Assembly: GCA_905193725.1 (NCBI GenBank)
Contig: CAJJPW010000003.1
Location: 1-30,753, forward strand
Source: an uncultured Eubacteriales bacterium
GTDB taxonomy: Bacteria; Bacillota; Clostridia; Christensenellales; Christensenellaceae
Reading direction: 5' to 3'
DNA length: 30,753 bases
The notes under the pieces are model-generated. The model was not told where the DNA came from and did no database searches. It saw nothing but the letters and a program-made list of their open reading frames with translations. Shown here piece by piece: positions 1 to 30,753 of this stretch. Every line of letters starts with the position of its first letter. The stretch's first letter is position 1. The position numbers and the translations under genes were made by a program.

Positions 1-1
1 G

Positions 2-940
2 AAAAACATCCAGCCACTGATCAAGCTCTTTCAGGAGAAATACCATTTCCGATGCATGCTGGTATCGGACGACAGACATGCAGGGGAACTAAAGACACTA
101 GGAGGGCATATGGATTATCTGGTAAAAAAGGCGATTTCCCTAGGCGCAGACCCTATTTTAGCCATAAAAATGGCCAGCTTTAATACGGCAAAGTACTTTC
201 GCCTATCTGAGATCGGGGCGATTGGGGTGGGATATCGGGCCAATTTCATCATCACTTCGGACATTCGTGAGCTCGATATTTTAGCAGTGTATAAAGAAGG
301 GAAAAAAATATATGATCAGGAAGAAGGGCTGAACTCCTTTTCTAGACCTAAAATCGATAAAGCGCTGAAGCGACGAGTTACTAGCACATTTCACATGAGA
401 GAGCTAGTGCCAGAGGATTTTGCCATGCCCACACAGGAACAATATACCGTCATCGAGCTGGAGAGGGGACAGATTACCACTCATAAAAAGATCGTGTCTC
501 AACTGACAGAGTGTGTCAAATTGGCAGTGATAGAAAGGCATAAGGGAACCGGTCATATGGGAAAGGGATATCTGGCGGGATATGGGCTGCGCTCAGGCGC
601 TATTGCCACCAGCATAGCCCATGACAGTCATAACCTGATTGTAGCGGGCATGAATGATGTAGATATGGCGGTAGCGGCGAACTGCATTCGAGAACACGAA
701 GGGGGCCTGGCAATTGCACTGAATGGAAAGGTGATTGGGAGCTTGCCACTACCTATAGCGGGTCTAATGAGCGATGAACCAGCGGAGCATGTGAATGTAG
801 CGGTGGAGCAGCTCAAGCAACAGGCGATCAAATTGGGCGTTTTGGAGGACATAGATCCCTTTATGACCCTTTCGTTTGTGAGCCTACCTGTGATTCCACA
901 AATTCGCCTCACCACGCAAGGTTTGATTGAAGTGATATAA
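2..940 (+). CDS. ade: Adenine deaminase, 3' part (5' end outside window)
   Basis: The frame is open from base 2 and stops at 938-940, giving the C-terminal 312 residues of a protein normally about 570-600 residues long. Adenine deaminase of the amidohydrolase superfamily converts adenine to hypoxanthine plus ammonia in purine salvage, in the cytoplasm. The first part carries the end of the metal-dependent hydrolase barrel, with the conserved VSDDRHAGEL segment whose Asp is a metal/catalytic residue in this family. The last ~170 residues are the adenine deaminase C-terminal domain, recognisable from IAHDSHNLIVAG, VAANCIREHEGGLA and LPLPIAGLMSDEPAE. No frameshift is visible. The gene converges on the small zinc-ribbon gene at 1001-1213, with a hairpin between them. 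The identification is secure; only the truncation by the window edge limits it. Confidence 0.95.
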   Translation, partial: KNIQPLIKLFQEKYHFRCMLVSDDRHAGELKTLGGHMDYLVKKAISLGADPILAIKMASFNTAKYFRLSEIGAIGVGYRANFIITSDIRELDILAVYKEGKKIYDQEEGLNSFSRPKIDKALKRRVTSTFHMRELVPEDFAMPTQEQYTVIELERGQITTHKKIVSQLTECVKLAVIERHKGTGHMGKGYLAGYGLRSGAIATSIAHDSHNLIVAGMNDVDMAVAANCIREHEGGLAIALNGKVIGSLPLPIAGLMSDEPAEHVNVAVEQLKQQAIKLGVLEDIDPFMTLSFVSLPVIPQIRLTTQGLIEVI

Positions 941-942
941 AT

Positions 943-984
943 AGGCATCTTGAGAGGGCAAAATATTTGCCTCTCAAGATGCCT
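943..984. terminator. Bidirectional terminator-like hairpin between convergent genes
   Basis: The left arm (943-960) and right arm (968-984) pair over 17 positions with one bulged G and an AT-rich loop. It starts three bases after the ade stop and ends 17 bases before the stop of the convergent zinc-ribbon gene, so it can serve both. The T-runs on either side are poor, so termination efficiency is uncertain. Confidence 0.7.
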
Positions 985-1000
985 TCTAGAAACCAGTTTG

Positions 1001-1213
1001 TCAACCGCCGATGAGAAAATCCAGCACATTCCATCCAGAGGAGGTCTGGGACTTGTAGAGCTCGGTGTAACCACATTGGGTGCAGCTGATGGTGATGAAT
1101 TTTTTATTCTGCACGTCAAAAATTTTGGCGAAATTGCCGCCGGTGGCCTGAAACTGGTCGCTTACATACTGGGTATTGCCGCATTTTGGGCAAATATACT
1201 GCTGCTTTTCCAT
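1001..1213 (-). CDS. Small zinc-ribbon protein (DUF2082 / nucleic-acid-binding zinc-ribbon family)
   Basis: A 70-residue protein starting MEKQQYICPKCGNTQY. Two Cys pairs (CPKC near residue 8 and CTQC near residue 45) flank the segment GNFAKIFDVQNKKF, which is characteristic of the small DUF2082 zinc-ribbon family. Four cysteines would bind one zinc. The family is annotated as nucleic-acid binding, but no precise role is known to me. The frame is open 12 codons further upstream. I prefer the ATG at 1211-1213 because a GGGGGTACC-type site lies just before it and homologues start close to the first CxxC. A likely promoter lies at 1273-1302, and its leader contains a perfect 14-bp palindrome. The gene converges on ade. 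Confidence 0.8.
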   Translation of the reverse strand: MEKQQYICPKCGNTQYVSDQFQATGGNFAKIFDVQNKKFITISCTQCGYTELYKSQTSSGWNVLDFLIGG

Positions 1214-1242
1214 GATAAGGTACCCCCATGTTACAAATTTGC

Positions 1243-1256
1243 ACAGCAATTGCTGT
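1243..1256. repeat. Perfect 14-bp palindrome in the zinc-ribbon gene leader
   Basis: ACAGCAATTGCTGT is a perfect inverted repeat with no spacer. It lies between the proposed -10 box (1273-1278) and the start codon (1213), roughly +10 to +23 of the predicted transcript. That position would suit a repressor operator. No regulator is recognisable nearby. Confidence 0.5.
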
Positions 1257-1272
1257 TAGTTTGGATAGCATC

Positions 1273-1302
1273 AGTATAATCCATATGCCCACGGAATGGC
1301 AA
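1273..1302 (-). promoter_or_regulatory. Candidate sigma-A promoter for the zinc-ribbon gene
   Basis: On the minus strand TTGCCA (1297-1302) is followed after 18 bases by TATACT (1273-1278), placing the start of transcription near 1266 and leaving a leader of about 50 bases. The match is reasonable but the spacer is one base over optimum. Confidence 0.5.
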
Positions 1303-1453
1303 TATGCGAAATACATAGAATGGGGAAAAGAACATAAATTAAAGGAGAAAAGGCGAAAAAGAGTGGAAAGCCACGCGCTTTTATGATTTAATAGTGGTAT
1401 ATGTAAATAGAAGAAATGATGGAATTCATTTCGTGAGAAGGAGATAGCGAGAG

Positions 1454-2377
1454 ATGATCGATATATTGATAATCGGTGCAGGCCCAGCGGGAATGAGCGC
1501 GGGGATTTACGGCGCCAGGGCAGGATATGAAACAGTGATTTTAGAGGGGATGTTTGCCGGCGGGCAGATCTCTAAAACCAGCATGTTGGAAAACTACCTG
1601 GGGTTTCAAAATGGGGTAGAGGGCATTGAATTTTCCATGGCTTCAAGAGAACAGACCATCCAAAGTGGCGCCAAGATGATAACAGATCTGGTGGAAAAGG
1701 TAGAACTAACAGGTAGCACAAAAAAAGTGACAGGCAAGAGCGGCGAAGTATACGAGGCAAAGACGGTTATTTTAGCCATGGGTGCAGAGCCCCGCAGCTT
1801 GGGAATAGAAAATGAGAAAAAATTTGAAGGCAGGGGTGTTTCCTATTGCGCTACCTGTGACGGAGCGCTGTACAAGGGAAAACAAGTGGCAGTGATAGGC
1901 GGAGGAGATACCGCTTTAGAAGACGCCCATTATCTTTCCAAATTCGCCCAAAAGGTCACCATCGTCCACCGAAGAAATGAATTTCGAGGGCAAAAGGTGT
2001 TGGAACAGCGGTGTAGAACGAAGGAAAATATCGAATTTTGCCTCAATAAAGTTCCACAAAAAATTGAGGGAGATCAGGTGGTGAGCAGCCTGGTTGTGCA
2101 GGATGTGGCTACGAAAGAGACGCAAAAGCTAGAGGTACAGGGCATCTTTTTGGCAGTAGGATATGTGCCTAACACCAAATGGCTGGAGGGCGCAGTTGCC
2201 TGCAACGACTATGGGTACATCATCGCAGGTGAGGATACAAAGACCAATATTCCAGGGGTGTTTGTGGCGGGAGACGTGCGCACTAAAAAGCTTCGCCAAG
2301 TGGCTACCGCTGTGGCAGACGGAGCTGTGGCAGCCAGCGAGGCTGCTGAATATATTAGTAGTGGAGCAGCACAATAA
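1454..2377 (+). CDS. trxB: Thioredoxin-disulfide reductase
   Basis: A 307-residue cytoplasmic flavoprotein of normal family length. It moves electrons from NADPH through FAD and a redox disulfide to thioredoxin. The N-terminal FAD-binding motif is GAGPAGMSAGIYGARAG (about 8-24). The active-site disulfide is CATC at residues 132-135, followed by DGALYKGK. The NADPH-binding motif GGGDTALEDAHYL starts at 149, and the C-terminal FAD motif is FVAGDVRTK followed by LRQVATAVADG. An AGAAGGAGA ribosome binding site precedes the ATG by a suitable distance. The gene is 58 bases upstream of glmM on the same strand with no terminator between, so some co-transcription is likely. Other TrxB-like reductases (for example ferredoxin- or F420-linked forms) cannot be excluded from sequence alone, but the fold and active site are clear. 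Confidence 0.95.
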   Translation: MIDILIIGAGPAGMSAGIYGARAGYETVILEGMFAGGQISKTSMLENYLGFQNGVEGIEFSMASREQTIQSGAKMITDLVEKVELTGSTKKVTGKSGEVYEAKTVILAMGAEPRSLGIENEKKFEGRGVSYCATCDGALYKGKQVAVIGGGDTALEDAHYLSKFAQKVTIVHRRNEFRGQKVLEQRCRTKENIEFCLNKVPQKIEGDQVVSSLVVQDVATKETQKLEVQGIFLAVGYVPNTKWLEGAVACNDYGYIIAGEDTKTNIPGVFVAGDVRTKKLRQVATAVADGAVAASEAAEYISSGAAQ

Positions 2378-2378
2378 C

Positions 2379-2407
2379 TTTTCATTTTTGGAATTCTGTT
2401 GTACAAT
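2379..2407 (+). promoter_or_regulatory. Candidate promoter for glmM-glmS
   Basis: TTTTCA (2379-2384), a 17-base spacer, then TACAAT (2402-2407), just after the trxB stop and 28 bases before the glmM start. The -10 box is good and the -35 box matches four of six consensus bases. Confidence 0.45.
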
Positions 2408-2435
2408 AAAACGATAAGGACTATGGGAGGAGAAT

Positions 2436-3791
2436 ATGGGAAGATTATTTGGAACAGACGGCGTAAGAGGGATTGCCAATGAGAAGCTCACTTGTGATCT
2501 TGCATTCCAGATAGGACAAGCGAGCGCATATGTCCTCACCAATGAGATACATAAACCGAAAATTTTAATAGGGAAGGACACGAGGGCTTCTGGAGATATG
2601 CTGGAAAGTGCGCTTATCGCCGGAATCTGCTCGGTAGGGGCAGAGACGCTGTGTGCTGGGGTGGTGCCCACTTCTGCTGTAGCGTATTTGACAAGGCATT
2701 ACGGCGCTGACGCAGGGGTGGTGATCAGCGCTTCCCACAATACGGTAGAATACAACGGGATTAAGATATTCAATGGCAATGGATATAAGCTGGCAGATCG
2801 GCTAGAAGAGAGAATTGAATCCATTATTTTAGATGGTACGGAGAGCATCCCGCTGCCAACTGGAGTCAATGTAGGGCGAAGAACCACCATCAAAAAGGCC
2901 AAGAGCGAGTATATCGACTATTTGATGTCCACGATAGAAGGCAGACTGGATGGCATCAAGGTTGTGCTGGACTGTGCCAATGGTGCCGCCTCTAAAGTGG
3001 CGCCTGTGCTGATGGAAAGCCTGGGGGCAGAGGTAATTGCCCTGTATAACACACCGGATGGCACTAACATCAACGACTACTGTGGGTCTACCCATCCACA
3101 GAATTTGGCCCGGCAGGTTAGCGAGCTGGGCGCGGATTTAGGATTGGCCTTTGACGGCGATGCAGACCGGCTGATTGCAGTAGATGAACATGGAAAAATC
3201 GTAGACGGGGATATCATTATGGCTATCTGCGCTATTGATTTGAAGAACAGAGGGCTACTCAAAAAGGATACCTTAGTGGCCACGGTGATGAGCAACTTAG
3301 GGCTAGAGCTGAGCCTGCAAAAACACGGCATTCAGGTGGTCAAATCCGATGTGGGAGACCGGTATGTGCTGGAGAAAATGCTACAAGATGACTACAGCTT
3401 AGGTGGAGAACAGTCCGGCCACATCATCTTCCTAGATCATAACACCACGGGAGATGGGATTTTGACGGGATTGCAGCTGATGGCACTGCTCAAAAGGCAG
3501 AATACCAAACTCTCTAAGTTGGCAAAGCAAGTGGAGATTTTACCCCAAGTATTGGTAAATATCAAAGTAGACGACGCTAAAAAGTACGACTATCAACAGG
3601 ATGACCAAATTCGGGAAGAAATCCAAAAGTTGGAGGAGAAAATGCAGGGCAGAGGCAGGGCACTCATACGTGCCTCTGGAACCGAGCCTTTGGTAAGAGT
3701 CATGCTGGAAGGGCAGGATATGCAGTACATTGAAGATGAATCCATTAAAATTGCCAAAATCATCGAAGAGAAATTTGGCGTGAATGGATGA
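2436..3791 (+). CDS. glmM: Phosphoglucosamine mutase
   Basis: A 451-residue member of the alpha-D-phosphohexomutase family, normal length. It interconverts glucosamine-6-phosphate and glucosamine-1-phosphate on the route to UDP-GlcNAc and peptidoglycan. The N terminus LFGTDGVRGIAN is typical of GlmM. The phosphoserine loop is SASHN with catalytic Ser100. The Mg-binding loop DGDADR is at 240-245, the sugar-binding loop GGEQSGH at 323-329, and the phosphate-binding loop RASGTEPLVRV at about 412-422. The residue after SASHN is Thr103, where most relatives have Pro. A GGGAGGAG site lies just before the ATG. It is followed 67 bases later by glmS, the preceding pathway step, on the same strand, so the pair acts as a biosynthetic operon. 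Confidence 0.96.
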   Translation: MGRLFGTDGVRGIANEKLTCDLAFQIGQASAYVLTNEIHKPKILIGKDTRASGDMLESALIAGICSVGAETLCAGVVPTSAVAYLTRHYGADAGVVISASHNTVEYNGIKIFNGNGYKLADRLEERIESIILDGTESIPLPTGVNVGRRTTIKKAKSEYIDYLMSTIEGRLDGIKVVLDCANGAASKVAPVLMESLGAEVIALYNTPDGTNINDYCGSTHPQNLARQVSELGADLGLAFDGDADRLIAVDEHGKIVDGDIIMAICAIDLKNRGLLKKDTLVATVMSNLGLELSLQKHGIQVVKSDVGDRYVLEKMLQDDYSLGGEQSGHIIFLDHNTTGDGILTGLQLMALLKRQNTKLSKLAKQVEILPQVLVNIKVDDAKKYDYQQDDQIREEIQKLEEKMQGRGRALIRASGTEPLVRVMLEGQDMQYIEDESIKIAKIIEEKFGVNG

Positions 3792-3858
3792 TAGATACGA
3801 AGTAGCGAGAAATATGAGGAGCAGACCCAAGAGAGAGACTGAGTAGGAGGTATAAAAA

Positions 3859-5685
3859 ATGTGCGGAATCGTGGGATATGTAGGTCCTAGAGATGTAATT
3901 CCTATTTTGATGAAGGGATTGGAAAAGTTAGAGTACAGAGGATATGACAGCGCTGGTATCGCCTATTTAAAAGACCGCAAAATGCAGGTGAGAAAGGCAA
4001 AGGGCCGGCTGAGCAATTTAGAGGAACTCATCAAAGACGATGTGGCGACGGATACCATTGGCATTGGGCACACCAGATGGGCGACCCATGGGGAGCCTTC
4101 CAACATCAATTCCCATCCACATACCAACATCAATGGGGACATTGCCATCGTACATAACGGCATTATTGAGAACTTCTCAAAGCTGAAAAAATGGCTGGAA
4201 GAGGAGGGCATTCACTTTGTGTCTGAGACGGATACCGAGGTGATTGTTCACCTGATCAACTATTACTATGAGGGGAACTTGCGGGAAGCGGTGATGAAGG
4301 CTACCAAAAAGCTGGAGGGATCCTATGCACTTGGGGTAATCAGCGAGGGAAGCCCCAACCGGATTATCGCTGTGAGAAAGGATAGCCCGCTGGTCATTGG
4401 CGTTGGTCAGGGAGAAAATCTCATCGCCTCAGACGTACCGGCCATTTTAGAGTACACAAGAGATGTATATTATCTAGAAGACAATGAAATCGCAGTGATC
4501 GAAAAGGATAAAATTAAGATTTACGACGACGAGGGAAAGCGCATCCAAAAAGAACTCTGCCGGATTGAGTGGGATGTGGCACAGGCAGAAAAGGCCGGTT
4601 ATGAGCACTTTATGATCAAGGAGATCTATGAGCAGCCAAAGGCCCTCTTTGATACGCTAATGCCCAAAATCAAAAATGGGCGGCTGGATCTTTCCGAAGC
4701 CCATATCACCGAGGACTTCGTAAAGGATATTACGAAAATCACGATTATCGCCTGTGGTACGGCTTCCTATGCTGGTATGGCGGGGAAATACATCATCGAA
4801 AAGCTGGCAAGGGTGCCGGTGGAAGTGGACATTGCCTCAGAGTTTCGGTATCGGGATCCCATCTTTGAGAAGACCCATTTGGTCATCGTCATCAGCCAAT
4901 CCGGCGAGACGGCAGATACTATCGCAGCTATGCGGGAGGCCAAGAAAAACGGCGTGAAAGTGCTGGCCATCACCAATGTGGTGGGGAGCACAGTGGATAG
5001 AGAAGCGGATGCTGTCATTCACACCAGAGCGGGTATGGAGATTGCTGTGGCTTCCACCAAAGCGTATATCACCCAGCTCATGTCCCTCTACATGATCTGC
5101 CTGGAGATAGGTAGAATGAAGGGAACGCTGAGCGAGGAAAACTATGGGGCCATCTTAGAGGAGCTGAAGGCCATCCCAGACAAGGCACAGCAGATTTTAA
5201 CTGACACAGAGGACCTAAAGAAATTGGCGGCTGAGCGGTTTGCCGAGCGGCATGCATTTTATTTGGGGAGAGGATTGGACTACGCTCTCTCCATGGAAGG
5301 ATCGTTAAAACTCAAGGAGATCTCCTACATCCACTCGGAGGCATATGCGGCTGGCGAGCTCAAACATGGGACGATTGCACTCATTGAAGATGATACACTG
5401 GTCGTGGCGTTGATGACACAAAAAGAGCTGATAGAAAAGACCATGAGCAACGTGAAGGAAGTAAAGGCGAGAGGAGCCTATGTGGTGGGCCTGGTTCAGC
5501 AGGAAGACCAAGGCAGAGTGGAAGGATTGGTAGATCGGATCATTACCGTCCCGAACTGTGCTGGCATCGTAGCGCCTATCCTGACAGTGATCCCCCTGCA
5601 ACTGTTTGCCTACTATGTTGCTGTGCAAAAGGGTTGTGATGTGGATAAACCTAGAAATTTGGCAAAGAGCGTTACAGTAGAATAG
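3859..5685 (+). CDS. glmS: Glutamine-fructose-6-phosphate aminotransferase (isomerizing)
   Basis: A 608-residue enzyme making glucosamine-6-phosphate from fructose-6-phosphate and glutamine, the committed step of amino-sugar synthesis. The N-terminal class II glutaminase domain (about 2-220) begins MCGIVGYVG, with Cys2 as the nucleophile after Met removal, and carries TRWATHG and HNGIIEN. Two SIS sugar-isomerase domains follow: CGTASYAG near 298, SQSGETADT near 346, and the SMEGSLKLKEISYIHSEAY helix near 480. The C terminus KPRNLAKSVTVE is the conserved tail lining the active site. The ribosome binding site AGGAGG is seven bases upstream. Only 67 bases separate it from glmM, too few for a glmS ribozyme. 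A clear terminator follows at 5711. Confidence 0.97.
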   Translation: MCGIVGYVGPRDVIPILMKGLEKLEYRGYDSAGIAYLKDRKMQVRKAKGRLSNLEELIKDDVATDTIGIGHTRWATHGEPSNINSHPHTNINGDIAIVHNGIIENFSKLKKWLEEEGIHFVSETDTEVIVHLINYYYEGNLREAVMKATKKLEGSYALGVISEGSPNRIIAVRKDSPLVIGVGQGENLIASDVPAILEYTRDVYYLEDNEIAVIEKDKIKIYDDEGKRIQKELCRIEWDVAQAEKAGYEHFMIKEIYEQPKALFDTLMPKIKNGRLDLSEAHITEDFVKDITKITIIACGTASYAGMAGKYIIEKLARVPVEVDIASEFRYRDPIFEKTHLVIVISQSGETADTIAAMREAKKNGVKVLAITNVVGSTVDREADAVIHTRAGMEIAVASTKAYITQLMSLYMICLEIGRMKGTLSEENYGAILEELKAIPDKAQQILTDTEDLKKLAAERFAERHAFYLGRGLDYALSMEGSLKLKEISYIHSEAYAAGELKHGTIALIEDDTLVVALMTQKELIEKTMSNVKEVKARGAYVVGLVQQEDQGRVEGLVDRIITVPNCAGIVAPILTVIPLQLFAYYVAVQKGCDVDKPRNLAKSVTVE

Positions 5686-5710
5686 TCAGAAAAAATTGAA
5701 ATGGATAAGG

Positions 5711-5745
5711 AATCCCCTGTTTTTAGAAAAATAGGGGATTTTTGC
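5711..5745 (+). terminator. Intrinsic terminator after glmS
   Basis: AATCCCCT (5711-5718) pairs perfectly with AGGGGATT (5733-5740), with further A-T pairing inside the loop, followed by a short T-run. It lies 25 bases after the glmS stop. Confidence 0.85.
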
Positions 5746-5868
5746 ATGAAAAAAATTTTTTGTGCAAAAAGATGTTTATCACTATGTAGAATCGGTTATA
5801 CATAAGTCAGACGGTGAAAGTCAAACAGAGTGAAGATAAAATCTAGATTGCACAGGAGGAATTATAAA

Positions 5869-6411
5869 ATGAAGTATGTATGTCAAGTATGCGGTTATAC
5901 ACAAGAGGGAAGCGCTCCAGAAAAATGCCCACAATGTGGAGCTCCAAAGGAAAAGTTTGATGCCATCGAAGAAGGCGCTGCAAAAGTATATGCTGATGAG
6001 CACAAAGTAGGCATTGCACAGGGCTTAGATGAAGAAGTGGTACAAGGCTTAAGAGAGAACTTCATGGGTGAATGCACAGAAGTTGGTATGTACCTAGCAA
6101 TGTCCAGACAAGCTGAGAGAGAAGGTTATCCAGAAGTTGCAGAAGCTTATAAGAGATACGCTTTTGAAGAGGCAGAACACGCTGCGAAATTTGCAGAATT
6201 ACTGGGTGAAGTAGTACATGCAGATACCAAAAAGAACTTACAGCTCAGAGCAGATGCAGAACAAGGCGCTTGCGCTGGCAAGTTAAAGCTGGCAAAACGG
6301 GCGAAAGAACTGGGCTACGATGCTGTTCATGATACCGTACATGAAATGGCAAAAGACGAAGCACGTCATGGTTGTGGATTTGACGGCCTGCTGAAGAGAT
6401 ACTTCGCATAA
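5869..6411 (+). CDS. Reverse rubrerythrin (N-terminal rubredoxin-like domain plus diiron ferritin-like domain)
   Basis: A 180-residue non-haem iron protein. Residues 1-30 form a short rubredoxin-type iron site (C5, C8, C20, C23). From about residue 50 comes a ferritin-like four-helix diiron domain, with two ExxH metal motifs (E101-H104 and E164-H167) and further acidic ligands near E68. Rubredoxin domain first, diiron domain second, is the domain order of clostridial reverse rubrerythrins, which use NADH-derived electrons to reduce H2O2 and O2. The longer frame starting with GTG at 5830 is rejected because AGGAGGA at 5854-5860 sits at ideal distance from the ATG at 5869. Possible promoters lie in 5760-5802 (TTGTGC-N17-TATGTA, or TATACA at 5797), but I cannot choose between them. 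The gene is monocistronic, with terminators on both sides. Confidence 0.93.
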
Positions 6412-6430
6412 GCATATAAAATAGAGTGAG

Positions 6431-6467
6431 AGGGATAGTGGAAGAGAGTTTCCGCTATCCCTTTTTT
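6431..6467 (+). terminator. Intrinsic terminator after reverse rubrerythrin
   Basis: A 13-bp stem (6431-6443 with 6450-6462, one T-G wobble), a six-base loop and a run of six T at 6462-6467. A textbook Rho-independent terminator. Confidence 0.92.
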
Positions 6468-6723
6468 GTATCAGCAAAACCACGCACCAAATGAGTGGCT
6501 GGTTTGTTATGATGAAGACAAGCAGAAACTTAACAATACGTGCAATATAGGAAAATGCGATTGGTGACAGAATATGAGGATAGAAAGACGGAAAATAGAG
6601 CCTCGCTATGGGGACCTAACGAGTTGACGAGGAACCCGTCCTGCTTTTTTGACTGCCCAAATTGACGATGAGGGAGAATAAGCGGCAAGTAGAAAGAGAT
6701 GGGTTATAAATCTACAAGGACTG
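6468..6723. other. Gene-free interval between rubrerythrin and xth terminators
   Basis: No convincing coding frame on either strand. On the plus strand CCTCG (6601-6605) can pair with CGAGG (6628-6632), GACG (6626-6629) with CGTC (6637-6640), and a T6 run follows at 6645-6650. This could be the end of a short structured RNA, but the stems are only 4-5 bp and partly exclusive. On the minus strand the same stretch contains CGTTAGGT and GAGGCTC, words that also occur in the M-box leader core, but separated by about nine bases and not followed by the rest of that motif or by a transporter. I call it unexplained. Confidence 0.4.
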
Positions 6724-6761
6724 AAAAAGCCCATGCACATCTATAATAGGTGTTCATGGGC
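6724..6761 (-). terminator. Intrinsic terminator after xth
   Basis: On the minus strand a 14-bp imperfect stem (6748-6761 with 6729-6742, one mismatch and one wobble) is followed by five T (6724-6728). It lies about 24 bases beyond the xth stop. Confidence 0.85.
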
Positions 6762-6784
6762 GAGAAGCCATAGTGTTTATAAGC

Positions 6785-7558
6785 TCATTTACTGGAAGAG
6801 GGCACTATAATTTCCAGCCCTATGGGACAGTGGTCGCTGCCTAGAACATCCGAGTAAATAGTAGCCTGCTCTACCGCCTTGCCAAGACGCTGGGACGTGA
6901 GAAAGTAGTCAATACGCCATCCGGCATTTTTTGCTCGCGCTTGGAACATGTAGGACCACCAGGTATACGCCCCTGTCTGATCTGGATATAATAGGCGAAA
7001 AGTGTCGATAAATCCACTCTCCAATAGAGTGGAGAACTTTTCACGCTCCTGGGGTGTGAACCCGGCATTTTTTTGGTTGGTTTTGGGGTTTTTGAGATCT
7101 ATCTCCTGATGGACTACATTAAAATCGCCACAGGTAATCACCGGCTTTTGAGCATCTAGCTCCAAAAGATAGCGGCGAAAGGCGTCTTCCCACTCCATGC
7201 GAAAGGGAAGACGAGCCAGTTCCCTCTGGGAATTTGGAGTGTATACGTTGACCAGATAGAAGGAATCAAACTCCAAGGTGATGACCCGGCCTTCGCCAGA
7301 GAGCTCTTCCTGCCCTGGCATATCATTCCATGCGGCAATGGGTGGGACTTTAGTAAACACTGCCGTGCCGGAGTAACCCTTCTTTTGTGCGCTATTCCAG
7401 TACATTTGGTAACCTTCTAAAGAGAGATCAGCTTGTCCTTCCTGCATTTTCGTCTCCTGCACGCAGAAGATATCAGCCTGCTGATCCCAAAAGAAATCCA
7501 AAAAACCTTTATTGAGACAGGCGCGTAGCCCGTTCACATTCCAAGATAAAAATTTCAT
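6785..7558 (-). CDS. xth: Exodeoxyribonuclease III / AP endonuclease
   Basis: A 257-residue endonuclease/exonuclease/phosphatase-fold enzyme. It cuts DNA 5' of abasic sites and trims 3' blocks in base excision repair. The family motifs are all present in order: NVNGLRA (N7), QETK (metal ligand E35), GYSGTAVF, YTPNSQ (Y106), GDFNVV (D145, N147), WRIDYFL, and the catalytic SDHCP (D242, H243). Length is normal. The ribosome binding site GAGGTG lies five bases before the ATG at 7558. The gene is followed by its own terminator. In the 203 bases between its start and the end of dnaB I see no clear promoter, so read-through from dnaB is possible. ExoA would be the Bacillus-style name. Confidence 0.95.
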   Translation of the reverse strand: MKFLSWNVNGLRACLNKGFLDFFWDQQADIFCVQETKMQEGQADLSLEGYQMYWNSAQKKGYSGTAVFTKVPPIAAWNDMPGQEELSGEGRVITLEFDSFYLVNVYTPNSQRELARLPFRMEWEDAFRRYLLELDAQKPVITCGDFNVVHQEIDLKNPKTNQKNAGFTPQEREKFSTLLESGFIDTFRLLYPDQTGAYTWWSYMFQARAKNAGWRIDYFLTSQRLGKAVEQATIYSDVLGSDHCPIGLEIIVPSSSK

Positions 7559-7761
7559 AAAATCACCTCATGCTTCCAAAAGAGATCGGACTCTAACGAA
7601 ATGGATTTTGCTCTTCTTAATCTGAAAAGGGATGATATGAGCTAGTGGCAAAATAAGGTGCCGTTATTCTCAGCCTCTGTCAATCTTTCCCTGAAAATAT
7701 GCCCCTCCGACCACAGAAGATCTCTGAAAGTGTAGCTCTCTGGCCGATGGGGACATCCCAT

Positions 7762-9105
7762 CTAATAAGCAGGTTCGTCGTGGACAAAATCCAGTTCTCG
7801 ATAGCGGGTAAATTCCCCTTGCCATTGAACGTTGATGGCTCCCGTTGGGCCACTTCTCTGCTTGGCGATGATGATTTGGCTCTTGGCCTCGCCCTCATTT
7901 TCCCCGTAGTAATCTTCCCGATGGAGGAAGAGCACCACGTCCGCATCCTGTTCGATGGAACCGGATTCTCGAAGGTCAGAGAGCATGGGCCGTTTGTTTT
8001 CCCGCTTTTCTGTGGCACGGGAGAGCTGGGAGAGCAGCACAATGGGAACGTTTAAATCCCGGGCCATGACTTTGAGCGCACGGGTGATTCCCGAGATCTC
8101 CTGTTGGCGGTTTTCACCGTGGTTCGTACTGCCAGACATGAGCTGCAGATAGTCAATGACAATCAGACCCAACTGCCCTAGCTGCTGGGAGAGCCGGCGG
8201 GCTTTCCCCAGCATCTCTCCGACGCCAATGGTGGCATTGTCATCAATATAGATGGGCTTTTGCGCCAGTTCTTCCATGGTATCCGAGAGCTTTTGAAAGT
8301 CTGAATCTTTGAGCTGGCCAGTGCGGGCACTTTGAGAGTCCACATTGGCTTGGGAGCACAGGATTCTCGTGGCTAACTGATCGCTGGACATCTCCAAGGA
8401 AAAGATGACAACCGGCAATGTGTTTTTGACAGCTACGTGCTCTACGATGTTGAGCGCGAAGCTGGTCTTACCCATGCCAGGGCGGCCGGCGATGATGATG
8501 AGCTGAGAAGCCTGTAGGCCGGAGAGCATCTTGTCCATAATGGGAAATCCAGTGGAAATACCCATTATGCCCTCTTTGGACTTGGCAGCTTCGCCGATTT
8601 TGATATAGCTCTCGATGAGGGCAGGTTTAATGTGCTCCAAGGTGGATTTACTGTCCTTCATCACCAAATTGTAGATCTTCTCGCTGGTGGTGTTGATGAT
8701 CTCATCGACAGGGAGCGAGGCGGAAAACGCCTGATCTGTGCTATCGTGGCATATGCCGATGAGCCGGCGCAAAATGCTCTTTTCCCGGACAATATCGATG
8801 TAATACCCCAAATTAGAGGTAGAGGGGACGATATCCGTTAAATCCGTCAGGTATTTTTTCTCCTCGATACTCAGAGGGTTTTGCTGCTCTAGTCTATCAA
8901 TAATGGTGATCAGGTCTACAGGAAGGCCTACATTGGCCAAATCCTGCATCACCAAATAGACTTTTTTGTGGCGCTCCACATAGAAGTCTTCGGGAGACAG
9001 TTTTTCAATTGCCTCATAGACACATTTTTCACTGAGCAACATAGAGCCCAAAATGGACTGTTCCGCTTCAATGTTATGAGGTAGTACTTTCGCAACTTGC
9101 GCCAT
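7762..9105 (-). CDS. dnaB: Replicative DNA helicase
   Basis: A 447-residue DnaB-family hexameric 5'-3' helicase that unwinds the replication fork and recruits primase. The N-terminal helical domain starts at LPHNIEAEQSILGSML (about 8-23). The RecA-like motor contains the Walker A motif GRPGMGKTS (207-215), Walker B IVIDYLQL (315-322), the SQLSR segment near 359 and the conserved DLRESGSIEQDADV stretch (377-390). The C terminus carries RSGPTG (418-423). No intein or truncation. AAAGGGA precedes the ATG at a workable distance. It is the last gene of the yybS-gdpP-rplI-dnaB series (Bacillus calls this gene dnaC), 81 bases after rplI. A short hairpin without T-run (7746-7762) sits at its end. Confidence 0.97.
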   Translation of the reverse strand: MAQVAKVLPHNIEAEQSILGSMLLSEKCVYEAIEKLSPEDFYVERHKKVYLVMQDLANVGLPVDLITIIDRLEQQNPLSIEEKKYLTDLTDIVPSTSNLGYYIDIVREKSILRRLIGICHDSTDQAFSASLPVDEIINTTSEKIYNLVMKDSKSTLEHIKPALIESYIKIGEAAKSKEGIMGISTGFPIMDKMLSGLQASQLIIIAGRPGMGKTSFALNIVEHVAVKNTLPVVIFSLEMSSDQLATRILCSQANVDSQSARTGQLKDSDFQKLSDTMEELAQKPIYIDDNATIGVGEMLGKARRLSQQLGQLGLIVIDYLQLMSGSTNHGENRQQEISGITRALKVMARDLNVPIVLLSQLSRATEKRENKRPMLSDLRESGSIEQDADVVLFLHREDYYGENEGEAKSQIIIAKQRSGPTGAINVQWQGEFTRYRELDFVHDEPAY

Positions 9106-9186
9106 AGATCGATTTCCCTTTCTTAAAAAGCCGGCCTTTTGCGTTACCCGATTTCAATTCTCAAGCGACTTTAGCCATGGGAGTGA

Positions 9187-9639
9187 TTACTCAGCCTTGC
9201 TTACCAACACCTGAATTTTAGCGGTGATCTCTGGGTAAACCCGAATGGTTACGGGGTATTCGCCGGTTACTTTGATGTTGTTTGCCAGCACGATTTTCTT
9301 TTTATCCATCTCAATGCCGTGTTCGCTGAGCAACGCGGCGGCAATTTCCTTAGAAGTAATGGCGCCAAATAGTTTATCTTGACTCTCGCCGCATTTGGCC
9401 TGGATGTGCACCGTAAGGCCTTCGATCTTCTTTGCCAGCTCCGCGGCCTCTTGCCGTTCCACCTGTTTTTTGTGCAGCGCTGCATTTTTAGCCAGCGTAG
9501 CTGCATTTAAGTTGGTCGTATTGGCCTCTTTGGCTAAGTTTTTAGGAAATAAAAAGTTTCTGGCGTATCCATCGCTCACATTCACGATGTCTCCTGCTTT
9601 TCCCTTTCCCTTTACATCCTCTATGAGTATGACTTTCAT
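9187..9639 (-). CDS. rplI: 50S ribosomal protein L9
   Basis: A 150-residue protein, the normal L9 length. The N-terminal rRNA-binding domain begins [21 protein letters not shown] with the conserved [16 protein letters not shown]. The long connecting helix (about 41-75) is rich in Ala, Glu and Lys, and the C-terminal domain follows. L9 binds 23S rRNA at the base of the L1 stalk and affects reading-frame fidelity. Its ATG overlaps the gdpP stop by four bases (ATGA), and AAGGAGG lies inside the end of gdpP, so translation is probably coupled. This gene order is conserved in Firmicutes. Confidence 0.98.
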
Positions 9640-11591
9640 TTGGTATCCTCCTTAAAATATTTTTCAATTTCTGTAATGAGCATAAAGATGACCTCTGGTA
9701 TGGTCTTGTCTTTGATTTGAGCACCAGCTATGGTGGCATGGCCACCGCCACCCAGCCGCTCTAAAATCAGTTGGACATTAATGCCGCCAATAGAGCGCCC
9801 ACTGATGGAGATCACCCCATTTGGGTTCTGACTGAGCACAAACGAGGCGTCAATACCCTTAATGCCTACCAGAGAATCCGCTGCCTGTGCAGCGATCAGC
9901 TGCTTGTTGGGCAGGTTATCGGGGCATTGGGATATGGCCACACAGCCGTGGACAATTTGCGCAGTGCGCACCACTTGAGAGCGGGCAGCAAATGTCTCAA
10001 AATCATCCTGAAATAGCGTGCGAATGGATGTGGTATCTGCACCGGCGCGACGCAGATACGAAGCGGCGTCAAAGGTACGAACACCTGTCTTAAAGGAAAA
10101 CCCCTTGGTATCGATAGTGATGCCCGCAAGAAGCGCCTCTGCCTCCAAAGGCAGGAGCTTGATATTTTCCGAGAAATACTGGACGATCTCCGTGACCATT
10201 TCAGCGGCAGAAGAAGCATAGGGCTCTTGATAAAAGAGCGCACAATTTTCTATGCTACTTGTGCCCTTTAAGTGGTGGTCGATGACCACAACAGTTGCCA
10301 CTTTATCTAGCAGAGAGGAGGCCAGCACATAGGATTTATTCTGGGTATCCACGACGACGATCATAGTCTGCTTGTCGATCATTGAAGCTGCTTCGCTGAC
10401 AGAGATAAACACGTTTTGGTATTCCGGCAATTTTTTTGCCTCTTCTACAGCGGCAGCGATGGCTACATTGGCCTTATCCAACACAATATATGGACGCTTA
10501 CCGATTTTTCTCGCGCAAGCACAGATACCCATGGCAGAACCTAAACAGTCTAAATCGGGAACTGCATGGCCCAATATGAGAATATTGGTGTACTGCTCCA
10601 TGAGATTGCGCAATGCCTTGCTCATCACCCGAGAGCGCACTTTGCTTTTGACTTGGACAGCTTTTTGAATGCCGCCGTAAAAGGAAAAACCCTCTTTATC
10701 TTTGATGATGGCCTGATCACCACCCCGGCCCTGGGCAAGTTCCAACGCTTTGCGGGCAAATTCGTCGCTTCGCTTATGATTGCTGGACCAGCCGATGGCG
10801 ATACTGATGGTGGGGCTGACGCCGTTGGGCACCATGATGCTGCGAACATCGTCCAAAATTTTAAAACGCTCTTCCTGCATTTTGCGCAGGTGCATTTTTT
10901 CAAAGGCAATCACGTACTTGTCGCTCTGATATTTGAGCATCAGCGCATCTTTCCCTTCCAGCCAAGCGGAGATAGCCCGATCGATATTCACATCCAGCTC
11001 AGAGTGTTCTACCTGAGAAATCCCCTGGATGAGCTCGTTATAGCTATCAATTTGGATATATCCCACTACAGGGTGGAGCATCTGATTCATATGGGTAGCC
11101 TTGATTGCCACATCCTCGTTGATAAATCGGAAGATAAAGTAATCTCTGCCCTGAAATTGGGTGGAGATTTTTTCAATTTTGTAGGTGATATTGCCAATGG
11201 TGATGGATTTATCCTTGTTGGGCCGTGCCAAATTGGGAAAGAGCTTATACACGTTTTTGCGCACGGCAAAGTTGTTATGAATCTGCAAAAACGCGGAGTT
11301 GCTCCAGTAAATTCTACCGCTGACCGAGGTGATGGTGGTGGGCAAATAGGCAGCGTTAATATAAGCGTCTATTTTATTTGCCTCTTGCTGCAGAATCTGG
11401 GCAGAGCGAATAGACCATGTAGTATTGGGAACGGTGACGATAAAAAAGAAAACGAGGGCAATGGCCAGCATCAGTACGATATAAAATTCGCTAATGTGGT
11501 CTTTCCCTAAAATCGCTAATAAACTTGTGGCGATGATGATGAGCAAAAATGCCAACACATCGTTTGAAAAATAAAACCTTCTGTTTTTCAT
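9636..11591 (-). CDS. gdpP: Cyclic-di-AMP phosphodiesterase (GdpP/YybT type)
   Basis: A 651-residue membrane-bound enzyme hydrolysing c-di-AMP to pApA, controlling potassium, cell wall and stress physiology. Two N-terminal membrane helices (about 10-29 and 36-54) are followed by a PAS-like domain (~70-150) and a degenerate GGDEF domain (~165-300, ending RGGDQAIIK). The DHH/DHHA1 catalytic module has GHAVPDLD (341-348), VVDT near 413, DHH (438-440), [10 protein letters not shown] and GGGGH (614-618). The metal-binding Asp and His residues are intact, so it should be active. A frame starting with TTG at 11597 exists, but AGAGGA sits directly against it. The ATG at 11591 has proper spacing and is chosen. 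It overlaps rplI by four bases and follows yybS closely. Confidence 0.95.
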
Positions 11592-11604
11592 ATCCAATCC
11601 TCTA

Positions 11605-12588
11605 TCAGTTGTTATCTGGTGGAGCCTGTCTTAGCCGGAAGACTTGGTCAAAAATTCCTAGAAATACCAGCATGGTGGAGAGAAACAGCACACAAGCAAC
11701 TTCGATGAGTATTTCTAGAGCCCTGGTCTTCATGCGGATGCTCAAGAAAAAATCCAGAAATGCCAGGCCCTGTACTGTCAAGATGAGCACAAAACACCCC
11801 AGCAAAATATCTCTGACAACTGCAAGATCTATATTAAAGATTAATTCCACTAGCAGCACTAAAATATACGCCAAGATGGCATACCACGTGAAATTTTTGG
11901 GCATGGACATCTGGCGAAAAGGCGGTACGGCCAAGACGGAACCCCCCGTTTTTTTGAGCACAAACCGCAGGAGCAAAAAGCCAATCAATCCTCCCAATAA
12001 CACCATGCTAATGCACAAGGTAGGCAGCGAGGTCTCTAGCGATTGGGTGAGGATTTCCATCACATAGCTGAGGGCCCCGGACGCTGAAACACTGATTTCA
12101 GTAAGGGGTGTTCCGCTAAACGCTGCATATAGCAAATACGTAAGCCCCTGCTGCTCGGCCAAATTGCTCTGTAGCAGATTAATAGTGGCGGTTAGGAGAT
12201 CGGTGTGAAATACCAGATAACAGACCCCTAAAATGGCAAAAAGACCCACCAGGTATCCACCGCTGGAATAGGCGACGCTCTCAAAGAAAGGCGGCCTCTT
12301 GCGAAACACAATGGCCAGCCCAAGTGCGCTGGGCAAAAGAAATGCCAACAAAAAGATCGCCAGTGTCAGCCCAACAGACAAGTAGCATAGACCAAATAGG
12401 AGCGCCGTCGCTAAAATGCCATAACCCACCGGGCGACGGCTAAACACATACGCCAAGGGGAGTGGGATGAAAATGATGGTAAGAAAAAATACAAGGGTGA
12501 TAAATATGAGGACGAGTGTCAAAAGCACTGCAATGAGCACTTCCAGCAGCGCCCTACCCGCTGTATTTTGTCCAGTCGATCTATTCAT
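11605..12588 (-). CDS. yybS: YybS-family integral membrane protein (DUF2232)
   Basis: A 327-residue very hydrophobic protein with about eight to nine predicted membrane helices, starting after a short polar N terminus. The region around FRQMSMPKNFTWY followed by a helix, then VQGLAFLDFFLS near the C terminus, resembles the DUF2232/YybS family. The position immediately upstream of gdpP is where yybS lies in Bacillus. The function is unknown to me. The conserved pairing suggests a link to membrane or c-di-AMP physiology, which is inference. A GGAG site lies rather far (about 14 bases) from the ATG, inside the end of the MazG-like gene. Gaps are nine bases to the upstream gene and thirteen to gdpP. 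Confidence 0.85.
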   Translation of the reverse strand: MNRSTGQNTAGRALLEVLIAVLLTLVLIFITLVFFLTIIFIPLPLAYVFSRRPVGYGILATALLFGLCYLSVGLTLAIFLLAFLLPSALGLAIVFRKRPPFFESVAYSSGGYLVGLFAILGVCYLVFHTDLLTATINLLQSNLAEQQGLTYLLYAAFSGTPLTEISVSASGALSYVMEILTQSLETSLPTLCISMVLLGGLIGFLLLRFVLKKTGGSVLAVPPFRQMSMPKNFTWYAILAYILVLLVELIFNIDLAVVRDILLGCFVLILTVQGLAFLDFFLSIRMKTRALEILIEVACVLFLSTMLVFLGIFDQVFRLRQAPPDNN

Positions 12589-12597
12589 AGTTCGTTT

Positions 12598-12921
12598 TTA
12601 GACTCCTGTTTTCTTTGAGGACAGATGCCTTTTGAGATTCGATAAATCGGCAAATTCTGTCTCGATAAGCTCCTCATCGATGATTCCCAGATGCAGACGC
12701 CGCATCAGCTGTTCATCCACTTGGGCAAAATCAATGCCACAGCGTTTGGCGAGCAGATAGGTTACCATAATCAACTCCGCGCACTGGCTAATCAGCTCTT
12801 CCTTACCAGAAGAGCGCTTAAGCAGAGCCTTATATACTTTTGCCTGCTTCATGCTGAGCTCGGCTTTTAAAAATTCAATTGCCTCAAGGTTAGAGGCAAT
12901 ATTTAAGTGGTCATTTTGCAT
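12598..12921 (-). CDS. MazG-like family protein
   Basis: A small helical protein of 107 residues (114 if the first ATG at 12942 is used). The pattern NLEAIEFLKAEL, an AELIMVTYLLAKRCGI helix and an LHLGIIDEE stretch resembles the short MazG-like proteins found upstream of yybS in clostridia. MazG proteins are all-alpha NTP pyrophosphatases. The EExxD-type metal motif of true MazG is not obvious here, so activity is doubtful. I favour the ATG at 12921. With the promoter at 12961-12989, transcription begins near 12954, leaving almost no leader and no ribosome binding site for the 12942 start, whereas GGAG lies upstream of 12921. It is the first gene of the yybS-gdpP-rplI-dnaB unit. Confidence 0.75.
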   Translation of the reverse strand: MQNDHLNIASNLEAIEFLKAELSMKQAKVYKALLKRSSGKEELISQCAELIMVTYLLAKRCGIDFAQVDEQLMRRLHLGIIDEELIETEFADLSNLKRHLSSKKTGV

Positions 12922-12960
12922 AAGGCGATACATCTCCAGCATAAATTAAAGCTAACTATA

Positions 12961-12989
12961 ATATTAATACAAAATGCTAAAAACTACAA
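12961..12989 (-). promoter_or_regulatory. Promoter of the mazG-like/yybS/gdpP/rplI/dnaB unit
   Basis: On the minus strand TTGTAG (12984-12989), exactly 17 bases, then TAATAT (12961-12966). Predicted transcription start is near 12954, about 33 bases before the chosen start codon. Confidence 0.65.
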
Positions 12990-13031
12990 GGTTTAGGAGG
13001 AAAAGAGGGCAAAAAACCCGCAATAAAATAG

Positions 13032-13047
13032 GGCATAAAGTTATGCC
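13032..13047 (-). terminator. Possible terminator after the sugar transferase
   Basis: GGCATA (13042-13047 read on minus) pairs with TATGCC (13032-13037) around a four-base loop, followed on the minus strand by a T-rich stretch (CTATTTTATT). It lies 77 bases beyond the sugar transferase stop. The stem is short, so this is tentative. Confidence 0.4.
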
Positions 13048-13123
13048 GCTGACAAATGCTCTATGGGATCAACAAAAGGAAATAAGTGAAAAGCCAAAGG
13101 GAAGGGCGAGCAAATTACTAGAG

Positions 13124-13816
13124 CTAAAAAGCGCCGTCTTTGCTGATGACAGCTACAATGGTTTTAAAGAGGATCTTAATATCCAGCCATGCGGACATAT
13201 TGTCGATATACTCCAGGTCTTTGTCGATCCGCTCTTGCAATGTCAGATTGTTTCGACCGCTGATCTGGGCAAGACCGGTAAGCCCTGGTTTTACCATCAG
13301 ACGATAGAGCTGCTCTTTAGAGAGTGCTTGTACCTCTTCTGGGATAAAGGGGCGAGGGCCGATAAAGCTCATTGTGCCACGCAGCACGCAAAAAAGCTGA
13401 GGAAGCTCGTCAATGGAGTACTTGCGCAAGAAAGCGCCTACTTTGGTAACTCTATCATCAAACTCCTTTTGCACAAAGGGGTTGTCTTTGTCTAAAAAAG
13501 TAGAGGAATCCACCTTTTCTTCCGCATCCACTACCATGGTGCGCAACTTATAGATTTTAAAAGGCTGGCCCCATTTGCCGATGCGAATTTGGGTAAAAAA
13601 GATAGGCCCCTTAGAATCCGACTTGATGGCAATGGCAATAAAAGGAAACAATATGATTAAAATGCAAAGACAAACCAAACTGCAAAAAATATCAGCAGTT
13701 CGCTTAAAAAAAGGGTAGTATAATCTCTTTTTAAAGGTATCTTTCTTGCGAGATTCCTTTTTTTTGAGCTCTTTTACGAGTTTTTTATCTATATGAAAAT
13801 CATTATAGCCTTTCAT
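13124..13816 (-). CDS. Bacterial sugar transferase (polyprenyl-phosphate glycosyl-1-phosphate transferase)
   Basis: A 230-residue monotopic membrane enzyme of the PF02397 family. It transfers a sugar-1-phosphate from a nucleotide sugar to undecaprenyl phosphate to begin an exopolysaccharide, capsule or glycan. A very basic N terminus (residues 11-40) is followed by one hydrophobic segment (about 43-64). The conserved catalytic core comprises KLRTM (90-94), the DELPQL motif (136-141, with the Asp-Glu pair), GPRP (153-156) and PGLTGLAQISGRN (177-189). It has the short catalytic-core length, without the N-terminal extension of WbaP-like forms. AAGGTG lies before the ATG. No other polysaccharide gene is adjacent, which is unusual. 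It has its own near-perfect promoter. The sugar specificity cannot be read from sequence. Confidence 0.9.
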   Translation of the reverse strand: MKGYNDFHIDKKLVKELKKKESRKKDTFKKRLYYPFFKRTADIFCSLVCLCILIILFPFIAIAIKSDSKGPIFFTQIRIGKWGQPFKIYKLRTMVVDAEEKVDSSTFLDKDNPFVQKEFDDRVTKVGAFLRKYSIDELPQLFCVLRGTMSFIGPRPFIPEEVQALSKEQLYRLMVKPGLTGLAQISGRNNLTLQERIDKDLEYIDNMSAWLDIKILFKTIVAVISKDGAF

Positions 13817-13848
13817 GTCAACACCTTAACTATAGTGGGCTTAGTAAG

Positions 13849-13877
13849 ATTATATAGTTATTATAATTATTTGTCAA
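13849..13877 (-). promoter_or_regulatory. Consensus sigma-A promoter of the sugar transferase
   Basis: A perfect TTGACA (minus strand, 13872-13877), 17-base AT-rich spacer and perfect TATAAT (13849-13854). Predicted transcription start is near 13842, about 25 bases before the ATG. Confidence 0.85.
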
Positions 13878-13940
13878 AATAAATAAAAAAAACATGATTA
13901 GAACTAAAAAAGATGGGTATATTTTTAATAGAAGGAAAGA

Positions 13941-13969
13941 TTGACAACAAATAGTAGGAATGATATGAT
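13941..13969 (+). promoter_or_regulatory. Consensus sigma-A promoter of the HPr-like gene
   Basis: Perfect TTGACA (13941-13946), 17-base spacer and TATGAT (13964-13969). Predicted start near 13976. It is divergent from the sugar transferase promoter, with 63 bases between the two -35 boxes. Confidence 0.85.
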
Positions 13970-14018
13970 TACTTTAGAGTTTTAAACTCATTTTAAATAA
14001 TTTAAGGAGGGAATGTTA

Positions 14019-14252
14019 GTGAAAATCAAAAACATTACAGAACCGCAGAAATTCTTTGAGGTGTTAAAAGAGTGCAAAGGTAAAGTAGAGCTGATCACAT
14101 CAGAAGGTGACAGATTAAACATGAAATCCACACTTTGCCAGTATATCGCTTTGACACAAATGTTCAAAGATGCGCAGATTGATGAATTAGATTTGATCGT
14201 ATCTGAGCCGGAAGATTTAAACCTCCTACTAAATTATCTCGTAAGAGGTTAG
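14019..14252 (+). CDS. Small HPr-like protein lacking the phosphorylatable His
   Basis: A 77-residue acidic cytoplasmic protein. The pattern of a short strand, a helix, a second strand followed by NMKSTLCQYIAL and a final strand-helix suggests an HPr-like fold as seen in small clostridial proteins. It contains no histidine, so it cannot act as a PTS phosphocarrier. This assignment is tentative. I choose GTG at 14019 because AAGGAGG (14004-14010) is eight bases away. The in-frame ATG at 14013 would leave only two bases. It is read from its own strong promoter as a single-gene unit and ends at a clear terminator, suggesting high expression. The function is unknown. Confidence 0.7.
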   Translation: MKIKNITEPQKFFEVLKECKGKVELITSEGDRLNMKSTLCQYIALTQMFKDAQIDELDLIVSEPEDLNLLLNYLVRG

Positions 14253-14271
14253 TTTAAATCTCTGAACACAT

Positions 14272-14295
14272 GCCGCGTTGATACGCGGCTTTTTT
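14272..14295 (+). terminator. Intrinsic terminator after HPr-like gene
   Basis: GCCGCGT (14272-14278) pairs perfectly with ACGCGGC (14283-14289) around a four-base loop, followed by six T (14290-14295). Confidence 0.95.
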
Positions 14296-14466
14296 ATTGC
14301 GCAAAGAGAGGCCTGTGCCCGCATGGTAACACTTTTGAGCCAGGCGGGGATGCTGCCTGAGTAGTAAAGGGGATACAAGCTGCATTTTGGCGTTAGAGTT
14401 TCACTCTATCTGGAACATGTTGTGCCGCTGGGAAAAAATACACTGCCAGCGGAACAATTTTTTTTT
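14296..14466 (+). ncRNA. Candidate small RNA or attenuating leader ahead of thpR-addB-addA
   Basis: No convincing coding frame in this 171-base stretch. It ends in a strong intrinsic terminator: the arms 14420-14431 and 14446-14457 pair over 12 positions with one mismatch, then nine T at 14458-14466. The upstream gene already has its own terminator at 14272-14295, so this second one must end a different transcript. Inside, CAGGC/GCCTG arms (around 14330-14355) and TAGAGT/ACTCTA (around 14393-14408) can form hairpins. I do not recognise a known riboswitch or 6S RNA core, and I see no clear promoter. It is either a free small RNA or a leader controlling the operon that begins 100 bases downstream. 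Confidence 0.4.
14420..14466 (+). terminator. Strong intrinsic terminator without an upstream gene
   Basis: Twelve-position stem with one mismatch (14420-14431 / 14446-14457), 14-base A-rich loop and T9 run. It lies 100 bases upstream of the thpR start. Confidence 0.85.
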
Positions 14467-14566
14467 GCAAAGGTCTTTTCAATTCTCCACGATGTTTTTA
14501 TCATATAAGTAAGTATATTTTTGTAGTGTCTGCTCTGAGTGGCATGGAACGAGAGGATGTGTGACT

Positions 14567-15106
14567 GTGAGAATGTTCATAGGCATTCCCATCTTGGGGG
14601 AAGCTCTGGAAGAGATAAAACGAATTGTAGAGATGGTACAATCTCCCAAAGGAAGAGTCACGCCCCTTAGCAACCTCCATATGACGTTGGCCTTTTTGGG
14701 AGAGATACCGGTCCAACGGCTGGGAGCGGTTCACAGCGCTATGCAAAAGGTGAGCAGCTGTTTGGGCCAGTTCTCTGTTCCGCTTGCAAGGCTGGGGACG
14801 TTTCAAAAAAGTGGCATACTCTTTTTGGAGACGGGAGATCCGGAGGGGAAGTTGAACCATCTGGCAAAACTAGTTCGCAGTGAACTGGGAAAAGTGGGAG
14901 TAGAAGTGGATAGCAAAAAGTTTGTCCCCCATATCACCCTCAAAAGAAGAGACGGTGAAGAGGAGATTCGCGAGTATTGCAGGGGGGTAGCGGTAAATAA
15001 AAAGTTGCTTTGGGTTTCAGAAATCTATCTCTATCAAAGTCAGCTAACCAAGGCAGGTCCTCACTATCGAGTCTATAATGCATATCCTCTGCATGGAGGA
15101 AAATAA
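14567..15106 (+). CDS. thpR: RNA 2',3'-cyclic phosphodiesterase (2'-5' RNA ligase-like)
   Basis: A 179-residue protein of the 2H phosphoesterase family. It opens 2',3'-cyclic phosphate RNA ends, and some members ligate 2'-5' bonds. The two diagnostic HxT motifs are HMT at 38-40 and HIT at 122-124, and the N terminus MRMFIGIPI matches the usual MR-FI- start. I choose GTG at 14567 over GTG at 14561 and ATG at 14573: GAGAGGA (14551-14557) lies nine bases from 14567, three bases from 14561 and fifteen from 14573. It is 34 bases upstream of addB on the same strand, and the linkage to addBA suggests co-transcription. Its physiological role is unclear. Confidence 0.9.
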   Translation: MRMFIGIPILGEALEEIKRIVEMVQSPKGRVTPLSNLHMTLAFLGEIPVQRLGAVHSAMQKVSSCLGQFSVPLARLGTFQKSGILFLETGDPEGKLNHLAKLVRSELGKVGVEVDSKKFVPHITLKRRDGEEEIREYCRGVAVNKKLLWVSEIYLYQSQLTKAGPHYRVYNAYPLHGGK

Positions 15107-15140
15107 AGAAGATCAGATGAGGAATACATGAGGAGGAAGT

Positions 15141-18100
15141 ATGCAGACCACATTTCTTTTGGGAAGAGCACAAAGCGGAAAGTCGCGATATATTTTAGAT
15201 AAGGTAAAAGTGGTAATCCAAAAAAGGCCGGAACAGATGGCCTATGTTGTGGTGCCAGAACAGGCCGCCCTGTTGACCGAGCAAAACATTTTGGAACACT
15301 CTGGACAAAGGGGATACTTAAATGCCAGAGTAATCAGCATGGAAAAGCTGATCCGCCTGCTGTTTGAGGAGATGGGTGGCAGAGACCAGGAGATGGTGGA
15401 TCGTCATGGCCTAGCGCTGAGGCTTTACGCTAGCTACCTAAAGGCAAAGCAGGAGTTCCATGTGTTAGGCGGAGAAAACCAGGAGTACGACTTGTTTCTG
15501 CAAATGGCAGATGCCATCATTCAATTAAAAAATGAACAGGTTCTTCCCCAGCAGCTGGAAGAGATAGCGGAAGAGGTTCCCTTAGAGTTGCTAAAAGCCA
15601 AACTTTTAGATATGGCTAAGCTATATCAGATGGGGGAGGCAGCGGCTATGCAGACCTTTGATGTGAGTAAAATGACACAGTATGTCCTGGAGAATCTGCA
15701 AGACAGCCCCTTTTTTGAAAATGCTCATATCTTCATCGATCAATATGACAGCTTTAGCCAGCTGGAATGCAATCTCATCGCCCAAATGGCCAAACAGGCC
15801 AAGTCCCTATGGATTGCTCTCACCTATGAGAGCGCACGGGAGCCGGATGCCCAGCTTTTTACCATGGGGGCGGAGTTAAAACAAAAATTGCAAAGGACAC
15901 TGGAAAAAAGTGGCGTGCCATATGCCGAAAGGACGCTGCACTTTCCCATAGTCAACCCCACTATGGCCCATCTGGAGAAAAATCTATATGCTTACCCCTA
16001 TCAAACACGAGATCTTGCCCAGCCGGATATTGCCATTTTAGAGGCGGGCAGTCGGAACCACGAGGTAGAGCAAGTGGCGCTTGCCATCAAAGGACTCATT
16101 GGCCAGGGGACGTCGCCTCAAAAAATTGGCATTCTATGCCCGGAGTATGAACAGTATGCCCCCATTTTAGAAAATGTGTTTGAAGAACAGGAGATCCCCC
16201 TGTATTTGGGCAGAAAGCGGAGGCTCAGCCAGTGCTTTGTCAGTGAATTTCTCCTGTCGGCGCTGGATATTGCCGCGGCCAAAAACCCAGGGATTTTCTT
16301 ATATATGAAGCACTTAAAATCGGGTATGCTGCCCCTATCCCCAGAACAGGTGTGTAGTCTAGAACAATATGTGAAAAAGTACGGCATTCGTGGCTATGAG
16401 ATGGCCAAAGAGCTCACAAGAGGAGAAGAAGAGGAAAGGGAGCAGGCGGAGCAGATTCGCCAGATCGCATTTGCCCCTCTATTTGAATTTGTGAAACAGG
16501 CCAGATCTGGCCAGACAATAGCAGGGCTGCTAGACTACTTTCGGCAAATCCACGGGGAGGAGACGCTCCAGACCTATATAGAGAAACTAAGGCAAATGGG
16601 CGCATTTGAGCAGGCAATCTTTTTTGAGCAGGTGTATGAGAAAACAGTAGAGGTTTTAGAAAGAGTACAAAAAATGACGGAGGGCATGGAGTTATCCGTT
16701 AAAGACCTGAGAGCTGTTGTGAGCTGTGGCATGGATGGTGTGCAGGTCTCCACCATTCCCTCTCTGGCCTGCCAAGTGAGTGCGGGGGATATTATGCAGG
16801 CGATTTTAGGGCAGCTGGAGTATCTTTTTATTCTGGGCCTCAACGATGGCATTTTGCCGGCGGGGCAGAAAACCCAGGGGATTTTTTCGGTGCAGGAATT
16901 GGAAATGCTCACCCAGCAGCACATTGGCATTGGCCAGATAGAGCGAGAAAAGGTGGAAAAGCTAAGCCTTTATCGGGCGATGAGCAGCGTGGAAAAGCAG
17001 CTGTTTTTGAGCTATGTGGGCGGAGAGCAACTGGACTTAGGCGGGCCCTCCTGGCTGATAGGCCGCATTCAGAACTTGTTTTGTGGAAATATTCCCGTGA
17101 ACCGCTCTTTACATGGGCCAGGGCTGGACAGAGGATATCGAGCGCTGGCAGGGGAGATCCGCCGGTATCTGGATTTTGGCGAGATGGCGCCTGATCTGCC
17201 AGCACTGCTAGGCGCGTATGAGAGGGAGGAACAGACCAAAGGGATCACAAATAAGCTGCTTGAGGCGGCACAGGAGAAAAACCAGCCCATTTCCCTCAAA
17301 AAAAGTCAGGCAAGGGACTTATATGGCTACGAGACCACCAGCATTTCCATGCTGGAAAAATACCGTTCCTGTTCGTATCGCCATTTTTTGACCTATGGGA
17401 TTAGGGCGAAACGGGAAAAAGAACTGGCAGAAGAGGGAGCGGATTTGGGCAGCTTAGTCCACGAGGTGATGGATCAGCTCACCAGATATGCCAAAAAAGA
17501 GGCGGGAGAACTGGGAAAACTGACGGACCAGCAAATTGACGCCTTTGTGGACAGCTATTTAGAGGAGAAAAGGGAGACTCACAACTACGGTTACTTCAAT
17601 GCCAGCAAGAAGAACGGCATGTTATTGCACACGGTGGCCCAAATGGTAAAACAGTCGGCACAGGCGGCAAAAAATCAAGTGCAGCACGTCCATGTATCGG
17701 CCAGCGAACAGCATATGCTCAGCAGCAAGGGGGACTTTTTTACAGTTACGCTAGAGGATGGAACGGTCATTCGCCTCAAGGGAATTATCGATAGAGTGGA
17801 TCAAATCCAATGGGAAGACAGGGAGTACATTCGGATCGTGGATTACAAGACATCTCAGCAGGATTTTGACTTTACCCGATTCTGCCATGGACTGGCCCTC
17901 CAACTGGTGGTGTATTTAAAATTTGCCGTAGAACAGTACCAAAAGGCAACGCGCAGTACGGTTTTGCCCTTCGGTGCGTTTTACTTTACCGTAAAGGGCA
18001 GTTATACCGACCAGGAAGATGGTATAGAAGAGGCGATTCAAAAAGAGTACAGAATGAACGGCTTTATGCTCAGCGAACCGCTGCTCCTACTGAGCACGGA

Positions 18101-18467
18101 GCAAATGCAGGAACCTGGGGCACTCTCTTCCATCAATATGCAGATTAAAAAGGATTTGACGGTGGCCAGCCGATATGCCAAACGGGTATTTACTGGGGAT
18201 CAGATGGAGAAGCTGTTTTTGCTGGCTCGTCAGATCGTGCAATCTACTGTAAAGTGCATCTATGAGGGCAAGTTGGAGATTCGGCCAGTGCAGGAAGCGC
18301 CAGATCGAACCAGCTGTACCTTCTGTGAATTTCGCAGCATCTGTAAATTCGACGTGTGTTATGAGGGCAACGACTTTGATATGCTAGAACTAGTGGATCA
18401 GGCGCAGATGCTCGGAAAGATGAATGAAGAAGTGCAAAGCCATCAGGCGGCGACGGAGGGAGAGTGA
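15141..18467 (+). CDS. addB: ATP-dependent helicase/deoxyribonuclease subunit B
   Basis: A 1108-residue subunit of the AddAB helicase-nuclease, the Firmicutes counterpart of RecBCD, which processes double-strand breaks up to Chi for RecA loading. The N terminus has a Walker A-type GRAQSGKS (8-15) and the AddB-typical VVPEQAALLTEQ. The C-terminal RecB-type nuclease has GIIDRVDQ and VDYKTS (around 900). An iron-sulfur cluster is expected from one Cys in the YRSCSYRHF region (about 743) and three in CTFCEFRSIC (about 1058-1067). Length is normal. An AGGAGG site precedes the ATG. It overlaps addA by four bases. Confidence 0.96.
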   Translation: MQTTFLLGRAQSGKSRYILDKVKVVIQKRPEQMAYVVVPEQAALLTEQNILEHSGQRGYLNARVISMEKLIRLLFEEMGGRDQEMVDRHGLALRLYASYLKAKQEFHVLGGENQEYDLFLQMADAIIQLKNEQVLPQQLEEIAEEVPLELLKAKLLDMAKLYQMGEAAAMQTFDVSKMTQYVLENLQDSPFFENAHIFIDQYDSFSQLECNLIAQMAKQAKSLWIALTYESAREPDAQLFTMGAELKQKLQRTLEKSGVPYAERTLHFPIVNPTMAHLEKNLYAYPYQTRDLAQPDIAILEAGSRNHEVEQVALAIKGLIGQGTSPQKIGILCPEYEQYAPILENVFEEQEIPLYLGRKRRLSQCFVSEFLLSALDIAAAKNPGIFLYMKHLKSGMLPLSPEQVCSLEQYVKKYGIRGYEMAKELTRGEEEEREQAEQIRQIAFAPLFEFVKQARSGQTIAGLLDYFRQIHGEETLQTYIEKLRQMGAFEQAIFFEQVYEKTVEVLERVQKMTEGMELSVKDLRAVVSCGMDGVQVSTIPSLACQVSAGDIMQAILGQLEYLFILGLNDGILPAGQKTQGIFSVQELEMLTQQHIGIGQIEREKVEKLSLYRAMSSVEKQLFLSYVGGEQLDLGGPSWLIGRIQNLFCGNIPVNRSLHGPGLDRGYRALAGEIRRYLDFGEMAPDLPALLGAYEREEQTKGITNKLLEAAQEKNQPISLKKSQARDLYGYETTSISMLEKYRSCSYRHFLTYGIRAKREKELAEEGADLGSLVHEVMDQLTRYAKKEAGELGKLTDQQIDAFVDSYLEEKRETHNYGYFNASKKNGMLLHTVAQMVKQSAQAAKNQVQHVHVSASEQHMLSSKGDFFTVTLEDGTVIRLKGIIDRVDQIQWEDREYIRIVDYKTSQQDFDFTRFCHGLALQLVVYLKFAVEQYQKATRSTVLPFGAFYFTVKGSYTDQEDGIEEAIQKEYRMNGFMLSEPLLLLSTEQMQEPGALSSINMQIKKDLTVASRYAKRVFTGDQMEKLFLLARQIVQSTVKCIYEGKLEIRPVQEAPDRTSCTFCEFRSICKFDVCYEGNDFDMLELVDQAQMLGKMNEEVQSHQAATEGE

Positions 18468-21400
18468 AAACCATGCAGTATACACAAAAACAGCAGGCTG
18501 CCATTGGGGAGCGAGGGAAAAACATCTTGGTTTCCGCTGCCGCAGGCTCGGGAAAGACCAGCGTGCTCAGTGAACGCATCGCCCGCTTGGTAGAACAGGG
18601 GGCGGACATCAAAAACATGCTGGTGTGCACCTTCACCAACTTGGCGGCAGGGGAGATGAAGGAGAGGATATACAGAAGGCTGATGGAGCTGGCAGAGCAA
18701 AAGGAGGATCCCAGATTATATGCCCAGGCAGAAAGGGCGCTGCAAGCGGATATCTGCACCATCCACAAGTTCACCATCTCTGTGATTCAACAAAACCTTC
18801 TGCTCACAGACCTGAAGACAAACGTGAGAATTGCGGTGGGCAAAGAGGTGGATATTTTAAAGGCCCAGGCCATGGAGCAGGCGCTAGAAGAGCTGTGTGA
18901 GCGGCAAGAGGAAGGCGTTTCCCAGCTATATGCCAAATACTGCAAGAAAGACGACCGACCCATCGTGCAGATGGCCATGCAGATATACAATTTTATCATG
19001 AGCAAAGAACACCCTTTAGAATGGCTGGAGCAGGCACAGCAGCTGAGCCCTCAAACTCAGGAGGAGTACTTTGGGGCATACCGGAGCCATGTGGTGCAGA
19101 TACTGTATCGAGCAAAGGGGGACTTTGAACAGTCCCTAGCACTGAGCAGCAAAAAGGGGTATGATGCACAGCGCCAGATCGATGAGGCTCATCTGGCACT
19201 CACAGAAGGGTGGCTGGAACTGGCGCGCCAGGGTGAGTTTGACGCGTTAAAATCCCAACTGGGCAGCGCCAAGTTTCGACCCATTGCCAGAGGTATCCCA
19301 GAAGAGGCGGACAAAAAGAAACTCTCGGGCTGGAAATCGGATGCCAAAAAACAGGTGGACAGTCTGCAAAACCTGATGACAGAGCAGGAACTTTTGGAGC
19401 AAATCAAAGGGGATTATGAGGAGGTCAAAGGGGATATCTGTGGGCTCACCAGCATCATTCATGGGTTCCACGAGGCATTTCAAAAGCTCAAACGGGAGAA
19501 AAACATCATCGACTACGATGACATGCTCCATATTGCCTATCAAATCCTGTCCAGCGGAGAGGGAAACTTTGATGTGGCAAAAAGCTATCAGCAGAAATAC
19601 GATTATATCTTCGTAGATGAGTATCAGGATACCAACGGCATTCAAGAGGCAATTTTACAGGCCATTAGCCGGGGGAACAACATGTTCATGGTGGGTGATA
19701 TGAAGCAGAGCATCTACAAATTTCGCCTGGCAGATCCGTCTATCTTTTTGGGAAAGGCCAAACAATATGGCACAGGCGAGGGACAGAGCAGGCTCATCAA
19801 CATGAACGAGAACTTCCGCTGTTCCAAAAGCGTGGTGGACTTTATTAACGGGTTGATGGGCAAAGTCATGTCACCCCAGGTGGGAGAAATCAGCTATGGC
19901 GTGGAAGAGGCGCTGGTTTGGTCGGGCAGAGAAAAGGGAGCGTGTAAGCTCAGCTTAGCCTTGGGCAAACGGGGAGCCTTAAAGGAGGAGACAGAGGCAG
20001 CCCTCATCGCCGGAGAAATCAAGGCCCTGTTGGGAAAAGATTTTTTTGACGAAAAAAGGGGGGAGACTCGCCCTCTGGCCTTTGGAGATTTTTGCATTAT
20101 CATGCGCACGGCAAATCGCCATGGGGAAGTGTACAAAAGGGTGTTGCAGCAGCAGGGGATTCCTGTGAGGACACTATTTGAAGCGCAGGAAGATGACCCC
20201 TATATTGAGGTGTTTGTCAATCTGCTCAGATTGGTGGACAATCCCTATCGGGATATTGAGCTGCTCAGCGTCATGCGTTCCTTTATTGGAGGCTTTGACG
20301 AGAGGGATTTTGCGCAGATTCGCCTAGTGGATGGAGAAAAGACTTTTGCACAGACGTTTTTCTCCAATGATTCTTTTGGAGATCCTGTGCTGGATCAAAA
20401 GGCCGCTAAGCTCAAAAACACCCTAAGTGAATTTTCCCTTTACGCACAGACACTGCCGGTGAAGGAGACGCTGCTGAAGATCAAGACGCTCACCCATTTT
20501 GACGCGTATTTATGTGCCCTGCCTGGAGGAGCAGTGCGCCTGGCTGCCTTTGATTCGTTTATTAAGATGTGTCTTAGCATCAACGACGATCGGATTGAGA
20601 ACTTTTATGCCTTTATCGAGTTCTTGCAGGAGTATAAGAAGAACATTGGCAAATACGTGGAGACAGTACAACTGGAAGAGGAGAGAGATGCGGTGCGCAT
20701 TCTCACCGTACACGCCAGCAAAGGGCTGGAGTTTCCCGTGGTGTTCGTCTCCCGTCTACAGGGGAAGTACAACACCAGAGATTTTGATAAGGAACTCCTC
20801 GTCCACGATACGATGGGCATAGGCATCAAGTGGAAAGATGTACAGCGCCATGTGGCAAAGGACACATGGCAGAGAAAGTTGATCGCCATGCGTCTAACGC
20901 AAGAACTAAAATCCGAGAGCTTACGGGTGCTGTATGTGGCCCTCACCAGAGCACGGCATACTCTGATTTTGACAGGTGTAGTAGATCAACTGCCAGATGA
21001 GATTCGCTATGGTAGGCCGCTAAGTGAGGAGGCGGTGCTATCCATGAACAACTGGCTGGATTTGGTGCTCCGGTGGGGCCGGGGAGAAAACCAGCTGGGG
21101 CCAGATGGACTATTGCCTTTGGAGATGCAAGGGGAAGAGCTAGGAGGGGAGATCGCAGAGGAAAAAGTTTCTTCTAATATAAATATACTCAAAAAAGCAG
21201 CAGAGGAATCGCAAGCAGATGCGCTAGCTAAAATCACATTTGTCAAAGTACCACGCACCATGACAGTGAGCGAGTTAAAGCAGAGTATGCAGACAAGGCA
21301 TTGGCTGATAAAAAGTGGAGATATGACCATGGACAGCCGGCGAGAAGATGCGATGGATGCCAAGGAACTTTGGCCGGTTCCCCAGTGGAGCGTTCAAGAA

Positions 21401-21958
21401 GAGCAGCGATCCCAAGATGTGTTGGAAGAACAGAGTGCAGCCCACGGCGTTGGGTGGAGCGCGACCCAAAGGGGCAGCGGGTTACACCGAGTATTGGAGG
21501 TTTGGAACTTTGCAGACCAGGATATCCCTATGCAAATAGAAAAGCTGTGGAAGGCGGGCAAGATCACCTCTTTAGAAAGAGACATCGCCCGAAAAGAGCT
21601 GCCTTTGCTAGAGTGGTTTTTACACAGCGATATGGCCAGGCGCATTGCCAGCAGTAAAAAAGTGCTCAGAGAGCAGCCCTTTAAGCTATGGGATGTGGCT
21701 AGCTCGTTTGGCTATGAGTCCCACGATAAGATCATAGTACAGGGGGTCATCGACCTGGCCTTTTGGGAACAGGGGGAAATCATACTGCTAGATCACAAGA
21801 CAGATCGAGTGGGGCAAGAGGCACTGGCAGAGAGGGTGGCCTATTACCGACCGCAGGTGGAGTATTATGCCAAGGCGTTACAGGAGATCACCGGCTGCCG
21901 GGTCAAGGAAAAACACCTCAATTTTATCAGCTGCAAAAAACTGGTGCATTTAGAATAA
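18464..21958 (+). CDS. addA: ATP-dependent helicase/nuclease subunit A
   Basis: A 1164-residue UvrD-type superfamily 1 helicase with a C-terminal RecB-type nuclease, the motor subunit of AddAB. Seen motifs are AAAGSGKT (Walker A, 25-32), DEYQDTN (Walker B, about 385), GDMKQSIYKFR, LTVHASKGLEFPVVF and VALTRARHTL. The nuclease has VIDLAFW (~1096) and the catalytic DHKTD (~1110). The start is GTG at 18464, overlapping the addB stop (GTGA), with GGAGGG three bases upstream. The ATG at 18473 is an alternative with longer spacing. Coupled translation with addB fits a heterodimer made in equal amounts. A terminator follows within ten bases of the stop. Confidence 0.96.
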   Translation: MKTMQYTQKQQAAIGERGKNILVSAAAGSGKTSVLSERIARLVEQGADIKNMLVCTFTNLAAGEMKERIYRRLMELAEQKEDPRLYAQAERALQADICTIHKFTISVIQQNLLLTDLKTNVRIAVGKEVDILKAQAMEQALEELCERQEEGVSQLYAKYCKKDDRPIVQMAMQIYNFIMSKEHPLEWLEQAQQLSPQTQEEYFGAYRSHVVQILYRAKGDFEQSLALSSKKGYDAQRQIDEAHLALTEGWLELARQGEFDALKSQLGSAKFRPIARGIPEEADKKKLSGWKSDAKKQVDSLQNLMTEQELLEQIKGDYEEVKGDICGLTSIIHGFHEAFQKLKREKNIIDYDDMLHIAYQILSSGEGNFDVAKSYQQKYDYIFVDEYQDTNGIQEAILQAISRGNNMFMVGDMKQSIYKFRLADPSIFLGKAKQYGTGEGQSRLINMNENFRCSKSVVDFINGLMGKVMSPQVGEISYGVEEALVWSGREKGACKLSLALGKRGALKEETEAALIAGEIKALLGKDFFDEKRGETRPLAFGDFCIIMRTANRHGEVYKRVLQQQGIPVRTLFEAQEDDPYIEVFVNLLRLVDNPYRDIELLSVMRSFIGGFDERDFAQIRLVDGEKTFAQTFFSNDSFGDPVLDQKAAKLKNTLSEFSLYAQTLPVKETLLKIKTLTHFDAYLCALPGGAVRLAAFDSFIKMCLSINDDRIENFYAFIEFLQEYKKNIGKYVETVQLEEERDAVRILTVHASKGLEFPVVFVSRLQGKYNTRDFDKELLVHDTMGIGIKWKDVQRHVAKDTWQRKLIAMRLTQELKSESLRVLYVALTRARHTLILTGVVDQLPDEIRYGRPLSEEAVLSMNNWLDLVLRWGRGENQLGPDGLLPLEMQGEELGGEIAEEKVSSNINILKKAAEESQADALAKITFVKVPRTMTVSELKQSMQTRHWLIKSGDMTMDSRREDAMDAKELWPVPQWSVQEEQRSQDVLEEQSAAHGVGWSATQRGSGLHRVLEVWNFADQDIPMQIEKLWKAGKITSLERDIARKELPLLEWFLHSDMARRIASSKKVLREQPFKLWDVASSFGYESHDKIIVQGVIDLAFWEQGEIILLDHKTDRVGQEALAERVAYYRPQVEYYAKALQEITGCRVKEKHLNFISCKKLVHLE

Positions 21959-21964
21959 AAGAGG

Positions 21965-21985
21965 TGGGGAAAAGTCCCCATTTTT
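21965..21985 (+). terminator. Intrinsic terminator after addA
   Basis: TGGGGA (21965-21970) pairs with TCCCCA (21975-21980) around AAAG, followed by five T. The last T is also the first base of a DnaA box. Confidence 0.85.
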
Positions 21986-22199
21986 GTGGATAACTTTGTG
22001 GATAACCCAAAGAAAGGTGCATATATAGAAGAGGCCTTTAGAGGAAAAAGATAAAATAAGAATGTAACAGTGAAGATGAAAATGGATTTTATCATAAAAT
22101 ATAGGATCACAGCAGGGTACAAAAATAAATTGGGTACATGGTGATTGAATGCAAGTTATCCACAATTTGTGTGGAAAACCTGTGGATTTGTGTGGATAA
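21985..22199. promoter_or_regulatory. Cluster of DnaA boxes between addA and cotH
   Basis: Four perfect copies of the 9-mer TTATCCACA or its complement: 21985-21993 (-), 21997-22005 (-), 22156-22164 (+) and 22191-22199 (-). TTTTCCACA (22170-22178, -) also fits the TTWTNCACA consensus, and a weaker box is at 22181-22189 (-). They form two groups flanking about 150 bases of AT-rich DNA without genes. Boxes within groups are 10-12 bases apart, about one helical turn. This pattern is typical of DnaA-binding regions: an origin element, a DnaA-titrating site or a DnaA-regulated promoter. The cotH promoter lies 46 bases beyond the last box. No dnaA or dnaN is in the window. Confidence 0.75.
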
Positions 22200-22244
22200 T
22201 AGGGAATATTTACAAAAGATTCATAAGTTACAAGGAATATTTTG

Positions 22245-22273
22245 TTGAGAAGTGTACTTAGGCATGGTACAAT
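22245..22273 (+). promoter_or_regulatory. Promoter of the cotH-VTC-DUF4956 operon
   Basis: TTGAGA (22245-22250), exactly 17 bases, TACAAT (22268-22273). Predicted start is near 22280, giving a leader of about 24 bases that contains GAGGAG (22288-22293). Confidence 0.7.
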
Positions 22274-22303
22274 GTTGAAAGTATATTGAGGAGTTGATCG
22301 ACT

Positions 22304-25297
22304 TTGAATAAAAAAGGCAAATTCATATTCATCATTATATGCGCGGCATTATTGGTGGGTGTTATCATATATGCAATCAATGACCAGGCAAAAAATGACA
22401 ATTTGGAGGGGCGAGAGGAAAAAGGTCTGCTGACCATTACTGAGGTCATGCCTTCCAATAAGGGAGTGCTCCCGGATGAAAAGGGAGAGTACCCCGACTG
22501 GATAGAGGTGTACAATCCAACAGATGATCCCATTAATCTCTCGGGTTATGGCCTTTCTGATGACAATCAGTCTTACGCCAAATGGGTGTTCCCGAACGTC
22601 GAACTGGCGCCCAAGAGCTATTATGTGGTCTATGCTTCAGGCACTGCATCGACTAGCGATACAGGAGGGTATCCTCATGCGGGCTTCAAACTCAAGTCGG
22701 CGGGGGAAACGGTGTATCTCACGAACACAAGGGGCCAATTAGTAGATAGTCTGGAATTTGGAAGCGTGGGTGCCAATCAATCTTATGCAAAGAACTTAGA
22801 GTCGGGAGAATGGGCAGTTACCGATATGCCCACACCGGGCTTTGAAAATACCGAGGCAGGATATGCGGCGTTTAAAGACAGCTTAAAGGTGGAGAATTCC
22901 CCGATTATCGTCACAGAAGTGATGTCCTCTAATGGCTCGACCTTGGCAGATTCGCTGGGCCTTTATGAAGACTGGATAGAGATCTATAATCGCTCGGATG
23001 AAACGGTAAACTTAGAAGGCTATGGGCTATCTGACGACCCTGATGATATGCTGGCGTGGAAGTTCCCGGCTGTGGAACTGGGGCCAGGCGAGTACCTGGT
23101 GGTCTTTGCATCGGGTCAGGATATTGCAGAGGGAGATGAGCTCCACACCAATTTCAGGCTCTCCTCTTATAAGGAGACAGTAGTGCTCGCCAATCAAAGA
23201 GGTTTAGAGCTGGATAGCGTATCTGTGCCCACCTTGAAATCCGATACCGTATATGCAAGGGAAGTCCTAGAGGACGGCTCTTATGGAGATAACTTTGGCA
23301 TTTCTGCCACCCCAACTCCTGGCTTGGTAAACACTATGGAGGGATTTCAGCAGTTTGAACAGAGCAGTGGATCCGTCCAGACAGGAGCCGTGAGCATTAG
23401 CGAAGTCATAACGGGAAACTCCCAATATGCACAGGAAAGCAATGGAGAGTATTATGACTTAATCGAACTGCACAACAACTCCTCCCAAGCGGTAGACATT
23501 TCTGGCTATTCCTTGACGACCAACCCCCAAAACCCCGCCATGTGGAGATTCCCCCAGGGAACGACCATTGAAGCAGGAGGATATCTCTTGGTACAGGCTT
23601 CAGGGCTGGGAGATACGGAAGAAGGGCAGGAGATGCAGAATGTGCACACCAACTTTAGGCTCAGTGGAGAAGGGGAAGTGCTAGCACTTTTTAACAGTCA
23701 AGACCAATTGCAAGACCGCCTATTTATCCCATCTCTGCCCCAGAATGTGTCCTATGGCAAAATGGATGGGCAAACGGGCTCTTATTACTTTGCCACTCCA
23801 ACACCTTTGGCGGCAAACCAAGATCCAAGCCTTGGGTATGCTGTAGCCCCCGAACTCTCACTTGAGGGGGGCCTATATGGGGGTACTCAAACGGTGAGTT
23901 TAAGTGCCACAGATGGGGAAATATACTACACTTTAGATGGCAGCACGCCGACCACTTCGTCTCAAAAATACACAGGGGCGTTGACCATTAGTGAGACGAC
24001 AAAGCTGCGCGCTAGAGTGTTTAAAGATGGCTATCTGCCCAGTACAACCACAACGGCTACCTATATCATCAACGACGATCACACCCTTCCTGTGGTTTCG
24101 CTGGTGACTGACGATAAATATCTGTTTAGCGAAGAAGAGGGAATTTACTATGGGGAGGAATTGGAGCACGGCGTGCCGGATCCAAACGCTAACTACTACC
24201 AAGACTGGGAAGTTCCTGCCCACTTTGAATACATGGAAGACGGGAAAACGGTGTTTTCACAGGATATTGGCCTAAAGATCTTTGGGGCGTATTCCCGCTC
24301 AGAACCGCAAAAATCCTTCTCCATATTTGCCAGAAGTGAATATGGCGAGGATACATTGGCCTATCCATTTTTTGATGATCTGCCATATCAGGAATACAAG
24401 TCCATCGTGTTGCGGTGTTCCGGCCAAGATCGATATATGACAAAAGTACGGGATGTGACCATGACCAGTTTGATGGGGGAAAACACAGATCTAGCGGTGC
24501 AAGCTTATAAGACCTGTGTGGTATACCTCAATGGAGAGTACTGGGGCGTATATCACATCAGAGAGAAGATCAACAAGTACTATCTCTCCCAGCATTATAA
24601 TGTGCCCATAGAGGATATCGATCTTTTGGTGGGCAATGGGACGGCCCTCGTCGGCAGCAATGAGGATTACAAAAAGATGCTGGAGTTTTTGGAGACCCAT
24701 TCTCTCAAGGACCCGGAAAATTATGAGTATATCAAAACCCAAATGGACGTGGAAAACTACATGGATTACGTCATTGCGGAAATCTACTTCTCCAATTCTG
24801 ATCTGGGAAATATCAAATTCTGGCGAGACCGCAATGGGGGCAAATGGCAGTGGATTTTGTATGACCTAGATTGGGGAATGTTTAAGCTGGATAGAGATGG
24901 AGTAGCCGCTCACTTAAATCCTGAAGGTATGGGCGTAAATCTGGGATTTTCTACCCTCATATTCCGCAGTCTCATTCAAAATGACGAATGGAAGCAGATG
25001 TTTTTAGAGCGGTTTGCCTATCATTTGGAAAACACCTTCTCTGAGGAAAAGGTGGTGGCTCGGGCTGACGAGATTACAGCGACGCTCATCGATGAGCTCC
25101 CCAGAGAAAAGGAGAAGTTCGGCGGCACTATGAGAAACTACGAGTTGCATATGCAGAGATTTAAGGAATATGCGGCCAAAAAGCCCACTGTCATCCTCTA
25201 TGAGTTGCAGACCAATCTGGGATTAAGCGATGATGAGATGATCGAGATCTTTGGGAAGACAGGCAAAAGTGCAGAGGAAGTCGGCTGGAGTTTCTAA
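22304..25297 (+). CDS. CotH-type kinase with three lamin-tail domains and a chitobiase-like domain
   Basis: A 997-residue protein starting at TTG (GAGGAG ten bases upstream). A basic N terminus and one hydrophobic helix (7-25) without lipobox make it a membrane-anchored surface protein. Three lamin-tail repeats follow (about 42-180, 200-340 and 362-500), each opening with ITEVM/SEVI-type strands, then a DWIEVYN-like segment, GYGLSDD and an HxxFxL-type end. A chitobiase C-terminal-type domain (about 515-590) carries YYTLDGSTPT. The CotH kinase domain (about 593-905) has GLKIFGAYSR (656-665), Lys670, NGEYWGVYHIREKIN (743-757) and YDLDWGM (853-859), likely including metal/catalytic Asp residues. 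In Bacillus, CotH phosphorylates spore coat proteins. The extra domains suggest cell-surface or polymer binding. The substrate is unknown. It is first in an operon with the VTC and DUF4956 genes. Confidence 0.88.
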   Translation: MNKKGKFIFIIICAALLVGVIIYAINDQAKNDNLEGREEKGLLTITEVMPSNKGVLPDEKGEYPDWIEVYNPTDDPINLSGYGLSDDNQSYAKWVFPNVELAPKSYYVVYASGTASTSDTGGYPHAGFKLKSAGETVYLTNTRGQLVDSLEFGSVGANQSYAKNLESGEWAVTDMPTPGFENTEAGYAAFKDSLKVENSPIIVTEVMSSNGSTLADSLGLYEDWIEIYNRSDETVNLEGYGLSDDPDDMLAWKFPAVELGPGEYLVVFASGQDIAEGDELHTNFRLSSYKETVVLANQRGLELDSVSVPTLKSDTVYAREVLEDGSYGDNFGISATPTPGLVNTMEGFQQFEQSSGSVQTGAVSISEVITGNSQYAQESNGEYYDLIELHNNSSQAVDISGYSLTTNPQNPAMWRFPQGTTIEAGGYLLVQASGLGDTEEGQEMQNVHTNFRLSGEGEVLALFNSQDQLQDRLFIPSLPQNVSYGKMDGQTGSYYFATPTPLAANQDPSLGYAVAPELSLEGGLYGGTQTVSLSATDGEIYYTLDGSTPTTSSQKYTGALTISETTKLRARVFKDGYLPSTTTTATYIINDDHTLPVVSLVTDDKYLFSEEEGIYYGEELEHGVPDPNANYYQDWEVPAHFEYMEDGKTVFSQDIGLKIFGAYSRSEPQKSFSIFARSEYGEDTLAYPFFDDLPYQEYKSIVLRCSGQDRYMTKVRDVTMTSLMGENTDLAVQAYKTCVVYLNGEYWGVYHIREKINKYYLSQHYNVPIEDIDLLVGNGTALVGSNEDYKKMLEFLETHSLKDPENYEYIKTQMDVENYMDYVIAEIYFSNSDLGNIKFWRDRNGGKWQWILYDLDWGMFKLDRDGVAAHLNPEGMGVNLGFSTLIFRSLIQNDEWKQMFLERFAYHLENTFSEEKVVARADEITATLIDELPREKEKFGGTMRNYELHMQRFKEYAAKKPTVILYELQTNLGLSDDEMIEIFGKTGKSAEEVGWSF

Positions 25298-25364
25298 CCA
25301 CAGTGTAAGACGATAAATTGCGCTTTGATCAAGCTGGAATGGAGGAAAATAGGGAGCGACAAAA

Positions 25365-26855
25365 ATGGCGAGAAAATTAGGCAAGGGCAGGCCCTATGAT
25401 AAGGACTTGTTCAAAAATATAGATAGACAGTCCAGGCAGCACAAACACGATGCTGGCTCTAGGACGGATAGAACGCGCTATGGGCAGTGGGATAACCAAA
25501 TACAGCCTAGCTATCAAGTGAAAACGAGAAAGTTTGACACCTCCAATGAGGACGATTTATCTTTCCTATATGAAAATCGGCCCATGCGGCGCACGCTTCC
25601 CCAAGAAGAACCAGAGCCCAAAGAATGGGAGCTAGATCTTTCTGTGGAAAAAAGCCCTACGAGAACATTGGATGAGGGCTGGCAGATAGAGGATAAAGAT
25701 GAAATAGAAGAGGCTGATAAGCCACGGCATACGGCTAGAAGAGTTGACGTGGAGCCAGAGCTGGATTTCTCTATGGCCAACCAGAGGCCGCCCAAACGAG
25801 CGGAGCAAATGCAAGAAAGGATGAGTGCAGCCAGCCAGGAGGAGCATGAACTGCAGTGGCAGCCGCCTAAAAGACAGCCGGCAAGAAGAGTGTTGACCCG
25901 AGTAGAGCCATACGAGGACGATGGGTTAGATACTGTGCATCGCCGACCAGCAGCGGCCAATGGAGTGAGAAAGAGCGAGCGCGTCCCTGTACAGAGAACA
26001 GGAATGGAAGCGCACCGATATCCTACAGAGAATAGAAAGAGGGCCTCCAGAGAGATGGGAGGGCTGAATACCCACAGTGAGGGGCGGGTGAGAGCGCCCA
26101 GGCAGGGAGTTGCCCCAGGACATCCGCGGCAGATCGGCAGCGTACAAGGGACAAAAAAGAAAGGAGCGAAACTGACCTTTCGCCATGAGCTGAAGTATTA
26201 TATCAACTACCGAGACTACTATACGCTCAGGGCTTGTCTCAAAGGCCTACTCAAAAGTGACGCTAACAGCGACGACCAAGGCTCGTACCACATTAGAAGC
26301 CTGTATTTTGACGACAGAAACGAGACGGCACTCTCAGAGAAATTACAGGGAGTGAATTTTAGAAAAAAATATCGCATACGGATCTACAATCTGAGCGATC
26401 ATAAGATCAGCTTTGAAAAGAAGATCAAAAAGGGGCAGTTTATTGCCAAACAGTCCTTTCCCCTCACGAGAGAGGAGTATGATCGGATTTTAGCAGGAGA
26501 TTATGATTTCCTACTAGATAGAAAAGAACCACTGGCCCGTGAGGTATATACCGAGATGCGGGTAAAAGGGCTTAAGCCCAAAGTAATTGTGGACTATATC
26601 CGGGAAGCCTACGTGTATCCCGTAGGAAATGTCCGCATCACCTTTGATAAGGACCTCTGCAGCGGGGTGATGACAGAGGGAAATATGTTCGGTGATCACG
26701 TGCCCATGATGCCCATGCTGGATACAGGGCTTATGGTGCTGGAGATTAAATTTAATAACATTTTACCGGATTTTATCAAAGGGGTGCTCAACTCGCTCAA
26801 CTCGCCGGCGAGATCGGCGATATCAAAATATGTTATCTGCAGAAAATACGATTAA
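25365..26855 (+). CDS. VTC-domain (polyphosphate polymerase-type) protein with long disordered N terminus
   Basis: A 496-residue protein. Residues 1-265 are low-complexity, rich in Arg, Glu, Pro and Gln, with no predicted helix bundle or signal peptide. Residues 269-495 form a VTC domain of the CYTH-like tunnel fold that makes polyphosphate from ATP in yeast Vtc4. The basic tunnel residues are kept: RHELKYYI (273-280), YFDD (314-317), KYRIRIY (335-341), FEKKIK (350-355), VDYIREAY (409-416), RITFD (424-428), the metal-ligand Glu in LEIKF (459-463) and SAISKY (484-489). It is therefore probably catalytic. AGGGAG lies eight bases before the ATG. The gaps are 67 bases after cotH and 46 bases before the DUF4956 membrane gene. 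The polymer product is inferred from the family, not shown. Confidence 0.88.
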   Translation: MARKLGKGRPYDKDLFKNIDRQSRQHKHDAGSRTDRTRYGQWDNQIQPSYQVKTRKFDTSNEDDLSFLYENRPMRRTLPQEEPEPKEWELDLSVEKSPTRTLDEGWQIEDKDEIEEADKPRHTARRVDVEPELDFSMANQRPPKRAEQMQERMSAASQEEHELQWQPPKRQPARRVLTRVEPYEDDGLDTVHRRPAAANGVRKSERVPVQRTGMEAHRYPTENRKRASREMGGLNTHSEGRVRAPRQGVAPGHPRQIGSVQGTKKKGAKLTFRHELKYYINYRDYYTLRACLKGLLKSDANSDDQGSYHIRSLYFDDRNETALSEKLQGVNFRKKYRIRIYNLSDHKISFEKKIKKGQFIAKQSFPLTREEYDRILAGDYDFLLDRKEPLAREVYTEMRVKGLKPKVIVDYIREAYVYPVGNVRITFDKDLCSGVMTEGNMFGDHVPMMPMLDTGLMVLEIKFNNILPDFIKGVLNSLNSPARSAISKYVICRKYD

Positions 26856-26901
26856 CTGCATTGGGATATAAAGCTTGTGTTGAAAAATTAGGGAGGTCAT
26901 T

Positions 26902-27576
26902 ATGGGAACTGATACGACTACAAATAGCATACTAGATAGCTTTAAGCTCACAGGGGATATTGATATTACCCGGGTGATTATAACGCTAGCGCTATCCTTT
27001 CTCATCGGTATTTTTGTCTATCTCATATATAAGCGCACGTTTACCGGAGTACTTTTTGTCAAGGGATTTGGCACATCCCTCATCATGTTATGCATGGTGA
27101 CATCTACCATTATACTGACGATAACCACCAACCTGATGCTTTCTCTAGGTATGGTAGGTGCGCTATCTATCGTGCGTTTCAGAACAGCGGTAAAGGATCC
27201 AATGGATACCATCTACATGTTCTGGGCCATTGCAGCGGGCATCACGATTGGCGCTCAGCTGTATACTGTTGCCATCTTAACCAGCTTAGGTATTGGCGTA
27301 TTGATGCTCATTGTCTCCATGTTCAAGATGAAAAAGACAATGCCTTATTTATTGGTAGTTCGTTTTGAGGATTATGCAAAACGGGAAGTGCAAATGTTAC
27401 TCAAACAGCTACCTCAGGGAAGACTCAAGGCAAAGACAGTATCTGGAGATATCATTGAGTTGACCATTGAGATGAATATCAAGGAATCTGAGGCAAATGT
27501 AGTGGATAGATTTGTGGGCATTGAAGGAGTGCTGGATGCTTCGCTCATCAGTTACTCTGGAGATGTGGTAAGCTAA
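26902..27576 (+). CDS. DUF4956 integral membrane protein
   Basis: A 224-residue protein with three to four predicted membrane helices (about 22-43, 57-79 and one or two in 104-140) and a soluble C-terminal domain (about 148-224) of mixed strands and helices. The conserved DUF4956 core is LGMVGALSIVRFRTAVKDPMD (about 82-102), an Arg-rich loop between helices. The family function is unknown. It commonly neighbours VTC-domain and CotH genes, as here, so it is probably their membrane partner. By analogy with the Vtc1 membrane subunit of yeast it might form a polymer channel, which is inference. GGGAGG lies before the ATG. A terminator follows eleven bases after the stop. Confidence 0.88.
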   Translation: MGTDTTTNSILDSFKLTGDIDITRVIITLALSFLIGIFVYLIYKRTFTGVLFVKGFGTSLIMLCMVTSTIILTITTNLMLSLGMVGALSIVRFRTAVKDPMDTIYMFWAIAAGITIGAQLYTVAILTSLGIGVLMLIVSMFKMKKTMPYLLVVRFEDYAKREVQMLLKQLPQGRLKAKTVSGDIIELTIEMNIKESEANVVDRFVGIEGVLDASLISYSGDVVS

Positions 27577-27587
27577 TGAATCATCTG

Positions 27588-27615
27588 ATGGGCAGCAGAG
27601 AGCTGCCCATTTTTT
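27588..27615 (+). terminator. Intrinsic terminator after DUF4956 gene
   Basis: ATGGGCAGC (27588-27596) pairs perfectly with GCTGCCCAT (27602-27610) around a five-base loop, followed by a T-run to 27615. It lies only 25 bases before the MBL gene start. Confidence 0.93.
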
Positions 27616-27640
27616 GACTATTCAAAAAGAGGTGTCTAGT

Positions 27641-28384
27641 GTGGAACGACAACGAGCATTGGTATATTATTTGGATCACAGCGGCTTTGCCGTAAAAATC
27701 AATCAAAACATGCTGATCTTCGACTATATTGGCCGGCATGCAAAGCCACAGGCTGGGTTAGCGGATGGCATTTTGGAAAGGCAGATATGGCAAGGGGTGC
27801 AAAACACCTATGTGTTTGCCAGCCACAACCATGGGGACCACTTTCAACCAGGTATCTTTCAGCTGAAAGATTACGCAGATAACACAGTGTTTATCTTGGA
27901 TAGAGATATCCCGACAAAAAAAGGTTTGGACTGTATTTCGGTGTGCAAGGGAGATGTGGTGCAAAGGGATAATATGGTTGTCACAGTATGTGGCTCTACG
28001 GACATTGGAAGCAGTTTTTTTGTGGATATAGGCGGCTGGAAGCTCTTCCACGCGGGGGATTTAAATTGTTGGCATTGGCAGGGAGAGGCGGATGAACGCT
28101 ATATGCAAGAAGCTAGGATGGACTTTGCTAGAGAGCTTGCCTATGTAAAGCAACAGCAAAAAGGAACGTTGGATATCGGCTTTTTCCCAGTAGATGACCG
28201 GATGGAAGGCGTCTATTATGAGGGGGCAGACGCGTTTATTCGCCAACTTCAGCCACGGCACTTTTTTGCCATGCATTTTTGGGGGAGATATCAGGTGCAG
28301 AAGAAGTTAGAGGCTCAGAAATATCCTGACACGCAAATTCATACAATAGACAAAAAAGGAGAGAAATTTGTCATAGAAAAATAG
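27641..28384 (+). CDS. MBL-fold metallo-hydrolase
   Basis: A 247-residue cytoplasmic protein of the metallo-beta-lactamase superfamily. The zinc motif HNHGDH is at 62-67, with a further ligand in HAGDLN (D140) and a late His in MHFWGRY (H212), so a two-metal site is complete. The overall form resembles UlaG-like or RNase Z-like single-domain hydrolases, and the substrate cannot be told. I choose GTG at 27641, with GAGGTG six bases upstream. The longer frame from TTG at 27614 starts inside the terminator T-run and is rejected. With the terminator so close and no promoter in between, it is probably expressed by read-through of the cotH operon or from a promoter inside the DUF4956 gene. Confidence 0.85.
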   Translation: MERQRALVYYLDHSGFAVKINQNMLIFDYIGRHAKPQAGLADGILERQIWQGVQNTYVFASHNHGDHFQPGIFQLKDYADNTVFILDRDIPTKKGLDCISVCKGDVVQRDNMVVTVCGSTDIGSSFFVDIGGWKLFHAGDLNCWHWQGEADERYMQEARMDFARELAYVKQQQKGTLDIGFFPVDDRMEGVYYEGADAFIRQLQPRHFFAMHFWGRYQVQKKLEAQKYPDTQIHTIDKKGEKFVIEK

Positions 28385-28428
28385 ACTGGTCTTTCAGGAA
28401 CGGGATAGCTGAAGTAGTTTACAAAATA

Positions 28429-28469
28429 TTTACATGGGGATATTTATTTTTGGCGCGAAACCATGTAAA
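28429..28469. repeat. 9-bp inverted repeat upstream of the membrane zinc-ribbon gene
   Basis: TTTACATGG (28429-28437) and CCATGTAAA (28461-28469) are perfect inverted arms separated by 23 bases, so the half-site centres are 32 bases apart, about three helical turns. AT-rich sequence just after it (TATTAT, 28471-28476) could be a -10 box. A regulator operator is possible. Confidence 0.45.
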
Positions 28470-28533
28470 ATATTATCATGTCTAACGATAGACGACATGG
28501 AAATGTTGAGAAAGATAGAGGCGAGGAGGCAAC

Positions 28534-28920
28534 ATGTTTCGCAGATTTATGGCGGGGAGGAATGGCCCGGACTACCTGAGTTTAGGAGTCATGATATTGG
28601 CGCTCATTATGAGCATCATCCCAGGGCTGGTATTTCGGATTATTTCACTGCTCCTGATGGGTTATGCGCTGTTTCGCATTTTTTCTAAAAATGTCTACAA
28701 GCGACAATCAGAAAATTACAAGTTTTATTCTTTTATCAAGTCGTTTGTAGACAAGTTTAAGATGTGGGGATATAAAATCAAAAACAGGATCACTCAGGGT
28801 AAGATTTATCGGTTTTATCAATGCCCAAATTGCAAACAAAAAGTTCGCGTACCCAAGGGAAAGGGGAAAATATCCATCACCTGCCCAAAATGTGGCACAA
28901 AATTTGTGAAAAAGACTTGA
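28534..28920 (+). CDS. Small membrane protein with C-terminal zinc ribbon
   Basis: A 128-residue protein. Two adjacent membrane helices (about 15-30 and 31-50) form a hairpin. A basic linker (51-92) follows, then a zinc ribbon with C97, C100, C117 and C120 (CPNC and CPKC). The N and C termini are most likely cytoplasmic. Proteins of this type are common in clostridia, but I know of no assigned function. A GAGGAGG site lies five bases before the ATG. It stands alone between the MBL gene and the DUF1858 gene. The promoter is not clear, but an inverted repeat and AT-rich DNA lie about 60-100 bases upstream. Confidence 0.8.
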   Translation: MFRRFMAGRNGPDYLSLGVMILALIMSIIPGLVFRIISLLLMGYALFRIFSKNVYKRQSENYKFYSFIKSFVDKFKMWGYKIKNRITQGKIYRFYQCPNCKQKVRVPKGKGKISITCPKCGTKFVKKT

Positions 28921-29015
28921 TAATTGGAAAAAAATGCTTTATAGTTAGTAACTATTACGAGCCGGTTATCTATAATAAAACAGGAAATATTATTGAAATG
29001 AGAGGATGAATACCA

Positions 29016-29222
29016 ATGGCTAAGATTACAAAAGATATGAGGATTATTGATGTTCTACACATGGACCAAGAGTGTGCCCCCATCTTTTTTGAATTTGGGA
29101 TGCACTGCATTGGCTGCCCTTCTGCTTCGGGAGAGGCACTAGAAGAGGCGTGCATGGTACATGGCATTGATGCAGATCAATTAGTCGCAAAGCTAAACGA
29201 ATACTTTGAAAACAAAAAATAA
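29016..29222 (+). CDS. DUF1858 domain protein with CxxC redox motif
   Basis: A 68-residue cytoplasmic protein consisting of one DUF1858 domain: ITKDMRIIDVLHM, then the CIGC motif at residues 31-34 followed by PSASGEALEEACMVHGID. The family occurs alone or fused to hybrid-cluster and iron-sulfur repair (RIC/ScdA) proteins and is thought to take part in thiol or iron-sulfur redox chemistry. GAGAGGA lies nine bases before the ATG. A TATAAT-like element is at 28971-28976, but no good -35 box accompanies it. The following rubredoxin and flavodiiron genes support an oxygen or nitric oxide defence setting. A GC-rich hairpin without a T-run (29250-29274) follows the gene. Confidence 0.85.
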   Translation: MAKITKDMRIIDVLHMDQECAPIFFEFGMHCIGCPSASGEALEEACMVHGIDADQLVAKLNEYFENKK

Positions 29223-29291
29223 AATCGCCATGTGAAGTGCGGCGAAAAGAGAGGCGGGAGAAAGCTCTGCCTCTGGCAAAAAAATGTTTAA

Positions 29292-29351
29292 AAATCCTCC
29301 TTTGGGTTATATCTAAGATATATTTAGTGAACCTTAAAGGAGGGTTTTTTT
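29292..29351 (+). promoter_or_regulatory. Hairpin and T-run that bury the rubredoxin ribosome binding site
   Basis: The left arm 29292-29308 pairs with 29330-29347, including CCTCCTTT with AAAGGAGG, and seven T follow (29345-29351). The right arm contains AAAGGAGG (29336-29343), the rubredoxin ribosome binding site. The loop itself contains a TATATC-TAA-GATATA palindrome (29308-29322). For transcripts from upstream this is a terminator and a translation block. For transcripts starting inside the loop the site would be free. Confidence 0.7.
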
Positions 29352-29352
29352 G

Positions 29353-29511
29353 ATGGACAAATATGTATGTGATATTTGTGGTTATGTGTACGACCCAGAG
29401 GTAGGCGACCCAGATAACGGGATTGCTCCTGGCACCAGCTTTGAAGATATTCCTGAAGATTGGCTTTGCCCACTATGTGGAGCTGGCAAGGACGTGTTCT
29501 CTCAGGAGTAA
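29353..29511 (+). CDS. Rubredoxin
   Basis: A 52-residue one-iron electron carrier, normal length for the family. The four iron ligands are C6 and C9 ([15 protein letters not shown]) and C39 and C42 (CPLCGA), with the typical [18 protein letters not shown] centre. It passes electrons from NAD(P)H-rubredoxin reductase to flavodiiron proteins and rubrerythrins in anaerobes. AAAGGAGG lies nine bases before the ATG. It is 30 bases upstream of fprA on the same strand, with no terminator between, so the two are co-transcribed. The hairpin at 29292-29347 covers its ribosome binding site. Confidence 0.97.
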
Positions 29512-29541
29512 TCGAGTAGAGAATAGCTGGAGGTTTTCGGA

Positions 29542-30726
29542 ATGCATGCAGAAAAGGTAAAAGATGGAATCTATTGGGTCGGGGCACTGAATCCGGACCT
29601 GAGAAGATTTGATGTCATTATGAAAACCCGATGGGGCACTTCGTACAATAGCTACTTGATAAAGGGGAGCGAAAAAGTCGCGCTAGTAGATGTGGTAAAG
29701 GAAAAATATGCAGAAGAGCATATTGCCCACATTAGCGAATTAGTAGATCCCGCTAAGATTGACTATATTATCAGCAATCACACAGAACCAGATCATTCCG
29801 GTTCATTGGCGAAGCTATTGGCGGTTGCCAGAAATGCTACGGTGGTATGCAGTAAAGTGGCCCATGGCTTTCTAAAGAACATCACCAACTTGGATTTTAC
29901 ATGCATGGAAGTGGGCGATGGAGATAAGCTGGATTTAGGTGGAAAAACGCTGGAGTTTTTAAGCGTCCCGTTTTTGCATTGGCCGGACTCCATCTTTACT
30001 TATGCCAGAGAGGATAAAATGTTATTCTCGGGGGATATGTTTGGATTCCATTTCGCGGCAGAAAAGGTTTTTGACGATTTAACCATGCTGGACGATGAAA
30101 TGGTGAAATCTCAAAAATACTACTTTGACGTGATTATGAGCCCGTTTAAATCCTATGTGCTAGAGGCAGTAGAAAAGCTCAAAAACCTATCCATTGAGAT
30201 CATTGGGCCGTCCCATGGACCGGTGCTGCGAGGCGACCCTCAAGGCGCGGTAGAGCGGTATTATGAATGGGCCAAAGACAGTTTAAGTGAAAACAACCCT
30301 AGAAAAGCATATGTGGGATATGTATCTTGCTATGGTTATACGAAAAAACTGGCAGAAAAGGTCTATGAGGGAATGATAAAAAATGGACTTAGTGCAGAAA
30401 TTGAGGACATTTCTCTCATCACTCCAGGAGAAGCTGCTCAAAAATTACAAGAGGCAGACGTGTTTGCCATTGGCACACCTACGGTCAATCGGGATGCATT
30501 AAAGCCCATTTGGGATGTAGCTAGTCTATTATGCTCTTATGTAATGAAGGGGAAGCGCTGCGGAGTATTTGGTTCATTTGGATGGAGCGGCGAGGGTGTT
30601 AAGTTTATAAAAGAGAGACTATCTAACCTAGGCGTTAAGGTGGAGGACACCTTGTCCGTCAAGTTTAATCCCACAGAAGATGATTTGCAAAGAGCCTATG
30701 AACTGGGAGAACTTTTGAGTAAATAG
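29542..30726 (+). CDS. fprA: Flavodiiron protein (O2/NO reductase, FprA type)
   Basis: A 394-residue cytoplasmic enzyme reducing O2 to water, and in some members NO to N2O, with electrons from rubredoxin. The N-terminal metallo-beta-lactamase-like diiron domain (1-250) has the HxExDH motif (H80, E82, D84, H85), H146 in FLHWPDS, D165 in FSGDMFG and H225 in GPSHGP, so all iron ligands are present. The C-terminal flavodoxin domain (about 255-394) binds FMN, with its phosphate loop at SCYGYTKK and a GTPTVNRDALKP loop. Length is that of class A enzymes with no extra C-terminal domain. GGAGG lies eight bases before the ATG. It is the second gene of the rubredoxin operon and ends 27 bases before the window end. 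Confidence 0.96.
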   Translation: MHAEKVKDGIYWVGALNPDLRRFDVIMKTRWGTSYNSYLIKGSEKVALVDVVKEKYAEEHIAHISELVDPAKIDYIISNHTEPDHSGSLAKLLAVARNATVVCSKVAHGFLKNITNLDFTCMEVGDGDKLDLGGKTLEFLSVPFLHWPDSIFTYAREDKMLFSGDMFGFHFAAEKVFDDLTMLDDEMVKSQKYYFDVIMSPFKSYVLEAVEKLKNLSIEIIGPSHGPVLRGDPQGAVERYYEWAKDSLSENNPRKAYVGYVSCYGYTKKLAEKVYEGMIKNGLSAEIEDISLITPGEAAQKLQEADVFAIGTPTVNRDALKPIWDVASLLCSYVMKGKRCGVFGSFGWSGEGVKFIKERLSNLGVKVEDTLSVKFNPTEDDLQRAYELGELLSK

Positions 30727-30753
30727 AAAAAATATTAAAAAGTAAATGCGAAT

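Follow-up and report, generated by a model that had tools for sequence, protein, structure and literature searches.

A conserved CotH-VTC-DUF4956 operon of an uncultured Eubacteriales bacterium and its VTC-DUF4956 core, a candidate membrane polyphosphate synthase

The window analysed here, a stretch of 30,753 nucleotides from an uncultured Eubacteriales bacterium (contig CAJJPW010000003.1), harbours three co-directional open reading frames, which encode a CotH-type kinase, a VTC polyphosphate-polymerase-type protein and a DUF4956 protein and are separated by gaps of 67 and 46 bases (Table 1). They are followed by an intrinsic-terminator-like hairpin with 10 pairs (6 G-C) and a T-run, the stem of which is the longest of 11 found between positions 20000 and 30753 (9.2 +/- 2.7 expected). 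A previous reading of the sequence alone (in the following, sequence-only reading) had claimed an operon of same-direction genes with a strong terminator at 27588, and all of this was confirmed: the three-gene operon is real and is one instance of a conserved module that is widespread in bacteria. The promoter proposed in front of it, a 10/12 consensus match that ends 30 bases 5' of the CotH start codon, is to be regarded as a consensus match only, since the 21 such sites between 20000 and 30753 are not above chance (16.8 +/- 4.6 expected). The proposed range of 22245 to 28384 holds for the trio; its last part (27614-28384) is a metallo-beta-lactamase-fold gene, which lies 3' of the terminator and outside the module. 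This family was absent among 10 domain-scanned flanking gene clusters of related loci. Flanking clusters 0 and 8, whose representatives are a response regulator and a histidine kinase, were excluded from the partner count, and cluster 1 appears to be an antisense artefact.

Table 1. Positions of genes, domains and signals of the operon in the window.
Feature	Position	Strand	Basis
Promoter-like site TTGAGA-17-TACAAT, TG before second hexamer	22245..22273	+	consensus match only
CotH-type kinase, 997 aa, TTG start, N-terminal hydrophobic segment	22304..25297	+	ORF, Pfam
Lamin tail domain, best-scoring of three, residues 40-152	22421..22759	+	Pfam
CHB_HEX_C_1 domain, residues 521-584	23864..24055	+	Pfam
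CotH kinase domain, residues 657-962	24272..25189	+	Pfam, alignment
VTC polyphosphate-polymerase-type protein, 496 aa	25365..26855	+	ORF, Pfam
N-terminal tail before VTC domain, 271 residues, without Pfam match	25365..26177	+	ORF, Pfam
VTC tunnel domain, residues 272-493	26178..26843	+	Pfam, alignment
DUF4956 protein, 224 aa	26902..27576	+	ORF, Pfam (E 9.6e-10)
DUF4956 transmembrane part (predicted), residues 22-145	26965..27336	+	structure model, alignment
ACT-like beta-alpha-beta-beta-alpha-beta domain, residues 146-217	27337..27552	+	structure model, fold matches
Intrinsic-terminator-like hairpin at operon end	27587..27611	+	stem and T-run

The first protein contains three lamin tail domains (LTDs), a CHB_HEX_C_1/Fn3_assoc region and the CotH domain (Pfam E 3.9e-44, 151.9 bits). 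Among 85 aligned CotH domains, considering only columns filled to at least 70%, G748, D833 and D854 are identical in every row with a letter at the position, and E754 and N831 are found in 99%. The N-x-D and D-x-D stretches, which we take to have a catalytic role, align with the solved CotH structure 5jd9 in the profile match (E 2.4e-37), in line with the earlier statement that the kinase residues are intact. A single-sequence search of the PDB with the window kinase gave weak, non-CotH matches only. Unlike the spore-coat kinase 5jd9, with which it shares the profile match, the window protein carries LTDs and adjoins VTC-DUF4956. By a lenient test without a control, a hydrophobic N-terminal segment was detected in 75 of 75 CotH ORFs (4 of the original 79 were dropped because they are cut by the contig start).

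The second protein belongs to the VTC family (E 6.7e-42; 144.1 bits against a curated cut-off of 23). VTC is the sole Pfam match across its 496 aa, with no SPX domain found; many close relatives of 340-550 aa likewise exceed the domain length. Residues K277, R337, R339, K353, K362, Y411, R413, R424, E460, K462 and K488 are invariant in 81 VTC sequences, and S487 is kept in 80 of them. The VTC profile matches K200, R264, R266, K281, K294, Y359, R361 and R373 of Vtc4, which we take to be its active site, and the window counterparts of all eight are invariant in 81/81; for E460, K462, S487 and K488 the comparison with Vtc4 is our assumption. Thus, the VTC catalytic residues are also intact, as was read from the sequence. 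When the profile was searched against PDB sequences, six Vtc4 sequences were the sole matches at E up to 0.01; the single-sequence search found nothing.

For the third protein five long helices are predicted, taken as transmembrane, and an ACT-like C-terminal domain. The motif R92, R94, K98, P100, D102 between helices 3 and 4 is present in 78/78 sequences. The sequence-only reading had likened this protein to Vtc1, but a filtered search of 22 DUF4956 proteins for DUF202, presumably the Vtc1 family, gave no match at E up to 10, and among 149 genomes only 3 had a DUF202 match over the cut-off; the analogy is unsupported. Instead, profile comparison identifies DUF4956 as a remote homologue of MgtC whose C-terminal domain is ACT-like. 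Hhalign gave a probability of 96.6% (E 4.8e-10, 187 columns) for the full length, 86.4% for the membrane part alone and only 39.1% for the C-terminal part alone, as compared to 11.5% for the reversed control, at most 1.0% for 20 shuffles and at most 0.5% for five other families. With Pfam MgtC (PF02308) the window protein scores 8.9 bits, below the gathering score of 31.4, while at E up to 10 the profile matches 15 of 22 DUF4956 proteins (best 9.4e-5). At the structural level, the many ACT-like folds that match the C-terminal part include the MgtC domains 2lqj and 7qa5; since VIA-align covered only this part of the model, the membrane fold was barely compared with PDB structures. Among PDB sequences, a single weak and unrelated match was obtained with the DUF4956 profile and none with the single sequence. 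MgtC was found in 49 of 61 genomes, and DUF4956 was seen only alongside VTC.

VTC and DUF4956 occur in the identical 27 of 199 sampled genomes with 34 copies each (26 of 198 without the genome at the centre of the draw, which was picked as a module carrier), and 33 of the 34 pairs lie within 5 kb on one strand. They were also found together in the same 2 of 9 genomes of a second group, treated as another phylum, where they are 155 and 204 bases apart, and in the same 3 of 14 control genomes; the families are present in the control species Corynebacterium glutamicum. This co-occurrence, which the sequence-only reading had proposed as a test, is far beyond chance, and VTC-DUF4956 as a unit is further borne out by one-chain proteins with the order DUF4956-VTC (P0244, P0246, P0247) and the reverse order (P0245). 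The linkers of these four resemble the loss of a stop codon between adjacent genes; in five further chains (P0248, P0249, P0256, P0282, P0301) a domain has lost a conserved part, and these may be artefacts. The model of a natural fusion shows good domains and no reliable arrangement of them (pTM 0.55, linker pLDDT below 50). Its best 13 Foldseek matches are chains of the VTC complex, and its fold also matches other tunnel-fold enzymes, namely ygiF, TTM3, thiamine triphosphatase and class IV cyclases.

CotH, by contrast, is not an obligate member as previously assumed: it is encoded on the same strand and at most 5 kb away in 22 of the 34 pairs. The 12 others adjoin a Cthe_2159 protein (7), an LTD protein (4) or neither (1), so that 33 of 34 pairs adjoin a gene of one of these three kinds, where Cthe_2159 and LTD partners were recognised post hoc and the LTD count has no background rate. 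The partner proteins inspected have export-type N-termini. Since all but one of the pairs without CotH adjoin other exported proteins, the core consists of VTC and DUF4956, and the exported partner is exchangeable. In the 80 best-scoring VTC loci, which are biased towards Bacillota and this subfamily, the families found share one strand in 80/80 and the gene order varies (C, CotH; V, VTC; D, DUF4956: VDC 32, CVD 27, CDV 11, CCVD 4, VD 5, CV 1). The distance between adjacent frames does not exceed 251 bases in 79 of them and is 1,234 in the last (L059); two loci (L002, L011) show the pair but no CotH within the sequence available. A purple-acid-phosphatase-like gene, Pfam-checked in one case, is nearby in 17 of the 80 loci. 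Only 2 of 72,556 plasmid records matched.

Our preferred reading, with a probability of about one half, is that of a membrane polyphosphate synthase with two subunits, VTC and DUF4956, in which the latter anchors and regulates the former and which serves an exported partner encoded next to it. Polyphosphate synthesis is suggested because the Vtc4 active site is conserved; beyond this, we infer a physical complex, outward delivery of the polymer and a functional link to CotH. The VTC tunnel domain would transfer phosphate from ATP to polyphosphate at the cytosolic face, held at the membrane by the MgtC-like DUF4956. The latter could regulate it via the ACT-like domain in the cytosol and might also let the polymer through or hand it over at the membrane. 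The partner in the window would be a membrane-anchored LTD-CotH kinase with targets at the cell surface or in the matrix, and elsewhere a Cthe_2159 protein or another LTD protein. In published accounts, as far as accessible, we found no polyphosphate assay of a VTC-DUF4956 pair. Alternatively, the polyphosphate could stay in the cytosol, with the MgtC-like subunit coupling its synthesis to ATP and phosphate homeostasis and CotH being a co-regulated but mechanistically independent surface kinase. The homology to MgtC spanning both the membrane and the ACT-like parts, the role of MgtC in ATP synthase and PhoR control cited in the available part of Raju 2025 (PMC12345266), and the pairs without CotH argue for this, but the exported partner at 33 of 34 pairs would be left unexplained, and we consider it rather unlikely.

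The sequence-only reading knew of no described function for the trio. According to the accessible parts of Whitfield 2020 (PMC7112168) and Raju 2025 (PMC12345266), however, it has been described as a set of Pel accessory genes without an assigned function, and deletion phenotypes exist. The published set, cotH-PPP-DUF4956 (PMC7112168) or SIR_1592-1594 (PMC12345266), comprises the same three families as the window; the latter paper lists an MgtC membrane domain with an ACT domain, a polyphosphate polymerase domain and a CotH domain, and both papers together suggest that SIR_1592 is the DUF4956 protein. The window operon differs in having no adjoining pel genes, a CotH with three LTDs and a VTC with the 271-residue tail, and its core pair is also found without CotH. 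As far as available, Raju 2025 states that the synteny of the trio is absent outside Pel. This is contradicted and corrected by the best-scoring set, in which pel genes were sought in up to 10 kb on either side: 43 of 74 trio loci are free of pel genes with 5 kb or more of upstream sequence available. At least two pel genes accompany 15 loci, one (L041) has a PelF-like gene only, and 15 with shorter upstream stretches have none. All 15 loci with at least two pel genes show the CotH-first order of the window (CVD 11, CCVD 4), and this fits the published view that the trio regulates Pel polysaccharide in Gram-positive bacteria. Yet eleven CVD loci with at least 5 kb upstream contain no pel gene, and in the window no PelF, PelD, PelA, PelE-like or PelG match and no contiguity with pelDEADAFG was found. 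Of the 199 genomes, 6 have a PelG match over the cut-off, including 2 of the 27 VTC genomes (Fisher p 0.19, not significant), and just one of these has it next to the trio. We therefore reject a general link to Pel, and the Pel-regulator view is very improbable for the module as a whole.

The Pel loci could also mean that VTC, in place of making polyphosphate, is a tunnel enzyme which transfers or hydrolyses phosphate on another substrate, for example a surface-glycan intermediate, within a matrix-modifying accessory unit. In line with this, the trio occurs in an exopolysaccharide-type cluster (NZ_CP043029) and in a HEAT/GT2 cluster (NZ_CP059541), and the fold is shared with the non-VTC tunnel enzymes named above. 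Further, in the accessible part of Raju 2025 (PMC12345266), S. intermedius deleted for the polymerase gene SIR_1593 still aggregated and produced Pel, with no reported defect. The exclusive Vtc4 matches of the profile, the eight invariant residues and the 43 pel-less trio loci speak against such an enzyme, which makes this possibility doubtful. In the same species, deletion of the MgtC-ACT or CotH gene lowered aggregation; together with the silent polymerase deletion, this does not fit a simple supply line from the polymer to CotH. A bolder variant of our reading, that VTC-DUF4956 is a synthase-exporter composed of a Vtc4-type catalyst and an MgtC-type membrane subunit, whose surface polymer is the phosphate and energy source or a ligand of the exchangeable partner, with CotH using polyphosphate instead of ATP to phosphorylate surface proteins or glycans, and with Cthe_2159 or LTD proteins binding the polymer, is quite improbable; if true, it would provide an ATP-independent supply for extracellular phosphorylation.

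Among known systems, the yeast VTC complex (Vtc4/Vtc3/Vtc1) shares with the unit the tunnel domain, the fold of the fused relative and the mapped active-site residues, but here SPX was not found and the partner is the MgtC-like DUF4956 and not DUF202. MgtC/SapB/YhiD proteins share the membrane core and the ACT-like domain with DUF4956, which is below the Pfam MgtC cut-off and is seen only with VTC. In NELoc-2 of C. perfringens, according to the available part of PMC2879425, VTC, a small membrane protein (annotated as tubulin/FtsZ GTPase and probably DUF4956) and CotH are followed by HEAT and glycosyltransferase genes; this resembles plasmid NZ_CP059541, and the neighbours differ from those of the window. 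The accessible parts of PMC8250860 and PMC7356697 hold no VTC link for CotH, and PMC6514570 was discarded as a VTC source, VTC there being the Vms1 treble clef.

VTC is no replacement of PPK1, and mutual exclusion of the two is refuted: PPK1 is commoner in VTC genomes (10/27) than in others (20/172; Fisher p 0.002). Should the core pair be a polyphosphate synthase, it would represent an unrecognised polyphosphate route in bacteria without PPK1 (17 of 27 VTC genomes, PPK1 alone counted), with a membrane subunit different from that of yeast. Last but not least, the rule that CotH, Cthe_2159 or an LTD protein accompanies the core is a testable clue to a module that has until now been regarded as a Pel accessory, and is relevant to the phosphate supply of extracellular kinases.

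Three co-directional genes, the gaps between them and the terminator behind them had been proposed in the sequence-only reading, and all were borne out when the window sequence was re-examined. Its promoter-like site is well positioned, although matches of this kind occur in that region no more often than chance predicts. The range quoted in that reading reaches position 28384; since the metallo-beta-lactamase-fold gene at its end lies past the terminator and its family is absent among 10 flanking clusters domain-scanned across 80 related loci, it was left out of the module. The listed TTG start of this gene is 3 bases after the terminator hairpin; 27 bases downstream of this TTG is a GTG in the same frame that may be the true start. 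Many close relatives of the window VTC protein are also longer than the domain, whereas many of the other hits are tail-less proteins of about 230 aa. The closest other relatives of the window DUF4956 protein are five proteins with 96-99% identity. The domain layout of the last gene in the table is that of the flavodiiron proteins found in many anaerobes.

Features of the window (domains according to Pfam for the first, second and fourth rows)
Feature	Position	Strand	Description
CotH gene	22304-25297	+	CotH, three lamin tail domains, CHB_HEX/Fn3-associated domain
VTC gene	25365-26855	+	VTC domain at residues 272-493, preceded by a long tail
N-terminal tail of VTC protein	25365-26177	+	271 residues
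DUF4956 gene	26902-27576	+	DUF4956
Metallo-beta-lactamase-fold gene	27614-28384		Lactamase_B_3
Lactamase-flavodoxin gene	29542-30726		ODP-family lactamase and flavodoxin domains in one protein

With the VTC profile, 80 genome loci were collected, the best-scoring among the matches listed and leaning to Bacillota. DUF4956 is present in 79 and CotH in 75 of them, on the same strand, and neighbouring frames are spaced by at most 251 bases in 79/80. With C, V and D for CotH, VTC and DUF4956, the gene orders are VDC (32), CVD (27), CDV (11), VD (5), CCVD (4) and CV (1). The second sample was an even and independent draw of 199 genomes from one phylum, searched with Pfam models. VTC was found in 27 genomes and DUF4956 in the same 27, with 34 copies each; 33 of the 34 pairs are less than 5 kb apart on one strand, and the members of the remaining pair are on the ends of two contigs. 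The co-occurrence is far beyond chance. Both families were found in the same 2 of nine genomes from a second phylum and in the same 3 of 14 control genomes, and no genome in the three sets harbours one without the other. We consider the VTC-DUF4956 pairing practically certain. CotH exceeded the cut-off in 27/199 genomes, of which 24 also have VTC, and 22/34 VTC copies have a same-strand CotH no more than 5 kb away.

Using a joined probe, both Pfam domains were detected on one chain in 9 of the 120 matches listed. Complete chains are the DUF4956-VTC proteins P0244, P0246 and P0247 and the VTC-DUF4956 protein P0245; the other five, each without a conserved stretch, may be artefacts, as may the CotH-VTC chain P0254. 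The linkers look like translated ribosome-binding regions, and therefore the fusions resemble stop-codon losses between adjacent genes. Those of P0244, P0246 and P0247 are alike, and these three fusions probably have a single origin.

The surroundings of all 12 VTC-DUF4956 pairs without CotH were examined. A Cthe_2159 (PF14262) gene adjoins seven (loci L111, L112, L113, L114, L116, L117 and L118); five of six protein starts inspected are lipoprotein-like and one is unclear. A lamin tail domain (LTD) protein with a signal-like start, in three cases LRR-LTD, is the next downstream same-strand gene in 4/12, a count that stands without a background rate here. Both partner classes were defined once the data were in view. 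Since the window CotH bears three LTDs, this domain is common to two kinds of partner. The pair in genome G025 has neither, with a histidine kinase upstream and UDG and MatE genes downstream, and in G190 a CotH-bearing pair also has Cthe_2159 within 5 kb. Cthe_2159 exceeded the cut-off in 15/27 VTC genomes versus 2/172 others. In the accessible parts of open-licence papers, we found no literature that treats VTC and DUF4956 as a pair in its own right, nor any on Cthe_2159 or LTD proteins as partners of the pair.

Two plasmids carry the trio near glycosyltransferase genes, in an exopolysaccharide-type cluster (L119, NZ_CP043029.1) and in a HEAT/GT2 cluster (L120, NZ_CP059541.1); the latter resembles C. 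perfringens NELoc-2 as far as the accessible description goes (PMC2879425). A purple-acid-phosphatase-like gene is nearby in 17/80 loci (L003, L004, L005, L008, L009, L012 and 11 more), and all 14 positions inspected place it on the opposite strand; six protein starts inspected have a hydrophobic N-terminal segment.

According to the accessible text of Whitfield 2020 (PMC7112168), the accessory genes of Pel include cotH and DUF4956 as well as a polyphosphate polymerase gene and DUF4832; that of Raju 2025 (PMC12345266) reports the syntenic arrangement as not found outside Pel. As worded, this statement does not hold: at least two pel genes are present in 15/74 trio loci, while 43/74 have at least 5 kb visible upstream and no pel gene (11 in CotH-VTC-DUF4956 order, as in the window), and none was found in the 30.7 kb of the window. 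In the even draw, PelG exceeded the cut-off in 6/199 genomes and adjoins the trio once.

At E <=0.01 the VTC profile matched six PDB sequences, all Vtc4. It matches Vtc4 K200, R264, R266, K281, K294, Y359, R361 and R373, and the window counterparts of these eight residues are invariant in 81/81 sequences. For the model of the natural fusion P0246 (pLDDT 85.8), the best 13 PDB matches are VTC-complex chains. Judged from sequence, the VTC protein is likely to have polymerase activity. PPK1 is missing from 17/27 VTC genomes, yet it is more frequent there than in the remaining genomes.

DUF4956 matches Pfam MgtC weakly, in 15/22 proteins at E <=10, with E values of 9.4e-5 for the best and 2.6 for the window protein; the DUF4956 C-terminus matches the NapD model in 21/22 proteins (best 0.0017). 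Profile comparison with 30 MgtC proteins gave 96.6% (E 4.8e-10) over 187 columns across the membrane and C-terminal parts; the membrane part alone gave 86.4%, the C-terminal part only 39.1%, and controls were lower (reversed 11.5%, shuffled <=1.0%, unrelated profiles <=0.5%). In the DUF4956 model (pLDDT 79.3, pTM 0.60), five long helices precede a domain of beta-alpha-beta-beta-alpha-beta topology, which in the PDB matches the C-terminal domains of MgtC proteins along with numerous further ACT-like folds. SIR_1592 of S. intermedius was likewise read as MgtC-ACT with four membrane segments in the part of Raju 2025 consulted (PMC12345266). The DUF4956 motif R92, R94, K98, P100 and D102 is kept in 78/78 sequences; by the positive-inside rule it is read as cytosolic, and it is a candidate docking or polyanion site.

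VTC and DUF4956 would form a membrane-bound polyphosphate synthase working for an exported partner. That the polymer is delivered outward and used by CotH, as had been suggested, is speculative. According to the consulted part of Raju 2025 (PMC12345266), aggregation in one medium fell to less than half when SIR_1592 or the CotH gene SIR_1594 was deleted, and the Pel level changed; without the polymerase gene SIR_1593, aggregation and Pel production persist. That the SIR_1593 deletion was silent argues against a simple chain in which polymer feeds the kinase in the S. intermedius Pel setting. We give about even odds to this reading as a whole, in which a polyphosphate synthase in the membrane works on behalf of an exported partner.
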